Source of the DNA: Muribaculaceae bacterium | GTDB taxonomy: Bacteria > Bacillota > Clostridia > Lachnospirales > Lachnospiraceae | Assembly: GCA_023666425.1 (NCBI GenBank) | Contig: JAMPCA010000013.1 | Location: forward strand, 1-44,581 | Length of the DNA stretch: 44,581 nt | Direction of reading: 5' to 3' | Part shown: positions 1-44,581 of the stretch, one piece after another | How the letters are laid out: the number at the start of each line of letters is the position of its first letter | Numbering within the stretch: the stretch's first letter is position 1 | The notes under the pieces: generated by a model | Database searches by the model: none | What the model was told of the DNA's origin: nothing | Seen by the model: the letters and a program-made list of their open reading frames with translations, nothing else | Position numbers and translations under genes: made by a program

Positions 1-395
1 GCATGAAGGAAAAGCACATCTGCACCATGACGAGCAGGGAGTGGAAATCCCACACCATGATGGGCGAATCCTTTTCAAGCGCAATCCGGTAAGTCGGCGC
101 TATGCCGCCGAAAGCGGAAATACCCTGACGGCATAGGCTTCGGGTATCTTCGTCAAGCGAATCATAATCGAGGTAATAGAGGAAACTTGTCATAAAGGTA
201 AACGCCAACCCAGTAAAAGAAAACTCCTCTTTTTGTTGCACTATTAAATTCGTGCGAAAGCATTTCTGCCAGTGCATTTTCCTGATTTAGTGAAGAAATG
301 TTGCCGCTGGTCAATATGTAATTGTTCATTAGGTCGAGCTTATTCGGAACCTGGTAAAGTCGTATAATTTTGTGGCACATTATCTTTTCTTTCAT
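1..395 (-). pseudogene. frameshifted remnant of an unrecognised gene, cut by the left edge
   Basis: From the ATG at 395 a minus-strand frame runs to a stop at 162. A second frame, open from about 240 to the window edge, reads as protein (DYDSLDEDTRSLCRQG and later SPIMVWDFHSLLVMVQ). Skipping one base in the run of five T at 230-234 (plus strand) joins them into one continuous product, so a homopolymer frameshift is the simplest reading. The ATG at 395 is also in frame with the 408-905 gene, separated only by its TAA and four codons, so all three pieces may derive from one longer protein. I do not recognise the family. It could be a functional fragment, but the frameshift argues for decay or a sequencing error. 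Confidence 0.5.
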
Positions 396-407
396 ACACC
401 GTTCTGA

Positions 408-905
408 TTAGTTTATAAGAGATTTTTTGTTTATGTATTCTATTACAATTTCACGAATTTTTTCAGTATATTCACGAGAAAGTTTTTTGTCACGGTTATT
501 CATAGTTGTTTGGTTAAAAGTCATAGAAATAAGTTCTTGTAACATTTGGCAATCAGAAATATGGGAACAAGCATCTTTTGAACTTGAAATAAGTTGTGTA
601 TTAAAAACAGAGCCATTATATATGTATTTTTCCAATAACATGCTGTTTTTGTTCTGCTCGTTTTTTACCAATGCTCTTGCCAGGCTAGATAATGAGCGTG
701 AAGCATTTATGTTATCCTTTGACTTCATTTTTATGTGGAAATGATAATCATCTATTTTATCAATGTATTCCAATTTTCTCCCATAACGTGTAGAAGAAAA
801 GGACATGTTTGAAATTTCAATCGCCTCCTTGATTGCGTTGATTAAAGTGTCATTTAATGGTAGTTCCTGCTTTGCCATAGCAACATTTAGTTCATATATG
901 TACAT
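408..905 (-). CDS. hypothetical protein, 165 aa
   Basis: This is an unrecognised soluble protein with no signal peptide and no membrane segment. It is Lys/Ile/Asn/Ser-rich with a probably helical C-terminus (REYTEKIREIVIEYINKK). The start at 905 is supported by a GAGGGA ribosome site about eight bases upstream and by a good promoter at 941-969. The TAA at 408-410 is followed in the same frame by further coding-like sequence (the 1-395 relic), so the gene may be the N-terminal part of a larger protein cut by a nonsense mutation. Its promoter diverges from that of the gene at 1070. Base composition is more AT-rich than the core genes further right, in keeping with accessory DNA. Confidence 0.5.
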   Translation of the reverse strand: MYIYELNVAMAKQELPLNDTLINAIKEAIEISNMSFSSTRYGRKLEYIDKIDDYHFHIKMKSKDNINASRSLSSLARALVKNEQNKNSMLLEKYIYNGSVFNTQLISSSKDACSHISDCQMLQELISMTFNQTTMNNRDKKLSREYTEKIREIVIEYINKKSLIN

Positions 906-940
906 GTATCATCCCTCGCTTTACCTTCGTTCATAAGGGA

Positions 941-969
941 ATTATAGCACATTGGAAAAATAAAAACAA
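941..969 (-). promoter_or_regulatory. sigma-A-type promoter for the 408-905 gene
   Basis: Read on the minus strand, TTGTTT (964-969) is followed by a 17-base spacer and a consensus TATAAT (941-946). It lies 36 bases upstream of the ATG at 905. Confidence 0.7.
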
Positions 970-994
970 GAATAAAATTATTTTGTGCGATACC

Positions 995-1023
995 TTGACA
1001 ATGATTTTTGAATATAGTATAAT
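995..1023 (+). promoter_or_regulatory. near-perfect sigma-A promoter
   Basis: A consensus TTGACA (995-1000) and a consensus TATAAT (1018-1023) are separated by 17 bases. Transcription would begin near 1030, which rules out the upstream start at 983 for the following gene and supports 1070 or 1097. It diverges from the promoter at 941-969. Confidence 0.85.
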
Positions 1024-1069
1024 AACAAAAATAATTCACGCAAGTGTAAAACATGAAAGGAGACAAGTT

Positions 1070-1531
1070 ATGGAAAAAGATAGGGAGGATGATTTTATGA
1101 ACACTATTAAAAACTACTTACAAAACAACCCACTGCATTATGATTTTACTGATGATTGTACATACAGTGTTGATTATCAGATGAAAAAGGGGATTGAGAA
1201 ATTTTTTATCTATCGATCACCGCAGCCCAATGGAAAAGAAATATTTCCTATTGCTGCTTCTGTAATAGAAAGAAATTTTGAATTATATGGCAATATTGGT
1301 GATCCTGATTCAACAAGCACGCTGTTGCAAAAGATATATTCTTTGCTATGGCCGGAGATCAGGGTGCAGAAGGAAGAATATATGCTGAATAAGTCTGGAT
1401 GGATATATTCAGACACAATGACAAGCGTACAAACTACTCTAAACGCATTTATGGGAAACCAGATGCCGGAAATGTTGAAACAGTATGGTGTAAAAAAAGT
1501 TTCCAACAAAATGGCTTATTTTGCCATATGA
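1070..1531 (+). CDS. hypothetical protein, 153 aa
   Basis: No family is recognised. The protein is soluble, with no signal peptide or membrane segment; a Tyr/Phe-rich first half (NPLHYDFTDDCTYSVDY) is followed by a probably helical middle (TSTLLQKIYSLLWPEIRVQK). The ATG at 1070 follows AAAGGAG at good spacing and lies downstream of the strong promoter at 995-1023. A second in-frame ATG at 1097 also has a good site (GGGAGG) and would give a 144-aa protein, so the exact start is open. The frame is open further upstream to 983, but that part overlaps the promoter. The gene faces the truncated transposase-like relic, 25 bases away. It stands alone as a transcription unit, and its strong promoter suggests it is expressed. 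Confidence 0.6.
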   Translation: MEKDREDDFMNTIKNYLQNNPLHYDFTDDCTYSVDYQMKKGIEKFFIYRSPQPNGKEIFPIAASVIERNFELYGNIGDPDSTSTLLQKIYSLLWPEIRVQKEEYMLNKSGWIYSDTMTSVQTTLNAFMGNQMPEMLKQYGVKKVSNKMAYFAI

Positions 1532-1556
1532 TGAAGAAAACTAATTTCTTCCGGGT

Positions 1557-1931
1557 TTACAAACACACTTGACAATCAATATTAACGATCACCTGCGAAA
1601 TCCCATCCTTCATACGCACATAAAAAATGATGTCAAACCGAACCAGTCCTTCATTGATTTCTGCATGTTCCGTGTTCAGCCCGACCACCCGCTGTCCGTC
1701 TCTTTCCGTTTCGGCATTGGTCAATCCCGGCTCTACCGGAACTGCGCTGATAAAAGGCTCACCCTCAATATAGGATACCGCATCTTTCGGGTTCATTCCC
1801 TTAAACTCATCAACAGTCTTTACCAGAATATGCGCCAGAATGATTTTGTTGCCCAGCAGGCGCTTTGCCCTCTCGTCATATTGGGCAGCCTCGTCCGCCG
1901 CACTTACCGCATTTTTTATTTCCGTATCCAT
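1557..1931 (-). pseudogene. 3'-truncated Rpn/PD-(D/E)XK nuclease-family transposase-like relic
   Basis: The 124-aa frame carries the N-terminal part typical of the Lachnospiraceae PD-(D/E)XK nuclease-family transposase/Rpn proteins: DEAAQYDERAKRLLGNK, then ILAHILVKTVDEFKGM, and ending FDIIFYVRMKDGISQVIVNI. In intact members that last strand continues into a Glu/Gln-x-Lys catalytic motif and about 200 further residues. Here it ends abruptly at DCQVCL, so the nuclease core is incomplete and the protein should be inactive. The start at 1931 has an AAAGGAGGAG ribosome site. The break is close to the end of the convergent gene at 1531, suggesting a deletion or insertion joined the two there. Family assignment rests on remembered family sequences. 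Confidence 0.65.
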
Positions 1932-2064
1932 AAATCTCCTCCTTTTGTACCGCTGGCAGAACTATAAAGCCATTCCCAAAAGGAGTATGACCTCAAAGCC
2001 ATTATAACCTGAAATTTCCGCAAAATCAATCTGCACTTTGAAACGGGCACAGAGCCACTGCGAT

Positions 2065-2093
2065 TTGACAAGCGTTTATAGAAAAGGTAGAAT
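2065..2093 (+). promoter_or_regulatory. promoter of the barnase/barstar operon
   Basis: TTGACA (2065-2070), a 17-base spacer, then TAGAAT (2088-2093). The expected transcript start near 2100 excludes the ATG at 2094 and fits the ATG at 2127. Confidence 0.75.
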
Positions 2094-2126
2094 ATGAGTA
2101 TTATTTCAGGAGTGGAGGCAGGAGCG

Positions 2127-2822
2127 ATGGGGAAAATAAGACGAATTCTGATCAGTATGTTTGCGTTGCTGCTTTTAGGATTGCCGGCAGGAGAGCTTCA
2201 CGCGGAGATACTTCCGCCGCCGCAGGCACTCAGCGTGAAAGCCGCCGCCAATAAGGTAAAGCTGAATAAGACAAAGCTCACGCTTGTATATGGGAAGACC
2301 GCGAAGCTTAAGCTCAAAAATGCACCGGCGAAGGTGGCGTGGTATTCCTCGAACCAGAAGATTGCATATTGCAATGGGGGAACGCTTGAGGCGAGGGCTG
2401 TCGGGAAGGCGACCATCACTGCGAAATGTAAGGGGAAGAAGTACTCCTGTAAAGTGACCGTTACATCTGGGGAGAGCAGCAGCCTGAAAAAGGACGGTCA
2501 TTACACCAGCCGGAAAATGGTGGCGGAGTACATACATAAATACCAGTGTCTGCCGGAGAATTTTATCACGAAAGAAGAGGCGGGGGAATTGGGATGGAAA
2601 GGCGGTTCCCTGATTCCGTATAAGAGAGACGCCTGCATCGGCGGAAATGTTTACACGGATTATGAAAATGCCCTGGAGGCTGCGCCGGGCAGAACCTGGT
2701 ACGAGTGCGATATTGATACCATGGGAGCGCTGGAACGCGGTGCGAAGCGGCTGGTGTATTCCAGTGATGGCAGAATTTACTATACCGGCGATCACTACAA
2801 GAGCTTTACAAGGCTCTATTAG
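2127..2822 (+). CDS. secreted BIG2-domain barnase-like ribonuclease
   Basis: This predicted secreted 231-aa protein would cleave single-stranded RNA. Residues 1-26 form a signal peptide, about 42-113 a BIG2 Ig-like domain (NKVKLNKTKLTLVYGKTAKL), and about 130-231 a barnase-type microbial RNase. The RNase part follows barnase closely: LPENFITKEEAGELGW, GRTWYECDID, RLVYSSDGRIYYTGDHY. The catalytic set is present: Lys149, Glu193 (general base), Arg204, Arg208 and His223 (general acid). The start at 2127 is chosen because it follows a GGAGGCAGGAG site, begins the signal peptide and lies downstream of the promoter; the ATG at 2094 does not. The barstar-like gene follows 14 bases later. The BIG2 domain may hold the enzyme at the cell surface. 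Role as nutrient nuclease or antibacterial toxin is inference. Confidence 0.88.
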   Translation: MGKIRRILISMFALLLLGLPAGELHAEILPPPQALSVKAAANKVKLNKTKLTLVYGKTAKLKLKNAPAKVAWYSSNQKIAYCNGGTLEARAVGKATITAKCKGKKYSCKVTVTSGESSSLKKDGHYTSRKMVAEYIHKYQCLPENFITKEEAGELGWKGGSLIPYKRDACIGGNVYTDYENALEAAPGRTWYECDIDTMGALERGAKRLVYSSDGRIYYTGDHYKSFTRLY

Positions 2823-2836
2823 AAGGGATTTTGGAC

Positions 2837-3073
2837 ATGACACTTTCCTTTGACACAATCTGCGACAGAGAACAGTTACATACCTATATAGCGGAAAAGC
2901 TGTGCTTTCCTGCATACTATGGAAGAAATCTTGCGGCGCTGCACGATTGTCTGGGAGATGCATTACTGGCAGGGACAAAGGTGACGCTCGCGGGGACGGA
3001 CTCCATTCGGACAGCTCTTGGGGACTATGGGGAAAAGGTGCTGGATATATTTGCAGAATTCGGAATTAAGTGA
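2837..3073 (+). CDS. barstar-like ribonuclease inhibitor
   Basis: This 78-aa cytoplasmic protein aligns with barstar (about 90 aa) across the inhibitory helix: PAYYGRNLAALHDCL against the family PEYYGENLDALWDCL. The tyrosine, Asn31 and Asp37 (barstar Asp39, which occupies the barnase active site) are kept. The positions of barstar Asp35 and Trp38 are Ala33 and His36. The ATG at 2837 sits eight bases after AGAAGGGA; a TTG at 2831 is less likely. It immediately follows the barnase-like gene and presumably protects the producer from enzyme that folds before export. An XRE regulator begins 9 bases downstream, so the three genes are probably co-transcribed. Confidence 0.85.
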   Translation: MTLSFDTICDREQLHTYIAEKLCFPAYYGRNLAALHDCLGDALLAGTKVTLAGTDSIRTALGDYGEKVLDIFAEFGIK

Positions 3074-3082
3074 GGGATTGCA

Positions 3083-3505
3083 ATGCACAAATGCACAACA
3101 ACACAGTTGATAAACCGCATAAGAAAAAGCGATGATCTTGAGCTGCTTTCAGATTACGATGAAGACATCGACAATCCGACGGTGGGGAAGTTCCTGCAGG
3201 AGCAGCTGGCGAAAAGGGACATGGGCGTATCGGAACTGGCTTCGGAGATTATGCTGGACCGTACCTTTGTGTACCAGATGATGAGCGGTACGCGTATGCC
3301 GAACCGCACGCATTTATTACGGATTGCGCTGGCGTTGCGGCTTTCACTGGACGACGCCCAGCGGATGCTGCGGATTGCGCGGAAAGGGGAGCTTTATCCC
3401 CGTATCCGGAGGGATGCGGCCATCATTTTTGCCGTGCAGAAGAAGCTTACCATTTCCGAGACAAACGAGATGCTGGAGGGACTGGGGGAGCAGACGCTTC
3501 TGTGA
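3083..3505 (+). CDS. XRE-family helix-turn-helix protein of the kinase-associated type
   Basis: A 140-aa DNA-binding protein. Residues about 34-90 form an XRE-like helix-turn-helix (MGVSELASEIMLDRTFVYQM, then MSGTRMPNRTHLLRIALAL). The C-terminal part is predicted helical and ends ISETNEMLEGLGEQTLL. XRE proteins of this type are commonly found beside Ser/Thr protein kinase genes in Lachnospiraceae, and here a kinase gene lies immediately downstream in convergent orientation (54 bases apart). The ATG at 3083 follows GAGGG and lies 9 bases after the barstar-like gene, suggesting an operon with the RNase module. Whether it regulates the RNase, is a kinase substrate, or both cannot be told from sequence. 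Confidence 0.75.
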   Translation: MHKCTTTQLINRIRKSDDLELLSDYDEDIDNPTVGKFLQEQLAKRDMGVSELASEIMLDRTFVYQMMSGTRMPNRTHLLRIALALRLSLDDAQRMLRIARKGELYPRIRRDAAIIFAVQKKLTISETNEMLEGLGEQTLL

Positions 3506-3559
3506 ACCACGGCAGTCAGGTTCTATGGCCTGCAAAGCGCGCAGGACAGATTGTGTCTG

Positions 3560-5449
3560 CTAGGTAATCAGGGAGATTGTAAACCATGGCTCGGGAATAG
3601 CCGCATACAGATTTTTCACCTGGCTTTCGCTGACAGATAACTCTGTGAGCTGCGGAAGCTCCGTAAGCGGGGAAAAATCCGTGACAGCAGTGTTAAATAC
3701 ATGTACAGAGGTCAGCTGTCTGGCGGCGCCGATGCCGCTGATGTCGCGCAGAGGGTTTGAGCCAAGAACCAGGGCGTTCAGATTTGGGAACGCCTCAATG
3801 CCATGGAGGTCTGTAATCTGGTTAGAGCACAGATCCAGATGAGGGATATCGCGGAACATCGCTACCTCTGACAGAGAGGTAATACCTGATTCATAGAGAA
3901 CAATATGATTCAGGGAATCAATATCGGCAATGGACGCAAAATGCTCCTTTGGAAGTCCTCTGCATATCAGATTTTCAATGGGAAGCTCCTGCAGGGGCTC
4001 ATAGCTCTCAAGCATTAAATCTCCGATGGTCAGCTTTGTGAGGGACGTTCCTTTCAGAGGCGCAAGGTTCGTCACCTTTGTCCGGCTGATGCTCAAATCT
4101 GCGAGAAGGGTGCAGCTGGACAGAGGGGTCAGGTCGGACACACCGGTGTCTGCGATATGGAGTTCCCTCAGCATATTGCAGCCAGCCAGGGGCGACAGAT
4201 CAGTGATGGGATTGCCGGAAAGCGAAAGGCGTGAAACCGGAAGCCCTTCCAGTGGGGAGAGGTCTGTGATCTGCTGGTTGTCCAGCACCAGTTCGTTGAG
4301 GCTGGTCATGTACTGGAGCAGGGAGATATCCTGAATGTTTCCGTAAGTGTCTGTAATCGTATTATGGAGCCGGTGGGCATAGGGGTCAATATCGTGTGAG
4401 CCGTAGTCGTCAAAGACATTGTTCCCGCATATGAGCAGGCTCGTAATCTGCCGGAGTTCCCCGTAGGATACCGGTTCCGTGCCGGGCTTGCCAAGGGCGG
4501 CGGTGACGGCCTGCTGCAGCAGATAGGAAGAAAATTCGACCGTCCTCGTCTGTATGGATAAGGAGGGTGCGAGCAGCAGACAAAGCGCGCAGACCAGCGC
4601 CATAGCGAGGGCGGCACTGGCAGCCATCCATTTGTTTTTTCTGGAAAAGATGCCGGGACTGGTCAGCGCATCGATAAATTCGTCCACATTGCGGTAGCGT
4701 CTGTCAGGATCAAAGGCCGTCGCTTTTTTCACGACGGCCGCATTTCTGCCCGTGAGGGCGTTTAACGATTTTTCCGCATCGATTGTCCCGGTCAGCAGAT
4801 AGGCGTAAAGCCTTCCAAGCGCATAGATATCCGTGCGGGCATCTGTCTGGCGCGCGCCGTACTGTTCGGGCGCCGCCGTGTCCGCGGTGCCAATCAGTAC
4901 GGTGTCCTGCCCTCTCTCCGGGCTGAAAAAGCGCACCGCGCCCATATCAATGAGATAGCATTCCCCGGTTTTCGTCAAAACGACATTGGAGGGCTTTAAA
5001 TCCCGGAAAATCAAAGGCGGCTGTGCCTGATGCAAAAGCGCAAGCTGTCTGCAGAGCTGTTGTATGATCGGAATGGCCTGCTCCCTTGTGAGAGAGCCGT
5101 CCTTTTCGACCTTGTCCTGCAGAGTCTCCCCCTCGATATATTCCCGCAGGAGATAGGCGGAATTGTCCGCTTCAAAGTAGCCAATCATATAGGGGAAGCA
5201 GGAAAATCGCCCGTAGGTTCTCTCGTAGGCGTCAATCTGCCGTTCATTGCGCAGCATGGAAATATATTCTCCGGTGGCATATTTACAGAGGATCCGCCGC
5301 CCGTCAGCGTGCTCCAGAATCCAGATCTTACGCTCCGGCTGATCCTGCAGGCAGGAAATGAAACGGTAGCTGTTCAAAAAGTCCGGCAGAGCCGGGGCGT
5401 AGGTCGTCAGGTATTGGTTCTGAAATTCATCTAAAAGCTCTTGGTTCAT
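3560..5449 (-). CDS. membrane Ser/Thr protein kinase-like protein with extracellular leucine-rich repeats
   Basis: A 629-aa receptor-like protein. Residues about 25-265 are an N-terminal cytoplasmic protein-kinase fold with candidate catalytic Lys56 (ILCKYATGEY), catalytic loop FRDLKPSN (Asp150), metal-binding DMG (Asp168, replacing DFG) and an activation/APE-like segment GTADTAAPEQYG. The glycine-rich loop is not recognisable, so activity may be altered. Residues 273-294 form one membrane helix. Residues about 370-629 hold leucine-rich repeats of the type ITDLSPLEGLPVSRLSLSGN, predicted outside the cell. The start at 5449 has a GAGG site and its own extended -10 promoter (5491-5499). The gene overlaps the 3' end of the upstream secreted-protein gene by 23 bases and faces the XRE gene. 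A sensor phosphorylating cytoplasmic partners, possibly the XRE protein, is inference. Confidence 0.85.
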   Translation of the reverse strand: MNQELLDEFQNQYLTTYAPALPDFLNSYRFISCLQDQPERKIWILEHADGRRILCKYATGEYISMLRNERQIDAYERTYGRFSCFPYMIGYFEADNSAYLLREYIEGETLQDKVEKDGSLTREQAIPIIQQLCRQLALLHQAQPPLIFRDLKPSNVVLTKTGECYLIDMGAVRFFSPERGQDTVLIGTADTAAPEQYGARQTDARTDIYALGRLYAYLLTGTIDAEKSLNALTGRNAAVVKKATAFDPDRRYRNVDEFIDALTSPGIFSRKNKWMAASAALAMALVCALCLLLAPSLSIQTRTVEFSSYLLQQAVTAALGKPGTEPVSYGELRQITSLLICGNNVFDDYGSHDIDPYAHRLHNTITDTYGNIQDISLLQYMTSLNELVLDNQQITDLSPLEGLPVSRLSLSGNPITDLSPLAGCNMLRELHIADTGVSDLTPLSSCTLLADLSISRTKVTNLAPLKGTSLTKLTIGDLMLESYEPLQELPIENLICRGLPKEHFASIADIDSLNHIVLYESGITSLSEVAMFRDIPHLDLCSNQITDLHGIEAFPNLNALVLGSNPLRDISGIGAARQLTSVHVFNTAVTDFSPLTELPQLTELSVSESQVKNLYAAIPEPWFTISLIT

Positions 5450-6980
5450 AGTAGCAAACCTCGTATAGTAAGTGTGTAACTGTTAAAGTAATTATATCAG
5501 TATTCCACAGTTTCATTGATATTTTTGCTATATTTGCGGATTTCCAGCCATTGCCGTCGCAGATGGAGCAGTCTACAGTACCCTTGCCCTTGCAGCTGCT
5601 ACATTTTATCTTCCCTGCGCTGCAGCCGGTTCGGTTGCAGTTCACAATCCGTTGTTCCGCGTAAGAGTAATAGGTTCCTGTCCCGTTGCAGCTCGGGCAC
5701 ATCTTAAATCCGTCCGTACATTTTTTGCAGTCTACTTTTCCATTTCCGTTGCAGGCCGTGCAACGGGTTTTCTTGTCGGAGCTGCTGCTGCCCCCGCCCC
5801 CGGAGTTAGAGGATGATTCGTCCGAACCAGCGGTAGAGGAATCATAGCGCAGATTTTTTGCAACGTTCTTCTGCTTTAGGGATGTGGAATAAGTCAGGCT
5901 GACAGTTCCGCTATTTCCCCACGAGACACATAAATCGCATGTCGCATAGTTGATCAAAATGCTGTCTACAGAGCCCCGTTTGATGGATTTCGTTCCCGTA
6001 TAGTCAAAAAACTTATAGCCGTCGCTCCCATAAATGGATTGGAACGGATAATGCGAGGATTCTAAAAGCTTAATATAACCGTCGTACATGCTCCGTGTCA
6101 CGCCGCTGTATTTTACGACATTTGCCTTCACCCCGTAATCGCTTGTTTTTGTTGTCTTGGAATCCGGTGCGATTCCTGTATAGGACTCAAAGCTTGGCAG
6201 ATATACGGTGTTTGAGACGGAGTTTGCCTTTTTTGTTTTCAGTTTTATCCAAGTGCTTTTTTCACCCTTTGTGCCGGCACAGACGGGAATGAGTTTGTAA
6301 TAGTAGGCAGTTCCTGCCTTTACTGACGTATCATAATAAGTCATCCATTGTGTCTGAACGTTTGTGTAAGGATTCAACCAGTCCACATTCACGGTCGCGA
6401 TTTTTTTGTAGCCGCTGTTCTTTTTCGCCGAGCGGTAGACCAGATACTTCTCGGCTTCATAGTTGAGCTTCCATGTCAGGCGGCAGGATTTGACATATGC
6501 CTTGGAGTAAGTTTGTATCCACTCCGGTGCGGAAAGCTTTTTGTTAAATGTCAGCATGACCGGTTCGGAGAAGACGGTTACCGGATTGTAATAATCGTTA
6601 TCATTGACCGCCTTCAGGCGCACATAATAGGTTTTTCCCGGCTCTGTAAGATAGAATGAGAGGGTTTTAGTCTGTCCTGCGCTCCAGTAGTTTGTGTATC
6701 CCAATACTTCCTCATGCCAGGGGCCGTCCGGGCTGTTGGCGGATTCTATTTGAAGGGACTGGCCGGACTTGCGGTCCGTGTTATAGACAAAGTCACATTT
6801 GATATAGCTCCCCTCGGTATAAAAATTATAGGAATCTGGCAGAGCAGCGGCGGAGGCAGCGGCAACCTTCTCCGGGCCGAAGCCGCTTTCCATATTAAGC
6901 GCCGTCACACTCTGCATGGAAAAGAGCATTGCAAATACCAATAGAATGGAAATCATCTGCCTGCGTATTATCTTTTTCAT
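5427..6980 (-). CDS. secreted FN3-like protein with DnaJ-type CxxCxGxG zinc motifs
   Basis: A 517-aa exported protein of unknown function. It begins with a signal peptide (ISILLVFAMLFSMQSVTA). Residues about 45-255 look like two fibronectin-type-III-like beta domains (one strand reads AEKYLVYRSAKKNSGYKKI). A unique region and a Ser/Gly linker (about 390-405) follow, then repeated cysteine motifs like the DnaJ zinc-finger: CTACNGNGKVDC, CPSCNGTG, CSSCKGKGTVDC, CDGNG. An extracellular DnaJ-type zinc domain suggests zinc or protein binding. The ATG at 6980 follows GGAGG and lies 19 bases after the GH5 gene, so the two are probably in one operon. The last residues overlap the kinase start, so the true C-terminus could be affected by a late frameshift. 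Confidence 0.7.
   Translation of the reverse strand: MKKIIRRQMISILLVFAMLFSMQSVTALNMESGFGPEKVAAASAAALPDSYNFYTEGSYIKCDFVYNTDRKSGQSLQIESANSPDGPWHEEVLGYTNYWSAGQTKTLSFYLTEPGKTYYVRLKAVNDNDYYNPVTVFSEPVMLTFNKKLSAPEWIQTYSKAYVKSCRLTWKLNYEAEKYLVYRSAKKNSGYKKIATVNVDWLNPYTNVQTQWMTYYDTSVKAGTAYYYKLIPVCAGTKGEKSTWIKLKTKKANSVSNTVYLPSFESYTGIAPDSKTTKTSDYGVKANVVKYSGVTRSMYDGYIKLLESSHYPFQSIYGSDGYKFFDYTGTKSIKRGSVDSILINYATCDLCVSWGNSGTVSLTYSTSLKQKNVAKNLRYDSSTAGSDESSSNSGGGGSSSSDKKTRCTACNGNGKVDCKKCTDGFKMCPSCNGTGTYYSYAEQRIVNCNRTGCSAGKIKCSSCKGKGTVDCSICDGNGWKSANIAKISMKLWNTDIITLTVTHLLYEVCYYEPRAFR
5491..5499 (-). promoter_or_regulatory. extended -10 promoter for the kinase gene
   Basis: On the minus strand the sequence reads TGATATAAT, an extended -10 element with a consensus hexamer and no good -35. 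It lies 41 bases upstream of the kinase ATG, inside the 3' end of the preceding gene. Confidence 0.5.
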
Positions 6981-6999
6981 ATTTTGGCCTCCGTTGTGT

Positions 7000-8877
7000 T
7001 TACTGATATTTCTTTAGCAGATTAAGAACATCTTTATTGTAGTAGTAAGGCGTGCTTTTCCATTCGTCAAAATTTTTGAATGGAATTTTATTGTTGACGC
7101 CGTTCAGCCAGATGGAATCCTTTGGCCCCAGAATATTGTGGGCGCAATTGTATGTCCAGCCGATATTGTGCTTCTTTAAGGCCTTTAGCAGCGCTTCGTG
7201 GTAGGCCAGATATTCCTTTACCGACAAAGCATCGGTGTCTGTCCCAACCTCTGTCACAATGTAGGATACCCCGTACTTTTTCGCAAGCTCGTCGCCCTCC
7301 CTGTAAAAAGAATCATAAAGCTGGTCGGAATCCAGCGTCTGCGACGACTGGTTCTGCAGAGTGCCGTCGGCTTTGACCTCAATGGTCGGCCATGCGTCCC
7401 CGTCATACTCGCCGCAGCCATACATAGAATGGGAAGCAATCTGTATTTCCTTTTTCCCGTTCTGTCTCAGCTTTAGCATCAGGAGCTGGAAACCACCGTC
7501 CTCCGGCATAATCCACGCAATCTCCTTCGTTCCTGCCGGAACAGTGACGGAGTAAGTGGTCGCTCCTTTTCCGGTCGAGCCTTCCTTCACCTGTGCGTCT
7601 GTCCCGTCGCAGGTAATCCGGGGCTGGCTGTTTCCGTAGGTGTTGCATACAAAGAGCGTATAGGTTCCGGCGGAAAATCCGTTCTCTGAGCGCAGGCGCA
7701 TAAGCCCGTTCCGCGCCGCGGAAGGGAGATACTGCATGGGCCATGTGGGCTCGTAGCCGTTAATGCCATACTCCTTGAGACGGCTTCCATCCACCGCATA
7801 AACATGGCTGTGCTTTGAGATGCAGCAGCCGCGTTTTGCAAGCTCCTCGGGGAAGACGCCCCCTGTTTCCATGGCAATGACAATGCGCTTGGCGTTGTCC
7901 TCCCAGATGCTGTCTGCGACCTTGCCAAGAACCTCACAATAATGGTCAATGTCCACACCGTCCGCATTGAACGATGGCTCAGGCTCTGCCAGAAGCTCGA
8001 AGCTTAAAAGACCGCTGGGCAGCGCCGCGTAACGCCTGGAGAGCATCTTCATGTACTGGCTGTACAGTGCCTCCATGCTGCTGTCGGTGAAAACCGCCGG
8101 GTTGCTCTGGCAGTTCTCTTTTTCCGGCTTCCCCTTCATGCCGGGCAGACCGGAGATACTGATCATACAGTGGATATTGTATTTGGCGCACCAGCTGATG
8201 ACCTCGTCGAGCTGCTCCAGCTCCGCAACATTAATCTCTTTGGTGTTTTTCGGATTGGAGAGCCATGAAAGGCTGTACATCACCCGGTAACAGTTGAAGC
8301 CGTTTTTGGCCAGACACGCAAGCTCTTCCTCGGAAAAATATGTAAATCCCGGCGTGTACTTATCCCAGTTCGGCATTCCTGCGTTGTTTGCCGACAGCTT
8401 TGTCTCGGAGACAACGCCGTTCCAGTAGGGGAGGTTTGCTTTGTCCACCTCGCCCAGCGTGCAGGAGCTTAAAAGCTTGTCGGTGATAATCTTCTTATTA
8501 TAAGTGCCAACCTTATCCACGGCGGTATAGCGCGTCTTCTGGCTTTGCACAGAGGTCTTTTCAATTTTCTTAACCGTAATCCTGCAGGTATAGCGTTTGC
8601 CGCCAGCCGTTGCGGTAATGTCTGTACTTCCCTTTTTCTTTCCGGTCACGACGCCCTTCTTCGATACGGTGGCCACGGATTTTTTACCTGAGGACCACTT
8701 GACAGTCTTCTTCGTGCCTGTAAGTTTCAGCGTGACAGAGCCGCCCACATAGATCGTCGCTTTTGTCTTGTTCAGCTTCACCTTAGACGCGGCGATGGTA
8801 CTGGTCGGGAAAATGGTGCATACAAGCGCAATCGCCAGCAGCAGGGTCAGCAGCTGTTTTCCAAAATTTTTCTTCAT
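7000..8877 (-). CDS. secreted BIG2-GH5-type glycoside hydrolase-like protein
   Basis: A 625-aa exported protein: signal peptide (1-29), a BIG2 Ig-like domain (about 31-103), then a clan GH-A/GH5-like barrel. Barrel landmarks are YRVMYSLSW (Arg198), ELLAEPEP with Glu298 as candidate acid/base, HSHVY (His358, Tyr360), VTEVG with Glu543 as candidate nucleophile, and GWTYN near the last strand. The Asn that normally precedes the acid/base in this clan is Ala297 here. An insert of about 90 residues (395-485) between HSHVY and VTEVG looks like a beta-sandwich, perhaps a binding domain. The start follows AAAGGAGG. The gene lies 12 bases after a gene for a secreted binding protein, so they may act on the same beta-glycan, which cannot be named from sequence. 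Confidence 0.75.
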   Translation of the reverse strand: MKKNFGKQLLTLLLAIALVCTIFPTSTIAASKVKLNKTKATIYVGGSVTLKLTGTKKTVKWSSGKKSVATVSKKGVVTGKKKGSTDITATAGGKRYTCRITVKKIEKTSVQSQKTRYTAVDKVGTYNKKIITDKLLSSCTLGEVDKANLPYWNGVVSETKLSANNAGMPNWDKYTPGFTYFSEEELACLAKNGFNCYRVMYSLSWLSNPKNTKEINVAELEQLDEVISWCAKYNIHCMISISGLPGMKGKPEKENCQSNPAVFTDSSMEALYSQYMKMLSRRYAALPSGLLSFELLAEPEPSFNADGVDIDHYCEVLGKVADSIWEDNAKRIVIAMETGGVFPEELAKRGCCISKHSHVYAVDGSRLKEYGINGYEPTWPMQYLPSAARNGLMRLRSENGFSAGTYTLFVCNTYGNSQPRITCDGTDAQVKEGSTGKGATTYSVTVPAGTKEIAWIMPEDGGFQLLMLKLRQNGKKEIQIASHSMYGCGEYDGDAWPTIEVKADGTLQNQSSQTLDSDQLYDSFYREGDELAKKYGVSYIVTEVGTDTDALSVKEYLAYHEALLKALKKHNIGWTYNCAHNILGPKDSIWLNGVNNKIPFKNFDEWKSTPYYYNKDVLNLLKKYQ

Positions 8878-8889
8878 GGCACGCCTCCT

Positions 8890-9870
8890 TTACTTTACAG
8901 TGACCTTGAAGGTTTTGGTCACGCTGTTCACAGACACTTTGATGGTCGTGCTTCCTTTTTTAATGCCTTTTACCACTCCCTTGCTGGTCACGGTCGCAAT
9001 TTTCTTGTTGGAGGAGGTGTAAGTAATCTTTGCGGAGGGCGTTGCAGTTGCCTTGATGGTGACCTTTTTGCCCTTCTGGATAGTGGCGCTTGTCTTGCTG
9101 AGCTTTAAGATATTTTTGGAAAGAGCGATTGTCTTTGCGTCCTTTGCCTTTGCGCTGTTTTGTGAATAGCCTGCGTCTTCCAGAAGCGCCGCATTGGAAA
9201 AATCCTGTGTGCCGACAGCCGTGCTGCCGCTGTAGAAGGTAATATCATCGAGCAGTATAAAGGAGGTTACCTTCGTGTTTACTCCGGTGAACTGTGCCTT
9301 AACGCGCGTCTCGCCGTTTACAACGGACTCCACAGGGATCAGTTCCCAGCTTTCTGTATTGCACAGTCCGCGGAGAGGGAATTTGTTGATGGAAATCTGG
9401 TAGTAGTCGCCCCACGACTTTACATTCACACCGTCAACGGCAACCGTTGTTCCATTATCGTTGTAGGTGGCGTTGATCTTGCTGCCCTTTTTTGTCAGGT
9501 CAATCCATGCGAGCGCATAGAGGTCTCCGACCGTCTCCCAGCCGCTTTCCTCCGTGGCAAAATTGGGATGTACATCGACGGAGAGGGAAGAGCCGTCCTT
9601 GCTAAATACCCCCTTGGGGACATAAAGCTTGTAGCTGACGGAGTAGGAAGCGCCCTCCTCCAGTGCGAGGGGGAAGCCGTAAAATTCAGTGGTAGTCGAG
9701 GAATTGGAAGACAGGTCGGTATCTGTCCGCCAGTCTTTTCCACTAAACTTTACGGGAAGCTGCAGAGCCTTGTTTTCTGCTGCATTCACGGGAAGCGGGC
9801 TCCCCAGACAGACGAGAGCCAGCACAATTGCCATCACCCCGGTTATCAGTTTCTTCATTTTTGAATCCAT
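8890..9870 (-). CDS. secreted carbohydrate-binding-like protein with C-terminal BIG2 domain
   Basis: A 326-aa exported protein. Residues 1-30 are a signal peptide. About 35-235 resemble a beta-sandwich carbohydrate-binding module as found beside cellulases and mannanases (FYGFPLALEEGASYSVSYKL, SFILLDDITFYSG). About 245-326 are a BIG2 Ig-like domain (KTSATIQKGKKVTIKATATP). No catalytic domain is visible, so it is probably a surface glycan-binding partner of the GH5-like enzyme encoded 12 bases downstream. It is the first gene of the minus-strand set, with an AAAGGAG site and an extended -10 promoter. The binding-module call rests on pattern, not a close match. Confidence 0.65.
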   Translation of the reverse strand: MDSKMKKLITGVMAIVLALVCLGSPLPVNAAENKALQLPVKFSGKDWRTDTDLSSNSSTTTEFYGFPLALEEGASYSVSYKLYVPKGVFSKDGSSLSVDVHPNFATEESGWETVGDLYALAWIDLTKKGSKINATYNDNGTTVAVDGVNVKSWGDYYQISINKFPLRGLCNTESWELIPVESVVNGETRVKAQFTGVNTKVTSFILLDDITFYSGSTAVGTQDFSNAALLEDAGYSQNSAKAKDAKTIALSKNILKLSKTSATIQKGKKVTIKATATPSAKITYTSSNKKIATVTSKGVVKGIKKGSTTIKVSVNSVTKTFKVTVK

Positions 9871-9910
9871 ACTTATTTTCTCCTTTCAAAAGATGAGTAT
9901 ATGATTCAAA

Positions 9911-9919
9911 ATTATAACA
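9911..9919 (-). promoter_or_regulatory. extended -10 promoter of the CBM-GH5 gene set
   Basis: The minus strand reads TGTTATAAT, a consensus -10 with the TG extension and no clear -35. It lies 41 bases upstream of the ATG at 9870. Confidence 0.5.
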
Positions 9920-9981
9920 TGACAGCCTTAATAATTGGTTAGCAGGCAGCTAACAAGAACTGTGAGATGGGATGAGAGAGT

Positions 9982-11016
9982 CTATTTTAGACTGATGCTC
10001 CGGTTCAGCAGGGTGGTGCTGTACAGATAGAGCGCGTCGGCGTTTTCCCACTCGGAAAAGTCAATCTGTTCCGGGAGACGGTCGCTCATAATATAACGGA
10101 TATCAATCATCAGAATGCGGCGGTAACAGGGCGCAAGCAGCGGTGCGAGGGCGCTGCCGTAGGAGTCCCGCAGAAGCACGAGCTGCCGGTCGGTGGCCGC
10201 CGCCGGGTTGTCGATGGTTAAGATGGCTGTGGGGCCGGAGAGAAAGAAATCATAGGCGTTGCTGCCGGAAAGCTTTTTCGTATCATAGAGTCCGGTGGTC
10301 TGCCCGCTGTCGTAATTGTATACGGTCATCTGCCGCAGTATGTCATTGTCCAGATAGTACAGTGTATCCGGCAAAACCGCAGAAAAACCGCGCCCCATCG
10401 GAAGTCCTTTAGAGCGCATGGCACGCCAGTCTGAGCCCGTGAAGCAGTCGGCGGCGGTGGCGAGGGTAAAATCCTCCACCGCCAGGGCATCGCCGGAAAA
10501 CTCCGGATTCGCGGAGGCATCGCCGGAAAACTCCGGATTCGCGGAGGCATCGCCGGAAAGTCCTGCGTTTGCGGACATGGCGGAGAGAACGGTGTTCGCC
10601 GTGCCGATCAGGCATTCCTGCCGCCAGTGGCTGTCCGTGGCGTAATAGCTGTCCGCAGACAGAGAGGCGGTCAGGTCAATGGGCGCGGCATAGTCCATCT
10701 GCGCGAGCGTCTGCTCCATCAGGGCGGAGTAGTCCAGCTCTGCACGGGAATCCGGCAGATAATATCCCTTGTCCGGCACAATCGCCACATAGACATTCAT
10801 ATGGCTGGGAGCCAGATACATGTCGTGCAGATACCGGAAGCGCTTTGCGGCCGATGTTACGGAGCTTTCATTCAAAGAATCGCTGACGGGCACCAGTTTT
10901 CCGGCGGCCACATAGTAATCCGGCCGCCGCTCATAAGAGCAGGCGGCGGCAGTCAGGGCGATCGCCAGGGTAAGACAGATGCACGCCCGCAGCAGGCGGC
11001 GGCTATTGCTTTTCAT
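9982..11016 (-). CDS. DHHW/AlgX-like SGNH-hydrolase-type exported protein
   Basis: A 344-aa envelope protein of the DHHW family, related to AlgX/AlgJ-type SGNH proteins that take part in polysaccharide O-acetylation. The first 30 residues (MKSNSRRLLRACICLTLAIA) form a signal peptide or anchor. ATDSHWRQE is the family DxHW motif, and LLRDSYGSAL carries the presumed catalytic serine. The ATG at 11016 begins the signal sequence; the open frame extends to 11088 but overlaps the upstream gene deeply. It overlaps the DUF4358 gene by 14 bases, a pairing known in Lachnospiraceae. No MBOAT acyltransferase is nearby, so any acetyl donor partner is elsewhere. Residues encoded by the 10487-10560 tandem repeat (SGDASANPEF) interrupt the domain after the DxHW motif and look like a recent expansion. 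Confidence 0.75.
   Translation of the reverse strand: MKSNSRRLLRACICLTLAIALTAAACSYERRPDYYVAAGKLVPVSDSLNESSVTSAAKRFRYLHDMYLAPSHMNVYVAIVPDKGYYLPDSRAELDYSALMEQTLAQMDYAAPIDLTASLSADSYYATDSHWRQECLIGTANTVLSAMSANAGLSGDASANPEFSGDASANPEFSGDALAVEDFTLATAADCFTGSDWRAMRSKGLPMGRGFSAVLPDTLYYLDNDILRQMTVYNYDSGQTTGLYDTKKLSGSNAYDFFLSGPTAILTIDNPAAATDRQLVLLRDSYGSALAPLLAPCYRRILMIDIRYIMSDRLPEQIDFSEWENADALYLYSTTLLNRSISLK
10487..10560. repeat. in-frame 30-bp tandem repeat, 2.5 copies
   Basis: Two identical 30-base units (10487-10516 and 10517-10546) are followed by 14 bases of a third. They encode repeated SGDASANPEF within the DHHW protein. The length is a multiple of three, so copy number can change without a frameshift. 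Confidence 0.95.
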
Positions 11017-11554
11017 ATTCCCCGTCGGTGTAGCCGCAGACCTCTGTAAAGGCGTCCACGATCTCGTCCACCGTGACGGTATCTGCAAGGTCGGACATAA
11101 CCATCACGAGCAGCACATAGCGGTCGCAGGTCACGACCCGGAGATTGTCGGCCTCCATGCAGACCCATTTGCGCTGGTCAATCTGGTCTGCCATTTTCTG
11201 CGCAAGTTCCGGTGCGTCCCCGGCATGGTTTACCTCCGCCACAACAATGGAGCAGGCCTGCCCCATCATGGGTTCGGAGGCAGTTGCCTCCACGAGCTTG
11301 TCCGCATCCTCCGGGGTCAGTCCGGTGTAAGCGAGAAGAGAGTTCTCGTCCGTCAGGTCAACCGGAATGTTTCCCATATTCAGATCCACCGGCTTGATTT
11401 CATAGATTTTATTGATGATATCCTCCGTGCTGTCGAATTCCGGCACACCGGCCTGCCCGCTTTCATTTTCCGTGGAAGCCGGAGCCTGGTTTCCGCAGGC
11501 AGCCGTCTGAAGGGCAAGAGCTGCCATGAGCAGCAGTACCATAAATTTTTTCAT
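11003..11554 (-). CDS. DUF4358 family lipoprotein
   Basis: A 183-aa exported protein of the DUF4358 family, whose biochemical role is unknown. The N-terminus (MKKFMVLLLMAALALQTAAC) is a lipoprotein signal peptide ending in a lipobox-like TAAC. The mature part has the family pattern IYEIKPVDLNMGNIPVDLTD, then EATASEPMMGQACSIVVAEV and CDRYVLLVMVMSD. The ATG at 11554 is preferred over 11560 because it lies eight bases after AAGGGGG, whereas the first is too close. It overlaps the DHHW gene downstream, so the two products are translationally coupled and probably work together at the envelope. Confidence 0.82.
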   Translation of the reverse strand: MKKFMVLLLMAALALQTAACGNQAPASTENESGQAGVPEFDSTEDIINKIYEIKPVDLNMGNIPVDLTDENSLLAYTGLTPEDADKLVEATASEPMMGQACSIVVAEVNHAGDAPELAQKMADQIDQRKWVCMEADNLRVVTCDRYVLLVMVMSDLADTVTVDEIVDAFTEVCGYTDGEYEKQ

Positions 11555-11635
11555 ATTCATTCCCCCTTTTTAATCCTTTTTTACCATCATACACGAGAAT
11601 ACAAAATATGGAAAGAACTATTTCCGTGTCTTCGT

Positions 11636-11911
11636 GGAAATCATATTGCAGCTGGGAATGGCTGGGTGCGCAAAAGGTTCCATGCTATCGGTTACGTTAA
11701 ATGGATTTTCTAAATGTTCTGGGAAATACATATCCTTTGACGCGACCGCCCGCAATTCGCCGTCGTGGCTCAGTGCGGGCTTTACGGGACGTCCATGTCC
11801 CGCAATCGCTGATTTTGTACAGAACCTTAAGAAAATCCAATTTTCCTTCACAAAGATAGCGTTGGAAACCTTTTGCGCACCCAGCCATTCTCAGCTGCAA
11901 TATTGATTTCC
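11636..11911. mobile_element. MITE-like near-palindromic element with about 47-bp terminal inverted repeats
   Basis: The left arm (11636-11682) and right arm (11863-11911) are inverted copies with only a few differences; both contain AATGGCTGGGTGCGCAAAAG in the same relative place. Pairing continues inward with GCTATC (11684-11689) and GATAGC (11855-11860), and then an imperfect match around TGGATTTTCT. The whole 276 bases can fold into one long hairpin with smaller hairpins at the tip. It has no credible gene; the short frames inside are by-products of the palindrome. I see no clear target-site duplication. It fills most of the 450-base gap between the DUF4358 and MoxR genes. A miniature inverted-repeat transposable element is most likely; a large structured RNA is the alternative. 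Confidence 0.65.
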
Positions 11912-11964
11912 GGGATGTACTTTATTATAGTTTGTTCACAGGAAAAGATTTTATCCGCGAATGG

Positions 11965-11992
11965 TTGACCATTGCGGCTCTTTTATTATATG
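11965..11992 (+). promoter_or_regulatory. probable promoter of the MoxR operon
   Basis: TTGACC (11965-11970), a 16-base spacer and TATATG (11987-11992). It lies just outside the right end of the MITE-like element and about 35 bases before the chosen MoxR start. Confidence 0.45.
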
Positions 11993-12027
11993 ATTATGGA
12001 GAATGAGAAAAAATGCGGGGTGATGTG

Positions 12028-12975
12028 ATGGATGAGAATATTTACCGGCAGGCGGCGGCTGTCGTGCAGGAAGTCAAAAAAGTGATTACGGGCAAGGACG
12101 ACTGTATCCAAAAGGCGTTTGCCGCGATTCTGGCGGGCGGACATATTCTGATAGAGGATGTGCCGGGAGTGGGAAAAACCACGCTGGCGATTGCCTTTTC
12201 GAGGGTGATGGGACTGGAAAACCACAGAGTACAGTTCACGCCGGACGTGATGCCGGCGGACATTCTGGGCTTTTCCATGTATCAGAAGGAGAGCGGAAGC
12301 TTTACCTATCATCCGGGCACGATTATGTGTAACCTGTTTCTGGCGGACGAGATCAACCGTACCTCGCCGAAGACCCAGTCGGCGCTCCTTGAGGTTATGG
12401 AGGAGGGGCGGGTGACTGTGGACGGCGTGAGTCACGCGGTTCCGCGGCCGTTTATTGTGATGGCGACCCAGAATCCCAAAGGAAGCGCCGGAACCCAGCT
12501 TTTGCCGGAGTCCCAGCTTGACCGCTTTATGATATGCATGAGCATGGGCTACCCGGATATGAAAAGTGAGATTGCGATTGCAAAGGGGAAGAGCAGTTCT
12601 GCCGGGGAGGAGCTCCGGGCGGTTCTCTCCGGCGAGGGGCTTTCCATGGTTCAGGAACAGGTGGAGCAGACCTTTGTGCACGACAATATTTATACTTATG
12701 TGACAAAGCTTGTGAACGCAACGAGGGAAAACAGCCTTATCGAGCTTGGTATAAGTCCCCGGGGAACGATTGCCTGCGTGCGCATGGCAAGGGCGTGGGC
12801 GTTTCTGCGCGGGCGCGGCTATGTGATCCCGGAGGATGTGGCCGATATTTTTCTGGATATTGCAAAGCACCGGATCGTGCTGAACACAAAAGCGAGGGTG
12901 ACGCATGTGACGGCGGATGCGGTACTGACGGAGATTTTGGGGAATGTCCGCCAGCCCACGTCCTTTTCACGGTAG
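12028..12975 (+). CDS. MoxR-family AAA+ ATPase
   Basis: A 315-aa cytoplasmic AAA+ ATPase of the MoxR group, proposed to act as a chaperone for assembly or activation of partner proteins. Walker A is EDVPGVGKTTLA, Walker B and following sensor region LFLADEINRTSPKTQSALL, and the second sensor segment reads ISPRGTIACVRMARAWA. Length is typical (about 310-330). The ATG at 12028 follows GGGGTGAT, the better ribosome site; the in-frame ATG at 12013 would add five residues. It heads an operon with DUF58 and transglutaminase-membrane genes, the standard arrangement of this system. Confidence 0.92.
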   Translation: MDENIYRQAAAVVQEVKKVITGKDDCIQKAFAAILAGGHILIEDVPGVGKTTLAIAFSRVMGLENHRVQFTPDVMPADILGFSMYQKESGSFTYHPGTIMCNLFLADEINRTSPKTQSALLEVMEEGRVTVDGVSHAVPRPFIVMATQNPKGSAGTQLLPESQLDRFMICMSMGYPDMKSEIAIAKGKSSSAGEELRAVLSGEGLSMVQEQVEQTFVHDNIYTYVTKLVNATRENSLIELGISPRGTIACVRMARAWAFLRGRGYVIPEDVADIFLDIAKHRIVLNTKARVTHVTADAVLTEILGNVRQPTSFSR

Positions 12976-12992
12976 AATTCGGAGGGAGTGCC

Positions 12993-14081
12993 TTGGCAAG
13001 CTTTTTGATTGGAATTGTGGTAATGGTGTTTACCTTCTATCTTGCGCTGATTTACTCGAGCGTTGCGATCGGGCTGCTCGGCTTTGCGGAAGCAGTTCTT
13101 TTGGCGCTGGCATTTCTTTACCTGTATTCTGTGGGCAGCAGGGTGCGGGCGGCAATCCATGTTCCGCTTGCGTCGGTGGAGCGGGGCGGCGAGGCGGTCA
13201 TGCGGCTTGAAGTAGAAAATAAGAGACGGCTGCCCCTGATGAAAGTCAGGTACCGTATCCGCTACAGCAGCAGCTTTTTTTCAGGGAGAAAGCGCCGCTG
13301 GTACAGCGGGGGAGTCATTCCCAGTGGCACGCACTCCTACCGGGCGGCGGTGCGTCTGGCGGCGGCGGGGAATTACACGGTCGTGCTGGAGCGGATTCGG
13401 GTCTATGATTTGACGGGAATCTTTTACCGGAACCTGCGGATGAAAAAAAGCGCCGGGATTTTGGTGTTGCCGGAGGTGACGGATGTCAGCCTGCGGATTA
13501 CGGAAAATTTGAGAAGCTTTTTCGGGGATTCCGATGTATACGACGATTTTCGTCCCGGAAATGACCGGAGCGAGATTTTTGATATCCGCGAGTTTCGGGA
13601 GGGAGATAAGATTCAGAGCATCCACTGGAAGCTGTCTGCGAAGTCTGAGGAGCTGGTGGTGCGGGAGGACAGTCAGCCGCTTGCCTGCCCGGTGGTCGTG
13701 CTGCTGGAGGACTACGGGCTTGCGGGACGGGATGCGGAAGCGTTTTTGTCGGCGATGGCAAGCCTCGTTTTTTCACTGATGGACAACGCCTGTCCCCATT
13801 ATCTGTCATGGTACAGCGAAAGCCGCCAGGATATGGTGCGCATCCGGGTGGACGACGAGGAGGGATACTATATGGCAGTCTGCGCCTATATGGGGGACTG
13901 TTCCCTGCAGACGCAGACGGATGCACTGGCGCGTTACAACGAGAAATACCGCTATGACCGTCCGATGCATGTGCTGGAGATGCGGGCAGATCTGTCGCTC
14001 TGGCAGGACGGCGGGAAAAGGGCGGAAGTGGACAGTGGAGACTGGAAGGCGTCGCTGGAGCAGCTGGAGCTGGTTTTGTGA
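12993..14081 (+). CDS. DUF58 domain membrane protein
   Basis: A 362-aa protein. Two N-terminal hydrophobic helices lie at about residues 3-45 (FLIGIVVMVFTFYLALIYSS and a second). The DUF58 signature follows in the middle: VYDDFRPGNDRSEIFDIREF and REGDKIQSIHWKLSAKSEEL. The C-terminal part resembles a von Willebrand A fold. The start is a TTG at 12993, six bases after GGAGGG; the frame is open upstream but that stretch lies inside the MoxR gene. It sits 17 bases after MoxR and its stop overlaps the next start (GTGA). DUF58 proteins are the usual MoxR partners and are thought to be MoxR clients at the membrane; the exact function is not known. Confidence 0.88.
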   Translation: MASFLIGIVVMVFTFYLALIYSSVAIGLLGFAEAVLLALAFLYLYSVGSRVRAAIHVPLASVERGGEAVMRLEVENKRRLPLMKVRYRIRYSSSFFSGRKRRWYSGGVIPSGTHSYRAAVRLAAAGNYTVVLERIRVYDLTGIFYRNLRMKKSAGILVLPEVTDVSLRITENLRSFFGDSDVYDDFRPGNDRSEIFDIREFREGDKIQSIHWKLSAKSEELVVREDSQPLACPVVVLLEDYGLAGRDAEAFLSAMASLVFSLMDNACPHYLSWYSESRQDMVRIRVDDEEGYYMAVCAYMGDCSLQTQTDALARYNEKYRYDRPMHVLEMRADLSLWQDGGKRAEVDSGDWKASLEQLELVL

Positions 14082-16657
14082 GAGCATGGGATATGGGACG
14101 GATACATTTTCTTCGCACAACTGAACATGGGGAGGACGAAAGGCCGCGGCCGGGCAGCCTTGTGGCGTCTGCGGTGTGGTCACTTGCGGCCGTGGAGCTG
14201 CTGCTCATGGCGTTTTTCCGCATATTAAGGGACGAGTTCCCGGTGTGGAAGCTGGAAACGAATACCTTTTGGGGAATTCAGTGTTTCCTTGTGCTGACCA
14301 TCGTGCTCTTTGGCATCGCCGCGCCCATGGCGGGACGGTTTCGTGTGCCGCTCAGCGCAGGGCTTGAAGCGGGCTGCGCCCTGATGTGCGGCTGGTACGC
14401 CGCGGGAAATATAAAGCGCCTGCAGGGCGGTCTTGCCGCGATGTTTGCAGACTATCTGGTGGCGTGGAACGACTATTACAAGACGAATTATTACGTTTCT
14501 GATGTGCGCCGGGAAGAGATTTCTGCGGCCTTTGGCTTTGTCGTGCTGCTCCTGCTTCTGCTCTTTCTGCTCCTGCGGTATGTGGCGAAGCTGCGCTGGC
14601 CGCTCTTATTGCTGCCGTTTTCTGCCTTGTTTCCTGGGCTGATGGTGGATGTGCTGCCGGAGTGGCAGGGGCTGGCCTGCTATTTTGTGGGCGCAGTCTT
14701 ACTCTACGCAGGGGCTGGCGGCAGGTCGCGCTGTCATTTTGCACCGGTACGGGAAAAGGACAATGGGGACAGGCCCGGCAGCCATATGGCGGCTTCGCTG
14801 GCGGCAGTGCTTGCAGCCCTTTTGGCGCTTGGGATTACGGAGCCTGCTTTTGGCCGTTTTGCGGAGCGTATTCCTGAAAAAGCGCCGGAATTTCGCGCTT
14901 TCCAGCTGGAGATGGAGGATCAGCTCAAAAACATTGGCAACACTCTGCCGTCTTCGAACCGGGAGTATGTGGACAATTCCACGCCGAAATACCAGGACAG
15001 GCTACTGCTTCAGATTTCGTCGGACAAGAAACCCGACACGAATCTCTATCTGGCGGATTTTTACAGCGGGGAGTATCAGAACGGAAAGTGGGTGCAGAGT
15101 AACCGCGAGTTCCGGCAGGCGGCCGACGAGCTGGGAGTAGATCCGGACCGGCTGGGGCTGCTGCTACGGCAGATGTCCTATGAAAACGGGACGGGAGAGC
15201 TGCAGATTCAGACAGAGAATGCGAGCTATTATGCACTGACAGAGACGAGTCAGTACCGGATTGACTATGAGGTATCCACAAACCGGGCGCTTGTTCCCTA
15301 TTTTTCAGATATAGCAGGGCTTGGAGATCAGGCATGGGTGGAGGACGAAGGGCTGGTAAAAAAGAGCCGCAGCGTAGATTCACTGGAGTTTGCGGGAGGA
15401 CCCGCCAACACGGACAACCTGATGTATGCGCTGAATGAAGATATTATGGAGTCTGTGGACAGTGGCCTGGACTGGTACAGCGACTACGCATGGGGGCATT
15501 ATGTGGGGGAGAGCGGGATTCCCGCGGTTTGGGAGCAGGCGCAGAAGATAAGGGAGCTGACGGGGTCGCCTTTTTCTTCAATCCACCGCAATCCGGTAAG
15601 GCAGGAGAACGGGGAAATGGGGTTTGAGACTACCGCGGAGAAAAATTACTATGCGGTGCAGATGGCGACGATTCTGCGCAAGCAGCTTGCGGATCTTGCG
15701 GACTACAATTTATATCTGGACGATATTCCCGCGGGGACAGACACGGTGCAGTATTTTCTGGAGACGGGACACGAGGGCTATTGTATGCATTTTGCCAGTG
15801 CCGGAGCGCTGATACTTCAGGAGCTGGGAGTTCCGGCGAGATATGCGTCGGGATACATCGTGAAAAGGCATGCGTTTGTGCAGGGGGATTCCGGGGAGTA
15901 TGTCGCGCCGGTGTACGACCGCAACGCCCACGCATGGGTCGAAATCTATCTGGAAAATTTCGGCTGGGTGCCGGTTGACATGACGCCGGGATATCAGGAT
16001 CCGGGGAAAACACTTCCGACGGACAGTAATAATCAGGAATCCCTGCAGGAAAAACACGCGCAGAAGAAGGCGGAGGAGCAGGCTTCGCAGACATCGCCGG
16101 AGACAGAGACCGCCGGGGAGCCGGAGACAGAAACCGGGACGGAATCCAAAGACGCGGAGACACAGAGCGGGCAAAAAACGCCGGCAGGGCAGCAGGCGCA
16201 GGGGGGTGCAGGCGGCCCGGGAACAGCGGCTGCAAACGGCAGCGGCAAACGCGTGCTGTTTGCGGTGCTGTTACTTCTGGCAGTTCTGCTTACAGGCTTT
16301 GCGGTGCTTCTCACAGGAAGATGGCGTTATCGGGAGGCGCTCCGCCGGGAGATGCAGAAAAAACAGTATCGGCAGGCGGTGCGGCGCATAAACCGGCGCA
16401 TCTGCCGTCGTCTGCAAAAAGGCTGGTTTCCGGCAGGGAAACTACATTTTGGACGGCGGCTCACCGGAAAGCACGCGCTGCAGTGGAGCAGTATGACGGA
16501 TGCAGAGTATGAGAGAAGGCTGGTAGACGCTTACCCGGACATTACGCCCGAGGAGTGGAGCCGGTACATGGAAGTAGTGAAAAAAGCAGCTTTTTCCAGG
16601 GAGAAGATCACGGAGGAAGAAATGGCGCTGTGCCTGCGCATATATCGTGGACGGTAG
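14078..16657 (+). CDS. membrane protein with extracytoplasmic transglutaminase-like domain
   Basis: An 859-aa protein. Several membrane helices occupy residues 28-255. A large extracytoplasmic part includes a transglutaminase-like domain at about 540-640 with Cys569 (GHEGYCMHFAS), His618 (NAHAWVEIY) and Asp634 (WVPVDMTPG), the cysteine-protease-like triad. A low-complexity Gln/Glu/Thr/Gly linker (about 655-720) leads to one more membrane helix (VLFAVLLLLAVLLTGFAVLL) and a basic cytoplasmic tail of about 110 residues of the DUF4129 kind. The GTG at 14078 overlaps the DUF58 stop. Third gene of the MoxR-DUF58-transglutaminase operon, it is probably an envelope peptidase or crosslinking enzyme; its substrate is unknown. 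Confidence 0.88.
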   Translation: MRAWDMGRIHFLRTTEHGEDERPRPGSLVASAVWSLAAVELLLMAFFRILRDEFPVWKLETNTFWGIQCFLVLTIVLFGIAAPMAGRFRVPLSAGLEAGCALMCGWYAAGNIKRLQGGLAAMFADYLVAWNDYYKTNYYVSDVRREEISAAFGFVVLLLLLLFLLLRYVAKLRWPLLLLPFSALFPGLMVDVLPEWQGLACYFVGAVLLYAGAGGRSRCHFAPVREKDNGDRPGSHMAASLAAVLAALLALGITEPAFGRFAERIPEKAPEFRAFQLEMEDQLKNIGNTLPSSNREYVDNSTPKYQDRLLLQISSDKKPDTNLYLADFYSGEYQNGKWVQSNREFRQAADELGVDPDRLGLLLRQMSYENGTGELQIQTENASYYALTETSQYRIDYEVSTNRALVPYFSDIAGLGDQAWVEDEGLVKKSRSVDSLEFAGGPANTDNLMYALNEDIMESVDSGLDWYSDYAWGHYVGESGIPAVWEQAQKIRELTGSPFSSIHRNPVRQENGEMGFETTAEKNYYAVQMATILRKQLADLADYNLYLDDIPAGTDTVQYFLETGHEGYCMHFASAGALILQELGVPARYASGYIVKRHAFVQGDSGEYVAPVYDRNAHAWVEIYLENFGWVPVDMTPGYQDPGKTLPTDSNNQESLQEKHAQKKAEEQASQTSPETETAGEPETETGTESKDAETQSGQKTPAGQQAQGGAGGPGTAAANGSGKRVLFAVLLLLAVLLTGFAVLLTGRWRYREALRREMQKKQYRQAVRRINRRICRRLQKGWFPAGKLHFGRRLTGKHALQWSSMTDAEYERRLVDAYPDITPEEWSRYMEVVKKAAFSREKITEEEMALCLRIYRGR

Positions 16658-16693
16658 CCGCCGTATGAGCCAGGAAGGAAAGGAAACAGATAA

Positions 16694-17359
16694 ATGCGCT
16701 TAAGAAATATACCGGGCGCGGATGAGGCGATTGCCGCAAGCCCGTACTGTATCAAAGACGCCAGTGTCCACAAGGAGAGCTGGCACACCTTTTTGGGGAG
16801 TGAAAGTCCCATTCATATGGAGATTGGCATGGGAAAGGGACGCTTTCTCATGGAGCAGGCGGCCCGGCATCCGGATATCCACTATATCGGAGTGGAACGC
16901 TATACCAGCGTGCTGCTGCGGGCGGTGCAGAAACTGGAGGAGCTGCAGCTTTCCAATGTCCATTTTCTCTGTGAGGACGCCGCCTGTCTTCCTGAGATTT
17001 TCGGCGCGGGTGAGGTCGGGCGCATCTATCTGAATTTTTCCGACCCCTGGCCCAAGGCGCGGCACAGTAAGCGGCGGCTGACTTCCCGGGAGTTTCTGGA
17101 GAGATACGACCGCTTTCTTGCGCCGGAGGGCAGGCTGGAGTTTAAGACCGACAATCAGGAGCTGTTTACATTTTCACTGGAGGAACTAAAGGAGTCTGAC
17201 CGCTGGCATATTGATGCTTTTACCCGCGATCTGCACCATGATCCGGTTCTGAACAGGGACAATATTCTGACAGAGTATGAGGAGAAATTTTCCGCGATGA
17301 ATCATCCCATCTGTAAGCTGCTTGCATCGCGCGAAAGAAAGAGAGAGGTGTTGACATGA
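16694..17359 (+). CDS. trmB: tRNA (guanine-N7-)-methyltransferase
   Basis: A 221-aa SAM-dependent methyltransferase that forms m7G46 in tRNA. Motif I is IHMEIGMGKGRFLMEQA, motif II ends with YIGVERY, the family signature is NFSDPWPKARHSKRRLT, and RLEFKTDNQELFTFS carries the conserved TDN. The length matches the family. The ATG at 16694 follows AGGAAAGGAAA. It begins 36 bases after the transglutaminase gene with no terminator visible, and its stop overlaps the aminotransferase start (ATGA), so all these genes may share a transcript. Confidence 0.95.
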   Translation: MRLRNIPGADEAIAASPYCIKDASVHKESWHTFLGSESPIHMEIGMGKGRFLMEQAARHPDIHYIGVERYTSVLLRAVQKLEELQLSNVHFLCEDAACLPEIFGAGEVGRIYLNFSDPWPKARHSKRRLTSREFLERYDRFLAPEGRLEFKTDNQELFTFSLEELKESDRWHIDAFTRDLHHDPVLNRDNILTEYEEKFSAMNHPICKLLASRERKREVLT

Positions 17360-18546
17360 TTAACGAAACCTATAAGGCCATGCTGGGCGGCAAATCCATC
17401 ATTCGGGAGCTCAGCGAGTACGCGACCGCCCGGGGAAAAGAGATCGGATACGAGAATGTCTTTGATTACAGTCTGGGCAATCCGAGTGTTCCCTGCACAG
17501 AGCATTACACAAAAGAGATGATCGCTCTTTTGGAGCAGGAGGATCCGATGGCGCTCCACGGCTACAGCCCTTCCCTGGGCATTGAGAGTGTGCGGGAGGC
17601 CGTGGCGGAGAGCCTGAACCGAAGGTTTGGCATGGATTATGAGGCGAAGCACATTTTTATGGCGTCCGGGGCGGCGGGCGCGCTGGCGCACGCCCTGCGG
17701 GCAGTGACCAAGCCGGGGGACGAGGTGCTGACCTTCGCGCCCTGCTTCCCGGAGTATTATCCCTATGTGAACACGACCGGAGCCGTGCTCCGTGTAGTGC
17801 CTGCCGACACCGAAAGCTTTCAGATTAACTTTGGAGAGCTTGCAAAGGCGCTGAATCCGAAGGTGGCGGCGGTTCTCATCAACACGCCCAATAACCCATC
17901 CGGCGCGGTGTACAGTGAGGAGACGATCCGGCGGCTGGCGGATATGCTGGCGGATAAACAGCGGGAATATGGACATGACATCTTTATTATCAGCGACGAG
18001 CCCTACCGGGAGATTGTTTTTGACGGAGAGCAGGCGCCCTATGTGAGTAAATTCTATGACAATACGGTTTCCTGCTACTCCTTTTCCAAGAGCCTGAGTC
18101 TGCCGGGGGAGCGTATCGGGTATGTGGCGGTAAATCCCCGCTGCACGGACGCAGAGATTTTTGCCGTCATCTGCGGGCAGATCAGCCGGGGAATCGGTCA
18201 CAACTGTCCGGCATCCAGCGTGCAGCTTGGGGTTGCGGGGGTGCTTGACGAGGTCAGCGACCTTAGCGTATATGAGACGAACCGGAATTTGCTCTACGAT
18301 GCGCTGCGGCGCATCGGATTTGAGGTAGTAAAGCCGGGAGGAACCTTCTATATTTTCCCGAAGGCTTTAGAGCCGGATGCGAACACGTTTTGCAGAAAGG
18401 CGCAAAAATACGACCTGATTTTAGTTCCGTCGGATAATTTCGGCTGTCAGGGCTTTTTCCGGATGGCTTACTGTATCGACACGGAGAAGGTGGAGCGGTC
18501 GATTCCTGTTCTGGAGCGGTTTGTGCGTGAGGAGTATGGTCAGTAA
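17356..18546 (+). CDS. class I/II PLP-dependent aminotransferase
   Basis: A 396-aa fold-type I aminotransferase. Landmarks in order are FDYSLGNPSVP (N-terminal substrate region), MASGAAGALAHALRAV (cofactor phosphate cup), NTPNNPSGAVYSEE (conserved NPxNPxG), FIISDEPYRE (Asp and Tyr that contact PLP) and YSFSKSLSLPGERIGYVAV (Schiff-base Lys and following Arg). The family covers aspartate, alanine and aromatic aminotransferases, and the amino acid cannot be named. The start overlaps the trmB stop as ATGA, indicating translational coupling. Twelve bases separate it from the carboxypeptidase gene. A supply role for amino acids used in peptidoglycan is possible but unproven. Confidence 0.9.
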   Translation: MINETYKAMLGGKSIIRELSEYATARGKEIGYENVFDYSLGNPSVPCTEHYTKEMIALLEQEDPMALHGYSPSLGIESVREAVAESLNRRFGMDYEAKHIFMASGAAGALAHALRAVTKPGDEVLTFAPCFPEYYPYVNTTGAVLRVVPADTESFQINFGELAKALNPKVAAVLINTPNNPSGAVYSEETIRRLADMLADKQREYGHDIFIISDEPYREIVFDGEQAPYVSKFYDNTVSCYSFSKSLSLPGERIGYVAVNPRCTDAEIFAVICGQISRGIGHNCPASSVQLGVAGVLDEVSDLSVYETNRNLLYDALRRIGFEVVKPGGTFYIFPKALEPDANTFCRKAQKYDLILVPSDNFGCQGFFRMAYCIDTEKVERSIPVLERFVREEYGQ

Positions 18547-18558
18547 GGGGCGAAAAGC

Positions 18559-19971
18559 ATGAGAGTGAGAGGGATATGCAAAAGAGCGGCGGCGGTTGTT
18601 CTGGCGGCAGTATGTATGCTGACGGCGGCGCCGCTGCAGGTGCAGGCGGAGGTCTACTGGCCGGAGGGTCCCGGCGTGAGCTGCCCGAGCGCCATTGTCA
18701 TGGAAGTGAATACGGGGACGGTGCTCTATGCAAAGAAAAGCCACAAAAAACGCTATCCTGCCAGCATCACAAAGATACTGACGGCGCTTCTGGCGGTGGA
18801 GAGCTGCGGGATGGACGAGACGGTGGTTTTTTCTGCGGATGCCGTATATAAAAATGAGGGGGACACCTCGAATATCGCCCGGGACTTAAACGAAGAAATG
18901 ACCATGGAGCAGTGTCTCTATGCGGTTATGCTGGAATCTGCCAACGAGTGCGCCTATGCGGTGGCGGAGCATATCGGACAGAAGCAGGGCGGGGATTACA
19001 GTACCTTTATCGAAATGATGAATGCGAGAGCCAGTGCGCTGGGCTGTAAGGATACGCATTTTAACAATTGTAACGGACTCCCGGACGAAGAGCACTGGAC
19101 GAGCGCTTACGATATGGCACTGATTGCGGCGGAGGCCTACCGCAACGAGACATTTCGCATTATCACGGGAAGCGAGAGCTATACGATACCTCCCACGAAT
19201 AAGCACAAGGATCCCACGCCCTGCCATAACCATCACAAGATGGTCTATCCGTGGCGGGGGGACAGCCATTACCTTTGGGAAAATGTGACCGGTGGCAAGA
19301 CCGGATACACCACAGCGGCGAAAAATACGCTGGTGACTTATGCGGAGAAGGACGGGCTGTCACTGGTATGTGTGGTGATGAACGCAGATACGCCCAACCA
19401 TTACACCGATACCCGCACGCTGCTGGACTACTGTTTTGATAATTTTCAGGCGCTGAATATCTCGGAGAATGAGACGAGCCTCGCAAACGGAAGTCTCGGC
19501 AATACCGGGGTACTGAATGATTACGGCCCCTTTGTCGCCTTAGATGAAAATGCCTATATCGTAATTCCCAAGGCGGCTGAGTTTGCCGACGCCGTGGTGG
19601 AGCTGGACCAGGACACGGCGGACGGCGGAACGCTGGCGCGGCTGCAGTATACTTATGGAAAACGTGTCGTAGGACATGCTGAGATTGCGGCCACCGGCGC
19701 GCGTGTGGAGGAGAGCTATTTTGAAAAGCAAAAGCCCGAGATTCCCGTGGACGAGAATGTGCGGGTGATAGAGATTAAGCCGGAGATGCTTGCGCTGGCG
19801 GCGTTGATCCTTGCGGCGTTTATTGTGCTGATCCATTTAGGAAAAAGCTTCTATGATAACTATTATGTCATCCGTCACAAACGCAAAGTGAAAAAGGCGC
19901 AGAAAGAACGTTTTAAGGTGAAAGTGCATAAGAAGCGTTACCGTAAAAAAGACCGCATGTTCAAGTCGTAA
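18559..19971 (+). CDS. D-alanyl-D-alanine carboxypeptidase, penicillin-binding protein 5/6 type
   Basis: A 470-aa exported enzyme that removes the terminal D-Ala from peptidoglycan stem peptides. It has a signal peptide (1-30), the catalytic SxxK (Ser69-Ile-Thr-Lys72 in YPASITKILTALL), SAN (127-129) and KTG (247-249 in GGKTGYTTAA). The class C-terminal domain follows, then a membrane helix (MLALAALILAAFIVLIHLG) and a very basic cytoplasmic tail (KRKVKKAQKERFKVKVHKKR). A true C-terminal helix with a Lys/Arg tail, rather than an amphipathic anchor, places it as a DacF/DacB-like protein fixed in the membrane. It closes the operon: a strong hairpin lies at 20043-20083. Confidence 0.92.
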   Translation: MRVRGICKRAAAVVLAAVCMLTAAPLQVQAEVYWPEGPGVSCPSAIVMEVNTGTVLYAKKSHKKRYPASITKILTALLAVESCGMDETVVFSADAVYKNEGDTSNIARDLNEEMTMEQCLYAVMLESANECAYAVAEHIGQKQGGDYSTFIEMMNARASALGCKDTHFNNCNGLPDEEHWTSAYDMALIAAEAYRNETFRIITGSESYTIPPTNKHKDPTPCHNHHKMVYPWRGDSHYLWENVTGGKTGYTTAAKNTLVTYAEKDGLSLVCVVMNADTPNHYTDTRTLLDYCFDNFQALNISENETSLANGSLGNTGVLNDYGPFVALDENAYIVIPKAAEFADAVVELDQDTADGGTLARLQYTYGKRVVGHAEIAATGARVEESYFEKQKPEIPVDENVRVIEIKPEMLALAALILAAFIVLIHLGKSFYDNYYVIRHKRKVKKAQKERFKVKVHKKRYRKKDRMFKS

Positions 19972-20042
19972 CAGACGGCAAAATGACCGCGTGTTTAAGC
20001 GGGGAAACGACAAGAAAGACGCGAATTAAAGACAATAAATAT

Positions 20043-20083
20043 AAAAATCGACAATATATGCGGGATATATGTTGTCGATTTTT
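20043..20083. terminator. bidirectional rho-independent terminator
   Basis: A long inverted repeat (AAAAATCGACAA with TTGTCGATTTTT) with an AT-rich extension pairs around GCGGG. A-rich and T-rich flanks give a U-tract in both directions. It serves the carboxypeptidase operon on plus and the 20110-20613 gene on minus. A third partial copy (AAAAATCGACA) lies at about 20099-20109. Confidence 0.8.
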
Positions 20084-20109
20084 ACGATTTCGACATTTAA
20101 AAATCGACA

Positions 20110-20613
20110 TTAAATTGTCAGACTATTTAGCAGAACCAGAAGCTGGCTGCGGTTTTCCGTGTAGATGAGTATGCCGTTTTCTGTCGCAACAAGGGTTAAA
20201 AACTTTCCCTGGAAGGTGACAGAGGTTTGCAGCATGTGAAGCAGGTACTCACGCATATGCGGGTCGGCCTCTAAGAAAACCGTCTGCGTCTGTTCCATGG
20301 AATGAACCTTCACATGAGCCTGGGAAAAGAGCTGGGTAATCTCCTTTTCCTGCCCGAACTGGTGAGCTGTTTTATTGACAATAAAAAAGCCCTGTGCATC
20401 CTTTGGCATGTCCAGCGCCTTTACCGCGCGCTGTACCTGTTTGGTCAGAGCGTCGGAGGCGGGGTAGAGGGATTCGAAGTAGGGAAGGAAGTCGGCGGCC
20501 GTCTTAAAGTGCCGGTTGCTTCCATGCTCCAAAACCTCTGTCATCAGGATTCGCTTGATCGTGTTCTCGCAGACTTCCCGGGAAGGGTTGCGGCGGATTC
20601 TGGAATGCTCCAT
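20110..20613 (-). CDS. hypothetical protein with ArgR-like layout
   Basis: A 167-aa soluble protein without a signal peptide. The N-terminal half is helical with a segment (ALTKQVQRAVKALDMPKDAQ) placed like the winged-helix recognition region of arginine repressors. The C-terminal part (MLQTSVTFQGKFLTLVATEN then GILIYTENRSQLLVLLNSL) has the strand-helix pattern of the ArgR C-terminal domain, but the GTIAGDDT arginine-binding motif is absent. The resemblance is remote and may be wrong. The gene stands alone on the minus strand between the shared terminator and the AbiE-like promoter region; the ATG at 20613 follows AAGGAG. A regulator with a different effector is one possibility. Confidence 0.55.
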   Translation of the reverse strand: MEHSRIRRNPSREVCENTIKRILMTEVLEHGSNRHFKTAADFLPYFESLYPASDALTKQVQRAVKALDMPKDAQGFFIVNKTAHQFGQEKEITQLFSQAHVKVHSMEQTQTVFLEADPHMREYLLHMLQTSVTFQGKFLTLVATENGILIYTENRSQLLVLLNSLTI

Positions 20614-20762
20614 AATTTCTCCTTGTCACAGTATCATAATCATCAACATCAAATTGCAAAAGACATCAGGATATGTCCTGCTTTTGAGTATAGGGCAAGG
20701 GCGGGAGAAATGCAAGCGCAGGAATCAGTCATTTGATTTTCCGTGTAATCACTTTGCTTGTA

Positions 20763-20820
20763 TTGACGAAGCGGCAAAAATGTCGTAAAATAGTAGAAAA
20801 ATACCACTAACATTTTTACG
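20763..20820 (+). promoter_or_regulatory. promoter with overlapping inverted-repeat operator for the AbiE-like pair
   Basis: TTGACG (20763-20768), a 17-base spacer and TAAAAT (20786-20791) form a good promoter. An inverted repeat overlaps the -10: outer arms CGTAAAA (20784-20790) and TTTTACG (20814-20820), with inner arms TAGTAG (20791-20796) and CCACTA (20804-20809). AbiEi antitoxins are known to repress their own operons by binding inverted repeats at the promoter, so this is a likely operator. Confidence 0.6.
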
Positions 20821-20832
20821 GAGCGGAAGATA

Positions 20833-21459
20833 TTGGAAAAGTACAGGAAGGCAAGACCCGCAGAGGAAGTGCTGCGGGAGCTACAGGAATTTATAGACGC
20901 CCACGGGGGAATCGTGAAAAAGGAGCAGTTTGCCGGGCTGGATGTGGACTACCGGCGCATCCTTGATTTCGTGGAGGAGGGAAAGCTCATCCGGATCAAG
21001 AACGGCTATTACACCGACCGTATGGACCGTTTTTCGGAGGAGGAGCTGATTGCAAGGCTTTTTCCCGATGCGCGGCTGTGTATGGAGAGCGCGCTTTACG
21101 CCTACGGCTATACCAGCAGAAAGCCCTACGGCTGGCATCTGGCGGTGGATAAGAATACTTCAAAGGCCAGATTCAAACTGGACTATCCGAAGGTAATCCC
21201 CTATTACACAGAGCCGGATGCCCTTATAATAGGAAGCACGACGCGCGAACTGTGGGGCTATACCTACCAGATCTACGACAAGGACAGGGTCATCTGCGAT
21301 TGTCTCAAGTACGAGAGCAAGCTGGAGCGGGAGGTCTTCAAGGAGGCCGTCCAGTCCTATATTAAAGATGAGGAAAAGGACATCTCCGCCCTCATGGAGT
21401 ACGCGAGGGAGCGCAAGGTCGTGAAAAAGGTGCAGAGCCTGATCGGAGTGTGGCTCTGA
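20833..21459 (+). CDS. AbiEi-family antitoxin-like protein
   Basis: A 208-aa protein with the layout of AbiEi antitoxins of type IV toxin-antitoxin systems. An N-terminal winged-helix region (ELQEFIDAHGGIVKKEQFAG and GKLIRIKNGYYTD) is followed by the AbiEi-type core (LCMESALYAYGYTSRKPYGW, then DKDRVICDCLKYESKLERE). Such proteins both repress their operon and oppose the toxin. The start is a TTG at 20833 preceded by GGAGCGGAAG; no ATG is near. It is translationally coupled to the next gene (stop and start overlap as TGATG). The promoter carries a fitting inverted repeat. Confidence 0.78.
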   Translation: MEKYRKARPAEEVLRELQEFIDAHGGIVKKEQFAGLDVDYRRILDFVEEGKLIRIKNGYYTDRMDRFSEEELIARLFPDARLCMESALYAYGYTSRKPYGWHLAVDKNTSKARFKLDYPKVIPYYTEPDALIIGSTTRELWGYTYQIYDKDRVICDCLKYESKLEREVFKEAVQSYIKDEEKDISALMEYARERKVVKKVQSLIGVWL

Positions 21460-22367
21460 TGAAGGTGGGAGTGAATGAGGCCACAGAGCTCAAGGCGCTG
21501 GCGGAGAGGCTGGAGCTGCCCTTTGCCAATCTTCTCTGGGGCTATGTGCTGGAAGATCTGATGCTCAGAGTCTGCGCCTCCGCCTACCGGGAGCATCTGT
21601 GGCTGAGGAGCGAAAGGCCGCTGGGAGAGGAGGCTTACCGCCGGGGGACGGAGCCGGAGCTGTCCTTCTTTTACCGGGAGAGCAGCAGGCTTCCCGCACC
21701 GGAGAAGCTGGTTCCGGGGCAGATGCTCACCACAGAGCTGGGCGGGCAGATGCTCCGGGAAATCTTTGACAAACCAAATAAACGGGAGGTCTGCTGGGAG
21801 GGCGCGGCGGCCGGGGAGGCAGGAGCTGTGACCTTAGAGCTCGGCGCACTCTACAGGGGGATGCGCGTGCCGGTGACCATGCGGATGCGGACACTGGCAG
21901 ATGCAAACCAGAGGCCGGAGACAAGGCAGATCGCGGCGGCGGCCATCGAGGGAGCAAAAATCGTTTGTCAGGTCTATTCTGCAGACAACCGGGTGAGCCA
22001 TGATCTGTTTGAGATTTTCGAAAAGCTGGAGCTGATTGGCGATATGGGAGCGTATTTCCGCGTCTACCAGGCGCTAAAGACCCAGCCCCTGAGCGGCCGC
22101 TATCTCATGGAGGAGATGCAGGCGCTCACGGAGAAAAAGCCACAGGTGAAAAAGGAAAAGCGCATTCTCCAGCTTGCCGGGTACAAAAACTATGCCTACA
22201 TGCGCAGACGCTGGGAGCAGTATGTGAAACGGCAGCGGGAGGAGGCGCCTCCGTGGGAGGAGGCGCTGGAGCTGGTTCTGCGTCTGGCCGGGCCGCTGTG
22301 GCTGAGCCTGTGCAGGGGAGAAGTCTTTCTGGATGACTGGATGCCGGAACTGGGGAGGTATATGTAA
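21459..22367 (+). CDS. AbiEii-like protein lacking a visible nucleotidyltransferase motif
   Basis: A 302-aa protein in the position of the AbiEii toxin. Its opening (LAERLELPFANLLWGYVLED) and C-terminal helices (GYKNYAYMRRRWEQYVKRQR, LELVLRLAGPLW) have the spacing of AbiEii/AbiGii-type proteins, and DNRVSHDLFEIFEKLELIG matches their middle helical region. The expected GS-x-x-x-D-x-D nucleotidyltransferase motif is not visible; the corresponding place reads GTEPELSFFYRESSR. It is therefore either a catalytically dead or highly diverged family member, or a different protein paired with AbiEi. The ATG at 21459 overlaps the upstream stop; a GTG at 21450 is an alternative. The decarboxylase operon begins 32 bases later. 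Confidence 0.5.
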   Translation: MKVGVNEATELKALAERLELPFANLLWGYVLEDLMLRVCASAYREHLWLRSERPLGEEAYRRGTEPELSFFYRESSRLPAPEKLVPGQMLTTELGGQMLREIFDKPNKREVCWEGAAAGEAGAVTLELGALYRGMRVPVTMRMRTLADANQRPETRQIAAAAIEGAKIVCQVYSADNRVSHDLFEIFEKLELIGDMGAYFRVYQALKTQPLSGRYLMEEMQALTEKKPQVKKEKRILQLAGYKNYAYMRRRWEQYVKRQREEAPPWEEALELVLRLAGPLWLSLCRGEVFLDDWMPELGRYM

Positions 22368-22399
22368 TTACTTTGTCAGTATTTTCCGGGAGGCGATAA

Positions 22400-23878
22400 A
22401 TGTTAAATGAGGAGTTAATAAAACTGGCACACAGCCGCGTCTATCCCTTTCACATGCCGGGACATAAAAGGCGGGGGTTTTCGGATTTCCCCAGTCCCTA
22501 TTCGCTGGATATTACAGAGATTGAGGGTTTTGATAATCTGCATCACCCGCTTGGGATTTTGAAGGAGGAGCAGGCGCGCGCGGCGGCTGTCTATGGATCT
22601 AAGCAGTGTTACTATCTGGTAAACGGCAGTACCTGCGGACTTTTGGCGGCCATAAGCGCGGCGGTTCGCCCGGGCGGGCGTGTGCTTGTGGCGCGCAATT
22701 GCCATAAATCCGTGTACAATGCACTGTATCTGCGGCGGCTGCGCCCGGTGTATGTGTATCCGGCCATCACCCGGCAGGGGCTGCAGGGACAGATCCGGGC
22801 AGAGGATATCCGGCAAAAGCTCGCAGAGTATAAGGATATCCGGGCGGTGGTGGTCACCAGCCCTACCTATGACGGAATCCTCTCAGATGTGGCGGCGATT
22901 GCAGAGGAGACGCACCGCAGGGGAATTCCGCTGATCGTGGACGGGGCGCACGGAGCACATCTCGGTTTCCATGAGGCGTTTCCCGAAAATGCAGTGCGGC
23001 TGGGCGCGGATGCGGTGGTAATGAGCATTCACAAGACGCTGCCCGCCTTCACGCAGACAGCCCTGCTGCATCTGTGCAGCGACAGACTTTCCGCCCCGGA
23101 GACAGAGCGCTTTCTGGGAATTTACGAGAGCAGCTCTCCCTCCTATGTGCTGATGGCGGGAATCAGCCGGTGTATGGAGCTTCTCTCCTCCCCCGCCGTC
23201 AGGGAGCAGTTTTCAGTCTATGCGCAGAGGCTTGCCGACTTTCGGGAGAGGATACAAAAGCTTTCGCACTTTAAGGCGCCGGGGGCGGAGGATTTCACGC
23301 GGGAGGAGGCATTTGCCTTTGATCCGGGAAAGCTGATCATAGATACGTCGGCCTCCGGCATGACGGGAGCCCGGCTGAAGGAAAGGCTTTTGACAGACTA
23401 TGGCCTGCAGACAGAGATGGCGTCCGGCGCTTATGTGCTGGCAATGACCAGTCTCATGGACAGCCGGGAAGGTTTTGACCGTCTGGCGGCGGCGCTTGAG
23501 GAGCTGGACAGGAAAGCGGATGTCCTGCCGGAACGGGATCGCGATGCATCTGCAGGAGAGACGGATCGCTTGACCGCCGCGGAGCTTTACCAGCGGCAGT
23601 TTGCGGATATGGAGCTATGGGAAGCGCTGGACGCAGAGCAGGAGATCGTCCCGCTTTCGGCTGCTGCAGGACGGAGTATTGCGGATTATCTTTTTCTCTA
23701 TCCGCCGGGGATTCCCATTCTCGCGCCGGGAGAGCGCATGGGGGAACAGACCCCCGCGCTCATAGAGCGCTGCAGGCGCATGGGGCTTGCCGTCGAGGGG
23801 CTTGCCGGAGCAGATGCGATTCGAGTTGTGAAATCGCGGGATATGTACTATAATATAGAGGATTCAACATGGGCATAA
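22400..23878 (+). CDS. Orn/Lys/Arg decarboxylase family PLP enzyme (YaaO-like)
   Basis: A 492-aa fold-type I decarboxylase related to Bacillus YaaO/SpeA, acting on a basic amino acid to give a polyamine precursor. Landmarks: FHMPGHKRRG near the start, NGSTCGLLAAISA (cofactor phosphate binding), RNCHKSVYNAL, DGAHGAHLGFHEAFPE (PLP-contacting Asp and His) and MSIHKTLPAFTQTALLH with the Schiff-base Lys. The C-terminal part (YPPGIPILAPGERM) is the typical small domain. Length matches YaaO. It heads the operon gmk-yaaR-holB-ricT-yabB, the same order as in Bacillus. Its last ten bases overlap the kinase gene. Which of lysine, arginine or ornithine it uses cannot be decided. Confidence 0.9.
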   Translation: MLNEELIKLAHSRVYPFHMPGHKRRGFSDFPSPYSLDITEIEGFDNLHHPLGILKEEQARAAAVYGSKQCYYLVNGSTCGLLAAISAAVRPGGRVLVARNCHKSVYNALYLRRLRPVYVYPAITRQGLQGQIRAEDIRQKLAEYKDIRAVVVTSPTYDGILSDVAAIAEETHRRGIPLIVDGAHGAHLGFHEAFPENAVRLGADAVVMSIHKTLPAFTQTALLHLCSDRLSAPETERFLGIYESSSPSYVLMAGISRCMELLSSPAVREQFSVYAQRLADFRERIQKLSHFKAPGAEDFTREEAFAFDPGKLIIDTSASGMTGARLKERLLTDYGLQTEMASGAYVLAMTSLMDSREGFDRLAAALEELDRKADVLPERDRDASAGETDRLTAAELYQRQFADMELWEALDAEQEIVPLSAAAGRSIADYLFLYPPGIPILAPGERMGEQTPALIERCRRMGLAVEGLAGADAIRVVKSRDMYYNIEDSTWA

Positions 23879-24480
23879 TCTATTGTATGATGGGAAAGAG
23901 CTCCTCGGGCAAGGACAGCGTATACCGGGAGCTCATGCAGGATGGCAGCCTGCCGCTCAGGCGCATCGTTCCCTATACGACCCGCCCGATGCGGGAGGGG
24001 GAGACGCCGGGGCTGGAATATATTTTCTGTGACGAGGCGAGGGTACAGCAGCTGGAGGAAGAGCGGCGCATCATAGAGCTGCGGGCGTATCAGACCGTAC
24101 ATGGCATTTGGAAATATTTTACAGTGGACGACGGGCAGATTGAGCCGGAAAAGTACAGCTATCTGTATATTGTGACCCTGGAGGGCTATAAAAAGATACG
24201 GGAATACTTTGGGGAGAACCGGGTCGCGCCGATCTATATAGAAGTCGAGGACGGTGAGCGTCTGCTGCGGGCAGTCCGGCGGGAGATGCAGCAGTCCGCG
24301 CCGCGGTATGAGGAGATGTGCCGCAGATTTCTGGCGGATTCCGGGGATTTTTCCGGGGAGAAGCTGGCGGAGGCCGGAATAGAGAGGCGCTTCGTCAACC
24401 GGGAGCTTGCCGGGACAGTTTCCCAGGTGCGGGCATATATCCGGGAGCTTGCCGGGACACAGGACGGGGATAAGATATGA
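23869..24480 (+). CDS. gmk: guanylate kinase-like protein
   Basis: A 203-aa P-loop nucleotide kinase. [16 protein letters not shown] is the Walker A loop, [19 protein letters not shown] the guanylate-kinase GMP-binding segment (TTRPxRxGE), followed by [15 protein letters not shown], another substrate-site segment. It would phosphorylate GMP to GDP using ATP. In Bacillus this operon slot holds thymidylate kinase (tmk), so the protein is a family substitution at a conserved position. Some residues differ from housekeeping Gmk (Asp after GK), so a specialised paralog is possible. Start and stop overlap both neighbours (ten bases, then ATGA). Confidence 0.82.
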
Positions 24481-24911
24481 AAGTCAACGAGATCAATCAG
24501 ATGACGCAGGTGCCGGAGACAGCGAAGACCACAGAGGCGGACGGCACTTTTAAGTTCACACTGGCGAGCGCGATCACGGACGCCGATCTGCAGGCGAAGG
24601 TGGATGCGCTGTTAAACGATATTACCTTTCAGGGGAACCGGATTGCGGAGCATATGGATATCCGGGATATGAAACGGTACCGGGGGCTTGTGAAGGAGTT
24701 TTTGAACGAAGTGGTGTACCGTTCCCACAAATTTTCGCGCGAGAACTTTCTCGACCGGAAAGGCCGCCACAGAGTGTACGGGATCATACGGCTGATCGAC
24801 AAGAATCTGGACGAACTGGCGAGCGAGCTGGTGGAGGATGAGAAAGACCACCTCTCGATTCTGGCAAGGATCGGGGAGATTCAGGGATTACTGCTGGATA
24901 TACTGACATAG
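24477..24911 (+). CDS. yaaR: YaaR family protein (DUF327)
   Basis: A 144-aa, mainly helical cytoplasmic protein of the YaaR family; function not established. It shows the family pattern [20 protein letters not shown] and [19 protein letters not shown]. Its start overlaps the gmk stop (ATGA). Between gmk and holB it occupies the same place as in Bacillus (yaaQ-yaaR-holB); a YaaQ gene is absent here. Co-transcription with replication and translation genes is conserved across Firmicutes. Confidence 0.85.
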
Positions 24912-24985
24912 CGGATTGCATAAGACCGCAGCCCGGGAAGGCGGATGACGCCGGAAGGGCAGACTATAAAAAGGAGGTATGGGAT

Positions 24986-25978
24986 ATGGCTGGATTTTGT
25001 GATATTATCGGACATGAGCAGATCATTAGTCATTTGCAGAGGGCAATTGCGGCCGACAAGGTATCCCATGCCTACATTCTGAACGGGCCGGAGTATTCCG
25101 GCAAGCGGATGCTGGCGGATGCCTTTGCGATGGCGCTGCAGTGCGAGGCGGAGGAGGGAGAAAAGCCCTGCCTTGCGTGCCGTTCCTGCCGTCAGGCCAT
25201 CAGCTATAACCAGCCGGATATCTTCTATGTGTCCCACGAAAAACCGAACACCATCAGCGTGGACGATATCCGTACCCAGATCAACAATGATATTGTGATC
25301 AAACCATATAGCAGCCAGTACAAGGTCTATATCGTGGACGAAGCGGAGAAAATGAATCCGCAGGCGCAGAACGCGCTCCTTAAGACCATCGAGGAGCCTC
25401 CGGCTTACGCCGTGATCCTGCTTTTGACCACGAACGCAGACGCCTTTCTGCCCACGATTTTATCCCGGTGCATCACGCTGAACCTGAAGGCGGTGAAGGA
25501 AGAGGCCATACAGGCTTATCTGATGAAGCATTACCAGATACCGGATTACCAGGCGCAGGTATGCGCCGCGTTTGCACAGGGAAATGTGGGGAAAGCCATA
25601 CAGCTCGCCGCATCGGAGGATTTCAACGGGATGAAGGCCTCCGTGATGCAGCTTGTGAAGCGGCTGGAGGATATCGACCTCTATGAGTTTGGCGGCGCCA
25701 TCAAACAGATTGGCGAATACAAACTGGCCATTCAGGATTACTTCGATCTGATTATGATATGGTTCCGGGACGTGCTGTACATGAAGGCGACGAACGACGT
25801 GAACGGACTGATTTTCAAGGATGAGGTCTACGACATAAAAAGGCAGGCAGCAAAGCACTCCTATCCGGGGATTGAGACGATTCTGAAAGCGCTGCAGACC
25901 GCGAAGGTGCGTCTGAATGCGAACGTGAACTTTGACCTGACACTGGAGCTTTTGCTGCTGACCATTAAGGAGAATTAA
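24986..25978 (+). CDS. holB: DNA polymerase III subunit delta'
   Basis: A 330-aa clamp-loader AAA+ subunit that helps load the beta clamp during replication. It has the phosphate-loop region YILNGPEYSGKRMLADAFA (a variant P-loop, as often in delta'), a zinc-binding cluster CLACRSCRQAI, YIVDEAEKMNPQAQNALLK (Walker B and sensor region) and EEPPAYAVILLLTTNADAFL. The length fits. The ATG at 24986 follows AAGGAGG at eight bases; an earlier ATG at 24979 is out of frame. It ends two bases before the ricT start. Confidence 0.93.
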   Translation: MAGFCDIIGHEQIISHLQRAIAADKVSHAYILNGPEYSGKRMLADAFAMALQCEAEEGEKPCLACRSCRQAISYNQPDIFYVSHEKPNTISVDDIRTQINNDIVIKPYSSQYKVYIVDEAEKMNPQAQNALLKTIEEPPAYAVILLLTTNADAFLPTILSRCITLNLKAVKEEAIQAYLMKHYQIPDYQAQVCAAFAQGNVGKAIQLAASEDFNGMKASVMQLVKRLEDIDLYEFGGAIKQIGEYKLAIQDYFDLIMIWFRDVLYMKATNDVNGLIFKDEVYDIKRQAAKHSYPGIETILKALQTAKVRLNANVNFDLTLELLLLTIKEN

Positions 25979-25979
25979 C

Positions 25980-27044
25980 ATGACTAAAATAGTAGGAATA
26001 CGATTTCAGAGGGCGGGAAAGATTTATTATTTTGATCCGCTGGATTATGAGCTGGAGGTACCGATGCATGTCATCGTAGAGACCGCCCGGGGCATTGAGA
26101 TGGGAACCGTCCTGATCGCGCCGAAGGAGGTGGATGACACGCAGGTGGTGCAGCCCCTGAAACCCGTCATGCGCATTGCGACCGATGAGGACGAAAAGGT
26201 TATGGAGCGCAACCGCGAAAAGCAGAAGGAGGCCTTTGCCATCTGTAAGGAGAAGATCGCAAAGCACGGTCTGGAAATGAAGCTGGTCGCGGCAGAGTAT
26301 ACCTTTGACAACAATAAGTTGTTGTTCTATTTTACCGCAGACGGGAGGATTGACTTCCGGGAGCTGGTCAAGGATCTGGCTTCCGTATTCCGCACCCGCA
26401 TCGAGCTCCGGCAGATTGGCGTGAGAGACGAGACGAAGCTTTTAGGCGGGGTGGGAATCTGCGGCCGGGAGCTGTGCTGTAAATCCTATATGTCAGATTT
26501 TATCCCGGTGTCCATCAAGATGGCGAAGGAGCAGAATCTGTCCTTAAACCCCACAAAAATATCCGGTACCTGCGGGAGACTGATGTGCTGCCTGAAAAAC
26601 GAGCAGGAGACATACGAATACCTGAACAGCCGCCTTCCGTCCCTAAAGGATACCGTCATCACACCCAGCGGCATGAGGGGAGAAGTTTCCTCCGTGAATG
26701 TGCTGCGGCAGCTTGTGAAAGTGGTCGTGGACAACGGCGAGGAGAAGGAGCTTCAGGAATATCATGTGGACGAGCTGCGTTTTACGCCGCGCCGGCGCAA
26801 GGACGTAAAGCTAACGGAGGAGGAACTGAAAGAGTTTGAAGGCTTAGAGGATGCCGGAGGAGCGGCGGCGGAAGCGGCAGAGCAGGCAAACCGCCGGAAC
26901 TATGAGAACAAGAACCGCAAGGGCGGGGGAAACCGCCGGGACAATGACAGGCGCGGCCGGAACCGCCGGAATTACGAGAACAAAAACCGCAGCAATGGAG
27001 CAGAGCATGGAGAACAGAGCGGAAGTAACGATACACAGCCATGA
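25980..27044 (+). CDS. ricT: RicT/YaaT (PSP1 domain) regulatory protein
   Basis: A 354-aa PSP1-domain protein. In Bacillus RicT belongs to the RicA-RicF-RicT complex that works with RNase Y in mRNA processing and carries iron-sulfur clusters. The family cysteines are present: GGVGICGRELCCKSYMSDF and SGTCGRLMCCLKNEQ. The last 70 residues are an Arg/Asn-rich extension with a duplicated RRNYENKNR motif, much longer and more basic than usual and probably disordered; it may bind RNA. The ATG at 25980 is two bases after holB. The 3' end overlaps the yabB start by 38 bases in another frame. Confidence 0.9.
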   Translation: MTKIVGIRFQRAGKIYYFDPLDYELEVPMHVIVETARGIEMGTVLIAPKEVDDTQVVQPLKPVMRIATDEDEKVMERNREKQKEAFAICKEKIAKHGLEMKLVAAEYTFDNNKLLFYFTADGRIDFRELVKDLASVFRTRIELRQIGVRDETKLLGGVGICGRELCCKSYMSDFIPVSIKMAKEQNLSLNPTKISGTCGRLMCCLKNEQETYEYLNSRLPSLKDTVITPSGMRGEVSSVNVLRQLVKVVVDNGEEKELQEYHVDELRFTPRRRKDVKLTEEELKEFEGLEDAGGAAAEAAEQANRRNYENKNRKGGGNRRDNDRRGRNRRNYENKNRSNGAEHGEQSGSNDTQP

Positions 27045-27756
27045 ACGCATAGATGAGCTGCAGAGAAACGGCTATTCCATCATTCAGGATCCCAAACGCT
27101 TCTGTTTTGGCATGGATGCGGTGCTGTTGTCGGGGTTTGCCAGGGTAAAGCAGGGAGAAAAAGTGTTAGACCTCGGTACCGGTACGGGAATTATCCCGAT
27201 CCTTCTGGAGGCAAAATCGCAGGGAGAGCACTTTACCGGGCTGGAGATCCAGCCGGAGAGCGCGGATATGGCGGCCCGCAGTGTGGCCTACAATCATTTG
27301 CAGGATAAAATCGAGATAGTGAACGGAGATATCAGGGAGGCTTCAAAGCTTTTTGGAGCCTCTTCTTTTGACGTAATCACGACCAATCCCCCTTACATGA
27401 TCGGGCAGCACGGCCTCGTCTCCGACGCGGACGCAAAAGCAGTCGCCCGGCATGAACTGTTATGCGATCTGGGAGATATCCTAAGAGAGAGCGCGCGAAT
27501 CCTGCCGCCGGGCGGGCGCTTTTATATGGTGCACAGACCCTTCCGACTGGCGGAAATTTTCAGCAAAATGACAGCCTCCCACATAGAACCGAAGCGGATG
27601 CGGCTCGTCTATCCCTTCGTGGATAAAGAACCGAATATGGTGCTGATCGAGGGGCTCCGGGGAGGCAGATCCCGGCTTACCGTGGAAAAGCCTCTGATCG
27701 TCTACCAGTCGCCAGGGGTCTATACAGACGAGATCTATGAGATATACGGATACTAA
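27007..27756 (+). CDS. yabB: tRNA1(Val) (adenine-37-N6)-methyltransferase-like protein
   Basis: A 249-aa SAM-dependent N6-adenine methyltransferase of the TrmN6/YabB group. GEKVLDLGTGTGIIPILLE is motif I, FTGLEIQPESADMAARSV motif II, and DVITTNPPYMIG the NPPY catalytic motif. RFCFGMDAVLLSGFARV is the typical N-terminal segment. The ATG at 27007 has a GGAG site six bases upstream; one at 26995 is also in frame, and the frame is open to 26851 only because of the ricT overlap. It closes the yaaO-gmk-yaaR-holB-ricT-yabB operon. In many relatives rsmI follows; here it is missing and an XRE/helicase pair comes next. Confidence 0.92.
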   Translation: MENRAEVTIHSHERIDELQRNGYSIIQDPKRFCFGMDAVLLSGFARVKQGEKVLDLGTGTGIIPILLEAKSQGEHFTGLEIQPESADMAARSVAYNHLQDKIEIVNGDIREASKLFGASSFDVITTNPPYMIGQHGLVSDADAKAVARHELLCDLGDILRESARILPPGGRFYMVHRPFRLAEIFSKMTASHIEPKRMRLVYPFVDKEPNMVLIEGLRGGRSRLTVEKPLIVYQSPGVYTDEIYEIYGY

Positions 27757-28112
27757 GAGACAGAATCATTCCTTTGTGGGGAAAGGGATGATTCTTTTTT
27801 ATTGTTCTGACGGATAAAAATTTGTCCCTGCATAATATAGAATTCCTTTTGTTCAGGATTCAGGGAGCGGAAAATGTGTAAAAGCAGCTCCTCATTGTGT
27901 GTCAGGCCGCTCTTCGTCGTGTGGCTGAGCAAATAGTCTGTGGACAGATTGAAATAGTCGGCAATCTGGCGCAGCGTCTGGTAGTCCGGCTCCCGTGTGT
28001 TGTGGATATAATTGCCAAGAGCCGAGGGCGTGACGCCGAGAATCTGCGCAAAGTCCTTCTGCGTTATTTCATGTTTTTCTAAAAGTTCCCCTAATACATC
28101 TCCAAATTTCAT
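27753..28112 (-). CDS. XRE-family transcriptional regulator
   Basis: A 119-aa repressor-type protein. Residues 5-62 form a classic XRE helix-turn-helix: LLEKHEITQKDFAQILGVTP, then SALGNYIHNTREPDYQTLRQ and FNLSTDYLL. The C-terminal part is helical and polar (LNPEQKEFYIMQGQIFIRQN). The ATG at 28112 has GAGGAG six bases upstream. It diverges from the helicase gene; the shared region contains repeated GTTTAA/GTTAAA words in opposite orientation that may be its operator. Its TAG stop overlaps the yabB stop region tail to tail, and the operon terminator lies within it. Confidence 0.85.
   Translation of the reverse strand: MKFGDVLGELLEKHEITQKDFAQILGVTPSALGNYIHNTREPDYQTLRQIADYFNLSTDYLLSHTTKSGLTHNEELLLHIFRSLNPEQKEFYIMQGQIFIRQNNKKESSLSPQRNDSVS
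27762..27800 (+). terminator. rho-independent terminator of the yaaO-yabB operon
   Basis: A 14-base stem (AGAATCATTCCTTT, 27762-27775; AAAGGGATGATTCT, 27782-27795) with a six-base loop is followed by TTTTT. It lies inside the 3' end of the convergent XRE gene, so the same DNA encodes that protein's last residues. Confidence 0.9.
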
Positions 28113-28155
28113 ATGTACTCCTCACAGTCTGTATGTACTACTATTTATACGCATA

Positions 28156-28182
28156 GTTAAATTTTTAAACCCTTAGTTTAAC
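28156..28182. promoter_or_regulatory. candidate XRE operator: inverted GTTAAA/GTTTAA words
   Basis: GTTAAA (28156-28161), TTTAAAC (28164-28170) and GTTTAAC (28176-28182) form overlapping inverted repeats between the divergent XRE and helicase genes. XRE regulators commonly bind such sites at their own promoter. Only the repeats are seen; binding is inference. Confidence 0.4.
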
Positions 28183-28240
28183 CATTCCCTTATTATTAGC
28201 GCACAGCAGGTCATCTTCAAAATGAAATACACGAAACGAA

Positions 28241-28269
28241 TTGACAATGAACAAATCGTGTATTACAAT
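28241..28269 (+). promoter_or_regulatory. promoter of the helicase gene
   Basis: TTGACA (28241-28246), a 17-base spacer and TACAAT (28264-28269). Its position excludes the ATG at 28222 and supports the ATG at 28309. Confidence 0.75.
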
Positions 28270-28308
28270 GGGAAAGAACCAAAGAACAGCCACGAGGAAG
28301 AGGGACGG

Positions 28309-30162
28309 ATGATAAAGTTATTTCCACATAATCAGACGGCCTATGAGGCCGCAGAAGAATATCTGCAGAGCTTCGGCAGGGCAGCGGTTGTGCATCCGAC
28401 CGGAACCGGGAAGAGCTACATCGCGTTCAAGCTCTGTGAGGATCACAGAGAAAGCAGGATCTGCTGGCTGTCCCCATCTGAATATATTTTTAGAACACAG
28501 CTGGAAAATATACATACAGATTTCGATTTTGTGCCGGAAAACATAGTATTTTACACCTACGCTGCTCTTATGCGCATGGAGGAGACACAGCTTTCTGATA
28601 TCATGCCGGACTACATCATTCTGGACGAATTCCACCGCTGCGGGGCACAGCAGTGGGGACTTGGCGTGCAGAGGCTGCTCGCCTGCTTTCCGGACTGTCC
28701 GGTTCTTGGATTATCCGCAACCAATATCCGTTACCTTGACAACCACCGGGATATGGCGGAGGAGCTTTTCAACGGCAGGATTGCCAGCCGGATGACACTC
28801 GGAGAGGCAATCGTGCTCGGTGTGCTCAAAGCCCCGGTATATGTGACGGCGCTGTTCCGTTATCAGGAGACTTATGAAAAATATGTGAGGAGAGTCAGGA
28901 CGATCCGCAGCAAAAAGACGAGAGATCAGGCGGAGCTGCTGCTGGAACAGCTGAAGCGAACGCTGGAAAACGCGGAGGGGATCGACCGGATTTTTGAGCG
29001 GCACATGAAGGAGCGTCACGGAAAATATCTCGTATTTTGCGCGAACAAAGAGCACATGGACGCGATGCGGGAGCTTGTAGCAAAGTGGTTTCATGGGATT
29101 GACGACGCGCCGCACGTCTACCGGGTGTATTCAAAGGATCCGGAGACGAGCAGGGAGTTTCAGCGATTCAAAGCAGATCAGGCGGATCATCTGCGGCTTT
29201 TATTCTGTATTGATATGCTCAACGAGGGCATCCATGTAGAGGATATCGCGGGCGTGATCCTGCTTCGCCCCACGGTTTCGCCGGTGGTATATAAGCAGCA
29301 GATCGGCAGGGCAATGTCTGTGGCGTCAGAAAACGCAGTGATTTTTGATATTGTGGACAATATCTCCGGGCTTACAAGCATTGATTTCATACAGGAGGAG
29401 ATGGCGGAGATTTTAGAGATATACCGGCTCCGGGGAGAGGAAGCGCGGATTGTCAGTGAGCGGTTTACGGTCATCGACGAGGTGCAGGAGTGCAGGCGGC
29501 TGTTTGACGAGCTGGAACATACCATGTCCGCATCCTGGGAGCAGATGTACGAGGAGGCGCGGAAGTATTACATGGCAAACGGGGATCTGCTTCCCCCGCA
29601 GAGCTATGTGACCCCGGAGGGATACCGGCTGGGGCAGTGGGTCATGGCGCAGAGAAGCGCTTACCACAGCGCAAGAGCAGAGCAGCAGCTGACCGGAGAG
29701 CAGATTCAAAAGCTGGAGGCGGCCGGCATGTGCTGGGATACATACAGAGAGCGCCAGTGGGAAGAGCAGCTTGCGCGGGCGCGCGCATTTTATGAGAAAA
29801 ACGGCCATCTGGACATTCCGGCGGGCTATGTGGACAAGGAGAGCGGCTATCCGCTGGGACGCTGGTACCGCGGCGTCCGGGATGCAAAGCGGCGCGGAAC
29901 CTTGTCCGCAGAGAGGCAGAGACAGCTGGAATCCATCGGGATCCAGTGGGATTCAGTCAAGGAGCGCAACTGGCTGGGCTATTACAGGCTGGCAGAAGAC
30001 TACTATAGGGAAAACGGGAATCTGGAGGTGCATCTGAAATATCAGACAGCTTCCGGCGTCCGGCTCGGCGTCTGGATCTCAGGCCAGAGGGACAGTTACA
30101 AAAAGGGCAGGCTCACGCAGGAGCAGATTTCCATGCTGGAGGACATCGGCATGAGCTGGTAG
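28309..30162 (+). CDS. DEFH-box superfamily 2 helicase with helicase-associated repeats, ended by an in-frame amber codon
   Basis: A 617-aa product (start at 28309 after GAGGAAGAGGGA). Motif I is HPTGTGKSY (residues 31-36), motif II LDEFH (106-109), motif III SAT (136-138) and motif VI QQIGRAM (Gly333-Arg334), all of an SF2 DNA/RNA helicase or translocase of the restriction-type group. From about residue 410 come helicase-associated (HA) repeats of about 65-70 residues, each starting with Trp, with LGxW in the middle and LExxGMxW at the end. Three repeats are complete before the TAG at 30160-30162; the same frame continues for three more to 30780. It is divergent from an XRE gene, a layout seen in defence or regulatory cassettes. 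The cellular role is unknown. Confidence 0.82.
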   Translation: MIKLFPHNQTAYEAAEEYLQSFGRAAVVHPTGTGKSYIAFKLCEDHRESRICWLSPSEYIFRTQLENIHTDFDFVPENIVFYTYAALMRMEETQLSDIMPDYIILDEFHRCGAQQWGLGVQRLLACFPDCPVLGLSATNIRYLDNHRDMAEELFNGRIASRMTLGEAIVLGVLKAPVYVTALFRYQETYEKYVRRVRTIRSKKTRDQAELLLEQLKRTLENAEGIDRIFERHMKERHGKYLVFCANKEHMDAMRELVAKWFHGIDDAPHVYRVYSKDPETSREFQRFKADQADHLRLLFCIDMLNEGIHVEDIAGVILLRPTVSPVVYKQQIGRAMSVASENAVIFDIVDNISGLTSIDFIQEEMAEILEIYRLRGEEARIVSERFTVIDEVQECRRLFDELEHTMSASWEQMYEEARKYYMANGDLLPPQSYVTPEGYRLGQWVMAQRSAYHSARAEQQLTGEQIQKLEAAGMCWDTYRERQWEEQLARARAFYEKNGHLDIPAGYVDKESGYPLGRWYRGVRDAKRRGTLSAERQRQLESIGIQWDSVKERNWLGYYRLAEDYYRENGNLEVHLKYQTASGVRLGVWISGQRDSYKKGRLTQEQISMLEDIGMSW

Positions 30163-30780
30163 CAGTTCAAGGCCAAGTGGTACGCCTGCTTTAATGAGGC
30201 GGTGCAGCAGTATGAGGAATACGAAACCATCAACGTTCCGGCGGATTATGTCTGCGGGGACGGCTTCCGTCTCGGGGCATGGATTGCCACCCAGAGGAAC
30301 AAATACCGTCAGGGAAAGCTGAACAAAAAGCAGATAGAGGCGCTGGAGGCGCTGGAGATCGTATGGGAGCCGGGCAGCAGCTTCTGGGAGGAATGCTTTC
30401 AGGAGGCGGAAATGTACTACAGGGCGCATGGGAATCTGATGGCGCCCGCAGATTATGTCACAAAAAGCGGCGTAAAGCTGGGCGCATGGATCAATAACTT
30501 AAGAAGCCGCTATAAAAAAGGTGAGCTTAAAGAAGAACAGATCAGCCGCTTAGAGGCCGTCGGTATGGTGTGGAGCAGCAACGAGGCGAAATGGAACGCA
30601 GGCTTTGAGCGTCTGCAGGAGTATCAAAAGACCCACGGGGATGCAAAAGTTCCGCAGGCCTATGCCTGCGTGGACGGATACAAGCTGGGAAGCTGGCTGA
30701 GCACGCAGCGGAGAGTTGCGAAGAAGGGCAGGCTTGACCCGGTGAAGCTGCATAGTCTGGAGGAGATAGGGGTTCTGTAA
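30163..30780 (+). pseudogene. C-terminal three HA repeats of the helicase, downstream of the amber codon
   Basis: The frame of the helicase continues without interruption after the TAG. It encodes three further HA repeats: beginning WYACFNEAVQQYEEYETINV, WEECFQEAEMYYRAHGNLMA and WNAGFERLQEYQKTHGDAKV. In the other repeats the residue after the closing Trp is Asp, Glu or Ser, so the amber most simply replaced a Glu codon (GAG to TAG). Internal starts such as the GTG at 30202 have no good ribosome site, so separate translation is doubtful. Reading-frame preservation points to a recent mutation, readthrough or a sequencing error. Confidence 0.7.
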
Positions 30781-30785
30781 AGAGG

Positions 30786-31451
30786 ATGAGAGAACAGCAG
30801 GGATATGAACTCAATAGAAGACAGAGAAGCTATCTGCCGGTAAAAAGGCTGCTGGATATTGGAATCTGTATTCCGGTATGCGTGATTCTGGCGCCGTTCA
30901 TGTTAGTGTGCGCCGTTGCAGTCAAGCTGGATACGCCGGGGCCGGTTCTTTTTAAACAGAAGCGGATAGGAAAGGACAGAACTTATTTTTATATATGGAA
31001 ATTTCGCACAATGCGGGTAGATGCACCAAAAAATGTTCCCACGCACTTATTAGCAAATCCGGAAACATACATAACCAGAACGGGGCGTTTCATGCGTCTG
31101 CATTCCATTGACGAGCTGCCGCAGATTTACCAGTGCCTGTTTACGGATTCCTTATCCCTCGTGGGTCCAAGACCCGCACTCTGGAATCAGGAGGATCTTG
31201 TGGAGGAGAGGGAAAAATATGGTGCAAACAGCGTAAAGCCGGGAATTACCGGCTGGGCGCAGATTAATGGCAGGGACGAGCTGGAAATTCCGGTTAAAGC
31301 AAGACTGGACGGAGAATACATCAGGCATTTTGGATTTGCCATGGACGTAAGATGCTTTTTCGGTACGTTTATACATATCCTTCGGAGTGATGGCGTGGTG
31401 GAAGGCGGCACGGGCGGGATAAAGAGAGAGGCAAGAGATACAAGGCAGTGA
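30786..31451 (+). CDS. priming sugar-phosphate transferase (bacterial sugar transferase family)
   Basis: A 221-aa membrane-bound phosphoglycosyltransferase that starts polysaccharide synthesis by placing a sugar-1-phosphate on undecaprenyl phosphate. KRLLDIGICIPVCVILAPFM is the N-terminal membrane helix. VKLDTPGPVLFKQKRIGKD, FYIWKFRTMRVDAPKN and RLHSIDELPQIYQCLFTDSL (Asp-Glu catalytic pair) with SLVGPRPAL are the family signatures. The length matches the short PglC-like form rather than the long WbaP form. It begins five bases after the helicase tail, with AGAGG nearby, so no separate promoter is visible. Its stop overlaps the epimerase start (GTGATG). Confidence 0.92.
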   Translation: MREQQGYELNRRQRSYLPVKRLLDIGICIPVCVILAPFMLVCAVAVKLDTPGPVLFKQKRIGKDRTYFYIWKFRTMRVDAPKNVPTHLLANPETYITRTGRFMRLHSIDELPQIYQCLFTDSLSLVGPRPALWNQEDLVEEREKYGANSVKPGITGWAQINGRDELEIPVKARLDGEYIRHFGFAMDVRCFFGTFIHILRSDGVVEGGTGGIKREARDTRQ

Positions 31452-32341
31452 TGAAAAGGATATTGATTACGGGAGCCAATTCCTATATTGGAATATCAGT
31501 AGAGAGTTGGCTAAAAGCAGAGAATATCAAGCAAGGTGAAGAATTTTATTTTGTCAATACTCTGGATATGTATGGAGAAAGCTGGAAACAATATGATTTC
31601 TCCGGTTATGATGTGGTGTTTCATGTGGCAGGACTTGCCCATGCAGATACGGGGCATGTAACAGAAGAGAAAAAAGAATTTTATTACAAGATTAACACAG
31701 ATCTGGTGGTAAAAACCGCAGAAAAGGCAAAAACAGAAGGTGTAAAACAGTTTATTTTTATGTCCTCGATGATTATTTATGGCGGTTGCAAAGCGCGTGT
31801 AATTACGCAGAAAACGAGTCCAAGACCTGCGAATTTTTACGGGGAGAGCAAATGGAAGGCAGATGTTCAGATTCAGGGACTTGCAGATAAAAATTTTAGG
31901 GTTGTGATTCTTCGTCCGCCTATGATTTACGGAAAAGGGAGCAAGGGCAATTATCCACGACTTGCGAAACTGGCAACGAAAACGCCCCTTTTTCCAAAAG
32001 TACACAACCAGCGTTCCATGCTGTATATAGATAATCTCTGCCAGTTTGTAAAGCTTGTGATTGATAATGAAGAATCCGGCGTATTTTTTCCTCAAAATGG
32101 CGAATATACCAATACCTCAGAGCTTGTGCGATTAATTGCGTTGGCAAGAGGACATAGGGTTTGGCTGTTGCCGGGGTTGGAGTGGCTGATTAAGATGCTG
32201 ATGTTGATACCGGGAAAATACGGAGCTATGGCGGGAAAGATTTTTGGAGATTCCATTTATGAGATGGAGATGAGCGAATATAAGCAGAATTATAGGGTGT
32301 GTGATTTCAAGTCTTCTATTAAAGCGACAGAAGAGATATGA
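31451..32341 (+). CDS. NAD-dependent epimerase/dehydratase (SDR family)
   Basis: A 296-aa extended short-chain dehydrogenase acting on a nucleotide sugar. ILITGANSYIGISVESWL is the Rossmann GxxGxxG-type nucleotide loop, SSMIIYGG the catalytic-serine strand, and YGESKWKAD holds the active-site YxxxK. RPPMIYGKGSKGNYPRL is typical of UDP-glucose 4-epimerase-like members. The ATG at 31451 overlaps the preceding stop; a GTG at 31448 is possible. Directly behind the priming transferase, it probably makes or modifies the first sugar (4-epimerase or 4-keto reductase); the exact reaction cannot be told. Confidence 0.85.
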   Translation: MKRILITGANSYIGISVESWLKAENIKQGEEFYFVNTLDMYGESWKQYDFSGYDVVFHVAGLAHADTGHVTEEKKEFYYKINTDLVVKTAEKAKTEGVKQFIFMSSMIIYGGCKARVITQKTSPRPANFYGESKWKADVQIQGLADKNFRVVILRPPMIYGKGSKGNYPRLAKLATKTPLFPKVHNQRSMLYIDNLCQFVKLVIDNEESGVFFPQNGEYTNTSELVRLIALARGHRVWLLPGLEWLIKMLMLIPGKYGAMAGKIFGDSIYEMEMSEYKQNYRVCDFKSSIKATEEI

Positions 32342-32409
32342 AAAATGGAAAATGAAGTTTCTGTTTCACAATTTTTTGTAGAAAAGTTTTTCAAAAGGAG
32401 AAGTGACCG

Positions 32410-33546
32410 GTGAAAAGGGCTTTGATGCACGCCTCTGTTGCATCCATGATCTATCAATTTAATATGGATAATATTGATTTGCTTCAATTGTTAGGCTATC
32501 AGGTAGATGTAGCTTGCAATTTTGGAAAGGCTAACCCGATTAGTGGAAAGCAGATAGAAGATTTCAGGGAAAAACTGTCAGACAAAAATGTGAACATCAT
32601 AGAAACAGAGTGCTTAAGAGATGTTTTTGCCGTTGGAAAAATGATTCGGGGATATCGCCAGTTAAAACGACTGTCCGGAAAGAGAAAATATAACCTGGTA
32701 CACACCCAGTCGCCCATAGGAGGCGCCGTCTGCCGACTGGCATTTCGGTCAGCCAGAAAGCGTGGGACAAAAGTGATTTACACAGCCCATGGCTTCCATT
32801 TCTATGAAGGCGCGCCGAAGAAGAACTGGCTTGTATATTATCCGGTGGAAAAATGGCTGTCCCGCTGGACGGATGTGCTGATTACAATCAATAAAGAAGA
32901 TTATGGAAGAGCAAAATCTAAGTTTCGTGCAAAGGAAACGGTATACATACCGGGGGTGGGGATTGATACAGAAAAATTTGCCGTACAGTCTCCTATAAAA
33001 AATGAAAAAAGGAAGGAGCTTGGAATTCCCAAAGATAAGGTTTGGCTTTTATCTGTGGGAGAACTGACGCAGAGAAAGAACCATGAAACATTGATACGGG
33101 CAGTAGCTGATATAGATAATATGTTCCTTACGATCGCAGGACAAGGGAAGCGGAGAGAGGATCTGGAAAACCTAATAGATAAACTGGAAATTAGAGATAA
33201 AGTTAGTCTTATCGGATTTCGTGCAGACATTCTGGAACTGTGTAAGGAAGCAGATATGTTTGTATTTCCTTCGTACCAGGAGGGACTTCCGGTCGCTCTT
33301 ATGGAGGCGATGGCAAGCGGTCTTCCCTGTGTGGTAAGCAGGATCCGGGGAAATATAGATTTAATTGACGAGGAAAAGGGGGGATACATGTTTGACCCTG
33401 CTAAAAAAGAAGAATTGAGAGCAGCACTGATAAATATGAGCAATGAAGACTGGAAGCTGTTCGGAGATTATAATAGGAAAAAAATAGAGCACTTTTCATT
33501 GTATACAGTAAAACAACAAATGAAGGAAATATACAAAGAAATGTAG
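32410..33546 (+). CDS. glycosyltransferase family 4
   Basis: A 378-aa GT-B fold enzyme. The N-terminal acceptor domain contains HTQSPIGGAVCRLAF and YTAHGFHFYEGAPKKN, as in EpsD/CapM-type transferases. The C-terminal donor domain has SVGELTQRKNHETLI and FVFPSYQEGLPVALMEAMAS (the E-x7-E type motif). It probably adds the second sugar to the lipid-linked primer. The start is a GTG at 32410 after AAAAGGAG. It is the last gene before the toxin-antitoxin pair, with a 140-base gap in between. Confidence 0.9.
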   Translation: MKRALMHASVASMIYQFNMDNIDLLQLLGYQVDVACNFGKANPISGKQIEDFREKLSDKNVNIIETECLRDVFAVGKMIRGYRQLKRLSGKRKYNLVHTQSPIGGAVCRLAFRSARKRGTKVIYTAHGFHFYEGAPKKNWLVYYPVEKWLSRWTDVLITINKEDYGRAKSKFRAKETVYIPGVGIDTEKFAVQSPIKNEKRKELGIPKDKVWLLSVGELTQRKNHETLIRAVADIDNMFLTIAGQGKRREDLENLIDKLEIRDKVSLIGFRADILELCKEADMFVFPSYQEGLPVALMEAMASGLPCVVSRIRGNIDLIDEEKGGYMFDPAKKEELRAALINMSNEDWKLFGDYNRKKIEHFSLYTVKQQMKEIYKEM

Positions 33547-33627
33547 GTAAGCATTTAAGATTATTCAGAATACACGCTGTTGTAGATAAATAAGAACCTT
33601 GACAATTACATATCTTATATTGAGAGC

Positions 33628-33656
33628 TTGAATTTTGCCATTGCGCATGTTATGAT
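33628..33656 (+). promoter_or_regulatory. promoter of the toxin-antitoxin pair
   Basis: TTGAAT (33628-33633), a 17-base spacer and TATGAT (33651-33656), ending 30 bases before the antitoxin ATG. Confidence 0.6.
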
Positions 33657-33686
33657 GATTTAAATTAAGACGAAGGGTAGCGCGGT

Positions 33687-34172
33687 ATGGAAAAAATTGT
33701 TGATGTTGCACAGTATATTTATACGGAGTATAAAAGAATTACGGGTGAAATCATTGATGAGATGAAGCTGCATAAGCTCCTATACTTTGCCCAGAGAGAG
33801 GCACTTGCTATTATGAATGTGCCTTTGTTTGAGGAAGAATTCGAGGGCTGGAAATATGGCCCTGTCTGCAAAGAACTTCGCGGGTCGATTACTGTAGATG
33901 GTATACTTGATTCCTCTGGAAATATTTCGGAAGAGAGCAAGTATATTGTGAACAATGTTATTCAGCAGTACGGCTCTTTGGCTTCGTGGAAGCTGAGTGA
34001 ATTGTCCCACAAAGAGATTTCATGGAGAAATGCAAGGATTGGTCTGGAAAGCGAGGAAATTGGCAGGACAAAGCTTAAGCTGGAAGATATCCGTGAAGAT
34101 GCAAAGAAAATACGCCCGTATGATTATATTTGGGACATGTATTACGATGAGTTTGAAGATGCAGAGGTATAG
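33687..34172 (+). CDS. Panacea-domain (DUF4065/SocA-like) antitoxin
   Basis: A 161-aa protein with the Panacea (DUF4065, SocA-like) fold, an antitoxin domain known to pair with many unrelated toxins. Diagnostic segments are DEMKLHKLLYFAQREALAI, LFEEEFEGWKYGPVCKEL and YGSLASWKLSELSHKE. The ATG at 33687 follows GAAGGGTAGCG (GAAGGG-type site). The stop is two bases before the PemK-like toxin gene, so antitoxin is made first. Its own promoter (33628-33656) and a strong terminator after the toxin (34582-34627) make the pair a compact unit inside the polysaccharide locus. Confidence 0.85.
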   Translation: MEKIVDVAQYIYTEYKRITGEIIDEMKLHKLLYFAQREALAIMNVPLFEEEFEGWKYGPVCKELRGSITVDGILDSSGNISEESKYIVNNVIQQYGSLASWKLSELSHKEISWRNARIGLESEEIGRTKLKLEDIREDAKKIRPYDYIWDMYYDEFEDAEV

Positions 34173-34174
34173 GT

Positions 34175-34546
34175 ATGATTGGAAAAATATACTCATCCGT
34201 CGTTCCTTACTACAATCGAGACAAAAATGTTAATGCGTTTAAGAAAAGGCCAGTATTGATAATCGCCGGACCCAGAAATAATGATTATACGGTATTACCT
34301 ATATCAACTGTAAGCATTCGAGCCAACCTCGATGCAGAGTATGATATAGAGATTGAACCGGAAAAGTATCCAGAGCTTGGTTTAAAGAAGATCTGTTATG
34401 TGCGCGTACATAAGCAAACAACGGTTCACCAGGCTTCTCTCACCACTGTGATTGGGGACATGAAAAAGGATTATGGGGAATTGTATTTACGGATTCTTAG
34501 GAAGCTTGAAGAATATAATAAGCGAATCATAGACGAAGCGTTATAA
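34175..34546 (+). CDS. PemK/MazF-like toxin
   Basis: A 123-aa protein of the PemK/MazF type, expected to be an mRNA-cleaving endoribonuclease. The beta-barrel core is visible: IYSSVVPYYNRDKNVNAFKK, RPVLIIAGPRNNDYTVLPIS and YVRVHKQTTVHQASLTTVIG. The Arg in KKRPVLII and the Ser/Thr in LPISTVS lie where MazF active-site residues are expected. The length fits (MazF about 110). It starts two bases after the Panacea antitoxin. MazF partnered with Panacea rather than MazE is a known but uncommon combination. Confidence 0.8.
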   Translation: MIGKIYSSVVPYYNRDKNVNAFKKRPVLIIAGPRNNDYTVLPISTVSIRANLDAEYDIEIEPEKYPELGLKKICYVRVHKQTTVHQASLTTVIGDMKKDYGELYLRILRKLEEYNKRIIDEAL

Positions 34547-34581
34547 CTGTTAAAAATTGAATTGAAGTTTTTATGTAAATG

Positions 34582-34627
34582 AACTCTCAGTATAAGATAT
34601 GTAATTGTCTTATACTGGGAGTTTTTT
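34582..34627 (+). terminator. rho-independent terminator/leader hairpin abutting the loaP start codon
   Basis: A 16-bp stem (34582-34597 with 34608-34623, one G-T pair) and a ten-base loop are followed by TTTTTT (34622-34627). The ATG of the NusG-like gene is the next codon (34628). The only ribosome-site-like sequence before that ATG, GGGAG (34618-34621 region), is inside the 3' arm of the stem. The hairpin can thus end the toxin-antitoxin transcript and also hide the loaP ribosome site. Confidence 0.85.
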
Positions 34628-35326
34628 ATGGGAGAAACAGTAAGTGAAAAGAGTATTGATGCACTGGGACGGCATAGGTATTGTGTCCTGCACATACGGG
34701 ACGCAGACCAGGACAAATTGAAGGATATCATCGAAAAGCACATCCCGTCGGGGCGTGGCGGGGCATTCATCCCCCGGATGGAACTATATAGACGCGGGGA
34801 AAAGACGGTAAAAGAGGTGCCAATGTTCCCGGGGTATGTGTTCATCCATACGGATCTGGACATGAAAGAGATCCATGGGATGCTGACAAGTTGCCGCACA
34901 GAGCTGAATGCAGCGTTCCGGGAGCTGGCATTGAAAGAGTGGCAGATGGCCGACCCGGATTTTCTGTATAAAGAAGGCGGAGAATTATGCAGTCTTTCAG
35001 ATCTGGACGATGAGGAGACAGAATTTCTGGATCTGCTCTGGCAGGGGGGCGGGTTGCTCGCGATGTCCTGCGGGTATGAGGAAAACAAGCATTACCATGT
35101 GGTGGAAGGGCCGCTGAAGGCGTATGAGGATAAGATATGGAAGGTGGACAAACATAACAGAAAGGCATTTTTGAGGTTTGAGATCAACGGGAGGCAGGCG
35201 AGGGCGGGATTTGAATGCAGACCCAGGGCGCACTGGTACCCGGAGGAAGATACAAAGATCGCTACATTATCAGATGGGACAGAGGTGGATTTAGAGGAAT
35301 TGAAAAAGAAAGTAATGGCAATATGA
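34628..35326 (+). CDS. loaP: LoaP-like NusG-family antiterminator
   Basis: A 232-aa specialised NusG paralog. The N-terminal NGN domain is RYCVLHIRDADQDKLKDIIE with FIPRMELYRRGEKTVKEVPM and FPGYVFIHTDLDM. A linker follows, then a KOW-type C-terminal domain (VVEGPLKAYEDKIWKVDKHN, RKAFLRFEINGRQARAGFE). In Firmicutes such LoaP proteins bind RNA leaders and let polymerase pass terminators in long biosynthetic operons. Here it stands in the middle of a polysaccharide locus, upstream of the Wzy-like and further glycosyltransferase genes. The start directly follows a terminator hairpin; no alternative start is convincing. No separate promoter is apparent, so expression probably needs readthrough from upstream. 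Confidence 0.88.
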   Translation: MGETVSEKSIDALGRHRYCVLHIRDADQDKLKDIIEKHIPSGRGGAFIPRMELYRRGEKTVKEVPMFPGYVFIHTDLDMKEIHGMLTSCRTELNAAFRELALKEWQMADPDFLYKEGGELCSLSDLDDEETEFLDLLWQGGGLLAMSCGYEENKHYHVVEGPLKAYEDKIWKVDKHNRKAFLRFEINGRQARAGFECRPRAHWYPEEDTKIATLSDGTEVDLEELKKKVMAI

Positions 35327-35392
35327 GGATGGAGGCAGTGTCGGTCTGAGTCGCTCTGCCAACCGGAATCGGATCATAGAGGAAAGGAAGCT

Positions 35393-35421
35393 CCCGGGGC
35401 ATGAGGAATCATGGCTGCGGG
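35393..35421 (+). other. candidate RNA hairpin in the loaP-downstream leader
   Basis: The 280-base stretch between loaP and the Wzy-like gene holds no credible gene, only short broken frames. CCCG (35393-35396) and CGGG (35418-35421) enclose CATGA (35400-35404) and TCATG (35409-35413), which can fold into an interrupted hairpin with a GGAA loop. LoaP proteins act on RNA hairpins in operon leaders, so this is a candidate target; the fold is weak evidence. Confidence 0.3.
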
Positions 35422-35608
35422 AATGGCGAAGCACGCCCTGAAATACATGGTTTGGTGTGCAGGATCAGATCTTTCTTAAAATGGTTGGAGAGAACGACAT
35501 TAGAAGGATGATTTATGACGGACAATTATGGACTGAGTGAAAAACAGAAAAATGTGCCTACTGGTGAAAAGAGAGGCTATGGAAGTAAAAGCTGTGGGAA
35601 GTAAATAC

Positions 35609-36892
35609 ATGGGAAAGAATACAAGGGTTTTCTGGGGAGTTTACTTGTGTCTGCTCTGCCTGGGGGGAATTCTGTTCACCCATATGGGAACAACAGATGC
35701 AGTGCCGGACCTGGTATCAGCATTTATCGTGGCAGTGGGAACGATGGCTGCATTTACATGGATCCTAAAGAACGAACCAGATGGAGCGGCGGCCGCTGTT
35801 ATGCTTTTGGGCTATGCTGTACGGCTGGCATACCGTTATGGAGCAGATTCCGGAAAATTCACGCTGGCATTTACATCGGCGCCAAGCGACGCAGTCCACT
35901 TTTGGACAGCATCCTCCAACCTATACTGGGGGATTCCCGATGAAATTATCCTCACAAAGTATCCGTATCTATTGAGATGGTTTTATGAAATGTTTGGAAA
36001 CAACCGTTTCGCGGCGGAATATGTGAATATATTATGCTGGGTGTTAGGCACAGTCATTTTACTCAGGCTGGGCAGGCGCGCAGGATTGTCAGGATCCAAA
36101 AAATATATTTTGTATGGGATATGGGTCATCCTGCCAAGTAGCATCCTGATCGGCACGGATCTGCTGAGGGAGAACATAATGCTCTTTTTTGACATGTGGT
36201 CATTTTACATATTCCTCGGATGGATGAAAAGCGGCAGAAAAAGCCAACTGGCAGGGGCATTCCTGCTTGTAGCACCGGCAGCGTATCTGCATACCGCGTC
36301 CATCGTATTATGGGCGGTCTATGTCGCAATTGCGGCATTTTGGAATGTTAAAAGTCAAAAGTACAGATTTCAGTGGAAGACGATCCAGCTGATCTTTGCA
36401 GGGGTGCTGGGTGGATGGCTTATTCTGTTTTCCCCGCTGAGAAGTGTCTTTGGAGATTACCTGGGGGATCTGTCTTTATATGGCATCACGCATAGAGCAT
36501 ATGAGGTGGGCGGATCCGATTATTTGCAGTGGATGGACTGTCAGAACTTGCTGCAGTTCGTGCCGTACACGCTTTTGCGGATGGCCTGGTTCCTATTCTC
36601 CCCGGTGCCGTTCGAGGCAAGGGGAGCTGTTGACATTTTGTCATTTGCCACAGACGGTCTGCCGGTATTCTGCCTGCTGGCATATATGGTGTATCAACTG
36701 AGAGACAAGGATAAAAGGGGAAGTATTTGTGCCGCGCTTGTATGTGTTCTGGCGTTTTCCGGGATATTTGCGTGGGGAGTGCGGAATGCAGGGACGGCGA
36801 TCCGGCACAGGATGCTTGTGTGGGGGATACTCATAATGGGGAGCTGCATAGCGTTAGGAAAGCCAGAGACAATAGGCAAAAGACAGAATTGA
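35609..36892 (+). CDS. multi-pass membrane protein, probable polysaccharide polymerase (Wzy-like)
   Basis: A 427-aa integral membrane protein with about nine to ten hydrophobic helices (WGVYLCLLCLGGILF, YVNILCWVLGTVILL, YILYGIWVILPSSILIG, GAFLLVAPAAYLHTASIVLW, LIFAGVLGGWLILF and others). A polar loop (FTSAPSDAVHFWTASSNLYW) and conserved-looking LRENIMLFF and HTAS resemble Wzy/EpsG-type polymerases, but sequence alone does not separate these from lipid-linked sugar transferases. No other polymerase is present in the part of the locus seen. The frame is open from a GTG at 35537; the ATG at 35609 follows GGGAAG and begins just before the first helix. Confidence 0.6.
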   Translation: MGKNTRVFWGVYLCLLCLGGILFTHMGTTDAVPDLVSAFIVAVGTMAAFTWILKNEPDGAAAAVMLLGYAVRLAYRYGADSGKFTLAFTSAPSDAVHFWTASSNLYWGIPDEIILTKYPYLLRWFYEMFGNNRFAAEYVNILCWVLGTVILLRLGRRAGLSGSKKYILYGIWVILPSSILIGTDLLRENIMLFFDMWSFYIFLGWMKSGRKSQLAGAFLLVAPAAYLHTASIVLWAVYVAIAAFWNVKSQKYRFQWKTIQLIFAGVLGGWLILFSPLRSVFGDYLGDLSLYGITHRAYEVGGSDYLQWMDCQNLLQFVPYTLLRMAWFLFSPVPFEARGAVDILSFATDGLPVFCLLAYMVYQLRDKDKRGSICAALVCVLAFSGIFAWGVRNAGTAIRHRMLVWGILIMGSCIALGKPETIGKRQN

Positions 36893-36996
36893 ATAGGCAA
36901 ATGCATTATCTAAAGAAATAATGTGCATGAGTTGCATGCTGGGACATGATGAGGACAATCTTAAGGGTATTGTTATTCGATTGAAAGGCTGTTTTT

Positions 36997-38130
36997 ATGA
37001 AAAAAATTGTTATGGTACGTTCCAATGGGATTGATCCAGACAGCAGGGTAGAGAAGGAGGCTAATTCTTTGGTCAAAGCTGGATACGAAGTTAGTGTGCT
37101 TGCATGGGATAGAACTCGAAATTATAAGATAAAAATAGATAACAAAAAGCTTGCAGATTCATGTGTAAAGAGGATCAGCTTCGGTTCTAAAGCTGGATTT
37201 GGAGCTGGTTATAAAAGTCTTGGTGCGTACCTTATTTTTCAGTTTAGAATGAATGGATGGTTAATAAAAAATAGAAAACAGTATGATTATGTACACTTAT
37301 GCGACTTAGATACTGCCATTATTAGTTCTTATGTATGTAAAATATTAAAAAAAGAATTTGTTTTTGATATATTTGACTATTTGAGCACGGATGCCGAATC
37401 AGTTTTTGAAAAATTGCTAGAGTTTTTTGAAAACCATTCCATAAATATGGCTGATGCGGTTATAATTTGTACGGAAAAAAGGAAACAGCAAATAAGAAAA
37501 GCTTCGCCCCAAAAACTTGCTGTCATCCATAATTCACCAGATTATATAACATTAGAACCAAAGAGGAATCAACATGACAGTAAAATAAGAATTGTATATG
37601 TAGGAATACTTCAACCATATCGTTTCATAGAGGAATTGCTTCAAATAGTGGCAAGAAATAATGACATGGAGCTACATATTGGAGGCTTTGGGATTTTAGA
37701 AGATATGATTAAAGGCATGTCCATGAAGCACGACAATATTTTGTATTATGGGAAACTTGATTATAAAGACACACTTAATTTAGAAAATAAATGTGATATT
37801 ATTACAGCTTTATATGATCCGGCGATAGGAAACCACAAATATGCTGCTCCCAATAAATTTTATGAAGCCTTAATGTTAGGTAAACCGCTGATTATGATAA
37901 AGGGCAGTGGCATGTCAGAAATTGTTGCGGCAAACGATATAGGCGTTGTTGTTGAACCGAATGAGGTATCTATAGAAAATGGATTGAAGGAATTGATAAG
38001 TGCAAGGGGTAAGTGGAAAAAAATAGCCTTGACAGAAAAGAAACTATATGCTGCCAAGTATTCATGGGAAATCATGGAAAAAAGATTATTAGGCTTGTAT
38101 AAGGAATTAGAAAACAAAGAATATGATTAA
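36997..38130 (+). CDS. glycosyltransferase family 4
   Basis: A 377-aa GT-B glycosyltransferase. The N-terminus (VRSNGIDPDSRVEKEANSLV, KAGYEVSVLAWDR) and VHLCDLDTAIISSYVCKI form the acceptor domain. IRIVYVGILQPYRFIEELLQ and NKFYEALMLGKPLIMIKGSG, followed by VAANDIGVVVEP, form the donor domain. The coding DNA is clearly more AT-rich than the genes before 36.9 kb. It starts about 100 bases after the Wzy-like gene; the ATG at 36997 follows AAAGG. Its end overlaps the next glycosyltransferase by eight bases. Donor and acceptor are unknown. Confidence 0.85.
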   Translation: MKKIVMVRSNGIDPDSRVEKEANSLVKAGYEVSVLAWDRTRNYKIKIDNKKLADSCVKRISFGSKAGFGAGYKSLGAYLIFQFRMNGWLIKNRKQYDYVHLCDLDTAIISSYVCKILKKEFVFDIFDYLSTDAESVFEKLLEFFENHSINMADAVIICTEKRKQQIRKASPQKLAVIHNSPDYITLEPKRNQHDSKIRIVYVGILQPYRFIEELLQIVARNNDMELHIGGFGILEDMIKGMSMKHDNILYYGKLDYKDTLNLENKCDIITALYDPAIGNHKYAAPNKFYEALMLGKPLIMIKGSGMSEIVAANDIGVVVEPNEVSIENGLKELISARGKWKKIALTEKKLYAAKYSWEIMEKRLLGLYKELENKEYD

Positions 38131-39301
38131 ATTGATTTTTGTAATGCCATCATTGAGGATTGGAGGGATAGAACAGTCGCTCATAAATTTATTGAATAGG
38201 ATGGACTTAAATAAATATAGCGTGGCATTGAAATTGTTTCATTGTAATACTGAATATAGTAAGCAGTTGGATGACAGAATTGAATTGATAGATAGTTCTT
38301 TTTTATTGGACATTTTGTCTATGACGCTAAGTGAGGCAAAAAGGGAAAACAAAATAAAATATTTGCTGAGGGGCATGCTTTCTTTATTGTGCATGATATT
38401 TGGCTCAAATTTTGTTTATTCAATTGCATTTTTATTTGAAAAGAAAACGAAATTTTATGATGTTGCAATTTCTTATTCGAATAATATTACCACTAGGGGA
38501 ACATATTTTGGAGCGAATAAATATGTAATAAAAAAATGCGTTTCCAAAAAGAAAATAACCTGGCTGCATGTGGATTATGAAGCACAAGATATGAATTGTA
38601 AGATAAATAATAATGAATATAAAAAATTTGATCATGTAGTTGCCGTTTCAAAGGCAGGAAAAAGTGCTTTTTTAAAATATGTTCCGGGATGCAGAAATAA
38701 AACATCTGTCATTTATAATATCATAAGCAACGGGGTAGAATCGGGTGCCTGCTTTACGGATGAAAGGCTTCATTGGGGAGGACGGAACATAATAACGGTT
38801 GGGAGGATAGATTCGAATAAAAACCAGCTGATGGCTGTTAAAGTGGCAGCAATACTAAAAAAAGGAAAGGTCTCTTTTAAATGGTGGCTAGTTGGTGATG
38901 GACAAATGCGTGAAGAAGTGGAGGAGGCCATAAAAATGAATGGCCTGATTGATGATGTGATAATTACTGGTTATATTCCGCTCATACAGAATTCTTTAGA
39001 TAAATTTGATATTTTTGTGTCTACATCAAAATCTGAAAGTTATTGCATGGCAATAGCGGAAGCACTGAATGCAGGTATTCCTACAGTAGCCTTATGGTAT
39101 CCCGAATTGGATGAAATGGTACTAGATGGTAAGAACGGTTATGTTGCCAAAGATGAAAAAGGGATGAGCGATATTATTAAACAGTTAATAATGGATGAGA
39201 ACTTTTATGAAGCAGCCAAAAAAAGGACAAAGTGTATTGTCAGCAATGAAAGTATTATAAAGGAGTTCGACGATTTGATTCGTGATTGTGTTAATTATTA
39301 G
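38123..39301 (+). CDS. glycosyltransferase family 4
   Basis: A 392-aa GT-B glycosyltransferase. MPSLRIGGIEQSLINLLNRM is the Gly-rich acceptor-domain loop. NIITVGRIDSNKNQLMAVKV starts the donor domain, and FVSTSKSESYCMAIAEALNA is the E-x7-E type donor motif. The middle contains WLHVDYEAQDMNCKINNNEY as in capsule GalNAc/Gal transferases. It overlaps the preceding glycosyltransferase by eight bases, so the two are coupled. AT-rich like its neighbours. Confidence 0.85.
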   Translation: MIKLIFVMPSLRIGGIEQSLINLLNRMDLNKYSVALKLFHCNTEYSKQLDDRIELIDSSFLLDILSMTLSEAKRENKIKYLLRGMLSLLCMIFGSNFVYSIAFLFEKKTKFYDVAISYSNNITTRGTYFGANKYVIKKCVSKKKITWLHVDYEAQDMNCKINNNEYKKFDHVVAVSKAGKSAFLKYVPGCRNKTSVIYNIISNGVESGACFTDERLHWGGRNIITVGRIDSNKNQLMAVKVAAILKKGKVSFKWWLVGDGQMREEVEEAIKMNGLIDDVIITGYIPLIQNSLDKFDIFVSTSKSESYCMAIAEALNAGIPTVALWYPELDEMVLDGKNGYVAKDEKGMSDIIKQLIMDENFYEAAKKRTKCIVSNESIIKEFDDLIRDCVNY

Positions 39302-39366
39302 ATTTTGAAGCGAATATAAATTATTTTGTAGTCCAATATTTTGCCATACGAGGAAGGAAAAGAAGT

Positions 39367-40488
39367 GTGAAAAAAGTAATGCTTGTATTTGGAACCCGCC
39401 CTGAGGCTATAAAAATGTGTCCATTAGTAAAAGAATTGAAGAGCCGCTCATCAATCCATACGATTGTCTGCGTTACAGGACAGCACCGTTCCATGCTGGA
39501 TCAGGTTTTATCTGCTTTTGGCGTTATTCCTGATTACGACTTGTCTATTATGAAAGAGCAGCAGACATTATTTGATATTACGACTGATGTTCTATATGGC
39601 ATGCGGAATGTATTGGAAGAAGTGAAGCCGACATTGGTATGTGTCCATGGCGATACCAGTACAACATTTGCCACTGCATTGGCTGCATTTTATCTTGAAA
39701 TCCCTGTTGCACATGTAGAAGCCGGGCTTAGGACATACAATATCCATTCCCCATATCCGGAAGAGTTTAACCGTGAGGCGGTAGGGAGTATCAGTTCAAT
39801 GCATTTTGCTCCGACAAAGCTTGCAGCTGATAATTTAGTGAGAGAGGGAAAGAAAAAAGACACTATTTTTGTAACCGGAAATACGGCAATTGATGCCCTT
39901 AGGACAACCGTGCGCAATGATTACATAAATCCGGAATTGGACTGGGCAAAGGAGAGCAGGCTGATTCTTATTACAGCCCATAGGCGGGAAAATTTGGGCA
40001 ATTCTATGCGAAATATGTTTCGCGCCATCCGCCGCGTTATAGAGGAGCACGAGGATGTAAAGGCAGTATACCCAATCCATATGAACCCACTTGTGCGGAG
40101 GGCAGCAGAGGAAGTTTTTGGAGAAAGCGCGCCGGATGGAAAAATGAAGAAGATGCACATAATAGAGCCATTGGATGTCTTGGATTTTCATAATTTAATG
40201 AAAGCAAGTTACCTTATCCTTACAGACAGTGGAGGCATTCAGGAGGAAGCCCCAAGCCTTGGAAAGCCGGTTCTGGTTATGCGAGACACGACGGAACGCC
40301 CGGAGGGCATCAAGGCAGGAACGCTCAAGCTTGTGGGTACAGATGAAGATTGCATTTATCAGAATTTTACAAAATTGCTTGATGACATAGGAGAGTATAA
40401 AAAAATGTCGCTTGCCTCTAATCCGTATGGAGATGGACATGCCTCTGAGCGCATCGCAGATATAATTGAACAGTTTTGCGGGAAATGA
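39367..40488 (+). CDS. wecB: UDP-N-acetylglucosamine 2-epimerase (non-hydrolysing)
   Basis: A 373-aa enzyme that interconverts UDP-GlcNAc and UDP-ManNAc, supplying ManNAc-type sugars. FGTRPEAIKMCPLVKEL at the start, VHGDTSTTFATALAAFY, HVEAGLRTYNIHSPYPEEFN, ITAHRRENLG and LTDSGGIQEEAPSLGKPVLV with RDTTERPEG are family signatures, including the catalytic Asp/Glu/His set. Length is typical. The start is a GTG at 39367 after AGGAAGGAAA. Its GC content is a little higher than that of the flanking glycosyltransferases. It implies a ManNAc- or ManNAcA-containing repeat unit. Confidence 0.95.
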   Translation: MKKVMLVFGTRPEAIKMCPLVKELKSRSSIHTIVCVTGQHRSMLDQVLSAFGVIPDYDLSIMKEQQTLFDITTDVLYGMRNVLEEVKPTLVCVHGDTSTTFATALAAFYLEIPVAHVEAGLRTYNIHSPYPEEFNREAVGSISSMHFAPTKLAADNLVREGKKKDTIFVTGNTAIDALRTTVRNDYINPELDWAKESRLILITAHRRENLGNSMRNMFRAIRRVIEEHEDVKAVYPIHMNPLVRRAAEEVFGESAPDGKMKKMHIIEPLDVLDFHNLMKASYLILTDSGGIQEEAPSLGKPVLVMRDTTERPEGIKAGTLKLVGTDEDCIYQNFTKLLDDIGEYKKMSLASNPYGDGHASERIADIIEQFCGK

Positions 40489-40598
40489 TGAACGGTGCGA
40501 TGGTATCAATAATTATTACTATAAATGATAGGAAAATAGCACCAAGAGTTTGTTTAATTCTATTTTGGATTAAAGCATTTGGAGGAGAAATTTGAATT

Positions 40599-40844
40599 AT
40601 GTTGTGGAAGATCTTTTATCAATTAATTGTATACTATTTGCCCGAATCAAGTGAATATTTTTCATTTGGGAAAAGACTAAGGGCAATCTGTGCTAAAAGA
40701 ATTATGAAATATTGTAGTAAAAATGTAAACATAGAAAGACGTAGTCTTTGGTCAAATAAGATAATGTTAGGCGATAGATCAGGAATTGGAAAAACTGAGT
40801 TTAGTAGAAATCAAAAATTTTGCTTAAAATGCTTGATTTTGTGA
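40599..40844 (+). pseudogene. truncated acyltransferase N-terminal fragment
   Basis: The 81-aa frame begins like hexapeptide-repeat acetyltransferases of capsule loci: FSFGKRLRAICAKRIMKYCS, NVNIERRSLWSNKIMLGDRS and GIGKTEF. The repeat domain that would follow GDRSGIG is missing. After about 40800 the sequence passes into LicD-like coding sequence in another frame, giving a false tail (NQKFCLKCLIL). The ATG at 40599 has GGAGGAG upstream. A deletion has fused two genes; the product should be inactive. Confidence 0.75.
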
Positions 40845-40985
40845 ATTGTTTTTGTGACAAAAATAATATTCGTTATTGGACGAATAGTGGAACTTTATTA
40901 GGGCAATCAGACACAAAGAGTATATTCCAGGGGATGATGATATAGATATCGGAATGCTGAGAGAGAAGAAGGAGATTTGTATAAG
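40821..40985 (+). pseudogene. LicD-family fragment with a frameshift
   Basis: From 40821 one frame reads LLKMLDFVNCFCDKNNIRYW then TNSGTLLG. At about 40902 (GGGCAA) one missing G shifts the frame, after which AIRHKEYIPGDDDIDIGML follows. Together these are the start of a LicD-type phosphotransferase (GTLLGAIRH and DDDID motifs). The rest of the protein, normally about 250 residues, is absent and the next gene starts at 40985. Confidence 0.75.
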
Positions 40986-41881
40986 TGAGACCGCTCGTGA
41001 CAATTATGATAACATGTTACAATCATGAAAAATACATCAAAGAATGCTTAGAGAGCATTTTGACTTTAAAATATTCCCGAGTAGAACTTTTAATTATTGA
41101 CGACGCTTCAACAGATGATTCATTTACGATTATAAATAGTTATAAAACACAATTACAAGGAAAAGTGGAACGTTTGATTATAGAAAAGAATGAAAAAAAT
41201 ATGGGGATTGGGAAAACCCGTAACAGACTTTTAAATCAGGCAAAAGGAGACTATCTTAAATTCTTAGACAGTGATGATTTCTTATTGCCTTGGGGTATTG
41301 ATTTATTGGTAGAACATTTTGAAGAAAACCCAAAGTGCAATATCGCTCATGGGAGCGCGCTTTTAGTTGACAAAGAGGGAAAGGAAGTAACCAAGAGGAG
41401 GAGCAAAGGAATACCAAGCGGATATAATTTGACGGGGAGATTATTGGAAGGAAATTTCATTTATGCCCCTTGTGCAATGATTTCAAAGAAAACAGTTGAA
41501 GAATACGGCTATTTCAAAGAAATTGATTTGGGAGAGGATTGGGAATATTGGCTACGGGTTTCAGTTGATGGACGGATTGATTATATTGATGAAAAGATAA
41601 GCGCTTATCGCATTTTACAAAGCTCGGCAAGCCATTTTACAGCGCAAGATCAGAGTCGATTTTTGAGGAGCCTTAAAGAAGAAATTTTCGTTTTCGATTT
41701 GTATGAGCAGTACGCAACCAAGAAAATAGTTAAGAAATATTATAATTCTTTGATTAAAAGAGCATATTTGTGTGGGAATAGAAATGCAATTGATATAGTT
41801 AGAAATAAGATGAAAGAGAATGGTGCAAAGATGTCACTTAGTACATTAATATGCATTTTTGTATATGAAACAAATATTTAG
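40985..41881 (+). CDS. glycosyltransferase family 2
   Basis: A 298-aa GT-A fold enzyme. VTIMITCYNHEKYIKECLES and RVELLIIDDASTDDSFTII form the nucleotide-sugar binding part; KGDYLKFLDSDDFLLPWGID carries the DxD metal site. FKEIDLGEDWEYWLRVSVDG contains the likely catalytic ED. The start is a GTG at 40985 with AAGGAG about ten bases upstream, inside the LicD relic. It transfers an unidentified sugar to the growing repeat unit. Confidence 0.88.
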   Translation: MRPLVTIMITCYNHEKYIKECLESILTLKYSRVELLIIDDASTDDSFTIINSYKTQLQGKVERLIIEKNEKNMGIGKTRNRLLNQAKGDYLKFLDSDDFLLPWGIDLLVEHFEENPKCNIAHGSALLVDKEGKEVTKRRSKGIPSGYNLTGRLLEGNFIYAPCAMISKKTVEEYGYFKEIDLGEDWEYWLRVSVDGRIDYIDEKISAYRILQSSASHFTAQDQSRFLRSLKEEIFVFDLYEQYATKKIVKKYYNSLIKRAYLCGNRNAIDIVRNKMKENGAKMSLSTLICIFVYETNI

Positions 41882-41933
41882 AGCTCATTTGAAAATTACA
41901 TAAAAGGTATAACACATTTGGGGGTGTACCAGA

Positions 41934-43064
41934 ATGTCAAAGATAAGAAACCAAAAGCGTATAGGAATAATTACGTTATCAGCATCGGATAATTGTGGTT
42001 CTTTATTGCAAGCATTTGCACTACAGCAAATATTAAAAGAGAGATTTGCTTATAGGGTAGAAATAATTAATTTAAAGACTAAGAAGTCTGCAAGAGTATA
42101 TGACTTATTTACAAAGGATTTTTATAGGCATCCAAGAAAAACGCTTTTTGTGTTAATGCATATTCGGAGCATTTGGAATCAAAAAAGGGATTATGAGGAT
42201 TTCAGAAAACAGTATTTAGATATGACTCACAGAGTTTATAAAAATATATCTGATTTGAAACACCTTAAGTATGATTATGATGTAATTATAGCAGGAAGTG
42301 ATCAATTGTGGAATGCAGATATGCTAGACTACGATGATGCCTTTTTTATACCATGGGAAACATCTGCTAAAAAGGTGGCATATTCCGTTAGTCTGGGATC
42401 ATTGCAAAAATATGACAGCGTGAAAACAGAGCATGTTAGAAAATGGTTGAAAAATTTTGATATGATATCTGTAAGAGAGGTAACAGGAAAGCAAACATTA
42501 GAGGTACTTACAAATAAAAGAATTGAAATCCTTGCTGATCCAACACTGCTTATAGAACCAGAGGAGTGGAAGTTGTTGGCGGGGGGGAGAATGATATCCA
42601 AAGAATACATTTTTTACTATTCTTGGGCGTATTCAGATGTAAGCATGAATAAGATTGTGCAGAGATTTGCAAAGGAAAAGAGCTTAGATGTTTATGTTAT
42701 TAATTCTTCAAAGTGGCGTAGGTTCAGACCTGAAAAGTTTGGGTTTTGGCTATATGAAAAGAGCGGACCAATTGCATTTATTAATCTGATGCTGTATGCA
42801 AAATACGTGTTTGTTCAGTCTTTTCATGGTGTAGTATTTAGCAATATTCTAAAAAAGCGATTCTTTTTTCTCAATGAGAACATAGATGTTGATTTTAGAG
42901 CAGATAATATGCTCAAAATTTTTCATGAGGAAAACCAGATTATTCATTCGTGGGAGGATATGGAGAGGGCGATGAATACGAACCTTACATATACATCAGA
43001 GGAATATATGCTACTTGTAAATAAATCATTAGAATACTTGAGTGCTATAGAAAAGTTATTTTGA
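41934..43064 (+). CDS. polysaccharide pyruvyl transferase family protein
   Basis: A 376-aa enzyme of the CsaB/WcaK-type family, which adds pyruvate ketals from phosphoenolpyruvate to polysaccharide sugars. IGIITLSASDNCGSLLQAFA opens the N-terminal domain, DVIIAGSDQLWNADMLDYDD is the family SDQxWN motif, AYSVSLGS and SVREVTGKQTLEVL follow, and FVQSFHGVVFSNILKKRFFF is the SFHG motif. The ATG at 41934 follows GGGGGTG. It ends three bases into the next gene's open frame. It predicts a negatively charged modification on the product. Confidence 0.9.
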   Translation: MSKIRNQKRIGIITLSASDNCGSLLQAFALQQILKERFAYRVEIINLKTKKSARVYDLFTKDFYRHPRKTLFVLMHIRSIWNQKRDYEDFRKQYLDMTHRVYKNISDLKHLKYDYDVIIAGSDQLWNADMLDYDDAFFIPWETSAKKVAYSVSLGSLQKYDSVKTEHVRKWLKNFDMISVREVTGKQTLEVLTNKRIEILADPTLLIEPEEWKLLAGGRMISKEYIFYYSWAYSDVSMNKIVQRFAKEKSLDVYVINSSKWRRFRPEKFGFWLYEKSGPIAFINLMLYAKYVFVQSFHGVVFSNILKKRFFFLNENIDVDFRADNMLKIFHEENQIIHSWEDMERAMNTNLTYTSEEYMLLVNKSLEYLSAIEKLF

Positions 43065-43075
43065 GGATAGGAATT

Positions 43076-43963
43076 ATGGGAAAAAGGCATGCATATTTAA
43101 TAATGGCACATCACAGACCGGATCTATTGCAAAAATTACTTGATGCAATAGACGATTGTAGAAACGATATATTTGTGCATATAGATAAAAAAAGTACTTT
43201 AGAAGCTGAATGCTTCAAAGTTAAAAATGCTAAACTGTTTTTTATTAAGCGCATTAATGTTAATTGGGCTGGATATTCACAAGTTGAATGTGAATATCGG
43301 TTATTGGAAGCGGCAATTTCAACTGGAGTACATGCTTATTATCATTTTTTGACGGGCGTCAGCTATCCGTTGTGGAATCAAGATTATTTGCATACTTTCT
43401 TTGCTAAGCGTCCGGAAGTTGAATACATTGGATTTGACAATGCGTCAGATTACTCAGGCAGGGTGCGTTACTATTATTTGTTCGCAGAACATGGGAAATT
43501 AAAAGGAATTTCGGGAAGGCTGGTTTATTATTTAAGGAAAGTGCTTCTCTTTCTGCAAAAGGTTGGGAGGGTTGACAGAATAAGAACGACTAATTTGATT
43601 ATAAAAAAGGGGTGTGCATATTGGTCAATAACAGATCAGTTTGCAAGGTTTGTACTAGACCAAGAGCCTATGGTTAGATCTTTGTTTAAATATACTATGT
43701 ACGGAGATGAAGTTTTTATTCAAACTTTAGCATATAATTCAACTTTTCGAGAAAATATATATAACTTAGAAAACGAATATAATGGAGCCATGAGAGAAGT
43801 TGCTTGGCCATCGACTGTGCTAGCTGGTCGTCCGGGATGCAATTTCAACTTAAATGATTTGGAATATTTGCTTAATAGCAGCAGATTGTTTGCACTTAAA
43901 TTTGAATCGTCCGATGGATTAGAATTGATTAATAGAATTTCTTTAGAGAGGATGCTTGTATGA
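43076..43963 (+). CDS. GT14-type beta-1,6-N-acetylglucosaminyltransferase
   Basis: A 295-aa protein of the core-2/I-branching (GT14) family. HAYLIMAHHRPDLLQKLLDA and DIFVHIDKKS open the domain, INVNWAGYSQVECEYRLLEA and YYHFLTGVSYPLWNQDYLHT are the signatures, and YGDEVFIQTLAYNSTF lies in the C-terminal half. Bacterial members add branch sugars to exopolysaccharides. The ATG at 43076 follows AGGATAGGA; a TTG at 43061 would add five residues. Its stop overlaps the next start as ATGA. Confidence 0.88.
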   Translation: MGKRHAYLIMAHHRPDLLQKLLDAIDDCRNDIFVHIDKKSTLEAECFKVKNAKLFFIKRINVNWAGYSQVECEYRLLEAAISTGVHAYYHFLTGVSYPLWNQDYLHTFFAKRPEVEYIGFDNASDYSGRVRYYYLFAEHGKLKGISGRLVYYLRKVLLFLQKVGRVDRIRTTNLIIKKGCAYWSITDQFARFVLDQEPMVRSLFKYTMYGDEVFIQTLAYNSTFRENIYNLENEYNGAMREVAWPSTVLAGRPGCNFNLNDLEYLLNSSRLFALKFESSDGLELINRISLERMLV

Positions 43964-44581
43964 AAATCTTAGTTACAGGGGCAAACGGATATCTTGGTCA
44001 GGGAATTGTTCGGCAGATGCTCGACCATGGGCACGAGGTTACCGCAACGGATTTTTCGGTTGCAGATGTCGATGCAAGGGCAGAGAAAATCGCTTGTGAT
44101 CTGTTTGCGGTTAACTTTCCCAGTACATATTTTGGATTTCCTGAAGTCGTACTGCATTTGGCTTGGAGAGATGGATTTATTCATAATTCAACGGCACATA
44201 TAGAGGATTTACTGAAGCACTATATTTTTTTAAAAAAATTAATTGAAGATGGTGTAAAGCAGTTAGCGGTGATGGGGAGTATGCATGAGGTCGGTTTTTT
44301 TGAGGGTAGTATTAATGAAGATACGCCTACAAATCCTTCCAGTTTGTATGGAATAAGCAAGAATGCATTAAGACAATCCATTATGCTTCTGTGTAAGGAA
44401 AATAGTACAATTCTGCAATGGCTGAGGGGGTATTACATAGTCGGTAATTCAGAATATGGAGCCTCTATTTTTTCTAAAATAGTGCAGGCTGAAAAGGACG
44501 GAAAGGAGACGTTTCCATTTACATCCGGTCAGAACCAGTGGGATTTTCTGGATTATGAAGAATTTTGCAATCAAGTAGTGG
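43960..44581 (+). CDS. NAD-dependent epimerase/dehydratase, cut by the right edge
   Basis: About 207 residues of an extended SDR nucleotide-sugar enzyme are visible. KILVTGANGYLGQGIVRQML is the Rossmann loop (GxxGxxG), VVLHLAWRDGF and AVMGSMHEVG follow, and SSLYGISKNALRQSIML carries YxxxK. QWLRGYYIVG and the final FTSGQNQWDFLDYEEF match NDP-sugar epimerase/dehydratase or 4-ketoreductase proteins. The ATG at 43960 overlaps the GT14 stop. The C-terminus lies beyond the window. The sugar is not identifiable. Confidence 0.88.
   Translation, partial: MKILVTGANGYLGQGIVRQMLDHGHEVTATDFSVADVDARAEKIACDLFAVNFPSTYFGFPEVVLHLAWRDGFIHNSTAHIEDLLKHYIFLKKLIEDGVKQLAVMGSMHEVGFFEGSINEDTPTNPSSLYGISKNALRQSIMLLCKENSTILQWLRGYYIVGNSEYGASIFSKIVQAEKDGKETFPFTSGQNQWDFLDYEEFCNQVV

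Follow-up and report, generated by a model that had tools for sequence, protein, structure and literature searches.

The leaders of trp-type, T-box and riboswitch systems form mutually exclusive antiterminator and terminator helices, and integron gene cassettes and dif/Xer modules carry toxin-antitoxin genes. In Tn916, a terminator (T1) and a probable cis RNA antiterminator (canT) manage transcription in the host chromosome (PMC11658703). LoaP of B. velezensis promotes the passage of intrinsic terminators by way of a UNCG-loop hairpin (PMC12691694), and Panacea antitoxins are the subject of a further paper (PMC8832971). A study of rpn genes reports variable ends and no identifiable inverted terminal repeats, and deems nucleases of the PDDEXK_2/Transposase_31 type unlikely to be transposases (PMC10327210). 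Here we describe a hairpin that lies ahead of a loaP-like gene in a stretch of 44,581 nucleotides, analysed as a whole and referred to below as the window, together with the family of gene cassettes to which the hairpin belongs. Judging from sequence comparison, we put at about 0.56 the probability that the ends of these cassettes act as a split attenuator inside the host operon.

The hairpin ahead of loaP

A preliminary description of this DNA had placed a terminator hairpin directly ahead of loaP, with the ribosome site buried in its stem and its U-tract ending at the loaP ATG, and our analysis bears out this anatomy. The whole stem occupies 34582-34623 of the plus strand and consists of a 5' arm (AACTCTCAGTATAAGA, 34582-34597; defined by sequence, fold and repeat scan), a loop of 10 nt (UAUGUAAUUG, 34598-34607) that is similar in many relatives, and a 3' arm (TCTTATACTGGGAGTT, 34608-34623; defined by sequence and fold), the two arms forming what we call the RIGHT end. 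A Shine-Dalgarno-like GGGAG (34617-34621, plus strand) lies within the 3' arm, 6 nt 5' of the ATG, and is buried in the stem. The U-tract consists of six T (34622-34627, plus strand), and the loaP ATG at 34628 abuts it. Since no ATG, GTG or TTG in the loaP frame occurs between the in-frame stop at 34580 and position 34628, the latter is the first usual start of loaP. The segment 34560-34660 folds at -32 kcal/mol, compared with -14.2 (sd 2.7) in 200 dinucleotide shuffles, none of which equalled it (z -6.6). With a stem of this stability directly followed by a T6 tract, the hairpin has the make-up of an intrinsic terminator; 34582-34627 was absent from the output of a simple terminator scan. No known RNA family was recognised by Rfam 15, which returned three matches in 33400-34900, all under their gathering scores (best E 2.4).

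The gene behind the hairpin (34628-35326, plus strand) encodes a loaP-like NusG paralogue, which has the NusG domain itself (PF02357) and scores 84.7 bits with the NCBIfam LoaP model, whose cut-off is 125. The preliminary description had also raised the possibility of a positive-feedback switch, in which LoaP is needed to pass the terminator and so promotes its own expression and that of the operon behind. The position of loaP directly behind a terminator would suit such a switch, as would the activity described for the B. velezensis protein (PMC12691694). Against it stand the LoaP score below cut-off, the occurrence of the same type of hairpin before genes unrelated to loaP (see below), and the count of UNCG-loop hairpins on the plus strand of 27001-36000, which was 0 (shuffled mean 0.08; uninterrupted stems of at least 6 pairs with at least 3 G-C). 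A terminator controlled by LoaP would be expected to have such a hairpin upstream on the same transcript, and the loop found here is UAUGUAAUUG. The proposed feedback thus finds no support and we regard it as quite improbable; LoaP could still add to readthrough. We also rejected the view that the hairpin is a leader conserved with loaP: relatives have only a few weak loaP homologues (6 of 98 genomes, with the window's own included), and of 62 genus genomes its own alone matched the hairpin DNA.

The cassette in the window

On its right-hand side, a small cassette of toxin-antitoxin genes (about 33594-34627) ends in the hairpin ahead of loaP. Because ends of the same type surround other cargo at two more sites in the genome, the hairpin is to be seen as closing a cassette and not as a leader specific to loaP. 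The left end of the cassette, LEFT (GAACCTTGACAATTACATATCTTATATTGAGAG, 33594-33626, plus strand), which is recognised by its inverted match and its conservation and is our proposed antiterminator strand, holds a conserved GNACNTTGAYAATTNCATAYYTTAYRT, with conservation starting at the G. A repeat scan returned two inverted repeats with a common arm, namely the hairpin and a second pair, 33601-33626 with 34584-34609, which are inverted copies of each other at 25/26 positions (96%, 957 nt apart). The terminator 5' arm therefore has a complementary strand upstream, as in an attenuator, and the loop is complementary to LEFT as well; the conservation of the loop would be explained by the left copy being a possible cis-acting opener of the stem.

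Just 3' of LEFT lies a promoter-like TTGAAT-17-TATGAT with TG (33628-33656, plus strand), recognised by consensus match alone, and transcripts from this candidate promoter would be without LEFT. Between the ends are cargo gene 1 (33687-34172), for an antitoxin with a SocA/Panacea domain (PF13274, E 1.6e-17), and cargo gene 2 (34175-34546), for a PemK/MazF-like toxin (PF02452, E 1.3e-6), both on the plus strand. A Panacea-domain gene adjoining a toxin gene is the PanAT arrangement, and the two are a predicted toxin-antitoxin pair. PADLOC models applied to 8 proteins gave just weak partial matches, for 2 of them. A glycosyltransferase gene of the host operon (32410-33546, plus strand) lies upstream and is co-directional. 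At a distance from the cassette and separate from it, 11689-11853 of the minus strand matches the TwoAYGGAY RNA (RF01731, 107 bits), a candidate cis-regulatory RNA, and adjacent open reading frames at 28222-30162 and 30202-30780 have similar repeated segments and, by eye, are possibly one split helicase-associated gene.

On contig C22 of the same genome, the entire hairpin recurs as a 99% copy, together with the left piece. These ends enclose different cargo and are flanked by genes for an acetyltransferase-like protein (by eye) and a glycosyltransferase. We take this cargo, by eye, to be a VbhA-like antitoxin and a decayed Fic-type toxin; Pfam returned nothing for either piece. A third cassette of this genome, about 3 kb upstream on C22, contains a DUF4160/DUF2442 pair and has its hairpin immediately ahead of a gene for a DegT aminotransferase. 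Over its first 36 nt, loaP agrees at 33 positions (by eye) with the flank to the right of the C22 cassette that has the window's ends, a sequence there preceding the glycosyltransferase gene, and the first 12 loaP codons (34628-34664) fall within the stretch common to that flank. The LoaP-like protein of the window has 16 residues before RYCVL; of eight loaP homologues read, five start some 5-9 residues ahead of the corresponding position, and the predicted starts of the other three are longer. From these comparisons, the start of loaP is probably a fusion made at the edge of the cassette, which would explain why its ATG abuts the U-tract. A purine-rich 3' arm and a T-run also stand directly 5' of an ATG in the third cassette of the genome, in L104 and in L109, and the end of the cassette may provide a ribosome site that becomes accessible only after the left strand has opened the stem.

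Cassettes with similar ends in related bacteria

An exact 19-mer scan of genome contigs gave two further cassettes, L015 and L016. Among 397 genomes drawn from the window's family, 18 had matches to our LEFT pattern (30 in all, with 0 for the reversed control), and an order-wide draw of 325 genomes gave 19 matches in 13, compared with 4 for the control. A looser left-end pattern, with matches in 45 of the 397 genomes, was left out of these counts since its control matched many too. A right hairpin was present downstream on the same contig for 18 of the 30 family matches, and 3 were themselves right hairpins read from the other strand. Among the 9 without a hairpin, the contig ends within 413 nt in L107 and L121 and within 1709 nt in L101; L100, L108 and the second match of L106 are hairpinless within the stretch searched, and the matches of L021, L056 and L068 resemble chance. 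Six of the 19 order-wide matches were already known, and six of the 13 new ones were examined, of which four gave cassettes and two (L119, L120) were without a hairpin. For the hairpins in L118, L111 and L112 no clear LEFT was found.

These searches establish a family of 24 cassettes, made up of the 18 from the family scan, L016, the second cassette in L098 and the four order-wide ones, the T-run having been part of the hairpin search. Removal of the C22 copy with the window's ends, L115, L117 and the second of L105 left 20 non-redundant cassettes. LEFT and RIGHT are separated by 0.2-1.75 kb. Cargo of toxin, antitoxin or nuclease type was recognised by Pfam above cut-offs in 9 of the 20 (Panacea/PemK, BrnT, RelB/YoeB, DUF4160/DUF2442, PDDEXK_2, Transposase_31, and AAA_35 in three, two of them with PDDEXK_3), and the remaining 11 had no confident family in what was scanned, or short open reading frames alone. 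The cargo of L016, L121 and G399 appears Rpn-like by eye alone; Pfam found no Rpn family for L016, and the PDDEXK_2 score of L121 was under the cut-off. The G399 contigs (L107, L108 and L112) have related ends near contig ends and a longer right-hairpin loop, with no tidy LEFT/RIGHT pair per contig. Two cassettes or left ends follow in close succession within one operon in L105, L098 and L106.

Genes found behind the hairpins include those for a glycosyltransferase, a DegT aminotransferase, a UDP-sugar dehydrogenase, NeuB and a SIS-domain protein, as well as loaP. When 18 downstream genes were scanned, 13 belonged to families that we regarded as typical of operons for polysaccharides or surface polymers (glycosyltransferases, DegT, UDP-sugar dehydrogenase, cytidylyltransferase-like, LicD, NeuB, GDPD, SIS, epimerase and ABC2 membrane), and 5 fell outside this set (DUF4422, radical SAM/SPASM, zinc ribbon and two without a family). 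Such neighbours suggest that the cassettes occupy operons of related bacteria, often surface-sugar operons, and that the flanking genes form one operon. The nearest open reading frame of at least 100 aa outside the cassette was co-directional upstream in 23/23 and downstream in 23/23 judged among the 24, a count in which shorter reverse frames and those overlapping the cassette (L113, L098) were set aside, some neighbours are cargo of a second cassette, and L122 upstream (only an 80-aa reverse frame) and L016 downstream (none) went unjudged. For a terminator, facing the flow of an operon is the less favourable orientation unless transcription can get past it, and we therefore count the co-directional ends for an RNA-level reading. 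In L104 the PDDEXK_2 (Rpn-type) cargo gene is reversed (6079-6990), while the ends keep the direction of the operon.

For the 20 cassettes, the duplex of LEFT with the 5' arm and loop had a mean of -31.7 kcal/mol with its own partner, -23.9 with those of other cassettes and -9.5 when LEFT was shuffled. The ends are thus matched within a cassette on average (permutation p 5e-5, 20,000 permutations); the single best partner of LEFT was the hairpin of the same cassette in only 5/20, and that of the hairpin was the same cassette's LEFT in 9/20. The LEFT duplex was stronger than the hairpin's own energy in 18/20, loop closure not being charged. An ordinary terminator of a toxin-antitoxin operon, with LEFT as a decayed or accidental inverted copy, would be unremarkable after a toxin gene, and some left and right ends are indeed without a recognisable partner. 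We nevertheless hold this explanation to be quite unlikely, given that complementarity is kept in 20 different cassettes and is greater for cognate than for non-cognate pairs on average, and that the terminator of L104 faces operon flow despite its reversed cargo.

The way in which the two ends differ also bears on their function. A DNA repeat is expected to yield G.U and A.C differences about equally, and in the 19 fixed columns we counted 328 Watson-Crick pairs, 36 G.U, 8 A.C and 8 other. This lean to G.U comes from differences in only 12 columns, against 4 for A.C, in related sequences, and the pattern used to find hairpins allowed A-to-G changes, a bias toward G.U. Non-cognate pairs lean to G.U too (0.69, compared with 0.82 for cognate pairs), so that part of the excess reflects the shared consensus. 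Where the two pairings disagree, it is that with LEFT which is retained: positions paired with LEFT and not within the hairpin number 80, compared with 11 for the reverse, loop positions included. A LEFT:RIGHT stem of some 20-30 bp on the operon strand would also be a suitable substrate for a double-strand RNase, which would cut the stem and so remove the cargo from the mRNA, and processing stems of rRNA offer an analogue. Processing alone leaves unexplained the right-copy hairpin and T-run in the 24 cassettes (the T-run being part of the search), and we consider it very improbable.

Full-length transcripts were folded by minimum free energy only. With LEFT present, the 5' arm paired with LEFT in 13/20, compared with 25/80 for swapped LEFTs, and without LEFT it paired downstream in 18/20. 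The terminator was kept despite LEFT in 7/20 full-length folds and equilibrium folding alone therefore does not settle the question. The best promoter-like score after LEFT averaged 9.6, compared with 8.4 in mononucleotide-shuffled sequence, and exceeded its own shuffled mean in 17/20 (being below it in L104, L118 and L122); LEFT's own TTTACA can be read as a -35 with 17-nt spacing in 7/20 cassettes. With promoter-like sites at or after LEFT, cassette transcripts would be without the left strand, and we infer that these sites work.

In the 20 cassettes, the constant part of the left end starts at a G five bases 5' of TTGA, and the sequence upstream is little conserved. At the tip of the left end is GNAC (33594-33597 in the window), whose G, A and C are present in 20/20 at bases outside the search pattern, and which is kept in 5/7 further left ends. 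Since GNAC is constant and yet is unpaired with the hairpin in most cassettes, it may have a role at the DNA or protein level. On the other side, the U-tract was taken as the right boundary of the element from a comparison in G399, where two related right ends are alike up to the T-run and their flanks diverge after it; two left ends differ 5' of ACCTTGAC. We infer that the cassettes are or were mobile. The two genes flanking the G306/G514 cassette are directly adjacent in G768 (the GlpQ-like protein being 60% identical), so that this cassette sits between genes that adjoin elsewhere; a search for a near-identical empty site found none, G768 being the sole, distant one. A phage origin was rejected on two exact pattern scans of viral contigs, which gave 0 matches.

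The main rival of the split attenuator is a mobile element acting at the DNA level, with LEFT and RIGHT as terminal inverted repeats for a recombinase or transposase whose gene lies elsewhere, the hairpin simply as a terminator of the cargo and RNA pairing as a by-product. The cassettes do have terminal inverted repeats (LEFT against the 5' half of RIGHT), as insertion sequences and MITEs have, and common ends with exchanged cargo, several copies per genome, the constant and mostly unpaired GNAC, and the related ends at different sites in G399, which suggest both boundaries, all fit such an element. However, the flanks of the 24 cassettes gave no sign of the target-site duplication of insertion sequences and MITEs (longest common word 3.5 on average, compared with 3.8 for non-cognate flanks, in a test that covered the flanks only), and the cargo proteins scanned contained no DDE or tyrosine/serine recombinase family, the only transposase-type names being PDDEXK_2 and Transposase_31. 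The agreement in orientation with neighbours in every cassette judged, and mismatches that lean to G.U over A.C, also go against the DNA-level element, which we view as unlikely while still deserving serious consideration.

The proposed split attenuator and its relation to known systems

In the split attenuator, three RNA segments would compete, which in the window are segment 1 (LEFT, 33601-33626), segment 2 (5' arm and loop, 34584-34609) and segment 3 (3' arm, 34608-34623). A transcript from the cassette's own promoter would start at or just after LEFT and lack segment 1, so that 2:3 would form and transcription would stop after the toxin gene. A transcript of the host operon would carry segment 1, so that 1:2 would form first and segment 3 and the U-tract could not fold together; RNA polymerase would then continue into the next host gene, here loaP, and the GGGAG in segment 3 would be freed together with readthrough. 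Given the 0.2-1.75 kb between LEFT and RIGHT, 1:2 would have to form in time; that this pairing prevents termination in the cell is the reading we draw from the complementarity of the ends. The outcome would be a cassette that keeps its own transcripts insulated without being polar on the host operon.

If this is right, a cassette could insert into any operon without polarity, which would account for the presence of toxin-antitoxin and nuclease genes within long operons for polysaccharides, and the origin of a transcript would be read through base pairing that spans entire genes, an uncommon role for attenuation. We see an even chance that the cassettes represent a new class of selfish or defensive cassette, in which the right-end terminator stops only cassette-born transcripts because only host-operon transcripts carry the dismantling left strand. 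A search of open-licence PMC papers brought up no description of such cassettes. The ends also provide a sequence signature for finding them, and candidate ends for some Rpn-type genes.

Several described systems resemble the cassettes in part. Exchangeable cargo between conserved sites with folded or inverted ends is shared with integron and dif/Xer modules, but LEFT forms no strong hairpin (by eye), RIGHT is a terminator, and insertion is between the genes of other operons. Genes for Rpn (YhgA-like, recombination-promoting nuclease) proteins are likewise represented, in that 2/20 cargos score with PDDEXK_2 or Transposase_31 and others are Rpn-like by eye, and Rpn genes are toxin-antitoxin-like and move horizontally (PMC10327210), as the cassettes may; unlike in that report, Rpn-type cargo here lies between conserved complementary ends. 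LoaP antitermination similarly involves a NusG paralogue and intrinsic terminators in long operons, whereas it uses a UNCG-loop hairpin, and the available sections of PMC12691694 mention no complementary distant strand. Tn916 offers termination and a likely cis RNA antiterminator in a mobile element, but its T1, as described in PMC11658703, keeps host transcription out and canT is processive, whereas the cassette terminator would stop transcripts of the element and let those of the host pass by base pairing. As in attenuators, cassette segments 1:2 would compete with 2:3, with a U-tract behind 2:3. Unlike in attenuators, segment 1 lies 0.2-1.75 kb upstream, beyond entire genes that have their own promoter-like site, and the proposed signal would be the place where the transcript starts, with no ligand.
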